IMG/VR virus record: IMGVR_UViG_3300025736_000063
Location: 1-41,531 of that record
Strand: one strand, 5' to 3'
Origin: a virus
Length of the DNA stretch: 41,531 bases
Every line of letters starts with the position of its first letter. The first letter of the stretch is position 1. Positions 1 to 41,531 of the stretch are shown here, one piece after another. Made by a program: the position numbers and the translations under genes. A model generated the notes under the pieces. The model was not told the DNA's origin. It did no database searches and saw nothing but the letters and a program-made list of their open reading frames with translations.

Positions 1-1621
1 AGATACTGACGACATTAATACCTGGATGGAAGATGTTACCAATACAGCTACACTCGGTGCAACTTCCTTAACAGCAGGCTCGGCCAAGAGAGCATTAATA
101 ACAGGATTTACAAAAGAGTCAACGGCACAAGTTAAATTTTGTGCCGAAATAAAAGTAGTAAATAACGGAAAGTTTTTATATTTAGATGACATTGAATTTA
201 CCGGTAATCCATTGGAGAGTGTTAATTTGTATTTAATGGAAGAATACCAAGCTAATACTATCACCGGAATGGCTTCAAGTAATACTCACATGATTTATAT
301 GAGTAATGTTGTTAGAGATACTACATCGGGTATTATATCAGTAAATAATGAATCAGGTGATGGAATAGAAGTTACAGCATTAAAAAAATGCACACTATTT
401 GTTAATGGTTCTTTTGTTTCTTCATCGGGAAGTGCCTCAGGTTATGCTTTCATACACCAAGCTACAACAGGTGAAAAAGACGCAACTCCTTTCGGTGGTT
501 CAACAATGGACAGATCAGTAGGATCTATGTTTCCATTTGCGGCAGCACAATACTTAACAGCATCTGGAAAAATAGAATTAAGTGTAGGGGAAACAGTTTC
601 ACTCATTCTTCATGCAACAGACCCAAGGACAGCAACGATTGATGATAATGTTAGATTCTGGGCACAAGCAACCTCAGATGCAGTTGTTCATACTGGGGAC
701 TTAGGGTTTTATAGTTTTCACGGTTCAGATATAACTGGAAATGCTAGTAATGGAAATTATGTACCAAGAATAACTACCGTGGAAAGCGAGACAGGAACAG
801 ATTTAGTTGAGTACACTTCTGATTCTGTAAACGGAGACTATTGGACAGTAAAACAACCTTGTATTGTTACTGGTAAATGGAACGCTAAAAACAATGGTAG
901 TAGTATACACTTTACTGGTTGGTCTGTAAACTCTACACAATTAACAACTTCAATCATAAGTATCACTGATGCTTATAAATTAGATGCTATTAGTGTAGTA
1001 GATACAGTAAATAGAAACTACACAGGTTTTACTAAAGAATTTGCTGCAGGAGATATAATTAGATTACACACTGATGGTTATACAGCCTTGGCAGGAGAAG
1101 ATGCTACAGTATTATTAACAGCAATTCCAAGTGCAAGAACCATTATAACTCCACTTACTCAAACGGTTGATTTTAGCTATAGGTCAAATGCTAATACCCC
1201 AACATCTACAACAGCGGCAATTATACCTATAAACTATATAGATGATTTAGACGCTAGTTCAGTAAATAAATCTTCTAAGTTTATGACCTTGAACACTTCT
1301 AACCAGATGTTATTAAGTGCCGGAGAGTATAGAATATGGTTTGAAGCTAAACCTTACAAGTCTAATAATAATGCTATCTGGTTGTACAATACTACTACAT
1401 CATCAGATATTACAATAGGTCATGGTAATTCAAATTCAGGAGATAACACTGTCACTGCCACAACTATAACAAAAACTTTTACACTAACCGAAGCGTCTGT
1501 ATTAGAACTACGACATATAGTTGATACAACATTTGTAGCCGGATGGGTTGGAAACATAGCGGGGTATACTTATGGATCAATAACAATGATTGCAAGAGGA
1601 TATATTACTAAACTTAAATAG
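1..1621 (+). CDS. Tail fibre, C-terminal part (allele A), 5' truncated by window edge
   Basis: The frame is open from base 2 (D-T-D-D-I-N-T-W) and ends at TAG 1619-1621. An ATG at 26 is internal: the same codons occur inside the long fibre ORF at 40701 onward, so this is the 3' part of the gene that begins at 38590. Bases 1-216 match 40701-40916 with four changes and 666-777 match 41420-41531 exactly; 217-665 is an alternative segment. After 777 comes the only copy of the fibre C-terminus, rich in Thr, Ser, Gly and Asn with beta-strand periodicity, ending in a hydrophobic segment around GYTYGSITMIARGYI that looks like a C1q/TNF-like trimeric tip (inference). It should sit at the distal end of the virion fibre and bind the host surface. 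Joined to 38590-40700 it gives 1243 residues. Confidence 0.85.
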   Translation, partial: DTDDINTWMEDVTNTATLGATSLTAGSAKRALITGFTKESTAQVKFCAEIKVVNNGKFLYLDDIEFTGNPLESVNLYLMEEYQANTITGMASSNTHMIYMSNVVRDTTSGIISVNNESGDGIEVTALKKCTLFVNGSFVSSSGSASGYAFIHQATTGEKDATPFGGSTMDRSVGSMFPFAAAQYLTASGKIELSVGETVSLILHATDPRTATIDDNVRFWAQATSDAVVHTGDLGFYSFHGSDITGNASNGNYVPRITTVESETGTDLVEYTSDSVNGDYWTVKQPCIVTGKWNAKNNGSSIHFTGWSVNSTQLTTSIISITDAYKLDAISVVDTVNRNYTGFTKEFAAGDIIRLHTDGYTALAGEDATVLLTAIPSARTIITPLTQTVDFSYRSNANTPTSTTAAIIPINYIDDLDASSVNKSSKFMTLNTSNQMLLSAGEYRIWFEAKPYKSNNNAIWLYNTTTSSDITIGHGNSNSGDNTVTATTITKTFTLTEASVLELRHIVDTTFVAGWVGNIAGYTYGSITMIARGYITKLK

Positions 1622-1629
1622 AGGTAAAT

Positions 1630-2283
1630 ATGAAAAAATTAATAACAGTTTTATTATTCTTGGTAGTGACAAACTCTTTTGCCTACCGAACATATGAAGA
1701 GATTAACGCTATCAAAGTTAATGATGTATTGTTTAGATTACTTTTTACAGTTTATCCAGATTGTAAGTTTAAAATAAAGAAAGATAAACCAAGTGAGTTT
1801 GAATTTCTAATTAATGTCAATGGGACAAAAGCATGTGCAGCTACTCTGCCAAAGTTAACTGCAAGATTAGACCTGTACAAAACTAATCAACATGCAATTT
1901 TAACTTATAGAACTATTCTGAATGAGAAGAAACTAGAAGCTAAGAACCTATTTAAAACAATCAGACCTTATTATCATGCAGCTTCCAAAAAAGCAGGGCT
2001 TAAGAATGTTCCTAACCCTATGGCATGGGTGAGAGATAATTGTGCAAGAGTAAGTATCCATGAAAAGATTGATATTTGTATAGTTAAATTGAATTTAATT
2101 AATGATAAGGTAGCGGAAGTTGTAGCTGAGTATGCAGCACAGGCGGCAAAGGTTTCAGCTTGTGACTTGAATATCACAGCTATTCAAAACTTCGATATTG
2201 ACACAGTAAATACTATGACAACTGCACAGCTAAAGAATTTTATTAAGTACATGGCAAAAATAATAAAGTGTAGAATAAAATAA
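1630..2283 (+). CDS. Exported protein with Sec signal peptide, unknown function
   Basis: 217 residues. The N-terminus has two Lys, a hydrophobic core and a Ser-Phe-Ala site, so cleavage after residue 18 is predicted. The mature part is basic with six cysteines (for example CKFKIKKDK, NCARV, DICIV, VSACDL, IKCRIK), which would suit disulfides in the periplasm. I recognise no family. It begins 9 bases after the fibre stop with a GAGG ribosome site. Lying between the fibre and the lysis genes, it could modify the envelope, act as a fibre accessory, or exclude superinfecting phages; this is inference from position and signal peptide only. Confidence 0.7.
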   Translation: MKKLITVLLFLVVTNSFAYRTYEEINAIKVNDVLFRLLFTVYPDCKFKIKKDKPSEFEFLINVNGTKACAATLPKLTARLDLYKTNQHAILTYRTILNEKKLEAKNLFKTIRPYYHAASKKAGLKNVPNPMAWVRDNCARVSIHEKIDICIVKLNLINDKVAEVVAEYAAQAAKVSACDLNITAIQNFDIDTVNTMTTAQLKNFIKYMAKIIKCRIK

Positions 2284-2304
2284 CTTTAAATATAGGAGAA
2301 GATT

Positions 2305-2811
2305 ATGAAATTATTTTTAAGTTTATTACTAACTCTAGCGAGTATTAGTATTTTCGCAGTACTTCCTAGCGGATATCCTACACATGAGGTATATAAGATT
2401 AAGACCGATCTAGATATATCCGAAGCCAAGGTAGCTCTTAGGAAGGTAGTTAGAACAGAAGTTGTAACAGTCAGTACAACACTTGCAGCTAGTACATCTT
2501 TTAATACAAGTATCATAATTCCTGCCGATGCAGTCATAACAGATGGTTGGATTTTAGTTAACGGAGTTAAGATAGTTTCAGCAAATGACAATACTTTATC
2601 AGTAGGTTGTGAATCTGTGGTAGACGTTTTTGCAGCTACAGACATGACTGATACAGCTACAGGAGCTTTCACTGCTGGAGTTGCTACAGGTGCAGCAGCT
2701 AACTATATTGCCTCAGATGGTTGTACAGTTACTTATGCTACAGGTGCAGGAGCTTCCGGAATTACAGCAGGAGTTTGGACAATAGGTTTAGAGTACTTTA
2801 CTAAAGAATAG
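2305..2811 (+). CDS. Exported beta-rich protein resembling phage decoration proteins
   Basis: 168 residues with a good ribosome site (AGGAG, 7 bases before ATG). The N-terminus is a Sec-type signal peptide with a predicted cut after Ile-Phe-Ala, residue 18. The mature region is Thr/Ala/Gly/Val-rich and has the pattern I-I-P-A-D-A-V-I-T-D near residue 72 and a final W-T-I-G-L-E-Y. That layout resembles the capsid-proximal protein at 26331-26792 (V-P-T-D-S-L-I near its middle, ending T-I-E-V-E-Y), so both may be the same beta-sandwich fold used in head or fibre decoration. The signal peptide is odd for a virion protein. Confidence 0.65.
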   Translation: MKLFLSLLLTLASISIFAVLPSGYPTHEVYKIKTDLDISEAKVALRKVVRTEVVTVSTTLAASTSFNTSIIIPADAVITDGWILVNGVKIVSANDNTLSVGCESVVDVFAATDMTDTATGAFTAGVATGAAANYIASDGCTVTYATGAGASGITAGVWTIGLEYFTKE

Positions 2812-2826
2812 TTTACCGGTGATATT

Positions 2827-2991
2827 ATGGACGATAAGCTTTGGTGTGAACTAAAATGTATTCGTAAAGACATTTCTGATTTGAGAGTAGATATCGCTAC
2901 TCTCAAAGTGAAATCAGGAATTTGGGGAATTATTGGTGGAAGCTTACCTGTTATATTTGCTTATATTGTGTACATCACAAAGCGATTATGA
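2827..2991 (+). CDS. Small membrane protein, holin candidate
   Basis: 54 residues, too short for most gene finders. The first 30 residues are polar and can form a short coiled coil (CIRKDISDLRVDIATLKVKS); residues 31-50 form one transmembrane helix (GIWGIIGGSLPVIFAYIVYI) followed by TKRL. The layout, charged N-terminus and single C-terminal helix with a basic tail, matches many small phage membrane proteins placed just before an endolysin, such as the haemolysin XhlA-type holin-associated family. The endolysin reading frame overlaps its 3' end. The ribosome site is weak (GGTGAT). Holin function is inferred from position and topology. Confidence 0.65.
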   Translation: MDDKLWCELKCIRKDISDLRVDIATLKVKSGIWGIIGGSLPVIFAYIVYITKRL

Positions 2992-3361
2992 TGTGTTAGA
3001 GTTCAATTTCACCTGTAAAAATACTGAAGATATTTACCATCTGCAAAAGGTAAAACCTCACCTACTAACTGTATTCTCAGATATAGTTGGTTGGTGTCAG
3101 GATAATGAACTCCCTCTAGTCATCACTAGAATTATTGATGAGAGAATCGAGGGAGTTTCTGTATCTGACACCCATGGTCAAGGAAGGGCCTTAGATCTTT
3201 CCGTTAGGGGTTGGACCCTTGTCGACATAAATAAATTCGTTATGCATTTCAATACTAAGTATGTTAAACTTGGAGCAATCAGCTACTCAGATGGATTGTC
3301 GCGAGTGGCAGTGTTCCACAACGGAACAGCTTGGCATCTACATATCCAAGTACGACCCTAA
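2933..3361 (+). CDS. Endolysin, M15 family zinc peptidase
   Basis: Peptidoglycan-cleaving D-Ala or L-Ala-D-Glu peptidase. The M15 signature is clear: S-D-T-H-G-Q-G-R-A-L-D (His81 and Asp88 as zinc ligands, numbered from the TTG start) and W-H-L-H-I-Q at 134-139, supplying the third ligand. At 142 residues it is a single catalytic domain with no obvious cell-wall binding domain. The start is uncertain: TTG 2933 has GGGGAA upstream and gives a hydrophobic N-terminus that could act as a signal-anchor; GTG 2993, just after the holin-candidate stop, would give 122 residues. Overlap with the upstream gene implies coupled translation. Confidence 0.85.
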   Translation: MVEAYLLYLLILCTSQSDYDVLEFNFTCKNTEDIYHLQKVKPHLLTVFSDIVGWCQDNELPLVITRIIDERIEGVSVSDTHGQGRALDLSVRGWTLVDINKFVMHFNTKYVKLGAISYSDGLSRVAVFHNGTAWHLHIQVRP

Positions 3362-3373
3362 CCGGAGAATAGT

Positions 3374-3586
3374 ATGACTGAAGTAACACCTGTAGTTGAA
3401 ACACCTGAAGTAGTTGTACCTGTTAAGAAATGGTATGAATTAATTGACATTAAAGAAATTATCAGATCTGTATATAATGGAGTAAGACCATTATTCGCAA
3501 AGAAGATTCTTGATTCTGCATCTAAGTGGGATGATGCTGCATTAGGTGCAGTAGACCTACTTGTAGAAAAATTCTGCGGTAAGTAA
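3374..3586 (+). CDS. Small lysis-cassette protein, unknown
   Basis: 70 residues with a good ribosome site (GGAGA). The N-terminus is rich in Val, Pro, Glu and Thr (VTPVVETPEVVVPVKK), then a helical part ending FCGK. No transmembrane segment is convincing. Its stop shares a base with the next start (TAATG at 3584-3588), so the two are translationally coupled. It lies between endolysin and membrane protein and is probably part of the lysis or late accessory set; no family recognised. Confidence 0.6.
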   Translation: MTEVTPVVETPEVVVPVKKWYELIDIKEIIRSVYNGVRPLFAKKILDSASKWDDAALGAVDLLVEKFCGK

Positions 3587-3765
3587 TGTTTCAAACAATT
3601 TTAGTAAAGGTGGTCACTTCTTTGGCCACCTCTTTACTTACATTTCTAGGTAAGTGGCTCATTAATTGGATAGGGACTCAACAAGATAACAGGGAGATTG
3701 ATGATGCACTCAATCAAGAAGATCGTAGGCGTGCTGCTAGTGATCTCGATATTGTGTTTAACTAG
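3586..3765 (+). CDS. Small membrane protein overlapping a lipoprotein gene (spanin or holin candidate)
   Basis: 59 residues starting at ATG 3586 in a TAATG overlap. Residues 3-29 form an amphipathic-to-hydrophobic helix (ILVKVVTSLATSLLTFLGKW), then a charged tail rich in Asp, Arg and Glu. Its last 65 bases overlap, in another frame, the start of the lipoprotein gene at 3701. A membrane protein gene partly containing a lipoprotein gene is the arrangement of Rz/Rz1 two-component spanins, but this protein is shorter than usual inner-membrane spanins, so a holin is the alternative. Confidence 0.55.
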   Translation: MFQTILVKVVTSLATSLLTFLGKWLINWIGTQQDNREIDDALNQEDRRRAASDLDIVFN

Positions 3766-4012
3766 TTGTGGGCGACAAGCTGTAGAGTTTGACCCTCAGT
3801 TCTATGTTGGAGACTATCTAGGTGTACAGGTAATGAATAGAAATGGAGAGGTAATATCTTGCCAAGAAGAGAAGTTTAATCAAATAGCATGTATGACTAA
3901 GGATAAAATAAAAGAACTTAGGAAGATTCTCAAGCATGCTACAGTCCCAAAAGAAAATGCAGCATTACTCAAGAAAGTTATTAAAGAATTAAAAGCTGTA
4001 TCTAAGAAATAG
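3701..4012 (+). CDS. Lipoprotein, outer-membrane spanin (Rz1-like) candidate
   Basis: About 103 residues. Basic start (MMHSIKK), hydrophobic core and a lipobox Leu-Thr-Ser-Cys with the lipidated Cys at residue 23 (from ATG 3701). AGGGAG at 3691-3696 precedes tandem ATGs at 3701 and 3704, so either may be used; a TTG at 3698 is too close. The mature part has two cysteines (ISCQEEKFNQIACM) and a Lys-rich helical C-terminus (KKVIKELKAVSKK). As a lipoprotein directly after endolysin and small membrane proteins, its likely role is outer-membrane disruption at lysis. It ends convergent with, and overlapping by 11 bases, the leftward operon. Confidence 0.7.
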   Translation: MMHSIKKIVGVLLVISILCLTSCGRQAVEFDPQFYVGDYLGVQVMNRNGEVISCQEEKFNQIACMTKDKIKELRKILKHATVPKENAALLKKVIKELKAVSKK

Positions 4013-4187
4013 TTTTCTCTTCAAAATTCTTACATATTTTAGGATTGTGGTGGAGCAAAGCATCCAATACAGTCTGAGCTTTTATTTTACACTGGCACCT
4101 TAGCACAGTGTCCACTATCTTACAGTGGACACATATCTTGCAACACTTATCAGAAAACATTAAGTTTAAATAGTCTGATATTTTCAC
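4002..4187 (-). CDS. Small cysteine-rich, probable zinc-binding protein
   Basis: 61 residues from GTG 4187, coupled to the preceding gene by TAGTG. Cysteines and a histidine form C-C-x2-C-x2-H-C in the middle (KCCKICVHC), then L-R-C-Q-C and I-C-K-N-F near the C-terminus. This spacing resembles small phage and bacterial zinc-ribbon-like peptides of the C-x2-C...C...C-x2-F type. It is the last gene of the leftward operon and its stop overlaps the 3' end of the convergent lipoprotein gene. Function unknown. Confidence 0.55.
   Translation of the reverse strand: MKISDYLNLMFSDKCCKICVHCKIVDTVLRCQCKIKAQTVLDALLHHNPKICKNFEEKTIS
4108..4132. other. Perfect 9-bp hairpin in the convergent zone
   Basis: GTGTCCACT (4108-4116) pairs with AGTGGACAC (4124-4132) across a 7-base loop. 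There is no T-run on either side, so it is not a typical intrinsic terminator, but it lies where late rightward and early leftward transcription meet and inside the small Cys-rich gene. Confidence 0.5.
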
Positions 4188-4639
4188 TATACGATCTCTA
4201 GCTTCTGTACTTTGATAGGGCTCTTAGCTCTCTTTCTAGCAGCAGCAGTAATTTTATTAAGCATGTTAGCTGCCATCTCTTGAAGATCAGCAGGGTTTTT
4301 GCAAAGCTCTAGAAACTTAGGTTCTTTACATTCATTCACCATTAGTAGATGTCTCATGTGGATATTCTCTTCTTGTATTCTTCTGATGTAAGGGTAGATT
4401 CCTTCATAAGTTCTTCGACAAGAATCCGCAGCAGTGTGACAATCTTTAAAATTTACTACAGAAAGTATTAAATTATATAGTGCAAAGTTTACTCCACCTA
4501 ATTTAATCCTTTCAGCCTCTACTTTCGCAGCACCTTTCAAAGCTTCCTTATCTACCTTAGCAGCTTCTTTATTCCGAGCTTCAAATTCTCTCTTGGCCTG
4601 GACACTTGCATAGTTCTTTTTTTTATCTCGTTCGTTCAT
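4187..4639 (-). CDS. Hypothetical helical protein
   Basis: 150 residues, highly charged and mostly helical. The first 50 residues are Lys/Glu/Ala-rich (NKEAAKVDKEALKGAAKVEAE) and the C-terminus is basic. The central part has four cysteines (KDCHTAADSCRR, NECKEPKF, ELCKNP). No motif recognised. It starts one base after the stop of the HNH gene and its stop overlaps the next GTG, so it belongs to the leftward operon. Confidence 0.6.
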   Translation of the reverse strand: MNERDKKKNYASVQAKREFEARNKEAAKVDKEALKGAAKVEAERIKLGGVNFALYNLILSVVNFKDCHTAADSCRRTYEGIYPYIRRIQEENIHMRHLLMVNECKEPKFLELCKNPADLQEMAANMLNKITAAARKRAKSPIKVQKLEIV

Positions 4640-4640
4640 C

Positions 4641-5150
4641 TTACACCTCCAAAGTGTTAATCGGTTCTCTATCTATGTATCCCCATGGAGCATATCCGTA
4701 CCGCTCTTTGTAAGTAGCAAAAAAAGCACCGTAAGCTTCCTCTTTGTCAAGATAACTTCCTATATTGACAAGTCCTATCCCTGTTATAGCTATTCTAGCT
4801 CTATATTTTTTATTTCTTCTTTCCCTAGTTTGTACCCCATATCTGCTTTGCTGTGATCTCCCTATGTTTTGAGCATTAGTAATGTAGCGAAGATTGGTTA
4901 GTTGATTGTTTAATTTATCATGATCTATGTGGTCCACTACTATTCTCTGGTGGGTTTCAGGTTTGGGTAGTTCGAAGGTTTCAGCTACTAAAATGTGGGC
5001 TAAATTTTCTCCTAATCTCCCTAAGGATATTCTCCTATACCCATAACGTGAAACACTTCCTTTAACTATAATGGTCCCCTTACGGACTCTCCCGTAACTA
5101 CTTACCTGATAACCTTCTCTCACTTTTATATTTTTCCACACCTCTACCAT
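4641..5150 (-). CDS. HNH homing endonuclease (NUMOD4 + HNH, AP2-like C-terminus)
   Basis: 169 residues. The N-terminus EVWKNIKVREGYQVSSYGRVR is a NUMOD4 DNA-binding motif; VVDHIDHDKLNNQLTNLRYI is the HNH core (His in VDHID, Asn in NNQLTNLR); residues 100-150 with Y-R-A-R-I and G-x-Y-x-x-x-E-E-A-Y-x-A resemble an AP2/ERF-type DNA-binding region. This is the standard free-standing phage homing endonuclease. It would cut an uninvaded allele so that the gene is copied in by repair. It lies in tight operon spacing without disrupting a recognisable neighbour. Confidence 0.88.
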   Translation of the reverse strand: MVEVWKNIKVREGYQVSSYGRVRKGTIIVKGSVSRYGYRRISLGRLGENLAHILVAETFELPKPETHQRIVVDHIDHDKLNNQLTNLRYITNAQNIGRSQQSRYGVQTRERRNKKYRARIAITGIGLVNIGSYLDKEEAYGAFFATYKERYGYAPWGYIDREPINTLEV

Positions 5151-5151
5151 G

Positions 5152-5787
5152 CTATACCTCTAGTGTGGTAAGTCCTCTAGGGAGAATAAACCATTCAATA
5201 CCCATAAACTTAGTTTTAAAAATATTATCTCCATGCTTATGGCCCATCAAAACTAAATTAGGTCTGTTAGATGGGAAAGCATAGTTCTTCATTACATAAG
5301 TACAAAGGAGATTGGAAAGTTTTTTAGACTCTTTAATATTCTTCCTCCAAAATTTCTCATCTAGCCAATTAACTATTCTCATCTGAGCAAACTTAAATTT
5401 TCCAATACCTTTAAACTCTTTGTTCTCCCACTTATCACATTTCTTATCTGTCCAATATACTCTATGTCCATGGATAAATTCTACTGTGCAAGTGTTATGG
5501 AATTTAGTTATGTTAGAAGAGTACTGTACAAAATCGGGCATTGACCCGGTATGATTACCTTCCACCATTCTATTACCAAATTGCTTTTTCACTTTAGCAT
5601 ACTGCAAATGTAGTTTAGGGATATCTTTCTTTAAAGTATTCTTGAAATCGAAGTTATCTCCTATTAAGAATACTTCTTCTCCTTTAAGCTTACATTCCTT
5701 GTCAAACTCTACTATCTCTTCCGGTGTAAGGTGTGACTGCTTAGGTGCGCCCCAGTGTAAATCTGCTATTACGTGTATTTTTGTCAT
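5152..5787 (-). CDS. Calcineurin-like metallophosphoesterase
   Basis: 211 residues from ATG 5787, preferred over an upstream in-frame start at 5838 because GAGG lies just before it and the start overlaps the previous stop (ATGA). Motifs in order: D-L-H (IADLHWG), G-D-N-F-D, G-N-H (VEGNHTG), G-H-R and the terminal G-H-K-H-G-D, covering the dimetal-binding ligands of the family. Such phage enzymes hydrolyse phosphodiesters (nucleotide or DNA/RNA end processing); the substrate cannot be told here. Confidence 0.88.
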   Translation of the reverse strand: MTKIHVIADLHWGAPKQSHLTPEEIVEFDKECKLKGEEVFLIGDNFDFKNTLKKDIPKLHLQYAKVKKQFGNRMVEGNHTGSMPDFVQYSSNITKFHNTCTVEFIHGHRVYWTDKKCDKWENKEFKGIGKFKFAQMRIVNWLDEKFWRKNIKESKKLSNLLCTYVMKNYAFPSNRPNLVLMGHKHGDNIFKTKFMGIEWFILPRGLTTLEV

Positions 5788-6164
5788 TTGTTCCTCGCTA
5801 TACTCCCCAATCGGGAGTTTTCTGAGTGGGTTAACCACCTCATATTATCTAAAGTATATCCTTTAGAGCTTTCTATCCTGTCTACTGTAGGGCATAGCCT
5901 TCTAGTATACTCAGAATTTCCCCATATAATAAACATATATTCAAATTCTTTACTATCTAATGCCCAAGTATAAAATTCTTCTTTGGAGAGTAGTTCTTTT
6001 CCTTTATACAGATGAGCTTTTTTATACTGTATTCCCGTTACCCTCGATTTCATATTTCTGTATTTGCGAACAAGAAACCCTTTTCTAGTCTTTTCATACC
6101 TTCTAGTACAACTGTTCCCTGTTTTTAACCTGTGCTCTCTTTGTTTTTTTAAATCCCAAACCAT
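5784..6164 (-). CDS. HNH-like phage protein (SVDRI..KGY type)
   Basis: 126 residues, very basic N-terminus. The C-terminal part C-P-T-V-D-R-I-E-S-S-K-G-Y-T-L-D-N-M-R-W is the signature of a widespread phage HNH-like family in which a treble-clef zinc finger precedes the D-R-I...N-x-R-W core; the usual upstream zinc cysteines are not obvious here. It follows the helicase gene with no gap and its stop overlaps the phosphoesterase start. Probable nuclease or homing-type element. Confidence 0.7.
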   Translation of the reverse strand: MVWDLKKQREHRLKTGNSCTRRYEKTRKGFLVRKYRNMKSRVTGIQYKKAHLYKGKELLSKEEFYTWALDSKEFEYMFIIWGNSEYTRRLCPTVDRIESSKGYTLDNMRWLTHSENSRLGSIARNK

Positions 6165-7454
6165 CTAACCCCCTATTATTTTACTTATTTCTGATTCTTT
6201 TTTCTCTAGCTTCTTTGTTATATATTTACTCATTTTACTACCGAACATTCTATGGCAGTATGTCTGTTTAGTCTGGCCTATTCTATCAATACGTTTACGG
6301 CCCTGCATATTATCTCTAGGAATCCACGATTCATCATTAAACACAACATGATTACTTGCCACTAAGTTCCAACCTGTTGAAAAGCTTGAGACTGTAGCTA
6401 CAATTGCATCTAGTTGTCCTGCTTGGAATTGATCTACATACTTTTGACGCAAAGGGATAGGAGTACTTCCATTGACTTTCTGGATCCTCCCTTTAAGCTT
6501 CTTGGAAATTATCTCTACTGGCTCCCTGTGAGCTGAATAGATCAATAAAGGTTTCTCCCCTTGCCCAATTAACCCATTACAATAATCAGCCGTTACAGGG
6601 GCAGTGAGGACCGCAGACTTCTTCTTGATAGTAGAGTCCTTACCTTTCTCTGCGTTAAACTCGTCCCAGAGTTCCTTCTCTTCATCCTTAGTCATTTTAG
6701 TTTTAATATCTACATCTAAGAATATCATCTCTTTTAAGTCTAAATGATTCTTTGCCAACCTTCTAAAGTACTTACCTTTCAATAATGATTTAAGTTCAGG
6801 AACATTTCTTAGACCTTCAAACTTGTTTATCCTTCTCCCCATCATTTCGAATTGAGTATGATTAGAGAATTGTTTTTGAAAGTCCCAGAAGGATCCTCCA
6901 TAGACTCTTCCACTAGTTCCTTTAGGGTTGTAACCACAAAGCTTTATTTGAGAGTAAAACTCTGGGACATTATTATCAATTGGTGTACCACTTAGACCTA
7001 TAAACCGTTCAGGTTCATAATTCTCTATGTAGTTATGGACCGCTAAAGTTCTATAAGCTTTAATGTTTTTAAGGTAGTGACATTCATCTGCAATTACAAT
7101 GTCGGCCCAATCAAAAAGTTTCTCGGCCCATTTCAATTGCTCATAGTGCATTAGAACTATTTGTGTTTTAGGGTATTCTAAAAAGTCTTTCTCAGATTCC
7201 AATATTTTTACAGTAGGAGGATCAAAGAATAGTTTATTTATTTCCGATCTCCAATTGTATTTCAGGTAGGAAGGCACCATTATCAGGGCTGTTGATCCTG
7301 TTGCCTCCACTACCATTAAAGATTGTAACGACTTTCCCAAACCTTGTTCATCCCCTACAACACAGTAGTGTTGCTCTATCAATTTATGATAGCCGACTAA
7401 CTGGTAAGGTTTAGGCCGAACTGTGACATTTAAAAGCATACTACTGATTGCCAC
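6165..7454 (-). CDS. SNF2-family DEAD/DEAH-box helicase
   Basis: 429 residues. Motifs: P-Y-Q (Q18), I G-D-E-Q-G-L-G-K-S (34-42), II D-E-C-H (123-126), III S-G-T-P (155-158), V around 357-363 (SFSTGWN), VI Q-G-R-K-R-I-D-R-I-G-Q (384-394). The QxxRxxRxGQ form of motif VI is the SNF2 signature. Compact, with no accessory domain. It is an ATP-driven DNA translocase likely used in replication or recombination. GTG 7454 is favoured because AAGGA sits 5 bases before it; ATG 7439 is an alternative. It overlaps the upstream gene by 14 bases. Confidence 0.92.
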   Translation of the reverse strand: MAISSMLLNVTVRPKPYQLVGYHKLIEQHYCVVGDEQGLGKSLQSLMVVEATGSTALIMVPSYLKYNWRSEINKLFFDPPTVKILESEKDFLEYPKTQIVLMHYEQLKWAEKLFDWADIVIADECHYLKNIKAYRTLAVHNYIENYEPERFIGLSGTPIDNNVPEFYSQIKLCGYNPKGTSGRVYGGSFWDFQKQFSNHTQFEMMGRRINKFEGLRNVPELKSLLKGKYFRRLAKNHLDLKEMIFLDVDIKTKMTKDEEKELWDEFNAEKGKDSTIKKKSAVLTAPVTADYCNGLIGQGEKPLLIYSAHREPVEIISKKLKGRIQKVNGSTPIPLRQKYVDQFQAGQLDAIVATVSSFSTGWNLVASNHVVFNDESWIPRDNMQGRKRIDRIGQTKQTYCHRMFGSKMSKYITKKLEKKESEISKIIGG

Positions 7455-7626
7455 TTAGTTCCTTATCCCACTCTACCATTAATTTCTCGAACAGGAGCAT
7501 CATTTCTCCAATATGTAACTCGACAAAACTGGAATATACGTCATCGGGAATGTTGTGGTCAGAAAATATTCGACCTAGCATACCCTCAACTTCTATAGCT
7601 ACAGTTTCTATGTATTTCTCTTTCAT
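7441..7626 (-). CDS. Small acidic hypothetical protein
   Basis: 61 residues from ATG 7626, chosen over TTG 7635 because it forms a TAATG overlap with the preceding gene. Acidic and helical (YSSFVELHIGEMMLLFEKLM). No family recognised. Coupled at both ends, so it is probably co-expressed with the helicase. Confidence 0.6.
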   Translation of the reverse strand: MKEKYIETVAIEVEGMLGRIFSDHNIPDDVYSSFVELHIGEMMLLFEKLMVEWDKELSGNQ

Positions 7627-8330
7627 TATGAACAAAGTTCTGTAACTTTCTCAATGAAAGTTTCTAGGATAGCTCCATCTTCTGTGATAAACGCTTCACC
7701 TATCATCTCAGCACTTGCAGCTTTAGCTTTAGTTTGAACATCAACATTTGTTTTCCACTCAGGAGCTACCTTATTTAAGATATTAGCAAGCTCTAACCTA
7801 TGAGGTTTTAAGAGTCTGTCATACTTTACTACTTTAACTTTAGTTGTTTTAGGTACGTCTTTAACTATATTCTCAGGAGTCCCTTCACCAATCCCTACTA
7901 TAGAAGCTCCTTCTGGCTTAGTGTCTACTGGTTCGCTATCAGCTGTCTTTCCTTTAGGGATTGACTTACTACCTTTGCCGCTTCCAACCTTTTTACTATT
8001 AGTCTTTTTAGTTGTGCCTGTTTTACAAACAGTTCCTTCTTCGCCTTCAACTTTTTTCTCTTCCTTCTTTTTTGATCCAAGCTCTTTGACATAGTCTACT
8101 CCTATAAATTCATAAACTGCTACTGCTCTTAGAAATTTAATAGTAAACATTACAGAATTGTTAATGATTCCACCTTGAAAGAAAGTAGTTACTTCCCTAC
8201 CATCTTCAATAAATTCTCTAATCTGGACCATCTGATTCTTCTCATCTACTGAGTAAGATTTTGTATCTCTTGAAAATCCTTCATCTCTTGCAATTTTCTC
8301 TGCCTTGTCTATAATTTTTTTGTAATCCAT
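7626..8330 (-). CDS. Two-domain hypothetical protein with Lys/Ser/Thr-rich linker
   Basis: 234 residues, AAGGAG ribosome site. Residues 1-85 look like a folded domain (IREFIEDGREVTTFFQGGII); about 86-165 is low-complexity and very basic (KKKEEKKVEGEEGTVCKT, then KK, GS and PK runs); about 165-234 is a helical domain. The linker suggests a flexible tether, perhaps to nucleic acid. It sits among replication genes (nuclease, SSB-like, helicase), which hints at a replication accessory factor; no family recognised. Confidence 0.6.
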   Translation of the reverse strand: MDYKKIIDKAEKIARDEGFSRDTKSYSVDEKNQMVQIREFIEDGREVTTFFQGGIINNSVMFTIKFLRAVAVYEFIGVDYVKELGSKKKEEKKVEGEEGTVCKTGTTKKTNSKKVGSGKGSKSIPKGKTADSEPVDTKPEGASIVGIGEGTPENIVKDVPKTTKVKVVKYDRLLKPHRLELANILNKVAPEWKTNVDVQTKAKAASAEMIGEAFITEDGAILETFIEKVTELCS

Positions 8331-8503
8331 TATTGCTCCTTATCTGTTAAGATCATTTTAAAAGTTCTACCATCATTAAGTTTAGTGATTATTTCAAAAG
8401 TTACTTGAAATCCTGCACCTACTTTGTTCTCTAATTCTAATACTGCGTCTAAAGCTTTATCGGCAATTACTCCTCCAAATTCTTCTAGTTCTTTATCTGT
8501 CAT
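8330..8503 (-). CDS. Small hypothetical protein
   Basis: 57 residues (MTDKELEEFGGVIADKA...). Its ATG overlaps the preceding stop as ATGA and its stop overlaps the next start as TAATG. The AAGGAG inside its last codons serves the next gene. Sequence resembles a short helix plus beta hairpin (FQVTFEIITKLNDGRTFKMI). Function unknown; tight coupling supports it being real. Confidence 0.6.
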   Translation of the reverse strand: MTDKELEEFGGVIADKALDAVLELENKVGAGFQVTFEIITKLNDGRTFKMILTDKEQ

Positions 8504-8766
8504 TTCTTAATCTCCTTGAAGTTAAATACTCCATCCTCAATAACACTCAATGTATAATAATTTCCTTCCTTAATAGTGTAGATGTGTAAAAATTCCTCCT
8601 CACAAAGGATATCATCAGCATAATCTAAAAGGCTTCCACACTTTGCGCAGCCTTTACAACTCAGTCTTTTAGCTAACCTGAAACCTTGCTGCTGCTCATA
8701 ATGTCCACTCTTTCTTTTAAATACATTGTTATAACCTCTGAAAATTAAGCCTTTACACTCACTCAC
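8500..8766 (-). CDS. Small putative zinc-finger protein
   Basis: 88 residues from GTG 8766 in a GTGA overlap with the nuclease gene. Cysteines at C-K-G-C-A-K-C-G form a C-x2-C-x2-C cluster, with C-E-E-E-F-L-H a little later, which could bind zinc. Coupled with nuclease and SSB-like genes in the replication module. Family not recognised. Confidence 0.6.
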   Translation of the reverse strand: MSECKGLIFRGYNNVFKRKSGHYEQQQGFRLAKRLSCKGCAKCGSLLDYADDILCEEEFLHIYTIKEGNYYTLSVIEDGVFNFKEIKK

Positions 8767-9653
8767 AGTAAATCCCCTTCAGCTTCGAAAGCATCTGCGT
8801 CCATCATTACCAATCTCTTAGCACATTTGGTAAAAGTTTCACCATAGCATTGACTCCAATATTCGCAAGGCCTAAAAAAACTATCACAATAAGTCATGTT
8901 TTGCTTAGGTTCTTCTCCGTCAAATAGCTCTACAGATCTCTGCCAAGATACTTGATGTTTCTTCCTGGCAATGTCCATAATCTTATCATTTCTAGGGATA
9001 GCAATATCATAACTCTTAATGTTCTTCATCTGTCTTTGAACATAACCTTCATATGTTTCAGATGATTTTCTAATCAACTTAGCTTTAGTAGTTACCCTAT
9101 ATCTCATTCCTGCAAATTTGCTTGGATCTAATTTAAGATCTTTGGCAACCATTTGGAAATAAGATCCATAAAGATTTAACTGTGTATCTCTTTTCAACTT
9201 ACTTAAAAGTAGAGGAGAGATTCTTGCTGCTGTCTTTAGGTCCACTATCCACCAATTACCCATTTTGTCTTTCATTACTACATCAATATAACCTATGAAA
9301 ACATCAGTCTTTATCTCATACTCGCAATGAATTGCTTGTAATGCTGTCAGTTCATTAAGTTGATAGTACTTCCTACACATAGCTTCAATGAGAGCTTCTT
9401 TACCTTCACACTCATACTTCTTACACTTATCTTCAACTAACTTTGTCAATGCTTCCGCTTCGATAGTCTCATGGAGAGTATCTTCTAACACTCCATGAAA
9501 AGATTTACCAATGTTGAAAGCTTCTGTTGAGTTATCAGCATCAATATCAATCTTAGTTTTCTTAACCTTATAATGAACATACTTAGCTTCGCAATTACCA
9601 ATTAGTGTACCTGAGGAGTAAGAGAGTCTGTTTGTTTCTCCTACTTTCTTCAT
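8763..9653 (-). CDS. PD-(D/E)XK exonuclease, RecB/Cas4-like with cysteine cluster
   Basis: 296 residues. Nuclease motifs: H53 in G-K-S-F-H, D124 in I-G-Y-I-D-V-V, D138 and K140 in W-I-V-D-L-K-T, and Q158/Y162 in T-Q-L-N-L-Y, the order of RecB/Cas4/AddB nucleases. C21 near the N-terminus and C256, C263, C269 near the C-terminus (C-x6-C-x5-C) fit the four-cysteine iron-sulfur arrangement of that group. Probable role: 5' end resection for recombination-dependent replication with the adjacent SSB-like protein. Overlaps both neighbours by 4 bases. Confidence 0.88.
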   Translation of the reverse strand: MKKVGETNRLSYSSGTLIGNCEAKYVHYKVKKTKIDIDADNSTEAFNIGKSFHGVLEDTLHETIEAEALTKLVEDKCKKYECEGKEALIEAMCRKYYQLNELTALQAIHCEYEIKTDVFIGYIDVVMKDKMGNWWIVDLKTAARISPLLLSKLKRDTQLNLYGSYFQMVAKDLKLDPSKFAGMRYRVTTKAKLIRKSSETYEGYVQRQMKNIKSYDIAIPRNDKIMDIARKKHQVSWQRSVELFDGEEPKQNMTYCDSFFRPCEYWSQCYGETFTKCAKRLVMMDADAFEAEGDLL

Positions 9654-10057
9654 AGTATTTCCTCATCAGTTAAACTTGACTCTACATCAATTTCTGTTTC
9701 TTGAACTTTTGCACCATACTCATCGTCAATGTAAACTTCTATTATATGTTGATTAGGGTTAGTCTTAGCATACTTCTCGTTAGTTGTTGGCTCCATACCC
9801 TCATAAGCTAACTTAATTTTCTGACCGATTAAAACTTTTTCCATTTTAAAGTTTAAAGATCCCGAAGAATTGGCACCGAAAAGATCTCCCTTCTCAAAAC
9901 CTTCTATGTTTGATTCTTCAATCAAAATAGCATAACCGTTTTTACCATAGTTATCTTCATAAAGTTCTTCGTAAGTCCCTACAACGTACTCACCTTTATT
10001 CCACTTGTTCCAACCTAGATACTTTCTGACTCCACCCACCTGACGAAAATTACTCAT
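9650..10057 (-). CDS. Single-stranded DNA-binding-like protein
   Basis: 135 residues. Beta-rich pattern (YVVGTYEELYED, GYAILIEE, QKIKLAYEGME, HIIEVYIDDEY) ending in an acidic tail E-I-D-V-E-S-S-L-T-D-E-E-I-L. An OB-like core plus acidic C-terminus is typical of phage SSBs, and the operon position next to a RecB-like nuclease and DNA polymerase agrees. GGAG lies 8 bases before ATG. The assignment is by pattern and context. Confidence 0.6.
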   Translation of the reverse strand: MSNFRQVGGVRKYLGWNKWNKGEYVVGTYEELYEDNYGKNGYAILIEESNIEGFEKGDLFGANSSGSLNFKMEKVLIGQKIKLAYEGMEPTTNEKYAKTNPNQHIIEVYIDDEYGAKVQETEIDVESSLTDEEIL

Positions 10058-10074
10058 AAATTACTCCTCGGTCG

Positions 10075-10152
10075 TTACCAACCATAATTGTTAATGCAAT
10101 AAATCACTATTGCTGCTAATATTACTATTACTGCTAAAATTATCCAGCTCAT
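10075..10152 (-). CDS. 25-residue transmembrane peptide
   Basis: MSWIILAVIVILAAIVIYCI then NNYGW: almost entirely one membrane helix. GAGG stands 6 bases before the ATG, and the ATG overlaps the preceding stop (TAATG), so it looks like a real, coupled micro-gene. Function unknown. Confidence 0.55.
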   Translation of the reverse strand: MSWIILAVIVILAAIVIYCINNYGW

Positions 10153-10703
10153 TAAATACCTCTATAAACTTCTACAGGGAAATGTTTATCTTTCTCTGCT
10201 TGTGTTAAATCTCTAAATGAAAAACCGCAAGCTTGCTTTATATATCCTTCCAAGATCTCCCCTACTCTACTATTACTTACATTGGCATATATTGCCGCTT
10301 CAGTTAAAGTTATTGCCATTACTAATACTTCACCTGTTTTGAAATCTAAAACTGCTAAAGGTCTAGCACCACAATTAAGGATTCTCTTGCCTAAGTTCTC
10401 ACCTGTTAGAACTGCTGATAGGCTATTAACTTCAAAGTGCCCTTTTGTATCTATCCTACAAACAACTATTTCAGTCATAGGAATGTTTAAGGTGGAAGAT
10501 AAAAGTCTTGCCTCTGTTAAGTACTCAGCAAAAGTTAATCTCATCTCTGTACCGTGAGCACCATAACTTTTAAATTGTGGGTTGAACTTGTTGTTGCATT
10601 TGTTCTTATACCCTTGATACTGGCAATAAAGTCTAAAAATATTTGTCTTGTTTGTCTTGTGATATATGAACGGTTGACCGTCATACAATACTTGTTCTTT
10701 CAT
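10152..10703 (-). CDS. DNA-binding protein with NUMOD-like C-terminus, homing-endonuclease related
   Basis: 183 residues. The C-terminal third, T-L-T-E-A-A-I-Y-A-N-V-S-N-S-R-V-G-E-I-L then A-C-G-F-S-F-R-D-L, matches the helix-turn-helix pattern of nuclease-associated modular domains, which end in G-x-x-F-R. The N-terminal half (Y-C-Q-Y-Q-G-Y-K-N-K-C) has two cysteines but I see no convincing HNH or GIY-YIG core. It may be a degraded or novel homing endonuclease, or a DNA-binding regulator. It lies between DNA polymerase and the replication accessory genes. Confidence 0.6.
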   Translation of the reverse strand: MKEQVLYDGQPFIYHKTNKTNIFRLYCQYQGYKNKCNNKFNPQFKSYGAHGTEMRLTFAEYLTEARLLSSTLNIPMTEIVVCRIDTKGHFEVNSLSAVLTGENLGKRILNCGARPLAVLDFKTGEVLVMAITLTEAAIYANVSNSRVGEILEGYIKQACGFSFRDLTQAEKDKHFPVEVYRGI

Positions 10704-10772
10704 TTTCTCTCCTATCTTAGCTACATGGTTATTACTTACCTAACTTGCTTATACTTGGATAAATTTACTTTC

Positions 10773-10922
10773 CTATTTCTCTTCTTCTTTGTCAATTCTT
10801 TCCATAATTTTTTTTATTTTTTCTGTGACTTCCCTAATAAACTCCTCTCTACCCTCTATTAACATCTTATCTAAGGCTTTAAAATATGCTTTATTCTTTT
10901 CTCTAATTTCTGTAGCTGTCAT
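10773..10922 (-). CDS. Small charged helical protein
   Basis: 49 residues, starting two bases after the DNA polymerase stop (MTATEIREKNKAYFKAL...). Lys/Glu-rich and predicted to be one long helix (EKIKKIMERIDKEEEK). No good Shine-Dalgarno, so translation would be coupled to the polymerase gene. Bases 10704-10772 after it appear empty apart from the leader of the next gene. Confidence 0.45.
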   Translation of the reverse strand: MTATEIREKNKAYFKALDKMLIEGREEFIREVTEKIKKIMERIDKEEEK

Positions 10923-10924
10923 TA

Positions 10925-12988
10925 TCATAATAAATCCACCTCTGGACGACTATCAAGAAACTTTTTAAATTTCTCGTATTCTTCCCCTGCTCTTTCATCA
11001 ATATAAATCTGCTGTCTATTGCATTCTATCCCTTCCCATGTTTTGTATATGCCTTCCTCTTCTGGAAAGTCAGGCCCCCAAACATAACCGTCAAGTCTAA
11101 TCATTTCAGCTTGAGTTTTCATCTCACCTTCAAAGTAAAAACAGAAAGCTTCTTTCATTGCTTTAGCTAAAATGTCCATTGCCCAAACATCATCAATTTC
11201 GAACTCTATATAGATAGCATCATGAAGTGTGTAAATAACGTCTAGTCCATAGTCCTGAGCTAACTCTACAGCTTTTCTCATTACATCAGAGCCAAAACCT
11301 TGTACTGGAAAGTTACCTACAGATCTTTCATTAGGATTATTGCCAAATAACGTCCATCCTGAGGGAAGTTTTAAATATTTATCATTTCTGTACTTAGTTA
11401 AATTGTTTTCCTTATACATTTTATATTTCCAGAAGAGATCATAATACATATTGATGTACCCTTGAGCTTCTTCTTCATTAACTATCCTTCCAGTATCTTG
11501 AGTTAATCTTCTGGCCAGGCCATACTTAGTCATATCATAGCCAATACCTAGAGTAGTTCCTTTACAAAGATCTCTCTCTAATTTATGTGTTTTCTTTGTG
11601 CCGTTCTTGGGGACAACTCCAACTTCTTTCCCAAACCAAAGATATACGTCCCCTGAAGCGTACGCCTTTAACATATTCTCATCTCTGGCCAGCAAGCCAC
11701 CAATCAAAAACTCTTCTGAACCATAATCAAAGTTACCAATGATCTTGCCCTTAGAAGGTTGGATTAAAGACCGCATCCAAGCGGATTTGAGCGGAATAAA
11801 TCCTGTTGCACTCGGCTGATTTCTTGCTGTTTGAGATCCATAGATATTTAAAAATGGTCTAACCCTTCCATCGGATCCTACTGAATCCCAAAAGGTTTTC
11901 TTCTTTGCTCCCTCTTTAGGAGGTACAAAACCATTTAATGATTGTTTTAATTTGAGATACCTAACAACTTGTGCTCCTAAGCTATCATTAGGAAAGGTAT
12001 GTCTAAAAGAGAATTTCTTTTCCCAAGCTTCTAGCTTCAAAGATATTTGTCCTTTAGGGTAAGTCTTTGAAGGTTTAGTCATAGGCCAGTAAGAAAACTT
12101 TTGACCTATTATCCACTTCCTTAAATCTTTTTGATTCATAGAAAATACATCTTCCCTTAACTTATACTTAAAAGTATTTGGAAAGAGTTTATTTATCTCC
12201 CTACATGTTTGATTAATGATAGGTCTAACTGAATTACTGAAGTTTCTTGTTGCTTCTACATTGATCGGATAACCTAGCTTCTCTGTGATAGCTGTTCTTG
12301 CTGCAAACCTTCCTCGAGTCAGCATTTCCTCAAGCATGTTAGTCCTATCCTCTGCCTTGTAGAGCATGGTATACGCTTTTGCCATTGTCTTTCGAAGGTA
12401 TGGTAAATATTTAACATCCTCAACACAATAATCCATAATGTTTTTTTGTTCTTCCAGTGTAAAATCTTTAGGATTGGAGATAATAAGATCTCTCATAGCT
12501 GTTTTATGATCTGTATCTATTTTCTCCCCGAGTAGTTTATAAACTGCTCCTGACAAACCTGTTGGGGTTTTAGAATGATTGTCCTTATCCTCTCCTACAA
12601 ACCATCTACCTTTAGGGGGTTTAGTTGTTGTGATATTCCCATTAAGATATTGGTCCCCATAAGCAAATCGGTGATTATGATTTATTAGATTTCTATATTC
12701 TAAATATAAGTCAATCCACTTAAAAGTTGAAGGGAGATAATTACCTAATGTCATTGATAAGATACTTCTAGCTTCTGCCATTACTGAGTAAGCTACAAAG
12801 ATATATCCTTGAGCGTTTAATTTGAAGAGGTAATTTACCAGGTCTTCTTCTAGTTCATCAGCATCATTGTGAAGCCACCACTTTCTAGGTGGTGAATCAT
12901 CTAATTGTGTGACCATACAAACTAAGTTTAAGTTTGCTTCTGTTGTCTCGTTAAATTCTGCATCTAGGTAAACATATTTATTTTTCAT
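10925..12988 (-). CDS. Family A DNA polymerase with 3'-5' exonuclease, Leu762 type
   Basis: 687 residues. Exonuclease motifs: ExoI D9-x-E11, ExoIII Y187-x3-D191 (DYCVED). Polymerase motif A D421-Y-G-S-E-E426; motif B R472-x3-K476-x3-L480-x3-Y484; motif C L-H589-D590-A591. Aligned to E. coli Pol I, L480 is the Phe762 position (Tyr526 in T7), and motif C has Ala where Glu883 is usual. The enzyme would be the phage replicase. It is similar in length to T7 gp5 (704). It is followed by 10773-10922 and preceded by the SF3 helicase. Confidence 0.95.
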   Translation of the reverse strand: MKNKYVYLDAEFNETTEANLNLVCMVTQLDDSPPRKWWLHNDADELEEDLVNYLFKLNAQGYIFVAYSVMAEARSILSMTLGNYLPSTFKWIDLYLEYRNLINHNHRFAYGDQYLNGNITTTKPPKGRWFVGEDKDNHSKTPTGLSGAVYKLLGEKIDTDHKTAMRDLIISNPKDFTLEEQKNIMDYCVEDVKYLPYLRKTMAKAYTMLYKAEDRTNMLEEMLTRGRFAARTAITEKLGYPINVEATRNFSNSVRPIINQTCREINKLFPNTFKYKLREDVFSMNQKDLRKWIIGQKFSYWPMTKPSKTYPKGQISLKLEAWEKKFSFRHTFPNDSLGAQVVRYLKLKQSLNGFVPPKEGAKKKTFWDSVGSDGRVRPFLNIYGSQTARNQPSATGFIPLKSAWMRSLIQPSKGKIIGNFDYGSEEFLIGGLLARDENMLKAYASGDVYLWFGKEVGVVPKNGTKKTHKLERDLCKGTTLGIGYDMTKYGLARRLTQDTGRIVNEEEAQGYINMYYDLFWKYKMYKENNLTKYRNDKYLKLPSGWTLFGNNPNERSVGNFPVQGFGSDVMRKAVELAQDYGLDVIYTLHDAIYIEFEIDDVWAMDILAKAMKEAFCFYFEGEMKTQAEMIRLDGYVWGPDFPEEEGIYKTWEGIECNRQQIYIDERAGEEYEKFKKFLDSRPEVDLL

Positions 12989-13034
12989 TTGTAGGCCTTT
13001 GTTAATTGTTATTCTATCCCTATAAAATTTCTGT

Positions 13035-13241
13035 TTAAGTTTTACAATTTATCTCAGTTTTTAATTCTTTTAACAATGTCTGTGCTCTGTACTTATATCG
13101 TGATTCGTTGTGACTTACAGAACAATCTTTTACAAACTCAAAGAGATTTTTATTATCAGTTTTTAATTTATCAATCTCTTCGTTAGCTACCTCTAATTCA
13201 TCTATTAAACTACCTATTCGCATTTCATAGTGGTCAATCAT
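13035..13241 (-). CDS. Small coiled-coil protein
   Basis: 68 residues; residues 8-33 form a coiled-coil heptad pattern (IGSLIDELEVANEEIDKLK). It starts in an ATGA overlap with the SF3 helicase gene. A 46-base gap then leads to the DNA polymerase. Its coupling between helicase and polymerase suggests a replication accessory, but no family is recognised. Confidence 0.55.
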   Translation of the reverse strand: MIDHYEMRIGSLIDELEVANEEIDKLKTDNKNLFEFVKDCSVSHNESRYKYRAQTLLKELKTEINCKT

Positions 13242-14725
13242 AAAAAATCCTCATTTACTTCATCTATTATTATTTCTTCCTCTTCTGCAATATTTTTAAA
13301 ATGTTTATTAGGAATTAAATATCTTTCATTACCTCTTTTTACAAGTCTGCCTAATCTGTGGCCTTCATGTTTGTAAGAGGTTAAGAACTCGATTAACTTT
13401 GTAGCTGAGAATGAACTACTGTTGGAAGTCCTTTTAGTTTTATATTCTTTTGTCAGTGAGATGAACTCATACTCCTCTTGGTCTTGAGAGGTTATCTTAT
13501 CCACTATAAAGTTATTCCATTCATATAGACTTGTCTTAACTAAGTGGTCAAACCTTGCACCTTTCCAAGCTTGCTCTGTGGACCACTCCTCAGATTCGCA
13601 TTGATCTAATATCCACCAACCGAATTGAGCAACCATAGCAGGGTAATCTCCTATATGGTCAATAATTCCTATATCTTCCTCTGACATAACTGAAGGAAGA
13701 AAAACGCTAGTAGTATCCATAACGCTGAATCGTCTATCGTCTTGATCTAATCTTATATCTGTCTCTCTATTATTACAGATGATAAAAGAGTTATAAGTTC
13801 TTATAACTTTATTTGCATCAACCCCTTTACCTTCTAAGTTTTGTTCTTTATTTATATAGTCTTTTACTTGATCGATTACAGCATTAGTGTTTAAGGGTAG
13901 TTCATCAATCAATACTAACCTTTTATCTCTTAAAATTGTGTTAAATTCTTTAGTAAGAAATCCCCTGTTTGCCTTACCGTAATTAAGTTGACCTACTAAC
14001 TCTTTCACGATATTGGCAAACAGGTTCTTCCCAACACCCTTTGCGGCATTGAATACTAAATATGTGCCATTTCCCTCAGTAACTAAAGCATTTCTAACCC
14101 AGTTTAATAGGTATCGTCTACAAGTTTCATTAGGGATTAGGTGCTTTAAAAATCTATCTATTAGCTCAGGACAACCGCCCTCAACTTTGTTTTTTCTCCA
14201 CTCAGGCTCAACATATCTGTTAACATATATTACTGACTCACCATTCTCGCATACATCTACCCAAGATTTTTTGTACTTGATAGGATTGTATATTGAAGTG
14301 CAGGGCTTTTGAACCACCTTTAAATCTTTAGGACATAGCTTTACATAAGTATCATAAGACATAGCTAAGAGATCTTTCCTAATGTCATATATTAGGTCAA
14401 GATCATTTATAATGTCTCTTAATGGTTGAATGTTATCCCAGTAATCGGGTTCAAAGTCTGGTATCTCTGGCCGGTCCTCTCTCTTAGGCCTTAACTCCCT
14501 AGATATTTCCTCAAAGATATTCTTCATTAAGGAAGTTCTAGAAGTGGCGTCCATATGGAACCAATCTGCTCCAAGTCCTGCACGTTTTTCTAGTTCAGGG
14601 GTAGCAATATTTTTAGCACTCCCCCTTGAGTATTCAATACTGCCAATTTTTAAATGTTCAGGTTTAGATCTGTGAGGGTTTAACGTGTAGATATACTCTT
14701 TTATTCTTTTCTTTTCTTCACTCAT
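13238..14725 (-). CDS. Superfamily 3 replicative helicase (DUF5906/P4 type)
   Basis: 495 residues. Walker A N-A-A-K-G-V-G-K-N (226-234), Walker B V-L-I-D-E (271-275), SF3 motif C N-S-F-I-I-C-N-N (312-319), followed by an arginine pair R-R at about 333. This is the helicase half of P4-like primase-helicases; I see no primase motifs in the N-terminal 200 residues, so priming may come from the host or another protein. It would unwind DNA at the origin for the family A polymerase. It follows a promoter/operator candidate at 14757-14803. Confidence 0.9.
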   Translation of the reverse strand: MSEEKKRIKEYIYTLNPHRSKPEHLKIGSIEYSRGSAKNIATPELEKRAGLGADWFHMDATSRTSLMKNIFEEISRELRPKREDRPEIPDFEPDYWDNIQPLRDIINDLDLIYDIRKDLLAMSYDTYVKLCPKDLKVVQKPCTSIYNPIKYKKSWVDVCENGESVIYVNRYVEPEWRKNKVEGGCPELIDRFLKHLIPNETCRRYLLNWVRNALVTEGNGTYLVFNAAKGVGKNLFANIVKELVGQLNYGKANRGFLTKEFNTILRDKRLVLIDELPLNTNAVIDQVKDYINKEQNLEGKGVDANKVIRTYNSFIICNNRETDIRLDQDDRRFSVMDTTSVFLPSVMSEEDIGIIDHIGDYPAMVAQFGWWILDQCESEEWSTEQAWKGARFDHLVKTSLYEWNNFIVDKITSQDQEEYEFISLTKEYKTKRTSNSSSFSATKLIEFLTSYKHEGHRLGRLVKRGNERYLIPNKHFKNIAEEEEIIIDEVNEDFL

Positions 14726-14756
14726 TTTTGTAGGTCCTTTTCAAGGTGAGTTAAAA

Positions 14757-14803
14757 GGATAATCTAGGCAGGAATAAAACGTCAAGGTAATTACTGCCTA
14801 GAT
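14757..14803 (-). promoter_or_regulatory. Promoter candidate enclosed by a 10-bp inverted repeat
   Basis: Leftward -35 TTGACG (14780-14785), 17-base spacer, weak -10 TTATCC (14757-14762). A perfect inverted repeat, ATCTAGGCAG (14762-14771) and CTGCCTAGAT (14794-14803), brackets the -35 and touches the -10, as an operator would. It lies in the only sizeable gap (14726-14813) before the SF3 helicase. Confidence 0.45.
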
Positions 14804-14813
14804 CATGATTAAG

Positions 14814-15062
14814 TTATAGGCCTTTGATTAAACGGGCCATACGGTTTTGTTTCATTATACTATCGCTTAATAGTTTCTTTTCTTCCTTCCTAGTGTATTT
14901 TGGATTAGCTTTATTTAATTTTACTCTATTAAATTCGACATCTTTTGGTGCCTCCAGGCCGATGTTTATTGTCCTTTTATCTGAGTTATAGATAGAACAA
15001 ATTACTTCTTGATCTTTTATAACATCTATTCTGGTAAATGGATTAACGTGTAATGCTAACAT
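14814..15062 (-). CDS. csrA: CsrA-like post-transcriptional regulator
   Basis: 82 residues. The centre I-N-I-G-L-E-A-P-K-D-V-E-F-N-R matches CsrA (V-R-I-G-V-N-A-P-K-E-V-S-V-H-R in E. coli), keeping the G-x-x-A-P core and the RNA-contacting Arg44 (here R46). The start MLALHVNP replaces MLILTRRV, so Arg6 and Arg7 of the canonical RNA surface are absent. A 30-residue basic tail (YTRKEEKKLL...) extends past the usual length of about 61. CsrA dimers bind ANGGA in leader RNAs. Its own ribosome site AAGGGAGAAAAATG contains AGGGA, so self-control is possible. It overlaps the upstream gene by 20 bases. Confidence 0.85.
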   Translation of the reverse strand: MLALHVNPFTRIDVIKDQEVICSIYNSDKRTINIGLEAPKDVEFNRVKLNKANPKYTRKEEKKLLSDSIMKQNRMARLIKGL

Positions 15063-15378
15063 TTTTCTCCCTTATGATTTCTGGAATCATTATATAAGTT
15101 TTATTTTCCTCATCATAAATGAGGTCAAATTTATTTCCCCTAATTAGCAAGGGTACAGTAGGAATTAAATCCTCCTCAAGTATGGCCTGGCCTAACCTTT
15201 CTTGCACTCTCTTTTTATGGTTCTCCTCATCAACACGATTGCATTTTTTGTAATATGCTTGAACTAATTCTTCTTGATCATAATCCTTACCTTCTCCACC
15301 ATTGCCTATGCAATTGTTTTCTAGGGCCTTCTGATACCACTCTAAGGACTGATTATTAGGTGCTGATTTAGTTACCAT
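15043..15378 (-). CDS. Hypothetical protein upstream of csrA
   Basis: 111 residues, charged. The C-terminal half has alternating hydrophobics (VPLLIRGNKFDLIYDEENKT) consistent with a small beta domain. No family recognised. Its 3' end contains the csrA ribosome site and overlaps csrA by 20 bases; its 5' end overlaps the pentapeptide gene by 11 bases. Confidence 0.6.
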   Translation of the reverse strand: MVTKSAPNNQSLEWYQKALENNCIGNGGEGKDYDQEELVQAYYKKCNRVDEENHKKRVQERLGQAILEEDLIPTVPLLIRGNKFDLIYDEENKTYIMIPEIIREKNVSITR

Positions 15379-16012
15379 TATGTATTCCTAAATCTTTGGC
15401 CCTATGTGATTTCTCAGCATAGGGTATTATTAAACTCATGATCTCACCATGTTCTAAATCTTCGCAATCTAATGCACAGATATGTGCCAGTAATTGTCTA
15501 ACTAGTTTTATATCTGTCTTTATATCTTTAGAACCACAATGAAGTGGAAAGCATGAATAATCAAGATTGGCACTCCTAATATCGGCATGCCTAAGATAGG
15601 CACTCCTAAGATTGGCACTCCTAATATCGGCACTCCTAAGATTGGCACTCCTAAGATTGGCACTCCTAAGATCGGCACTCCTAAGATTGGCATAGCTAAG
15701 ATCGGCACCACTAAGATCGGCACCACTAAGATTGGCACTCCAAAGATTGGCATAGCTAAGATCGGCACCACTAAGATTGGCATGCCTAAGATAGGCATAG
15801 CTAAGATCGGCACCACTAAGATTGGCACCACTAAGATCGGCACCACTAAGATCGGCACCACTAAGATCGGCATGCCTAAGATAGGCACTCCTAAGATTGG
15901 CACTCCTAAGATCGGCACCACTGAGATTGGCTCTTTCACCATCTACATCATCTTTTAACCATAATTTATGTTTTCTAAGTATCTCTTCTAGTTTAATTTC
16001 CCCCATCATCAT
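15368..16012 (-). CDS. Pentapeptide-repeat protein
   Basis: 214 residues. The N-terminal cap E-I-L-R-K-H-K-L-W-L is the usual lead-in of this family. About 25 pentapeptides of A-(N/D)-L-x-x type follow (residues 28-152), forming a right-handed quadrilateral beta helix, then a C-terminal helical cap of about 60 residues with cysteines. Some family members (MfpA, Qnr) mimic DNA and block gyrase, but most phage examples have no known role. An AGGAG site precedes a run of three ATGs, any of which may be the start. The DNA repeat also stays open in other frames, which are not genes. Confidence 0.9.
   Translation of the reverse strand: MMMGEIKLEEILRKHKLWLKDDVDGERANLSGADLRSANLRSAYLRHADLSGADLSGADLSGANLSGADLSYAYLRHANLSGADLSYANLWSANLSGADLSGADLSYANLRSADLRSANLRSANLRSADIRSANLRSAYLRHADIRSANLDYSCFPLHCGSKDIKTDIKLVRQLLAHICALDCEDLEHGEIMSLIIPYAEKSHRAKDLGIHNGN
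15562..15935. repeat. About 25 tandem copies of a 15-bp unit
   Basis: Plus-strand unit AAGAT(T/C)GGCA(C/T)(C/T)(C/A)CT with limited variants, in phase with codons, encoding Ala-Asx-Leu-x-x on the minus strand. Variant units recur in blocks (for example three CACTCCT units, runs of CACCACT), the pattern left by recent unit duplication and gene conversion. Confidence 0.9.
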
Positions 16013-16015
16013 CTC

Positions 16016-16081
16016 CTAAATTTTAAAAATTTTAAATATTATCCATAACACTATAAGGCAACCAATTGTTTGTTTTTCCAT
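16016..16081 (-). CDS. 21-residue membrane peptide
   Basis: MEKQTIGCLIVLWIIFKIFK plus Ile: one hydrophobic helix. It starts one base after the upstream stop, with GAGGGGG about 9 bases before the ATG. Likely a coupled micro-gene; the short length keeps confidence low. Confidence 0.4.
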   Translation of the reverse strand: MEKQTIGCLIVLWIIFKIFKI

Positions 16082-16082
16082 T

Positions 16083-16622
16083 TTATTTATCCCCCTCTAA
16101 TAAGTTAGCAACATAGTTTAAAATCTTTTCTTGTGTCTCTTTTCTAGCATTAGTAGCAGCATTAGTAGCAGCATCAACAGCATCAACAGCAGCAGCAGCA
16201 ACAGCAGCATTAGTAGCATAAGCAGAAGAAGCAGCATTAGTAGCATAAGCAGAAGAAGCAGCAGCAGCATGAGTAGCATAAGCAGCATTAGCAGCAGCCC
16301 GCTTTTTTTGAAGTGTTGCAATGTCTATCTTTCCATCTGAATAATCTTTCACCGCTTGGATACAATCTCTAACTCTCATATCATTTGGATATTCCTTTTC
16401 AAAGAGAGGTAAAACTACCTCAGCGGAAAACACAGCTATTTTCACGGCCTGTTTTTGATCTATCAGTTTAGGGAATAACCATCTGGCCCACTCAGATCTA
16501 TGGGTATTTAATTGTAATAATATCTCTCTGATATTTTCTGACTTGATGTTTTTTCGGTACCAAAATAAACCCTCTACACAGGGGTCAAGTTTCTCTAAGT
16601 CTTTCAATGTAAATTTTTCCAT
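16083..16622 (-). CDS. Imm-5-like alanine-rich protein
   Basis: 179 residues. The stretch R-W-L-F-P-K-L, Q-A-V-K-I-A-V-F-S-A-E, V-L-P-L-F-E-K and P-N-D-M-R-V-R-D-C-I is the signature of the 'putative immunity protein' (Imm-5-like) family that occurs in bacteria and many phages. It is followed by a low-complexity run of Ala, Tyr, Thr, Ser and Asn (residues 109-160), encoded by GCA/GCT-rich triplet repeats likely to vary by slippage, and a helical end. No activity is established for phage members; inhibition of a host or rival factor is a guess. Confidence 0.7.
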   Translation of the reverse strand: MEKFTLKDLEKLDPCVEGLFWYRKNIKSENIREILLQLNTHRSEWARWLFPKLIDQKQAVKIAVFSAEVVLPLFEKEYPNDMRVRDCIQAVKDYSDGKIDIATLQKKRAAANAAYATHAAAASSAYATNAASSAYATNAAVAAAAVDAVDAATNAATNARKETQEKILNYVANLLEGDK

Positions 16623-16644
16623 TTTATTAGTTCCTCTGATTATT

Positions 16645-16660
16645 TAGGCTTAATTGCCTA
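16645..16660. other. Short inverted repeat upstream of the Imm-5-like gene
   Basis: TAGGC (16645-16649) and GCCTA (16656-16660) flank TTAATT, in the 75-base leader before the Imm-5-like gene. The TAGGC core recalls the CTAGGCAG arms at 14762-14803, so it might be a site for the same regulator. Confidence 0.3.
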
Positions 16661-16697
16661 CCTTTTATTCATTTTCATTTTACTAACTACTCTCACT

Positions 16698-16772
16698 TTA
16701 TTTAAAAAATCTCATTAAAAACATTAGTAAACAAATACCTAAAAATACACCTAATATTATTTGGTTCATCAT
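16698..16772 (-). CDS. 24-residue membrane peptide
   Basis: MMNQIILGVFLGICLLMFLM followed by RFFK: a single membrane helix with a basic end. GAGGTGAG precedes tandem ATGs and the first ATG overlaps the preceding stop as ATGA. Good coupling signals for such a short gene. Function unknown. Confidence 0.5.
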   Translation of the reverse strand: MMNQIILGVFLGICLLMFLMRFFK

Positions 16773-16954
16773 CTCACCTCATTGTTTAGATTGTTTTCTA
16801 GTTCATGTATTCGCAAAATAATATCATTGCGATTTACCATTTTATCATTTAGATTTGGACCGCTAAATTTTGAACTTGATAAATAGCTCAAAAGTTCATC
16901 TTTGAAATCTTGGAGTATTTTATTTTCTTCCTGTAGTTTTTTTATATAGTTCAT
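16769..16954 (-). CDS. Small coiled-coil protein
   Basis: 61 residues, with heptad-like leucines and isoleucines (IKKLQEENKILQDFKDELL, then ILRIHELENNLN). Starts two bases after the preceding stop and ends in an ATGA overlap. No family recognised. Confidence 0.55.
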   Translation of the reverse strand: MNYIKKLQEENKILQDFKDELLSYLSSSKFSGPNLNDKMVNRNDIILRIHELENNLNNEVR

Positions 16955-16956
16955 AA

Positions 16957-17259
16957 TTATACCGTCCTATATGTTTCTAATAGGCTTTCATCAATATCTA
17001 CAGTAGATTTGCAAGTGTTAATAAACTCACTAATATCTAGTGGTTCTTTTTCGTCTCTAAAGTCTAGCTCAGACTCTATTTCTCTATAAAAAGAGGCAGA
17101 CATAATCCATTTATGATCTACTGTAAATTTTAAAAGTTGTGAGGATTTTATTTGCTCTATTAATAGGGCAAATTGTGGTTGATTTCCAGTGAGTAATAAG
17201 CTTAATAAATTTTGTTCTACTGTTACGCTGTGGTTGAAAGTTTCGTTTAAGTTTTTCAT
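16957..17259 (-). CDS. Hypothetical early protein
   Basis: 100 residues, acidic, mainly helical (VEQNLLSLLLTGNQPQFALL). The stretch T-V-E-Q-N-L-L-S-L-L recalls the opening of DnaB N-terminal domains, but it is too short to press. It is the first gene after the operator-bearing promoter at 17298-17329, with a good AAGGAAG ribosome site. Confidence 0.6.
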   Translation of the reverse strand: MKNLNETFNHSVTVEQNLLSLLLTGNQPQFALLIEQIKSSQLLKFTVDHKWIMSASFYREIESELDFRDEKEPLDISEFINTCKSTVDIDESLLETYRTV

Positions 17260-17297
17260 AAAGGTTCTTCCTTTTTAGTTGGGTTCATTCCCTGTAT

Positions 17298-17329
17298 AGA
17301 CATAATCACAAGTGAATTATGTCTGTCAA
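17298..17329 (-). promoter_or_regulatory. Leftward promoter with a palindromic operator in it
   Basis: -35 TTGACA (17324-17329), 17-base spacer, -10 ATTATG (17301-17306). A perfect 9-bp inverted repeat AGACATAAT (17298-17306) / ATTATGTCT (17316-17324) covers the -10 and spacer and reaches the -35, so a dimeric protein bound here would block RNA polymerase. Confidence 0.55.
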
Positions 17330-17336
17330 GTTTATT

Positions 17337-17897
17337 TTATAATAAATCTAATAATTCTTTTTCTTCTATTATTTCAGCTATCATTTTCTCTATTTCATAC
17401 TCTCTAAATGGTCTGATTGAAGTCCATAACCCAGACTCTTTTAATTTGGCCTTAACATAAGTTAGCGGCAATTTCCCCCATCTATTACTCTCAAAGATAT
17501 TATAAATTTGGGGTTTAATAGTCTCTATTAATTCTAGCTTAACTCTCAATATTAACTCATTGTATACTTGAGCAAGAAATAGCTGTTTTTCTCCTGATAG
17601 TATAGTGTGATTATTTGTCTGTATTTCACTGTTATCTCTTTTATCTAAGATATGATATAAATATGCCCCTGCAGAATAATCTTCTTTTAAGAGATCTTCT
17701 GCTAGTTTGCCAAAGTCTGTGGATAGGTCTCTACTTTCCTGTCTATAATAATCCAATATTCTCATATTACTTTTAAAGGTAGTTCTATTATATTCTACAC
17801 CTTCGACTATTAAGTTGTAGTATCTGGTAGTTGTAGGATAGCTTTTCATAATGTCCGAGGCCAATAGATTTACTGCTTTTTTAGGTATTAAATACAT
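17337..17897 (-). CDS. First leftward early protein, unknown
   Basis: 186 residues, charged and helical, with a basic N-terminus (MYLIPKKAVNLLA) and an acidic C-terminus (IAEIIEEKELLDLL). Tyr-rich in the middle. No family recognised. It is the promoter-proximal gene behind the strong leftward promoter and therefore a candidate immediate-early function such as host takeover. Confidence 0.65.
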   Translation of the reverse strand: MYLIPKKAVNLLASDIMKSYPTTTRYYNLIVEGVEYNRTTFKSNMRILDYYRQESRDLSTDFGKLAEDLLKEDYSAGAYLYHILDKRDNSEIQTNNHTILSGEKQLFLAQVYNELILRVKLELIETIKPQIYNIFESNRWGKLPLTYVKAKLKESGLWTSIRPFREYEIEKMIAEIIEEKELLDLL

Positions 17898-17926
17898 GTT
17901 ATTCCCTTGTTAAGATTAATCATTGA

Positions 17927-17955
17927 ATAATAATAGTATACCTAGTGTATGTCAA
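17927..17955 (-). promoter_or_regulatory. Strong leftward sigma70-like early promoter
   Basis: -35 TTGACA (17950-17955, perfect consensus), 17-base spacer, -10 TATTAT (17927-17932). The spacer holds an ATAC-ACTAG-GTAT imperfect palindrome. It would drive the whole leftward operon from 17897 down to 4002 and implies that host RNA polymerase reads the early genes. Confidence 0.65.
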
Positions 17956-17983
17956 CTTTAAGTATTATTTATTTAAGTATTAG

Positions 17984-18033
17984 CTTACCCACGGTGGAAT
18001 GAAATTAGGTGTTATCTTACCCACGGTGGAATG
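17984..18033. repeat. Two 18-bp direct repeats (iteron- or operator-like)
   Basis: CTTACCCACGGTGGAATG at 17984-18001 and 18016-18033, 32 bp apart start to start (about three helical turns, so on the same face). Each has a palindromic core CCAC-G-GTGG. Suited to a repressor or initiator dimer. Confidence 0.8.
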
Positions 18034-18255
18034 TGATTTAAAAATATCCAGACGGGATTTTACCCCCCCCTCTTACTGTGTTAGGACAACCATACATTCT
18101 TGTTTAAGCACAGTGAGTCATTTAGCCCCCTTAGAGGGTAAGAGTAATTCACTCCTTCCTTTCTTCTTACGAATAAATGTGATTTGATTTGCTATAGATC
18201 TCGATTGACCTACGAATAAAGCTTAAACGATATATCATTATAGTGCAAGCTTTAT

Positions 18256-18284
18256 TTGCATTAAATGTAAAATAATTATATGAT
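18256..18284 (+). promoter_or_regulatory. Rightward sigma70-like promoter
   Basis: -35 TTGCAT (18256-18261), 17-base spacer, -10 TATGAT (18279-18284). It lies 34 bases before the first rightward start codon, and its -35 overlaps the right arm of the 10-bp inverted repeat at 18247-18256. Confidence 0.6.
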
Positions 18285-18317
18285 AGGGTTAACCGATTGA
18301 AACAAGGAGTATGATTG

Positions 18318-18728
18318 ATGGTAGTAGTAAAGAAACAACCGAGAACAAAGAAGCAAATAGGTGTTCACTCAAGGAATAAAGGGAAGCGTGGAGAGTTAGA
18401 CGTGGCCCATATCTTTACAGAGGCAGGATTGAAGGCCAGAAGAGGACAACAATTCAGCGGTGGCAATGATAGCCCTGATGTTGTTGTCCCTCAACTTGAG
18501 AGAATAATACATATTGAAGTTAAGAGAGTGGAAGTATTAAAACTTGAGCAAGCTATGGTTCAAGCTAGTCAAGATGCAAGCCCTACGCAAATACCTGTAG
18601 TTATCCATAGAAAGAATAGCACCAGATGGGTGGCAATCTTAGATCTAAATCATTATATATTGTTGTTAAAAAAAGCTTATCCTGAAGCGTGTAAACCGCA
18701 GGATAAATTGATGTGTGATATTCTTTAA
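18318..18728 (+). CDS. PD-(D/E)XK nuclease, Holliday-junction-resolvase-like
   Basis: 136 residues from ATG 18318, with AAGGAG at 18304-18309 deciding the start over a TTG at 18315. S-R-N-K-G-K-R-G-E26, D54 in D-S-P-D-V-V-V, and E67-x-K69 in I-H-I-E-V-K-R give the catalytic E...D...E-x-K set of archaeal Hjc/VRR-NUC-like resolvases. Many podoviruses have such a gene to debranch concatemers before packaging. It is first in the rightward unit and sits just before the small terminase candidate. Confidence 0.85.
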   Translation: MVVVKKQPRTKKQIGVHSRNKGKRGELDVAHIFTEAGLKARRGQQFSGGNDSPDVVVPQLERIIHIEVKRVEVLKLEQAMVQASQDASPTQIPVVIHRKNSTRWVAILDLNHYILLLKKAYPEACKPQDKLMCDIL

Positions 18729-18745
18729 GTACAGGGAGCAATAGT

Positions 18746-19291
18746 GTGAAAAGTATACAACAATTAGAAGGTAGGAAAGGCAAGCAAATGGCAATACCTG
18801 TCAAACATGTCAGTAAGGAAATAGCAATTAAAGATTGGCAAGCTATGAATCAAGAAGAGAAGGACGAACACCTACTTAGCTATTATTCGAGAGAGTATAA
18901 ACCAGAATATGATGAGGCATTAATTCAACATATGTCAACGGGTCGAAGCTATGAAACATTCTGTTGTAAAGTGAAGTGTGACATAGGGCAGCTATATAAT
19001 TGGGAAGAACGCCATGTATCATTCTATAATTCAAAGAAGATTGCGTTTCATAAGTGCTTGGAATATTGGGAGAATATACTAATTGACGCAACAACAGACA
19101 AGCTAAAATCTAACGCTTCATTATTGATATTCAAGCTAAAGAATAGTTTTCCAGATCTTTATAGTGATAAGGTTGAGCTTCAACACTCAGGGCAAGTAGT
19201 ATTCAACTTCGATACTGGTATTGTTAGGACACCAAAGACAATTGAAACTAAAGACTACACTATCTTATCCGATGATAGTGATATGTTATAG
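18746..19291 (+). CDS. Small terminase subunit candidate
   Basis: 181 residues from GTG 18746 with AGGGAG upstream. An N-terminal helical part with M-S-T-G-R-S-Y-E-T-F-C-C-K-V resembles the helix-turn-helix of small terminases, and the later F-K-L-K-N-S-F-P-D-L-Y-S-D-K-V-E is a motif common in TerS of phages and prophages. TerS would recognise the packaging site and regulate TerL. TerL lies 1.1 kb downstream, separated by a repeat array, a Cro-like gene and a terminator, which is an unusual separation. Confidence 0.75.
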   Translation: MKSIQQLEGRKGKQMAIPVKHVSKEIAIKDWQAMNQEEKDEHLLSYYSREYKPEYDEALIQHMSTGRSYETFCCKVKCDIGQLYNWEERHVSFYNSKKIAFHKCLEYWENILIDATTDKLKSNASLLIFKLKNSFPDLYSDKVELQHSGQVVFNFDTGIVRTPKTIETKDYTILSDDSDML

Positions 19292-19580
19292 ATATAACTC
19301 TCCAATTACTAACAACTAAGCGTATAGTTGTAGCAACACCATCAATACACTAACAACTCAATGATAGTAAGGGCATAGAGCTACTAGGTAGGTAGCAGTA
19401 AACGTTATGGTGTAGGCTAAGTAGTCGATATCATTGAACTCGATTGTATCCTTATAGTGGGTTTTTTTGAACACTTGTTTTTAAGAAATTGTGTGAGAAG
19501 TCGATACCCCCAATTTCAGTTCCGTATTCATCAACGCTACCAATCTCCAAACATTTCTGAAATATGTTTACCTTGCACTG

Positions 19581-19625
19581 CATTACATTACATTACATTA
19601 CATTACATTACATTACATTACATTA
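19581..19625. repeat. (CATTA)9 pentanucleotide array
   Basis: Nine perfect CATTA units (TAATG on the minus strand), 45 bp, followed by CATAT. No flanking drift is visible, so the array is young or kept uniform. It is 30 bases beyond the 3' end of the Cro-like gene. Confidence 0.95.
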
Positions 19626-19633
19626 CATATGGA

Positions 19634-19653
19634 GTTTATGTCTCCACATAAAC
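19634..19653. other. Perfect 8-bp hairpin with CTCC loop
   Basis: GTTTATGT (19634-19641), loop CTCC, ACATAAAC (19646-19653). An alternative pairing of GGAG (19631-19634) with CTCC (19642-19645) competes with it. No T-run follows in either direction. It directly follows the (CATTA)9 array and precedes the stop of the Cro-like gene. Confidence 0.6.
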
Positions 19654-19655
19654 CG

Positions 19656-19889
19656 CTATAAACAATCTTCTTGCGCTCTAAGTATATACCTGCCTCTTTT
19701 CCATATAGGTAAAAGATCTACATATGTTACGGCACCCGCTGTAGCTTGAACTATCTTTACTGCATTTTCTAATGTTGGTTCCCTTTCACCGTAATAGTAG
19801 TTATAACCAGTACTTAAACAAAGTCCACAGATCTGTGAGAACATAGCGATAGAGAGTTTCTTTTCTTTCACGTATTCAGCTATTGACAT
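19656..19889 (-). CDS. Cro/CI-like helix-turn-helix repressor
   Basis: 77 residues, AAGGAGAAAGG ribosome site. I-A-E-Y-V-K-E-K-K-L-S-I-A-M-F-S-Q-I then T-G-Y-N-Y-Y-Y-G-E-R-E-P-T-L-E-N-A and T-A-G-A-V-T-Y-V-D-L-L is the five-helix Cro/YdaS-type fold with its typical G-E-R-x-P-T turn. The recognition-helix region is Cys/Tyr-rich, which is unusual. The only leftward gene in the rightward half, placed between TerS and TerL, so it could shut off rightward or leftward early transcription at one of the palindromic operators. Confidence 0.8.
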   Translation of the reverse strand: MSIAEYVKEKKLSIAMFSQICGLCLSTGYNYYYGEREPTLENAVKIVQATAGAVTYVDLLPIWKRGRYILRAQEDCL

Positions 19890-19965
19890 AATTCCTTTCT
19901 CCTTTGATAATAAACTATATGGGATTTTTCAGCCACTTCTAAGCCGGTGGTCTTTTTCCCTTTAG

Positions 19966-20003
19966 GCAGAGAGGTTTTTATTTCCTTTCCCTCTCTGCTT
20001 TTA
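19966..20003 (+). terminator. Rho-independent terminator
   Basis: GCAGAGAGG (19966-19974) pairs perfectly with CCTCTCTGC (19990-19998), loop of 15 bases, followed by TTTTATT. It would stop rightward transcription from the 18256 promoter after TerS and isolate the late operon. Confidence 0.75.
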
Positions 20004-20033
20004 TTCTAAACCAACTTGTGTAAGGAGTAAAAT

Positions 20034-20062
20034 TTGACGGATTACAGTGTTTGGGCAATAAT
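20034..20062 (+). promoter_or_regulatory. Possible late promoter
   Basis: TTGACG (20034-20039), 17-base spacer, AATAAT (20057-20062), just past the terminator. It overlaps the start of the small membrane protein ORF, so the two readings compete; if used, transcription would start near 20069 and lead into the gene at 20158. Confidence 0.3.
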
Positions 20063-20183
20063 CATAATCTGTGTTACGGTATATAAGTTAATAGAGATAT
20101 TTTTAAACTATAGAATAAACCTCCGAGCAATGTCGGAGCAGAATAAGGAGCCTGAGAGTGAAAAGAAGAATATTGGTTGGTAA
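20034..20183 (+). CDS. Small single-pass membrane protein, TTG start
   Basis: 49 residues. TAAGGAG lies 8 bases before TTG 20034. Residues 5-24 form a membrane helix (SVWAIIIICVTVYKLIEIFL), followed by a charged tail ending KKNIGW. Its last 26 bases overlap the next gene. The topology (N-terminal anchor, cytoplasmic or periplasmic tail) is compatible with a holin or inner-membrane spanin, but position at the head of the late operon gives no direct hint. Confidence 0.55.
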   Translation: MTDYSVWAIIIICVTVYKLIEIFLNYRINLRAMSEQNKEPESEKKNIGW

Positions 20184-20427
20184 TAGTTTTCAAAACGTAG
20201 AGTACACTCCTGTTGAAAAAGAGTGTACTGATATTAAACCTGAATTAATTAGACTAGCTGAGACAGTTAAAGATGTTCCCGAAATATGGCTCTATCCTAC
20301 TATGGAAGATACTAAAACTTATATGATGCAATACTGTGTATTTCACGATGTTGCTATTACAGGTAAGATGAACAAGACTGAAATCATGGCAGCAATAGCA
20401 GAAGATGTAAGTGAAGAAACGCTCTAA
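20158..20427 (+). CDS. Hypothetical protein before large terminase
   Basis: 89 residues from GTG 20158 with AAGGAG 7 bases upstream. Basic start (MKRRILVGNSFQNVEY) and a small C-terminal helical part (NKTEIMAAIAEDVSEETL) that resembles a SAP-like helix-turn-helix. Overlaps TerL by 17 bases. Family not recognised; perhaps packaging-related by position. Confidence 0.65.
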   Translation: MKRRILVGNSFQNVEYTPVEKECTDIKPELIRLAETVKDVPEIWLYPTMEDTKTYMMQYCVFHDVAITGKMNKTEIMAAIAEDVSEETL

Positions 20428-21781
20428 GGTTGTCTCCACTGGGTATGTACCTAGAGAGTGGCAAGCTAAAACTCACAACTTACTAAAACGACATAACATT
20501 CTTGTCTTTCATAGACGAGGTGGTAAGTCTGTTTTAGCAGTTAATGAGATAGCAGATCAATCTATCCGATTTAATAAGAAAGATCCAAAGACAGGCAAGC
20601 ATTTTAGGAATCCTCAGTATGCCTTTGTGGCAACTACTGTCGGTCAGGTTGAGAAGATCGCTTGGCAGTATTTCAAAGAATACATGAGTATGATACCTGG
20701 AGTTAAGTTTAATGAGTCTAAGCTCAGAGCAACTTTCCCTCACCCTCATGGCATTTGTACCATATTCTGCTTTGGTGCTGAGAACTTTGATGCTATGAGA
20801 GGAATATATCTAGATGGATATGTCTTAGATGAGTTCGCAGATATGCATCCAGATGTTCGTGATAAGGTTTTACTTCCAACACTCTCCGACAGGACAGGTT
20901 GGGAAATTATCATTGGTACTCCGAAAGGTGATAATAGTTTTAAACAATTATATGATATAGCTGTGATGAACCCGGTAAGATGGTTCAGTTGTTTATACAA
21001 GGCATCTGAAACAGATATTCTTCCTAAAGAAGAACTCCAGATGTTGAAGGAGACAATGAGTGAAGAAGCATACAACCAAGAATATGAGTGTGACTTTAAC
21101 GCAGCACCGTCTGGTAAATATTATCAAAAGTATATGGATGATGCCACGAGAGATGGTCGTATTACTAATGTGCCTTTCCAGCCGAATTGTCTCGTCAATA
21201 CTTATTGGGATTTGGGTCGTGATGGGACGACCATCTGGTTTATACAAGAAGTTGGTCGTGAAGTACATGTCATTCGTTATCACGAAATTATCGGACGAGG
21301 ACTAGAGTATGCGGTGGACTATATTAAGGAATGTGAAAGTAATTTTGGTTATAAGTGGAATGAGCACATAGTTCCTCACGATGCAGATCATCATGAGCTA
21401 CAAGTAGAGACAACTAGAGTGGAGTTTCTAGAAAATGCAGGGTTAGTTAATGTTCGTTGTCTACCAAGAACTTTAAGTGTTTCTGAAGATATTCATGCGG
21501 TTAGAACAGTACTAAGACATTGTTGGTTTGACAGAGTTAACTGTAACCCTTATATTGAGGGACGACATAGAGGGATAGCTTCACTGAAAGATTACAGTAA
21601 AAAGTTTGATAGTAAGCTTAGAGTTTACTCAGATAAGCCCATACACAATTGGGCCTCTCACGGATCTGACGCCATGAGACAGTTTGCTGTTGACTATCAA
21701 GTCGGTTTCGGTAAACCTTTAAGTGAACATTTTGCAAATTTACCTACCGAAGCTGACCATGAGTATGATATACTTGGGTAA
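20411..21781 (+). CDS. Large terminase subunit (ATPase and nuclease)
   Basis: 456 residues. ATPase: Walker A variant H-R-R-G-G-K-S (34-40), Walker B Y-V-L-D-E (137-141), motif III I-G-T-P-K-G (168-173). RNase H-like nuclease: D267 in Y-W-D-L-G-R-D, D324/D326 in P-H-D-A-D, and D420 in H-G-S-D-A-M-R. Pumps DNA into the prohead through the portal and cuts the concatemer. GTG start within the previous gene gives translational coupling. Followed by the 74-aa gene and portal. Confidence 0.95.
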   Translation: MKKRSKVVSTGYVPREWQAKTHNLLKRHNILVFHRRGGKSVLAVNEIADQSIRFNKKDPKTGKHFRNPQYAFVATTVGQVEKIAWQYFKEYMSMIPGVKFNESKLRATFPHPHGICTIFCFGAENFDAMRGIYLDGYVLDEFADMHPDVRDKVLLPTLSDRTGWEIIIGTPKGDNSFKQLYDIAVMNPVRWFSCLYKASETDILPKEELQMLKETMSEEAYNQEYECDFNAAPSGKYYQKYMDDATRDGRITNVPFQPNCLVNTYWDLGRDGTTIWFIQEVGREVHVIRYHEIIGRGLEYAVDYIKECESNFGYKWNEHIVPHDADHHELQVETTRVEFLENAGLVNVRCLPRTLSVSEDIHAVRTVLRHCWFDRVNCNPYIEGRHRGIASLKDYSKKFDSKLRVYSDKPIHNWASHGSDAMRQFAVDYQVGFGKPLSEHFANLPTEADHEYDILG

Positions 21782-21805
21782 GTATTCTAAAAAATAGGAG
21801 GATTT

Positions 21806-22030
21806 ATGCCTAGAATTGGTCCCGGAATGGATTTCGAACATAAGAGAAGAGTAGCTGAAGCTAAACTAGCAGCGGAAGAAGCGGAAATACTTAAACAGAA
21901 AATAGCTCTAAGAGATCGTGCAAAAACTTCTGGTAGAAGTGGAACGGTTAAAACTAGGAGAGCTGCAAGTAAGAGGGGAACTATTTTAAATAGTCTAGAT
22001 GATACTACAACTTCAATCTTAGGTAGATAA
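21806..22030 (+). CDS. Small basic protein between TerL and portal
   Basis: 74 residues, ribosome site AGGAGG. Residues 10-35 are a charged helix (EHKRRVAEAKLAAEEAEILK), the rest is Arg/Lys/Ser/Thr-rich and likely disordered, ending SLDDTTTSILGR. Similar small proteins sit at this place in related podovirus modules; role unknown, probably structural. TAATG overlap with the portal. Confidence 0.65.
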   Translation: MPRIGPGMDFEHKRRVAEAKLAAEEAEILKQKIALRDRAKTSGRSGTVKTRRAASKRGTILNSLDDTTTSILGR

Positions 22031-23634
22031 TGGAACAGGAAAAAGCCAACAGTTTACTCAAAGAGTATGAGACAGAAAAGTCTGACAAGTCTAACTGGAC
22101 TAATCATTGGGATGATGTAGCAAAGTATGGAATCCCGAGAAAAGATAATGTTTATGGTCAACTCTCCAAAGGGGATAAGACAGGGCAATATCTTTTTGCT
22201 AATTATGCTGTATGGGCCATAGACTTTCTATCAGCAGCATTACATGGACTCTTAACAAATCCAGCTTCAATCTGGTTTGGTATGTCTACAGGTAGAAGCA
22301 AATTAGATCAAATAGATAAGATTAGAATATGGATTGATGAAGTTACAGAGTTAATGGTAGAAGCACTTAATGAGTCTAACTTTCAAACAGAGATCCACGA
22401 ATCATATCAAGATATAGTTTCTTTTGGAACTAATCTTTTAAAGATGGAAGAAGATAAAGAAGAGATAATAGTATTTGAAAGTGTTCCAATTTATGAAGGA
22501 ACTATTAGTGAGAATCATAAAGGTGATGTTAATAGTGTAGGAAGAGAATTTCAGTTTGATGCCCTACAAATTTTTGAAAAGTTTGGAGAGTTACCAGAAG
22601 AAATAAAACGACAAATTGGTGATAGCACTACAAAGAAGTTTAATATTGTACATAAAGTTAAACCTGTAAAACAAGCTATATTTTTAAAGCAAATGCCAGA
22701 TAAGAAAGTAGTTCCTAAAGGTATGGAGTATGTATCCTTTTATATATTAAAAGAAGCTCCATATATTTTAGAAGTTAGTTTCTTCCATGAGTTCTGTTAT
22801 GCAGCAGCTAGATGGACTAAAAATTCAGGTGAGAAATATGGTCGTTCTCCTCTGATGAAAGCACTTCCAGAAGTTAAAACTAATAATGCTATGAAGAAAG
22901 TTACTATTCAGGGAGCGCAATTAGCAATAGCTCCCCCGGTAGAAACTCCAGACAATGCTTTTATGCGTCCTCTGAATTTAAAACCTTTTGGAGTTAACTA
23001 TAAAAGAGCTTCTTCTAAAGCAGAGACAAGAACTATATTTAGCGGAACTAGGCCAGACATTGGTTTAGATATGATACAAGATGGTAAAGAAGATATTAAG
23101 TTACACTTTTTTATCGATCAACTGAAATTAGTTATTTCAGATAGAATGACAGCAGCAGAAGTAAATATAAGAAGAGACCAACAACTACGATCATTAGGCC
23201 CAACACTAGGTAGACTCCATCGTGAACTACTAAAACCAATCATTAATAGATTATTTGGGATTATGTATCGTAGGGGTCTTTTCCCTGACGTACCAGATGA
23301 ATTAAAAGCTGCCACTAAAGGCAATAAATTCAATATGGTAATCAGATATAAATCAGCAATTGCAAAAGCTCAAGTTACTAGTGAAGCTGATAATGTTCTT
23401 CGAGCAGTAGACGCTACTGGCGCAGTGATAGAAGCTCAACCTGAAACAATGGATAATATTGACGGAGATGAATTGCTACTATACAATCTAAACTTATTCA
23501 ATGCTCCTGCTAAAACTATCAGGTCTAAAACTAAGAGAGATGAGATTAGAAAGGCAAGAGCAGAAGCAGCGAAGCGAGAGCAAGAAGCTGAGAACAGAAC
23601 TGAAGAAGCAGATGTAATCAATAAAATTAAGTAG
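22030..23634 (+). CDS. Portal (head-to-tail connector) protein
   Basis: 534 residues, close to T7 gp8 (536). Opens with W-x2-H-W-D-D-V-A-K-Y-G-I-P-R, contains the conserved S-A-A-L-H-G-L-L-T-N-P-A-S-I-W-F and G-E-K-Y-G-R-S-P-L-M-K-A-L-P stretches of the head-tail connector family, and M-T-A-A-E-V-N-I-R-R-D-Q with R-L-H-R-E-L-L near the crown. The last 60 residues are Ala/Glu/Arg helical. Forms the dodecameric ring at the unique capsid vertex, docking TerL and the tail. Confidence 0.93.
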   Translation: MEQEKANSLLKEYETEKSDKSNWTNHWDDVAKYGIPRKDNVYGQLSKGDKTGQYLFANYAVWAIDFLSAALHGLLTNPASIWFGMSTGRSKLDQIDKIRIWIDEVTELMVEALNESNFQTEIHESYQDIVSFGTNLLKMEEDKEEIIVFESVPIYEGTISENHKGDVNSVGREFQFDALQIFEKFGELPEEIKRQIGDSTTKKFNIVHKVKPVKQAIFLKQMPDKKVVPKGMEYVSFYILKEAPYILEVSFFHEFCYAAARWTKNSGEKYGRSPLMKALPEVKTNNAMKKVTIQGAQLAIAPPVETPDNAFMRPLNLKPFGVNYKRASSKAETRTIFSGTRPDIGLDMIQDGKEDIKLHFFIDQLKLVISDRMTAAEVNIRRDQQLRSLGPTLGRLHRELLKPIINRLFGIMYRRGLFPDVPDELKAATKGNKFNMVIRYKSAIAKAQVTSEADNVLRAVDATGAVIEAQPETMDNIDGDELLLYNLNLFNAPAKTIRSKTKRDEIRKARAEAAKREQEAENRTEEADVINKIK

Positions 23635-23643
23635 GAGTATATA

Positions 23644-23979
23644 ATGGCAAAGAAGAAAGCAGTAGGAAAAAAGAAGAAACTAACAACGAAAGAGGACAAT
23701 AAGAAATTCTCTAATGACCAAAGAGCAGATAATAAAAAACTGTTTGATGGAATAAGAAAAGAGTTAGGAGTTCCAAGAAAAAAGAAGCCAGTATATACAG
23801 AGGATGAAAAACCTGCTGTAGCTACAGGGAAGAGAATGGTTACTCGTCTTAAAAAAGAAGGAAAGAAGAAGGGCGGACAGATAGCGGATTATGAAAAAGA
23901 TAATATGTTAAAAGCTATAGATAAGATGGACGTTAGTATTGAAAATAAGGAGAGATTGAGAAAGCTCTGGAAAAAATAA
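23644..23979 (+). CDS. Lysine-rich basic protein
   Basis: 111 residues, extremely basic at both the N-terminus (MAKKKAVGKKKKLTTKED) and the middle (RLKKEGKKKGGQ). No family recognised. Possibly an assembly or DNA-condensing virion component; the ribosome site AGGAG is strong and it sits between portal and the Bbp19-like gene. Confidence 0.65.
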   Translation: MAKKKAVGKKKKLTTKEDNKKFSNDQRADNKKLFDGIRKELGVPRKKKPVYTEDEKPAVATGKRMVTRLKKEGKKKGGQIADYEKDNMLKAIDKMDVSIENKERLRKLWKK

Positions 23980-24003
23980 TAACCCTTTAACCGAGGAAAA
24001 GAA

Positions 24004-24282
24004 ATGTCACAAGACCAATTAAAGTCTCAAGTAGAGATGTACGAAAAGTACAAAACAGTATTCAACACATTGCCAGGCCAAGAAGTATTAAATGACTTAG
24101 CTAAAGAAAGCGGATTCTTCGCTTCTAGTGTTGACCTAGACAATCCAGATCCATGCGTAACTGCATATCATGATGGAGCAAGAACCTTCTTTATTAGGAT
24201 TCTTGAAATCTTAGGGAAAGATACTGTAGCATTGATGAAAATGTATGATGATATAACTGAACAACCACAGGGAGAAGAATAA
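24004..24282 (+). CDS. Bbp19-like phage protein
   Basis: 92 residues. F-N-T-L-P-G-Q-E-V-L-N-D-L-A-K, then T-A-Y-H-D-G-A-R-T-F-F-I-R-I-L is the signature of the Bbp19-like family first seen in Bordetella phage BPP-1, typically between portal and scaffold. No biochemical role is established. TAATG overlap with the scaffold gene. Confidence 0.8.
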   Translation: MSQDQLKSQVEMYEKYKTVFNTLPGQEVLNDLAKESGFFASSVDLDNPDPCVTAYHDGARTFFIRILEILGKDTVALMKMYDDITEQPQGEE

Positions 24283-25190
24283 TGAGTACAGAATTAGGAA
24301 CAGAAGATGAAGGAACAAAAGAAGAAGGTACTGAACTAGATAATGGTACTGCTCAAGATGAAGAAACAAAGATAGAATCTATCTATGGCGACTTAGAAGT
24401 TAAGTGGCCTGAAGGATTATCAGACGATCTAAAGAATGAGCCAAGCCTAAAGCCTTTCGTTAAAGAAGATGGAACAATAGATTTCGGTAATCTTGCTAAG
24501 AGTTATCACAATACTAAGAAAGACTATGGTAGAGCTAAAACAATTCTTCCATCAGAAAATGCTACTAAGGAAGAGATTGATGAATTTTACACTAAGGTAA
24601 ACGGTTTCGATCCAGAGTATGCAAATTACAAGCCAAATATCAACCAAGAGGACTCTCCTTTAGATGAAGCGTTTAATGAGTCTATTAAGCAATTTGCTCA
24701 CATTAATAGACTTCCTGCCAAAGCAGCAGAAGAATTACATGATCTTCTAGCTGAAGCTGCAAAAGATGAAGATGAAAGTGCTACAGCTAACCATGTTGAG
24801 ATGGTGGAAAAAGGTGTAGACCAGTTAAAATCTAAGTGGGGTGAATCCTATGATCCAAGAATAGCAGGGGCGAAACGCCTTATATCAGATTATCTTGGTG
24901 AAGATGAGAAACTTATGGAAGCCTTTGATGATCCGGAAATTGGAAGTAATCCTTTCATTATGGAACTACTTGGAACTATTAGTTCTAAGCTATATGAAGA
25001 AGGAGAATTTCACGGCAAAGGTGATAATCTAAATATGACACCTGAAGACGTAGAACTTCAAATCTCTGCTATTATGAATGATGGTGGGCATCCTTACCAT
25101 AATGCGGATAAAGGTGCAGAACACCAAAATGCAGTTAAAGAAATGTTAAAGCTATTCGAAGTCAGAGCAAAGTATAAAAATAAAAATTAA
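24282..25190 (+). CDS. Scaffolding protein
   Basis: 302 residues, strongly acidic, with an Asp/Glu/Thr-rich disordered start, W-P-E-G-L-S-D-D-L-K-N-E, F-G-N-L-A-K-S-Y and L-P-S-E-N-A-T-K-E-E-I-D-E-F motifs and a Lys-containing helical C-terminus (MLKLFEVRAKYKNKN). This is the standard profile of T7 gp9-like capsid assembly proteins, which line the prohead and leave on maturation. Placed directly before the capsid gene, as expected. Confidence 0.88.
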   Translation: MSTELGTEDEGTKEEGTELDNGTAQDEETKIESIYGDLEVKWPEGLSDDLKNEPSLKPFVKEDGTIDFGNLAKSYHNTKKDYGRAKTILPSENATKEEIDEFYTKVNGFDPEYANYKPNINQEDSPLDEAFNESIKQFAHINRLPAKAAEELHDLLAEAAKDEDESATANHVEMVEKGVDQLKSKWGESYDPRIAGAKRLISDYLGEDEKLMEAFDDPEIGSNPFIMELLGTISSKLYEEGEFHGKGDNLNMTPEDVELQISAIMNDGGHPYHNADKGAEHQNAVKEMLKLFEVRAKYKNKN

Positions 25191-25353
25191 TTCTTGCAAT
25201 CAGTTATAAACTGGATTATCCTACACTTAGGGAATAAGTGTGGGATTATCCTTTCTGGACCCCGCTTAAACTTATCTTAGAATTGACCCTGATTTTAGGA
25301 CTATCATTCGCGTAAATTTTTAAATTTAACTATTAATAATACTCGGAGGATAT
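25191..25353 (+). promoter_or_regulatory. Leader of capsid gene with hairpin between two GGATTATCC palindromes
   Basis: GGATTATCC at 25213-25221 and 25243-25251 flank a hairpin whose 9-bp arms CCTACACTT (25220-25228) and AAGTGTGGG (25236-25244) pair with one G-T. No T-run follows, so it may be an RNA-processing or attenuation site rather than a terminator. A CGGAGG ribosome site serves the capsid gene. I find no good promoter in the AT-rich part. Confidence 0.45.
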
Positions 25354-26304
25354 ATGAGTGTACAAATCACAACTGCTATGGTGGACATGTTTTCTGCAAA
25401 TGTTATGCATCTTGCACAACAGACAGAATCACGTTTAAGAAAATATTGTAGACAAGAAGTTCAGAACGCTGAAACAAAGTCTTATGACAGAGTAGGAAAA
25501 AAGACTGCTCAAAAGAAAACTGGTAGACATTCAGATGTAAACTATCAAGATACTCCACACTCAAGACGTAGAGTAACAATGGATTATTTCTATGATGCTG
25601 ATATGGTTGATGAAGAAGACAAAATCAAAACCATTATGAATGTTGAGAATGAATATGCTATCGCTATTGCAGGAGCACTTGCAAGAGCAATGGATGAAGT
25701 AATTATAGCTGCTGCTCTTGGCACAGCAATTACTGGAAGAGATGGATCTGGAACTGCTTCTTTAGCTAACGCTAATAAAGTTTCTTGCTTTGACGGAACA
25801 ACTACAACAGGTGTAGGCCTTAATGTACCTGTTCTTAGAAAAGTTAGAAAGCTTTTTAAGACGAATGAAGCTGTTAAAGATGGAGAAAAGATAATCTTTG
25901 TATTTGCTGCTGAACAAGCTGATAATTTACTTGGAACAACTCAAGCAACAAGTTCAGACTATGCTGCTATTAAAGCATTAGTTGATGGTGAAGTCAGTGT
26001 CTTCATGGGATTTGAATTTGTTAGAACTGAGTTACTTCCTTTCATGACTGAAGATAGTTCTTATAATGCTGTGACAGGCGTTGTTGGTTCTGGAACAGGA
26101 ACAAATACCGCTGCAACAACTAGACGTTGTTTTGCTTTTACAAATAAGAGAGCTCTTATTTGTGCAAATGGTAAAGAAGTTTCTGGTAAGTTGGACGTAA
26201 TACCTACAAAGCATCACGCCATTCAAGTTTATGGTGGATTCCTTTCAGGAGCCGTTAGAGTGGAAGAAGTTCAAGTTGTTGAAGTTCTTTGTTACGAAGC
26301 GTAA
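25354..26304 (+). CDS. Major capsid protein
   Basis: 316 residues, HK97-fold capsid of the Bbp17/Phage_capsid_2 kind. Y-D-R-V-G-K-K-T, P-H-S-R-R-R-V-T-M-D-Y-F-Y-D-A-D-M-V-D (near 70-90), A-L-A-R-A-M-D-E-V-I-I-A-A-A-L-G (near 110-125) and K-H-H-A-I-Q-V-Y-G-G near the end are the family signatures. Good CGGAGG ribosome site. Length similar to T7 gp10A (345). Confidence 0.92.
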   Translation: MSVQITTAMVDMFSANVMHLAQQTESRLRKYCRQEVQNAETKSYDRVGKKTAQKKTGRHSDVNYQDTPHSRRRVTMDYFYDADMVDEEDKIKTIMNVENEYAIAIAGALARAMDEVIIAAALGTAITGRDGSGTASLANANKVSCFDGTTTTGVGLNVPVLRKVRKLFKTNEAVKDGEKIIFVFAAEQADNLLGTTQATSSDYAAIKALVDGEVSVFMGFEFVRTELLPFMTEDSSYNAVTGVVGSGTGTNTAATTRRCFAFTNKRALICANGKEVSGKLDVIPTKHHAIQVYGGFLSGAVRVEEVQVVEVLCYEA

Positions 26305-26330
26305 TTTTTAATTTTTAGTCGGAGGACATT

Positions 26331-26792
26331 ATGACTGCATATTATATGGATAATTACACAAAAGCCGAAATTACAAAACCTTCTGGTAAGTACCCTAAAG
26401 GGGAAATGAAGGGACGTAGAAAGGTAATTGTAGACAGATTTACACTAGTCGATACTGCTGGAACAGCAGGACTTAATGTAAATGATCAAATTTTTGGAAT
26501 GAAAGTTCCTACAGATTCTTTAATTCTTAATGTTAAAGCTCATATCAATAAATCATTAGGTGCTACAGGTATCTTTGAAATTGGTAAATCATCTAATGCT
26601 GATGCTTATATTGGATCTATTGATGGTGGTGGACAAGCTGCATTTACAGAAATGAATGATGTTGCCACTGAGCCAGGCATTTACGAAAGAATTACAGACG
26701 AAACACAAATTATAGTAAATTGTACTGAAGTCATGGATGACTCTGTTCTCGACGCCGTTCTAACGATCGAAGTCGAGTATGTTAACGATTAA
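26331..26792 (+). CDS. Bbp16-like capsid-associated protein
   Basis: 153 residues, ribosome site CGGAGG. Mostly beta: V-D-R-F-T-L-V-D-T-A-G, K-V-P-T-D-S-L-I-L, then a T-I-E-V-E-Y end. In related podovirus modules the gene after the capsid gene encodes a Bbp16-like decoration or head protein. Similar pattern to the exported protein at 2305-2811. Followed by a hairpin that may reduce read-through. Confidence 0.7.
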   Translation: MTAYYMDNYTKAEITKPSGKYPKGEMKGRRKVIVDRFTLVDTAGTAGLNVNDQIFGMKVPTDSLILNVKAHINKSLGATGIFEIGKSSNADAYIGSIDGGGQAAFTEMNDVATEPGIYERITDETQIIVNCTEVMDDSVLDAVLTIEVEYVND

Positions 26793-26816
26793 CGAAATCT
26801 TTTTTCTCGGTTGGCT

Positions 26817-26840
26817 GTAGGGGATTCGTCCCCCTACTTT
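26817..26840 (+). terminator. Terminator-like hairpin after capsid genes
   Basis: GTAGGGG (26817-26823) pairs perfectly with CCCCTAC (26831-26837) across loop ATTCGTC, then TTT. Only three T, so partial attenuation between head and tail genes is more likely than full termination. Confidence 0.55.
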
Positions 26841-26855
26841 CTATAAGGGGTCGTA

Positions 26856-27419
26856 ATGAGTGATACTAGTATAGTTAATATGGCCCTTCACCGATTAGGT
26901 ACTGAGAGAATCAATGCTCTTTCGGACAATAACAAAAGAGCAAAATTAATGAATGATATTTTTGATACCATTCGTAAAGTCACTTTGGAAAATGGTGGTT
27001 GGTCATTTGCCAGGAAGAGAGTTAAATTATCCCCAACCACAACGACTCCTGAGTTCGGATTCACTTATCAATTCCTATTACCTTCTGATTGTCTAAAAGC
27101 TTTAACTGTACAGGATTCAAGCCTTATAGATATAACCTATAAGAAAGAAGGTAGGTTTTTATATTCTGATGAGCCTCTGCTATATGTAGTTTATATCTAT
27201 GATATAGAAGATGATTCACAATATTCGGGATTATTCAAAAGGGCCTTCGCTTTAGAGTTAGCAGTAGAAGGTAGCTATTCAATAAATCAAAATGTTAAAA
27301 TGAGGGAAAGTTTCATAGCAGAATTAGATGATAAGTATTCAGATGCGAGATGTAATGATTCTCAAGAGGCCGGACCTGACGAATATATTATAGACGACTT
27401 TCTCACTGTGAGGGGTTAA
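26856..27419 (+). CDS. Tail tubular protein A (T7 gp11-like adaptor)
   Basis: 187 residues (T7 gp11: 196). I-V-N-M-A-L-H-R-L-G, A-K-L-M-N-D-I-F-D-T-I-R, E-N-G-G-W-S-F-A-R-K-R and Y-Q-F-L-L-P-S-D-C-L are the gp11 family landmarks. Forms the dodecameric adaptor between portal and nozzle. Its stop overlaps the gp12-like start (TAATG), matching their stoichiometric assembly. Confidence 0.93.
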   Translation: MSDTSIVNMALHRLGTERINALSDNNKRAKLMNDIFDTIRKVTLENGGWSFARKRVKLSPTTTTPEFGFTYQFLLPSDCLKALTVQDSSLIDITYKKEGRFLYSDEPLLYVVYIYDIEDDSQYSGLFKRAFALELAVEGSYSINQNVKMRESFIAELDDKYSDARCNDSQEAGPDEYIIDDFLTVRG

Positions 27420-29893
27420 TGAAATTTGCCACTGCGATTAATAATGTAAGTTCGGGAGAACTAAGTCCCAAACTAGTTGGAAGGTTAGACCTTAAAGAAT
27501 ACCAACAAGGTGCTTTAAAACTTCAAAACTTTTACCCTTCTAGATCCGGTGGTGCCACTAAAAGAGTAGGTACTCGTTATCTAAGTCTAGTGGCAGACTA
27601 TTTCACAGATGCAGATAGGAATAAGATTCCTTTATATTCTTTTATATTTTCCAGAACAGAGACATACACCTTTTCTATAAGGTGGAGCTCTGTTTACTCT
27701 GAACTAATATTAGAAGTTTTTAACTTGTCTGGAACTAGGTTGGAAGCTATAAGATTGACAACTATTTTAACTGATACTATCTGGGGAAATATAGGAACTA
27801 TAAACCTAAACGGTTTCAGGTTAGCCCAATCGGCAGATAAAATTTTTATAGTACATAATGAAGGGAAAATAGAGCCTTTTGTGCTAGCTAGATTGGAGTC
27901 TGACTCTTTTGAAGTAACTCAACTAGTTCAAGAGGATTGGATAGGAAATCTAAAAGTAGGGCTATCAGTTCCCTATTTAGAAAATAATGTAAAAGATATA
28001 TTTTTTAAGCCTAGTGCCACAGGAGTGTACGGAACTGCTCTAACAGTTACATCTTATTCCGATTCTGGTGGGACTACAGTAACTCCTTTCTTTACACCTG
28101 AACATGTTGGAGCATATTTTAAAATAGACAATACAGGATTAACTGCGACAGGAATATTTAAGATAACAACTATAAGTGGAACTGCTGCCCTGTTTGCAAG
28201 TGGCACCATAGTGGCAGCTACAGATATAATAACTACTGGTTCTGCTCACGGATATACAACAGGCGATAAAGTAAAACTAAAATTGCTGACTGGCACAATC
28301 CCAGTAGGACTTACGGCAGATGCAACATATTATGTAATTTATTCTGCCGCTAATGCTTTATTGTTGGCGACTACTTTGACTTTAGCTCTTGCAGGAACCC
28401 AAGTAGATATAACTGATGTTGGAGCTGGAAATTATCAATTTGAAGTACTTGGAGTAAGTATAGCTACAGGGACAGTAATAGCAGGAGCTTTTACTGCTGC
28501 TCAAGTAAGTAAATTCTGGAATGAGGCAGCTTGGAGTAATTATCAAGGATGGCCTACAGCAATTACTTTTTGGAAACAAAGATTGATAATGGGGGGAGCT
28601 ACTCAGAACGGAGATACAGTTTATAATTCTTTAGTGGGAACTTATTACCATTTTATGCAGAATAAATTGATCCAAGATGCAGCATCAGAAGTTTCAGGAT
28701 TAGGTTATTTTGGAGCACTGGCCGTAAATGATGCTTTTGCACTTACTCTTAATAGTACAACAGTCAATAGAATATCATGGTTTGTAGCTGACAAGACTCT
28801 TCAGGTAGGAACAATAGGAGCAGAATGGACTGTAGAAACAAAAGATGGAGTTTATGGACCTACAAACTTTTCAGCTCTTCCTCAAGGGAATGTAGGTGGT
28901 AAAGGTATGGCCATCAAGGTAGGTAAGTCTGCTATATTTGTATCTAATGATGGTAAACGCTTAATGGAATCATCTTATTCAGATGAACAGGGGACTTATG
29001 TTTCTAGAGACTTAACAGTACTTTCCGATCAGATTAGGTTAAGGGGTGCAGATACTACAGGAAACTATAGTGATATTATTTTCAATAAAATAGTTTGGCA
29101 AGGCTCTAGAGGGATCCTTTGGATATTACTTTCAAATAATAAATTGGTAGCGATTACAATAGAGACTTCTACTGAAACAATAGGTTGGAGCCACCATATA
29201 ATAAGTGGAACTGATGCATCTATAACTGGAATCGCAATTATCCCGAATGCAGTGGGGGATTATGACGATGTTTGGCTGGCTGTCAAGAGAACAATAGATG
29301 GTGCAACTGTCTGTTATCTTGAAAAAATGGGAGCAGATTTTGAACACTCACTTTTGGATAATTCTTCTACTGACGATAATGATGTACCTTGGTATAGTGA
29401 TTCTTCTGTCCATATCACAAACACTCCTGCTAGTACAACTGTGGCAGGACTCGATCACCTAGAAGGTGAGACAGTAGATATTCTTGCAGATGGTGAAGTA
29501 ATAACTGCCAAAGTAGTAGATAGTGGAGAAATAGAGTTAGATGTAGCTGCTGAATCAATAATTGTCGGCCTTAATTATGTGGCACTATTTAAGTCGATGC
29601 CTATAGAGGCAGGATCTCAAATAGGTAATTCTCAAATATCTCTCACTAGAATAGATAAAATATTATTAAAGGTTTTTAATTCTTTGTTTGGACAATATGG
29701 TTCATCTGAAGGTAACCTATATGATCTAGAATATGAAAATGTCACTGTTCCAACCGGGGGAGTTTACACAGGAAATCTAGAAACAGAGTTTGATGCTACT
29801 CCTGATGAGGAGCAATACGTTGTCGTTAAGCATGATAAACCGACTCCATTCTCACTGATTGCAGTGTTTATGAGAGGAATGACGGGGGACTAG
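27419..29893 (+). CDS. Tail tubular protein B (T7 gp12-like nozzle)
   Basis: 824 residues (T7 gp12: 794). Starts N-N-V-S-S-G-E-L-S-P-K-L-V-G-R-L-D-L-K-E-Y then R-S-G-G-A-T-K-R-V-G-T-R-Y, the gp12 signature. About residues 275-345 hold an inserted H-G-Y-T-T-G-D-K-V...Y-Y-V-I...D-V-G-A-G-N-Y module common in tail proteins. W-K-Q-R-L-I-M-G-G and G-T-I-G-A-E-W later are also family features. Builds the hexameric tail nozzle. Confidence 0.93.
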   Translation: MKFATAINNVSSGELSPKLVGRLDLKEYQQGALKLQNFYPSRSGGATKRVGTRYLSLVADYFTDADRNKIPLYSFIFSRTETYTFSIRWSSVYSELILEVFNLSGTRLEAIRLTTILTDTIWGNIGTINLNGFRLAQSADKIFIVHNEGKIEPFVLARLESDSFEVTQLVQEDWIGNLKVGLSVPYLENNVKDIFFKPSATGVYGTALTVTSYSDSGGTTVTPFFTPEHVGAYFKIDNTGLTATGIFKITTISGTAALFASGTIVAATDIITTGSAHGYTTGDKVKLKLLTGTIPVGLTADATYYVIYSAANALLLATTLTLALAGTQVDITDVGAGNYQFEVLGVSIATGTVIAGAFTAAQVSKFWNEAAWSNYQGWPTAITFWKQRLIMGGATQNGDTVYNSLVGTYYHFMQNKLIQDAASEVSGLGYFGALAVNDAFALTLNSTTVNRISWFVADKTLQVGTIGAEWTVETKDGVYGPTNFSALPQGNVGGKGMAIKVGKSAIFVSNDGKRLMESSYSDEQGTYVSRDLTVLSDQIRLRGADTTGNYSDIIFNKIVWQGSRGILWILLSNNKLVAITIETSTETIGWSHHIISGTDASITGIAIIPNAVGDYDDVWLAVKRTIDGATVCYLEKMGADFEHSLLDNSSTDDNDVPWYSDSSVHITNTPASTTVAGLDHLEGETVDILADGEVITAKVVDSGEIELDVAAESIIVGLNYVALFKSMPIEAGSQIGNSQISLTRIDKILLKVFNSLFGQYGSSEGNLYDLEYENVTVPTGGVYTGNLETEFDATPDEEQYVVVKHDKPTPFSLIAVFMRGMTGD

Positions 29894-29894
29894 T

Positions 29895-30392
29895 ATGGAT
29901 CCAGTAACTATGGCATTTTTGGCTTCTACTGCCTTGTCTATCTATGGTAGTTATCAAGAAGGAGAAGCTAGAGAAGCTTCATTATTAGAAAAGCAAAAAC
30001 AAGATAATATGAGGGCCAATGAATTATTGGAGAGATTAGAGATAAATGTTGATGCAGCTAAGAGGGAGTCTAAGAGATTTCAAGGAAGTCAAATAGCTGC
30101 TGCTGCTTCGAGTGGAGCTGATGCTTTTAGTGGAGCAAATCTCGCAGCACTTGAAGACACAATAGATTCTTACGGAATGGAAATAACTAATATGAGAAGG
30201 GATGCTAGATTCCAAGCAGGTATGATTAGGCGTGGAGCTGAAAGTTATGGTAGAGATGCAGAATCAGCTAAGAAGTCTTCTCGCTTAAAAATAGCTGGAA
30301 CAGTCGCTTCAGCAGCAGTAACTACAGCTAAATATTATAGAGGTAAGGGAAATAAATCGAGTAGTTCAGTTAAATCAATCTATGACGAATAA
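29895..30392 (+). CDS. Internal virion / ejection protein (gp14-like)
   Basis: 165 residues, similar in size and position to T7 gp14 (196). Starts with a hydrophobic helix (MAFLASTALSIYGSYQEG), then long Ala-rich coiled-coil helices (R-D-A-R-F-Q-A-G-M-I-R-R-G-A) and a basic Ser-rich tail. In T7 gp14 forms the outer-membrane channel part of the ejection apparatus; the equivalence here is by position and composition. Confidence 0.7.
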   Translation: MDPVTMAFLASTALSIYGSYQEGEAREASLLEKQKQDNMRANELLERLEINVDAAKRESKRFQGSQIAAAASSGADAFSGANLAALEDTIDSYGMEITNMRRDARFQAGMIRRGAESYGRDAESAKKSSRLKIAGTVASAAVTTAKYYRGKGNKSSSSVKSIYDE

Positions 30393-30401
30393 GGTTAAAT
30401 T

Positions 30402-32849
30402 ATGCCTAGTATACCATTAGACACCAGAAGAAAGACCATAAGTACTTCTATTCCTTCTGCAAAGATTTCAACAGGTGAAGCTGAAGTATTTAAAGAAGTA
30501 CAAAATCTTGGTAAGACAGGTCAACTTCTTGCAGCAGAAGTGATGAAGAAACGTGCTAACGCAATAGATATAAAAGACTCTCAAGATAAAGAATTTCAAC
30601 TGTCTCAAGAATGGATAGAGAGAGATAAGCAATTAATTCTCAATAGGCTCCCAGATGGAAGAATGAAGAGAGAGTATGGATTAAAAGAAGATGGACTAGC
30701 GTATAATTATGATGAAGCTGTGGCTAAAGAGACAGAAGAACTGATAGATAGAATATCTGAAACCAGTGTTAGTGATACCTCTAAAAGAATGTTTCAGACA
30801 AAAGCAAATGCTTCTAGGAAGTCATGGTATATAAGTGCTGCGTCAACAACACATAAAGCTTTCAATGCGGATATAGATAAGTTGAGAGTAGATCAGCAAG
30901 AACTAGCAGGGAGATCTTTTCAGTTTGATGGAAATCTAGAGACATATAAGGCTTCTTATGGTAACTCCATGCTGAACATTTATGAGTACGGACAAGGAGA
31001 AAATAGTGTCCATAATGCTGAAACTGTACAGGATAATGTAGATAAGACTAGAAATTATTATGCTACTACAGGTTTAGACTCTATGAATACTAGAGAAGAC
31101 TATCCTCAAATGTTGGCAGCAATGTTTTCAGCTACTTTGCCTGAGAGATCTACAGGAAAAGACGGTAGGATATTGCAAGTAAATGCTTCAAGTTCCTTAA
31201 TAAGTAAAGAGATTAAAGCTATTATGGATGCTGATAAAACTTTGACTGAAGGTGAGAGAAACCTACTAAATGTCAAATTACACTCCACAGCAGACAGCAT
31301 GGGTTTACAGAGAGATTATAAATTAAGTGATATGATGTCTGAACTAACTCCTGCCGAAGTAAATAAATACACTAGAATAGCTCTTAAAGGTTTGAAAACA
31401 GACATATTGAAGAAGTCTAGAACTTTCCAAAAAGATGTAGGTGCGGCAGAACATATTGCTAAGATGGGACAGGGGAGTAGTGTTCCAGAATTTAATAAGC
31501 AGGTAAGAGCACTATATGATAGTGCCTCTCTATTCCAAGAAAAAGAAGAGTTGAAGAATACTATGATTCGATTGAGATCTATTCTAGATATAAATAGAGT
31601 GGCCAGCTCAGTAAATAATATGCATTTCAGTAAGAGGGCAGGAGCGATAAATTCTACACTTAACAACTTTAATAGGATTGAAGCTGAAGTGGAGAGAGAT
31701 ATTCCTGAGTTAAGTAAATACAAAGCAGGTCTTTCTGTATGGGATAATAAACTATCTATAAAAGAAGGTCTAAAGAGGTCAGCTGCAATTAACGAAAAAA
31801 ATTACCGTATTGATCCTACAAATCAAGCTATAAAGGATAATCCGAATATAGCCAATGCTAAGACTCTTGGTGAGAGAACTAAAAGACTAGACGAACATTT
31901 CGATAAAGTAGGAATTAAAGATTGGAATAAAAGATATGTATCTGAGGCCGAAGCTGTTGGTTGGAATAAAGAGGTTAATTACTTGGAATCTGACAAAATA
32001 GGTAGATGGTATATAGATCTAAGGGCAGACTTTGGATCAAATGCTGAGGCACTAGATAGAGAGATTCTAAGTAAGAAGTCTACTAACAAATATTTGGCCT
32101 TAACCTCTATGATGAAGGGTGAGAATGTTTCCTATGTTGCTGACCTATTGAGAAATCCCGAGGGGATGAAAGAGAGAAAAGCTAAATTTACTAGTGGGGC
32201 TACAGGGATACTAAATAAATTTAGATTAGAAGGTGTAATGTCCTCTATGGGGGAATTTACTAAATTTAAAAAAGCTGTAGTGTTTGAATATAATGGTAGG
32301 GAGAGAGAAGCGGCAGAAGGAAAAGTAAAAACACTATTGAGTGAAGCAGTTATGATGGAAGTAAATAAGGGTGCTTCATTCTCTCAAGCTGAAGAAATTG
32401 CTCAGAGAAAGATTCTTTCTGATAACTATAATTTCGTAAAGAATAAAGACAACTATATAATGTTGAGCTATAGAGATCCGATAACTGAAAGTGAAGTATC
32501 TACATTTGTAAATGAAGTAAATACAGGAAAGGACCTTTTGAGATTAGGTGCAGTACCTTCTGAAGCTATTATGAGAATAACTGATGCGAAAGTAGGAGTA
32601 GACTTCTTAAAACCTTCTGAGAGAGTAAAAGACGCTTATAACTCTTTAGCTAAACAAGCTCAATTTGCTAGAGCAAGAGATGGCAAAGGTCTAGCAATGT
32701 ATGTTTATGATGAAAAAGAATTTAGATATGTTCCTTTAATGTCTAAGGAAGATAGGGGTAAAATGCTAGTAATTCCTTGGAGTACGATTAGAGGTAATGA
32801 GAAAGTTATTAAGGGAGAGGAACCTAGTTTCTTAGATAAACCATGGTAG
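30402..32849 (+). CDS. Large internal virion protein (gp15-like)
   Basis: 815 residues (T7 gp15: 747), charged and nearly all helical, with no signal peptide. Contains many K/E/R-rich helices and few cysteines. Its place between gp14-like and gp16-like genes supports the ejection-tube role. It overlaps the next ORF by 7 bases (ATGGTAG). Confidence 0.7.
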   Translation: MPSIPLDTRRKTISTSIPSAKISTGEAEVFKEVQNLGKTGQLLAAEVMKKRANAIDIKDSQDKEFQLSQEWIERDKQLILNRLPDGRMKREYGLKEDGLAYNYDEAVAKETEELIDRISETSVSDTSKRMFQTKANASRKSWYISAASTTHKAFNADIDKLRVDQQELAGRSFQFDGNLETYKASYGNSMLNIYEYGQGENSVHNAETVQDNVDKTRNYYATTGLDSMNTREDYPQMLAAMFSATLPERSTGKDGRILQVNASSSLISKEIKAIMDADKTLTEGERNLLNVKLHSTADSMGLQRDYKLSDMMSELTPAEVNKYTRIALKGLKTDILKKSRTFQKDVGAAEHIAKMGQGSSVPEFNKQVRALYDSASLFQEKEELKNTMIRLRSILDINRVASSVNNMHFSKRAGAINSTLNNFNRIEAEVERDIPELSKYKAGLSVWDNKLSIKEGLKRSAAINEKNYRIDPTNQAIKDNPNIANAKTLGERTKRLDEHFDKVGIKDWNKRYVSEAEAVGWNKEVNYLESDKIGRWYIDLRADFGSNAEALDREILSKKSTNKYLALTSMMKGENVSYVADLLRNPEGMKERKAKFTSGATGILNKFRLEGVMSSMGEFTKFKKAVVFEYNGREREAAEGKVKTLLSEAVMMEVNKGASFSQAEEIAQRKILSDNYNFVKNKDNYIMLSYRDPITESEVSTFVNEVNTGKDLLRLGAVPSEAIMRITDAKVGVDFLKPSERVKDAYNSLAKQAQFARARDGKGLAMYVYDEKEFRYVPLMSKEDRGKMLVIPWSTIRGNEKVIKGEEPSFLDKPW

Positions 32850-34621
32850 ATGTAAACCTAGTAGACAGCCTCCAAAAACCTTTGATGGAATCGGGAGATC
32901 CTAAAAGGTTTGAGCAGATTACTGCTCCTACTTCTAGATGGGAGGGCTTTCGTGCTAAGTGGGGAATGGGCCAACTCGACTCAATTACTTACGGAAAGAT
33001 ATTTGAAGATCAAGCTAGAAAAGATTTTCCTCAAGGCCCACAATACGACAAAGATCCTGAAACATTAAATGCAATGTTTCCAGAAGTTGAAGTCCCTTTT
33101 ACAGAGACAATGAATCAGTTTGTTGCTCAGTCAATAGCTGACAAAGCGAAAGAGAGAAGGGATAGACAATTAATTATAGATAATTCCCCAGGTGACATAA
33201 AGCAAGGATTGTTAGAATTTGCTGCCATGGGTGGTTCGCACATTACTGACCCTGTAGAGTTTACCTTAGCGGCAGCGGCAACAGCAGCGGTGGCTTATGG
33301 ATTAGGTGTTGCAGGTATGGCGAAAGTCGGAACTATGGTAGGATTTCAAGGCCTTGCAGCCAAGTTCGGTATCTCAGCAGCAGGAAATATTCTATCAGAA
33401 GTTCCGACAGAAATAATGGTAGCTATGAACGCCAAGCGTAACCATGAGCGTTACACTCCTTTAGACTCAGCAGTAAATGTTGCATCAGCAGTAACATTAG
33501 GTTCAATCATAGAGACAGCAGGTTGGCAGTTAATGAGTAATCGTGGAGGTAAATTAGTAGATGATATTAATACATCTAAAAATACTCTTCATGGGGATAA
33601 GGATCCTCACATATATACTAAGCATTTTGGCGATGATACTCCTTCAGCAGATACAAATTATGTGATGACTCCGACATTCAAAAATATGGATGGCTCTGAA
33701 AAAGTTTGGGTACATAAACCTTATGGCAAAGCTACCATGTACTATGATAGTCTTGTGCAAAGCGGTGACTCAGCAGTAGGCCCAACAAGAGCAGGACATT
33801 ATTCAACGCAGAAGGGTGTAAACGGTGAAGCTAGATTTAAAGGTTTTGCTAAGTTTACTTCTAACGCAGATCACGCAACAGCTAAAGTTCTTCACAGTAG
33901 AGTTACTAAAGGAGCTGTAATTGGAGTTGAAGCATTAGGCGATCTAAAACTGTATGATTTAGATATGAAATTTCTAGATCAGAATCCCAGAATTAGACAG
34001 CAATTTGAAGAGATATTAAATAATATCCTAGAGATCTCAGACAAGAGAGTAATGAATCTAGACGGAAAAGTTGTTCCTTGGGAGAAGTTAACTATAGAAG
34101 ATGATATTACTTCAGGACACATTTTTGATTCTTTATCCGAAAGGAATAGAACTATACTAGAAAGTGAATTTGCTGACATACTGCAAGCAGAAGGATATGA
34201 CGGTCTGACTTTCAAGAATGAAAAAGCTAAGGCCTTAGAAACAGTAATGTTTAATGAGAACAAGCTAAGGAATGTAGAGATAGCTCCAGTAGACCCAAAA
34301 GAATTTGTTAATAGTAGAGTTATAAAAGATGGAGAATTCCTACCAAATAATCAAAGACCTGAGACAATAGAACAAATGAGAGCAGACTTAAAGAATAAAG
34401 AGTATGATCTCGGGTATGATGAAGAGATAGCAATAGAATATAAAAAGTTACCTGCTGAAGTCCTGCCAGATGAAGAAGCTGTTATGTGGGAAACAGAGAT
34501 AAGAGATAAAGCAAAGACTAGTCGCCAAGCTCAATTAAGAGTTGAAGGATTAGAGAAGGATATGGACGGACTGAAACAACTTGTAGAAGATGTAGGTGAT
34601 TGCGCCTTTATAAATTTTTAA
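32843..34621 (+). CDS. Internal virion protein with ADP-ribosyltransferase-like domain (first part of gp16-like)
   Basis: 592 residues. Residues about 135-215 contain Ala/Gly-rich hydrophobic segments (EFTLAAAATAAVAYGLGVAG) fit for membrane insertion. Roughly 255-475 resemble the ART-like domain of large polyvalent phage proteins: a Y-V-M-T-P-T-F start, H-Y-S-T-Q-K, and A-E-G-Y-D-G-L-T-F-K-N-E-K with E-T-V-M-F-N-E-N-K-L-R-N-V-E at its end. The ORF ends on A-AAT-TTT-TAA. A -1 slip there would extend it through 37032 to 1396 residues, similar to T7 gp16 (1318). Confidence 0.75.
   Translation: MVDVNLVDSLQKPLMESGDPKRFEQITAPTSRWEGFRAKWGMGQLDSITYGKIFEDQARKDFPQGPQYDKDPETLNAMFPEVEVPFTETMNQFVAQSIADKAKERRDRQLIIDNSPGDIKQGLLEFAAMGGSHITDPVEFTLAAAATAAVAYGLGVAGMAKVGTMVGFQGLAAKFGISAAGNILSEVPTEIMVAMNAKRNHERYTPLDSAVNVASAVTLGSIIETAGWQLMSNRGGKLVDDINTSKNTLHGDKDPHIYTKHFGDDTPSADTNYVMTPTFKNMDGSEKVWVHKPYGKATMYYDSLVQSGDSAVGPTRAGHYSTQKGVNGEARFKGFAKFTSNADHATAKVLHSRVTKGAVIGVEALGDLKLYDLDMKFLDQNPRIRQQFEEILNNILEISDKRVMNLDGKVVPWEKLTIEDDITSGHIFDSLSERNRTILESEFADILQAEGYDGLTFKNEKAKALETVMFNENKLRNVEIAPVDPKEFVNSRVIKDGEFLPNNQRPETIEQMRADLKNKEYDLGYDEEIAIEYKKLPAEVLPDEEAVMWETEIRDKAKTSRQAQLRVEGLEKDMDGLKQLVEDVGDCAFINF
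34612..34618 (+). promoter_or_regulatory. Candidate -1 programmed frameshift site
   Basis: AAATTTT in the phase A-AAT-TTT, a canonical X-XXY-YYZ heptamer, placed immediately before the TAA (34619-34621) of the upstream ORF and inside the 22-base overlap with the downstream ORF, which lies in the -1 frame. An SD-like AGAGGG follows at 34621-34626. Confidence 0.55.
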
Positions 34622-34629
34622 GAGGGTAT

Positions 34630-37032
34630 ATGGTTGATTGCAAAACTCAAGTAGTAAATAACAAAAGTAAGAGGAAATATAAAGACCTTGGAGATAAGGT
34701 CATAGGTAAAGTTGCGAGAGAGATTCAAGATATAAGAAATAGTAGCACGACTAAAGCAGAATATGACACTAAGGTTAAAGAGTATTTAGCTGCAATGAAA
34801 ACTAACAAGGTTAGAATTATAAAGATTGGCTTGCAAGACCAACAAGTTATGGCAAAAGCTATAAAACATATTGAGCAGCCAGAATTTAAAAACAAGATAG
34901 ACGCTATTGCATCAATAGTTTCAGATGAAATATATGCTCCTACTATTGGAGGAAGTTATAATATAGAAACAGTACATAAAGCTATATATCAAAAATATGC
35001 CTACATGGTGACAACTGGATTTGAAGAAGCCGGATTAATGAAGGCTATGGTTAAAGGTGGTCTGGACAAACAAATCCGTCTAGCACTATGGGATATGGAG
35101 AATTTTGGTAAGTTAGGTAAGGATGTAGATCCTAACGTGAGAAAGGCCGTAGAAATCCATCAGAAGGTTTCTAACGGGTTACAATTTGAGATGGAAGCTT
35201 CGGGTGGAACTCGTGGTAGAATCAGAGGACATCTAAAGAGAGCGTACGATTATGACCTAATCGGTGAAGCTACGAGAGAAGTATTTATAGAAGATGCTTT
35301 TAATACCTTAGATCCTGTAACTATAATAAGTCCCGAAAAGACTAGAAAGAGTTTAGGTAAAACATACGACAAAATAACTGGGTCCACTGCGTCAAGAATA
35401 CAGGCAATGGATGATTCAACTATATCTCTAATGAGAAGCGGAGGACTAGATGCTAGTATGGCAAAGTCTAGACGATGGAAGTTTGCTAGAGGTAGAGAAC
35501 ATGAGTTTATGCAGAAGTATGGTAAAGGTAATGTTTTCGAGAACTTACTCTCCACAATAGATAAAGATGCTAGGGCAGCAGCAACCATTCAAAGATTGGG
35601 CCATAAACCTCACGCTAACTTTACTAAGTTGATGGACAAGGCAGAGCTATCTTTATCAGGTGCAGAAAAGAAAAAGTTTATTGCCGGAAGGAAGAAACTT
35701 TTTAATAAATTCGAAATGACTGTTTTCGGTCCTACATCTGGAACTAGTAAGATGGCAGTAGCAGGAGCTAACACTAGAAGCTTCTTATCCATGGTCCACC
35801 TAGGTGGAGCTTCAGCAACAATTTTGCCTACAGATTTAATGACACAATCATTAGTTAGATCTTTTGGACAAAATAAAAATCTATATACTTCTCTTTTCAA
35901 GTCTGCCTATGACATGGTGCATATGGTAAGTCCTAAATATAGGAAAGCTGTTACCGAAAGGATGCAATTACAAGTTTGGGACACAGTAGGGGAGGCAATG
36001 ACTCGATTCGGTAAGGAGACTTCTTTAAGGGGATCTAACCGAGGAATGAGGAGAGCAGGGCATTTATTTTTTAAAGCTAATTTAATGAGTCCATTAACTT
36101 CATTGGCTAAACTAGGTGGAGCAGATTCTTGGTCTAGACATGCAGCAGATATGTCTGGTTTCAGTATGAAGGAACTAGAAGCAAAGTATCCTATATGGGC
36201 TTCAGATCTAAAGAGATACGATATATCTAATAAAGAGTGGGATATGATTAGATCAACTTCTGAGAAAGTACATGGAAGTAAAATGATCTCTCCTTACTCT
36301 ATAGAGAATGGACTTGAAGGTGTATCTGAAATAGAGATTAGGGATATGAGATTGAAATATAATTCTCTAATTCAATCCAAATCTATGTCTTTAGGTAATC
36401 CGAATCCGGGGACTAAAGAGAAAGTAGCAGCAGGACAGCTAGTAGATCCTGACACAGTTCATGGACAATTCTTGAGATCTGTATTACATTTCAAACAATT
36501 CCCAATGGTTATGTCTAGAGTTCAAGATAGCATCCTCTCAATGCCGGGCGGCAATAAGTTTCTAAAAGCAGCTAAGTTTCAGTCCAATATGTTTATGGCA
36601 GGAGTAGGAGCTACAATATTGACTTCTGTTATGAGAGGTGAGACTCCAGAAGATTTCACACTAGTCTCTTTTCTATCTGCTGTAAAAAGAGGTGGAGGGT
36701 TTGGGATATGGGGAGAATTTTTAATTCCTGCCCCCGGCAATTTCTCTGATAAGATTGTAGGTCCTACGGGATCCTTAGTGGGTAAAGTTGCAGAGATGGC
36801 GTATAGTGTTGTGTCAAAGAATAATAGAGAGCAAAGTAATTTTAAAGCTGCTAAGGCAGTCAGATTCGGTTATGATTATAGTTTAGGAGTAGTAACTAAG
36901 CTACCAATGTTTAGATATTTATTACATGAAGAAGCTTTCGGAGATTTTATGATGATGATAGATCCAAGAGCAGAAGTAAATAGAGAGATAAGTAAACAGA
37001 AAAGAGGCATACAACCTCTAATCGGAGAATAG
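34630..37032 (+). CDS. Internal virion protein, second part of gp16-like
   Basis: 800 residues if started at ATG 34630; the frame is open from 34600. GAGGG sits only 3 bases before the ATG, a poor distance, so translation by -1 frameshift from the previous ORF is an equally good model. The protein is helical and basic with R-G-R-I-R-G-H-L-K-R-A-Y, several hydrophobic segments (MAGVGATILTSVM near 670) and a C-terminal K-Q-K-R-G-I-Q-P-L-I-G. Like the T7 gp16 C-terminus it should be packed in the head and ejected first. No lytic transglycosylase motif seen. Confidence 0.75.
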   Translation: MVDCKTQVVNNKSKRKYKDLGDKVIGKVAREIQDIRNSSTTKAEYDTKVKEYLAAMKTNKVRIIKIGLQDQQVMAKAIKHIEQPEFKNKIDAIASIVSDEIYAPTIGGSYNIETVHKAIYQKYAYMVTTGFEEAGLMKAMVKGGLDKQIRLALWDMENFGKLGKDVDPNVRKAVEIHQKVSNGLQFEMEASGGTRGRIRGHLKRAYDYDLIGEATREVFIEDAFNTLDPVTIISPEKTRKSLGKTYDKITGSTASRIQAMDDSTISLMRSGGLDASMAKSRRWKFARGREHEFMQKYGKGNVFENLLSTIDKDARAAATIQRLGHKPHANFTKLMDKAELSLSGAEKKKFIAGRKKLFNKFEMTVFGPTSGTSKMAVAGANTRSFLSMVHLGGASATILPTDLMTQSLVRSFGQNKNLYTSLFKSAYDMVHMVSPKYRKAVTERMQLQVWDTVGEAMTRFGKETSLRGSNRGMRRAGHLFFKANLMSPLTSLAKLGGADSWSRHAADMSGFSMKELEAKYPIWASDLKRYDISNKEWDMIRSTSEKVHGSKMISPYSIENGLEGVSEIEIRDMRLKYNSLIQSKSMSLGNPNPGTKEKVAAGQLVDPDTVHGQFLRSVLHFKQFPMVMSRVQDSILSMPGGNKFLKAAKFQSNMFMAGVGATILTSVMRGETPEDFTLVSFLSAVKRGGGFGIWGEFLIPAPGNFSDKIVGPTGSLVGKVAEMAYSVVSKNNREQSNFKAAKAVRFGYDYSLGVVTKLPMFRYLLHEEAFGDFMMMIDPRAEVNREISKQKRGIQPLIGE

Positions 37033-37034
37033 TT

Positions 37035-38588
37035 ATGACAGTTTCAAATGATACAGTTAAAGAATCATGGCCGGGAAATGGTACAAAGACGGATTACTTA
37101 ATACCTTTTGATTTTACATCTGAAAGTGTTATAGCTGTTTATCTTATAGAAAATGATGTAGAGACAAAACAGACTATAACTACAAATTATACCTTATCTG
37201 GTGGACCTCCAGTAACAACAGTGGATATGAATGTAGCTCCAACAGTAGATCAAGTTATAAAACTAATTAGAGAAACTCCTAAAAAACAAGCTGCTGAATA
37301 TAGCGGAACTACTTTCCCTGCCGCATCCGTAGAAGAGAATATGGATAACATAGTAAGACAGGTACAGGAAATAGGAAATAGTAACTCGGCCTCTATAGAT
37401 CTAGCAATTGGCTCTTCTTTAAGTGACATAAAGCTTCCAGTAGAGGTAGCAAATAAATTCCTTAAATGGAATGATGATGCAACAGATTTAGAAAATACTG
37501 AAGCAATCCCTCCTTGGAGACCTCAGAGTAGAACATATAATGGTGATGATACAGAGACAGAATTTCTAATCCCTTTCCTATTTACGAGCGAATCTGATAT
37601 AGCTGTTTATCTTGTTGAGGGTGGAGTAGAAACTCTACAAACTGTAACTGCGGATTACACTTTAACAACAGGATCTCCTGCAACAATAGTGGATATGAAC
37701 TCAGCACCTACAGTAGATCAAGATGTTAAGATAAGGAAAATCTCTTCGTTATCTACGGATTATAAAGTAGGTAACTTAGTGGTTCAAGGCGGAGTTATTT
37801 ACAGGTGTTTGACTTCTCACGCTTCTGCAATTTTCGCAAATGAAAAAGCATATTGGGAAGGAATTTCAGGGGCAGTAGGAGCTACTGGACCGACAGGTGA
37901 GAAAGGCAATAAGGGAGATGATGGTCCAACAGGTCCTACAGGAGCAGCAGGATCTAACGGTTCGGCAGGAGCAGCAGGAATCTTTTCTGCAATAGCTTCC
38001 CAAGCAGAAGCTCAAGCAGGAACAGATAATACAAAAGGTATGACTCCTCTAAGGACTAAAGAAGCTATAAGCTCTCAAGTCCCTAATTACTCGTCAACTA
38101 TTGCAGCATTACAAGCTAAGGATACAAATCAAGACATAGCAATAGCGGCGTTAGCTGATAGAGTCTCAGTAACAGAAACTTTAATAACAACTTCTAAATA
38201 TACTGGATCTCAAAACTTATTAAACAATCAAGCAGTAGCTCAACCACTATTAGGAGTAGCAGGTCCTAATGGAAAGAATACAGCTCTAACAGTAGATGCT
38301 GATGGAACTACTCACGTTGAGGTAACATTAGAAATATTTAGAAAAGATGATGCAGAGGAGAGAGTAATCTCAATAGAGTTATTACTTCTTTATGTTGGAA
38401 CAACTTGGTATCTTGGAAGAAAGGCGACAACTAAACTTGTCGGAGATTTTGACGGATTAACTCTCTCATTAGCTCAAGTAGGAAATGCTGCAACAGTTCA
38501 ATACGTTTCTGACAATATGTCAGGTGGTAACTATGATGCAGATAGTAGAATTAAATGGGTTGGAAACGAAATATCTATAGGAGTATAG
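37035..38588 (+). CDS. Tail fibre / adaptor with duplicated T7-tail-like N-terminus and collagen-like repeat
   Basis: 517 residues. The T7 fibre-type attachment domain occurs twice: residues 11-80 (Y-L-I-P-F-D-F-T-S-E-S...M-N-V-A-P-T-V-D-Q) and 167-236 (F-L-I-P-F-L-F-T-S-E-S...M-N-S-A-P-T-V-D-Q). Then a carbohydrate-binding-like segment (245-277: Y-K-V-G-N-L-V-V-Q...Y-R-C-L-T), 11 collagen-like G-x-y triplets (282-315) and a helical plus beta C-terminus. The first copy should dock to the gp11/gp12 tail; the second could be an adaptor site for the next fibre gene. One base separates its stop from the fibre gene at 38590. Confidence 0.85.
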   Translation: MTVSNDTVKESWPGNGTKTDYLIPFDFTSESVIAVYLIENDVETKQTITTNYTLSGGPPVTTVDMNVAPTVDQVIKLIRETPKKQAAEYSGTTFPAASVEENMDNIVRQVQEIGNSNSASIDLAIGSSLSDIKLPVEVANKFLKWNDDATDLENTEAIPPWRPQSRTYNGDDTETEFLIPFLFTSESDIAVYLVEGGVETLQTVTADYTLTTGSPATIVDMNSAPTVDQDVKIRKISSLSTDYKVGNLVVQGGVIYRCLTSHASAIFANEKAYWEGISGAVGATGPTGEKGNKGDDGPTGPTGAAGSNGSAGAAGIFSAIASQAEAQAGTDNTKGMTPLRTKEAISSQVPNYSSTIAALQAKDTNQDIAIAALADRVSVTETLITTSKYTGSQNLLNNQAVAQPLLGVAGPNGKNTALTVDADGTTHVEVTLEIFRKDDAEERVISIELLLLYVGTTWYLGRKATTKLVGDFDGLTLSLAQVGNAATVQYVSDNMSGGNYDADSRIKWVGNEISIGV

Positions 38589-38589
38589 G

Positions 38590-41531
38590 ATGAAGAGTTT
38601 ATTTTTAATATGGTTTATGTTGCTGTCTTTAAGTGCTAGGGCACAACAGGAAGTAAATTATCCTGTACTCTCAGCAGGAGATAGGAACACTATAACAGCT
38701 AGTTCGGCCTTTACTGTATTCAGTACAACTAAAGGGTCTCAACCTTGCCCAACTATGACCACTGTTCAGAAAGATGCGATAGTAGGTTTAGAAGTAGGGC
38801 TTTGCGTTTACGACTCTGACTTGTCAGCGACATATACCTATAGTGGTTTGGCTTGGGTAGCGGCAGGAGGGACAGACTTAACAACTATAACTGCTAGTGT
38901 CCAACAAAATACAGACGACATTGCTACTTTAGTTTTAGACGATCTAGTCGATGTAGTTCTAACTTCAACAGTAACTAAGAGTTTATTGAGATTTGACGGG
39001 ACAGATTGGAAAAACCTATATGATGTAGATGACACTAATGGCTTTCCAAACACAACTGACACAGCTTTATCTTTTGTAGACGGTACAAGAACTTTTACTG
39101 TGACTCCAACAGGAGCTAGTTTTAAAGTTTATGATGAAGGGAATGAATATGTAATCTCTGCTCCTGACGATGTTACTATAACAGACGTAGAGGGGCTTCA
39201 CGTAATCTACTATGATGCAGGAGTTCTAACTACAGTAGCTAATCCTAGTAGTGGTCAAATTGATACTGTCATAAGGACAAAAGCAATTGTTGCTTATATT
39301 TATTGGAATGCTACAGACAATATACATAGTTATTTCGCAGAAGAAAGACACGGAATATCTATGTCTCCTGCCACTCATGCCAATGGCCATTTCACTAGAG
39401 GATTTTTATATCTTAATGGTTTAGGACTTGGAAATTTTGATATAAATGGATCAGGAAATGACTTAACAGCGGTTCAATTTAGTACCTCTACAGGTATGGC
39501 GGTAGATGAAGATTTAACGACAAGTTATGTAGGGGCAGCTTCTACAGTAGGTCTTCCGGTTTACTACTTGGATGGATCAGCTACCATGAGAAGGGCTTTC
39601 AATGCCGGATATTCCGCTGTATCTGATAGACACTTAGGTTTAGGAACTGACGATGACATTCTTTATAATCTGAACACAGCAGGCGTTTGGTCACAAGTTG
39701 TAGTTCCTAGTAATGATTATGTGTTATATCATGTAGCAGTTTTGAACGGTTATGATGGTACAGACAAGCAAATAACTATCATGGGTCAAGAAGTCTATAC
39801 AACTATATCTAAAGCTAGAGCAGGGGCAACAACAGAGCTTGCTAATATAAAAACATTATTCTTGGTAGAAGAGATAGGATTTATAGGGACAGTAATTTAC
39901 CAAGCGAGATCAACTTACAGTAACCTTTTAGGCGCTAGATTAAGAAGTACAGATGAAGGTGATGATTATGTTGATTGGAGAACCACTGAGCAATCGACAG
40001 GTTCTCCTGCCTCTTCACACAATAGTTTAACTGATCTACAGCTCTCCAATACAGGAGTTGTTTGGGGTCACATAAGTGATCTTGTTCAGAATATCTTTGG
40101 CCTTAAGACTTTTAATGATGGAGTTGTAGTTACAGGTACAGCGACAGCAGATTTCTTTGTAGGAGATGGTTCTGGGTTAACAGGTCTTCCTGCTTCTGCA
40201 TCAACACTTGCAGATTTAACAGATGTGCATATTCCTTCTCCTGCATTAAATGAAGTCTTGACTTACACTGGAGCACAATGGCAATCATCTCTTCCGGTTC
40301 CTGCATCAGAGGGAGATTTAACTAGTTTAAATACAGGAATAAATATCAATGGCGGAACAAACGCCACTAATGCCGCCGCTACAATAGAACTAAATCCTGC
40401 CAGTTATACTGCGACAGGAGGTTTATCTGGGACTCAGTATGGAGAGTTTGCCTCAAAAGATATTGAAAGATTTGGATATGCCAATGCAGAGAATAACAGT
40501 TTTACTGGTTGGGATGTTTCCGAAATAAGTGCTGCAACTCTTATTCTTAATACAATTGATCCTTTGAATGGCGTTTATGATTATAGATTAAATAGTTTAA
40601 CAGGTGCAGATGATGAAAAGTTTTGTTCTCCTGTAATGACCGTTCCTCCAAAATCAAGAGGCTCGTTGATAGGTATTAAGTTTGCTTATAAATACACAGG
40701 AGATACTGACGACATTAATACCTGGATGGAAGATGTTACCAATACAGCTACACTCGGTGCAACTTCCTTAACAGCAGGCTCGGCCAAGAGAGCATTAATA
40801 ACAGGATTTACAAAAGAGTCAACAGCACAAGTTAAATTTTGTGCCGAAATAAAAGTAGTAAATAACGGAAAGTTTTTATATTTAGATGATATTGAGTTTA
40901 CTGGTAATCCATTGGAAGAGATTCAGATATTTGAAGCAAGTGATTGGGAAGAATTTGGAGCAACTACAATTACTGGGGAGTCAAGCAATCCAACAAAGGG
41001 GACAATGGCGACTGATAAAATGTTTTGTCGTCAAATAGGCGACTCAATGGAAGTAAGGGTCGTGTATGAAATGACAGGAGCAGGCTCAGATGGTTCCGGT
41101 GATTACATGATTGAAATACCAACTACATGTAATGGTAAATCAGGATTGACTATCGATACAGCAAAAGTGGGAACAATAACAGGTATAGCAGATGATATAA
41201 GAGGTCCAGTTGTAGGAAGTACACACTTTACCACACAAACTGCTGAAAATACATATTCCAGCACAATCGGTTCGATAGTAATTAAAGATTCAACTAGAAT
41301 AAAACTTCTGTTGGATTCTTCCGAATCTCTTAAACAACTTTATTGGAGTAGTACTGCATTTAATTATACCACACCTATCTATATCTATGCTTACTACACA
41401 ATTCCAATAACAGGATGGAAAGCAACCTCAGATGCAGTTGTTCATACTGGGGACTTAGGGTTTTATAGTTTTCACGGTTCAGATATAACTGGAAATGCTA
41501 GTAATGGAAATTATGTACCAAGAATAACTAC
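38590..41531 (+). CDS. Tail fibre with Sec signal peptide, 3' truncated by window edge (allele B)
   Basis: Open from ATG 38590 to the window end without a stop (980 codons). The N-terminus MKSLFLIWFMLLSLSARAQQ has a Lys, hydrophobic core and Ala-Arg-Ala, predicting a cut after residue 18. The body is typical fibre: L-D-D-L-V-D-V, F-V-G-D-G-S-G-L-T-G-L, L-A-D-L-T-D-V and long Thr/Ser/Gly beta regions. From 40701 it is the same sequence as position 1, has a different segment at 40917-41419, and returns to identity at 41420. Continued into 778-1621 it makes a 1261-residue fibre. Confidence 0.88.
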   Translation, partial: MKSLFLIWFMLLSLSARAQQEVNYPVLSAGDRNTITASSAFTVFSTTKGSQPCPTMTTVQKDAIVGLEVGLCVYDSDLSATYTYSGLAWVAAGGTDLTTITASVQQNTDDIATLVLDDLVDVVLTSTVTKSLLRFDGTDWKNLYDVDDTNGFPNTTDTALSFVDGTRTFTVTPTGASFKVYDEGNEYVISAPDDVTITDVEGLHVIYYDAGVLTTVANPSSGQIDTVIRTKAIVAYIYWNATDNIHSYFAEERHGISMSPATHANGHFTRGFLYLNGLGLGNFDINGSGNDLTAVQFSTSTGMAVDEDLTTSYVGAASTVGLPVYYLDGSATMRRAFNAGYSAVSDRHLGLGTDDDILYNLNTAGVWSQVVVPSNDYVLYHVAVLNGYDGTDKQITIMGQEVYTTISKARAGATTELANIKTLFLVEEIGFIGTVIYQARSTYSNLLGARLRSTDEGDDYVDWRTTEQSTGSPASSHNSLTDLQLSNTGVVWGHISDLVQNIFGLKTFNDGVVVTGTATADFFVGDGSGLTGLPASASTLADLTDVHIPSPALNEVLTYTGAQWQSSLPVPASEGDLTSLNTGININGGTNATNAAATIELNPASYTATGGLSGTQYGEFASKDIERFGYANAENNSFTGWDVSEISAATLILNTIDPLNGVYDYRLNSLTGADDEKFCSPVMTVPPKSRGSLIGIKFAYKYTGDTDDINTWMEDVTNTATLGATSLTAGSAKRALITGFTKESTAQVKFCAEIKVVNNGKFLYLDDIEFTGNPLEEIQIFEASDWEEFGATTITGESSNPTKGTMATDKMFCRQIGDSMEVRVVYEMTGAGSDGSGDYMIEIPTTCNGKSGLTIDTAKVGTITGIADDIRGPVVGSTHFTTQTAENTYSSTIGSIVIKDSTRIKLLLDSSESLKQLYWSSTAFNYTTPIYIYAYYTIPITGWKATSDAVVHTGDLGFYSFHGSDITGNASNGNYVPRIT
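40701..41531 (+). repeat. Terminal direct overlap with positions 1-777, mosaic
   Basis: 40701-40916 equals 1-216 with four differences (at 124, 190, 196, 202 of the first copy, all third codon positions). 41420-41531 equals 666-777 exactly. Between them 503 bases here and 449 there do not align. Lengths differ by 54 (18 codons), so the frame is kept in both. Confidence 0.95.

Follow-up and report, generated by a model that had tools for sequence, protein, structure and literature searches.

Two alleles of a modular and putatively exported fibre gene at the ends of a T7-like podovirus contig

The window analysed here, a stretch of 41,531 bp that makes up a complete IMG/VR record and is classed there as 'linear', begins and ends within one and the same fibre gene, which raises the question of how a single gene comes to be entered twice and of what its product does. 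The late region of the window encodes a terminase, a portal, a capsid, tail tubes, and internal virion proteins, as in a T7-like podovirus. The HTVC010P-like podoviruses, of which the phage is only a distant relative (37.7% identity in the MCP and 36% in the portal), share its capsid, portal, and tail-tube genes, and capsid and portal are also distantly related to those of 41-kb phages with circular genomes from Manatee Spring. The explanation that we favour, with a probability of about 0.68, is that the two ends hold two alleles generated by homologous recombination, that the fibre is exported by the Sec pathway, and that the exchange of its head alters what it binds.

The gene, like its neighbours described below, lies on the + strand. 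Its N-terminal two thirds, common to both alleles, occupy 38590–40700, and a carbohydrate-binding-like domain (leftCBM; 40450–40914) directly precedes a variable slot. The remainder of the C-terminus, at 778–1621, comprises a C1q-like domain (tipA) and a TNF-like end domain (tipB, about 1169–1618). An earlier sequence-only reading had proposed that the window ends re-enter this gene with conserved flanks around unrelated cores, and the comparison of flanks and cores bears this out. The left flank, which encodes the end of the carbohydrate-binding-like domain, is present at 1–216, joined to core 1, and at 40701–40916, joined to core 2, with 98% identity between the copies (E 3.6e-105), far beyond chance. 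Just four mismatches separate them (at 124, 190, 196, and 202), all of which are synonymous third-position changes and three of which fall in the final 27 bases before the core; because the differences are synonymous only, two real coding lineages appear likely, rather than sequencing error. The right flank, at 666–777 beside core 1 and at 41420–41531 beside core 2, where it is cut by the contig end, is 100% identical over the 112 bp up to that end (E 2.7e-54). Between the flanks lie core 1 (217–665; 449 bp) and core 2 (40917–41419; 503 bp), which share no DNA similarity and whose proteins align only over the first ~32 residues (GNPLE..TITG..SS, 14/32 identical). Each core joins 38590–40700 to 778–1621 in one open frame, of 1243 or 1261 residues, the same lengths that had been put forward from the sequence. 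The GC content and codon usage of both cores are within the range of the late genes, and no second copy of either core is found elsewhere in the window.

The identity of the cores was addressed with family profiles and with AlphaFold models built from family alignments, as monomers only. Core 1 scores 19.4 bits against the profile of the tipA family, where 2000 shuffles reach 9.3 at most, and the score is 18.8 bits when the window's own row is removed from the profile. Its model (pLDDT 79) places it among the C1q/TNF trimers, with Foldseek E-values down to 3e-6 (8e-6 for the C1q domain of Cbln1). On this profile match and the predicted jelly-roll fold, core 1 is a diverged C1q/TNF-like domain and a diverged member of the tipA family. 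The model of core 2 (pLDDT 83) comes nearest to the heads of phage tailspikes, reovirus sigma1, and the adenovirus knob, at weak E-values of 3e-3 and above, and also resembles many unnamed phage proteins; an alignment-based scan recovered relatives in eight unrelated viral contigs. Core 2 is thus a member of a widespread phage-fibre family, designated 'GDSMEV', with a tailspike/knob-like head. Kinship of core 1 with core 2 was considered and ruled out, the score being 1.0 bit where shuffles reach up to 12.7. Two distinct domain families occupy the one slot, and the suggestion that the core is a swappable cassette can be made more precise, in that a complete domain is exchanged at domain borders between flanks common to both alleles. 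What the window adds to known head swaps is that both alleles can be read with exact borders and that each swapped domain can be assigned to a family. Single-sequence scans of IMG/VR with the tip, the left flank, the neighbouring internal virion protein, and core 2 gave no match, nor did a scan of genome_contigs with a fibre module, though close records may lie outside what these scans cover; a search of phage records gave a single weak match and a PDB sequence search nothing useful. In a Bdellovibrionota genome, a pilin-like protein (GFSLASILVGAAMLGFLAVGF; L103 757–1980; G369:C166) has a relative of core 2 as its C-terminal domain, so that this head is carried on a non-fibre scaffold too.

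Domain orders in other phages were obtained by profile searches over the loci returned by the core-2 scan and by the scan with tipA, the domain after the slot, which gave 35 loci. The order of allele 2 recurs in both of its parts: core 2 is followed by C1q-like domains in five loci (L141, L145, L174, L175, and L183) and preceded by the carbohydrate-binding-like domain in five others (L142, L143, L144, L147, and L148). The order of allele 1, in which the carbohydrate-binding-like domain is followed by two C1q domains and a TNF-like tip, recurs in L155. Since each order is found in unrelated phages, neither arm resembles a random chimera. The proposal that one arm is an assembly chimera carrying a fibre fragment from another phage draws on the position of the contig ends within a variable gene; it is very unlikely, given that both joins are in frame and at domain borders, that both domain orders recur, that codon usage and GC match the genome, and that the flank differences are synonymous only.

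The alleles are best read as coming from a population that carries both in a single type of genome, circular or terminally redundant and ~40.7 kb long, with an assembly bubble across the contig ends. The earlier sequence-only reading had already preferred a mixed population whose genome is circular or circularly permuted, and this holds up in that closing the contig on either allele gives a circle of 40,700 or 40,754 bp, close to the 41.2–41.7 kb of related phages. A single domain exchange accounts for all observations on the alleles, and the circle closes at the expected size. In such a podovirus population, the tailspike/knob-like head would have taken the place of the complete C1q/TNF-like head through homologous recombination in the conserved flanks, and the assembler would have walked the circle once, using one allele at each end. 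The alleles themselves, the identities of their domains, the recurring orders, and the synonymous flank differences are observed directly; the mixed population and the recombination are inferred. The identical stretches at the contig ends, of 123 and 112 bp, do not correspond to one single k-mer length, and the k-mer signature of an assembly bubble was dropped as an argument because the two disagree.

The principal competitor to a two-allele population is a pair of tandem paralogous fibre genes in one genome, with the contig breaking inside the repeated stretches, in which case about 3 kb would be missing between the ends (the rest of the tip of copy A and the N-terminal part of copy B). Tandem genes of the kind do exist, both as signal-peptide fibres (L201 and L235) and as core-2 genes (L143, L146, and L147), and because assembly breaks at exact repeats, near-identical tandem copies may be under-represented in contigs. 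The copies in L201 and L235, however, have no detectable DNA similarity to each other, whereas the flanks here are 98–100% identical around unrelated cores, and internal repeats of at least 100 bp at 90% identity or more occur in only 3/123 fibre loci, none of them above 93%. We regard a tandem pair as improbable. Still harder to credit is a single clone that switches cassettes by program, through a diversity-generating retroelement or an element of the invertible or shufflon-like type. Such a system would indeed present a variable core between conserved borders, but the window holds no second core copy, no inverted repeats at the borders, and no silent copies in cis, and no recombinase, invertase, integrase, or reverse transcriptase was found among the ORFs scanned; the same screen for recombination enzymes identified a DNA polymerase, a primase, a helicase, and an exonuclease. 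Retroelements, moreover, alter single bases and not whole domains.

Phage populations are known to vary recognition by swapping domains, and the allele pair belongs to this phenomenon, with precedents in HTVC010P-like, cryoconite, and T-even phages. In metaviromic islands, read recruitment has revealed that HTVC010P-like phages vary, at the population level, in the C1q receptor-binding genes that adjoin their tail fibre (Mizuno et al., 2014; PMC3909814). The window shares with these islands a near-identical population with a conserved N-terminus and a variable head: conserved flanks surround a variable recognition domain in a gene that is otherwise near-identical, and this gene, with its C1q-type head, adjoins the tail fibre. 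The difference is that variability in the islands is seen as under-recruitment of reads, whereas the window presents two full alleles, of different domain families, in one contig and with a signal peptide. Cryoconite phages possess flexible gene modules in which such genes are exchanged between near-identical genomes, although these are whole-gene variants at 54–69% nucleotide identity and not replacements of a single domain by one of an unrelated family (Bellas et al., 2020; PMC7468147). In T-even phages, as far as they are treated in the same paper, distal fibre adhesins are likewise swapped by recombination between conserved borders (Tetart et al., 1998, cited in PMC7468147), in another fibre family and phage group. 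The allelic head swap is therefore familiar from the metaviromic islands; the signal peptide of the fibre is unusual. That the swapped gene appears to be exported is, in our ranking, more important than the allele pair itself.

The cytoplasm is where phage tail parts are normally assembled; ordinary virion fibres lack a Sec-type signal peptide, and the T-even fibre is not known to have one. Among 13 predicted proteins of the HTVC010P late region, including the neighbours of the tail fibre, no obvious signal peptide could be seen by eye. The fibre gene of the window starts one base past the stop of a T7-like tail fibre gene (37035–38588) that carries the PF03906 N-terminal domain and collagen repeats, a domain that is absent from the allele-bearing gene. 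The allele-bearing fibre is not a T7-type tail fibre, the T7-type fibre being the product of the upstream gene. At its start (38590–38643) is a predicted Sec signal peptide, MKSLFLIWFMLLSLSARA, followed at 38686–38895 by a module, fibN1 (STTKG..MTT.Q.DAI), with a Cys53/Cys72 pair. Signal peptides were called with a home-made heuristic rule, not with SignalP. In the window this rule selects the fibre gene and two genes downstream of it (1630–2283 and 2305–2811), as well as a lipoprotein-like signal in the small predicted lipoprotein gene at 3698–4012, and no other ORF. Homologues of the gene at 2305 lie downstream of signal-peptide fibres in L186, L207, and L256.

The same arrangement is seen more widely. 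A scan with fibN1, after which 80 viral loci were kept, found signal peptides in 25/77 module-bearing ORFs with a visible start, and in the loci of the phage's relatives 0/239 ORFs of 400 aa or more have one; two loci with confusing ORFs, L256 (high GC) and L184 (a cut 5' end), were read separately. In 8/8 distinct contigs with a strong homologue of the window's tail fibre, the gene that follows this homologue starts within 30 bp and encodes a signal-peptide fibre of 694–1290 residues, so that eight other viral contigs repeat the order of T7-like tail fibre and signal-peptide modular fibre, a count that is not bias-free since these contigs were found via a module inside the fibre and are also mutually related. 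Further signal-peptide genes and a lipoprotein often follow, as in the window. Signal-peptide fibres are rich in cysteine, with a median of 1.0 per 100 residues against 0.28 in other fibres (~four times; P 3e-5), and the Cys pair of the N-terminal module is present in 9/22 signal-peptide copies against 0/49 others, the module copies being related by descent, so that P values overstate their independence. The enrichment and the pair agree with folding in an oxidising compartment. Signal peptide, synteny, and cysteine pattern together make export of the fibre by Sec likely, and the predicted export signal suggests that the fibre works outside the cytoplasm of the infected cell.

The hydrophobic N-terminus may instead be an uncleaved peptide that docks the fibre onto a T7-like adaptor fibre, which would make the product an ordinary virion receptor-binding protein and would be compatible with the explanation given for the alleles. 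The fibre gene does directly follow the T7-like tail fibre, C1q receptor-binding genes adjoin the tail fibre in HTVC010P-like phages (PMC3909814), and other phages carry the same distal modules on fibres that lack a signal peptide. Docking would not be expected from the eight contigs, where a signal-like layout of charged, hydrophobic, and small residues is maintained while the N-terminal sequences are unrelated, nor from the downstream genes, likewise signal-peptide proteins, and the Cys pair is exclusive to signal-peptide fibres; we hold docking to be possible, though rather doubtful. If export by Sec is correct, disulfides would form in the periplasm and a trimeric fibre would be presented outside the cytoplasm, where it would either act on the infected cell's surface or, after periplasmic maturation, join virions at lysis. 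The exchange of the head, which is directly visible in the two alleles, would then alter what the fibre binds, putatively a surface sugar or protein, and may alter the host range, as the earlier reading had proposed.

The closest parallel in build is among bacterial proteins. The mosaic adhesive trimer (MAT) proteins of Bdellovibrio have a signal peptide, phage-fibre-like modules, and swapped C-terminal heads that include TNF/C1q-like folds, and an S74 chaperone domain is present in 13/21 members (PMC10769870). The window fibre resembles them in its modular, tip-swapping build and, by the heuristic predictor, in an N-terminal signal peptide and secretion, and differs in being phage-encoded. 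The S74 domain is absent from it, and sequence comparison did not find the beta-rich domain of ~130 aa that follows the signal peptide in MAT proteins. Surface proteins of Bdellovibrionota contain the fibN1 and core-2 modules too, and the distal fibre modules are found in secreted Bdellovibrionota proteins (L134 and L135); the N-terminus of the window fibre aligns only to internal fibN1 modules of Bdellovibrionota proteins and not to the N-terminal domain of L111. A Bdellovibrionota host was considered and is no more than possible, in that the sharing of modules is real, yet this was the sole phylum covered and the 369 genomes searched hold no close prophage. On a Bdellovibrionota contig of 197 kb (L268; G093:C6:1-20000), a portal homologue (30% identity, E 4e-63) lies at the edge and is possibly the remnant of a distant T7-like prophage.

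Taken more broadly, a widespread group of T7-like podoviruses may have, encoded directly after the tail fibre, a modular fibre that is exported by Sec, stabilised by disulfides, and active outside the cytoplasm, either at the infected-cell surface or, once matured in the periplasm, as an addition to the virion at lysis; its heads would be exchanged as whole domains within the population and shared with secreted bacterial proteins. We consider the case for such a group to be evenly balanced. A described class of Sec-exported phage fibres was not found among the open-access papers searched. If the proposal is true, exported fibres conserved as a class next to the tail genes would mean either that virions mature by a new route or that the infected cell displays adhesins made by the phage.

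Several further features of these genomes may be recorded. In L201 (5911–11112) and L235 (1448–8532), two or more signal-peptide fibres stand in tandem after the tail fibre. The tail fibre gene of the window contains a 70%-identical duplication within its N-terminal half (37078–37266 and 37546–37734). The small gene at 2933 and the lipoprotein gene at 3698 (window 2933–4012) have neighbouring homologues in L213 (8767–9636; E 5e-23 and 1e-10), and may form a lysis or spanin-like pair. The gene at 16086–16622 matches PF21805, a family of Imm5-like immunity proteins (E 1.2e-9), and a pentapeptide-repeat protein (PF00805, E 1.8e-53) with 15-base repeats is encoded at 15371–16012. A run of TTACA pentanucleotide repeats is found at 19568–19632, and two 32-base direct repeats with the palindrome CCCACGGTGG lie at 17973–18036, between the divergent early and late modules, where they may serve as an operator.
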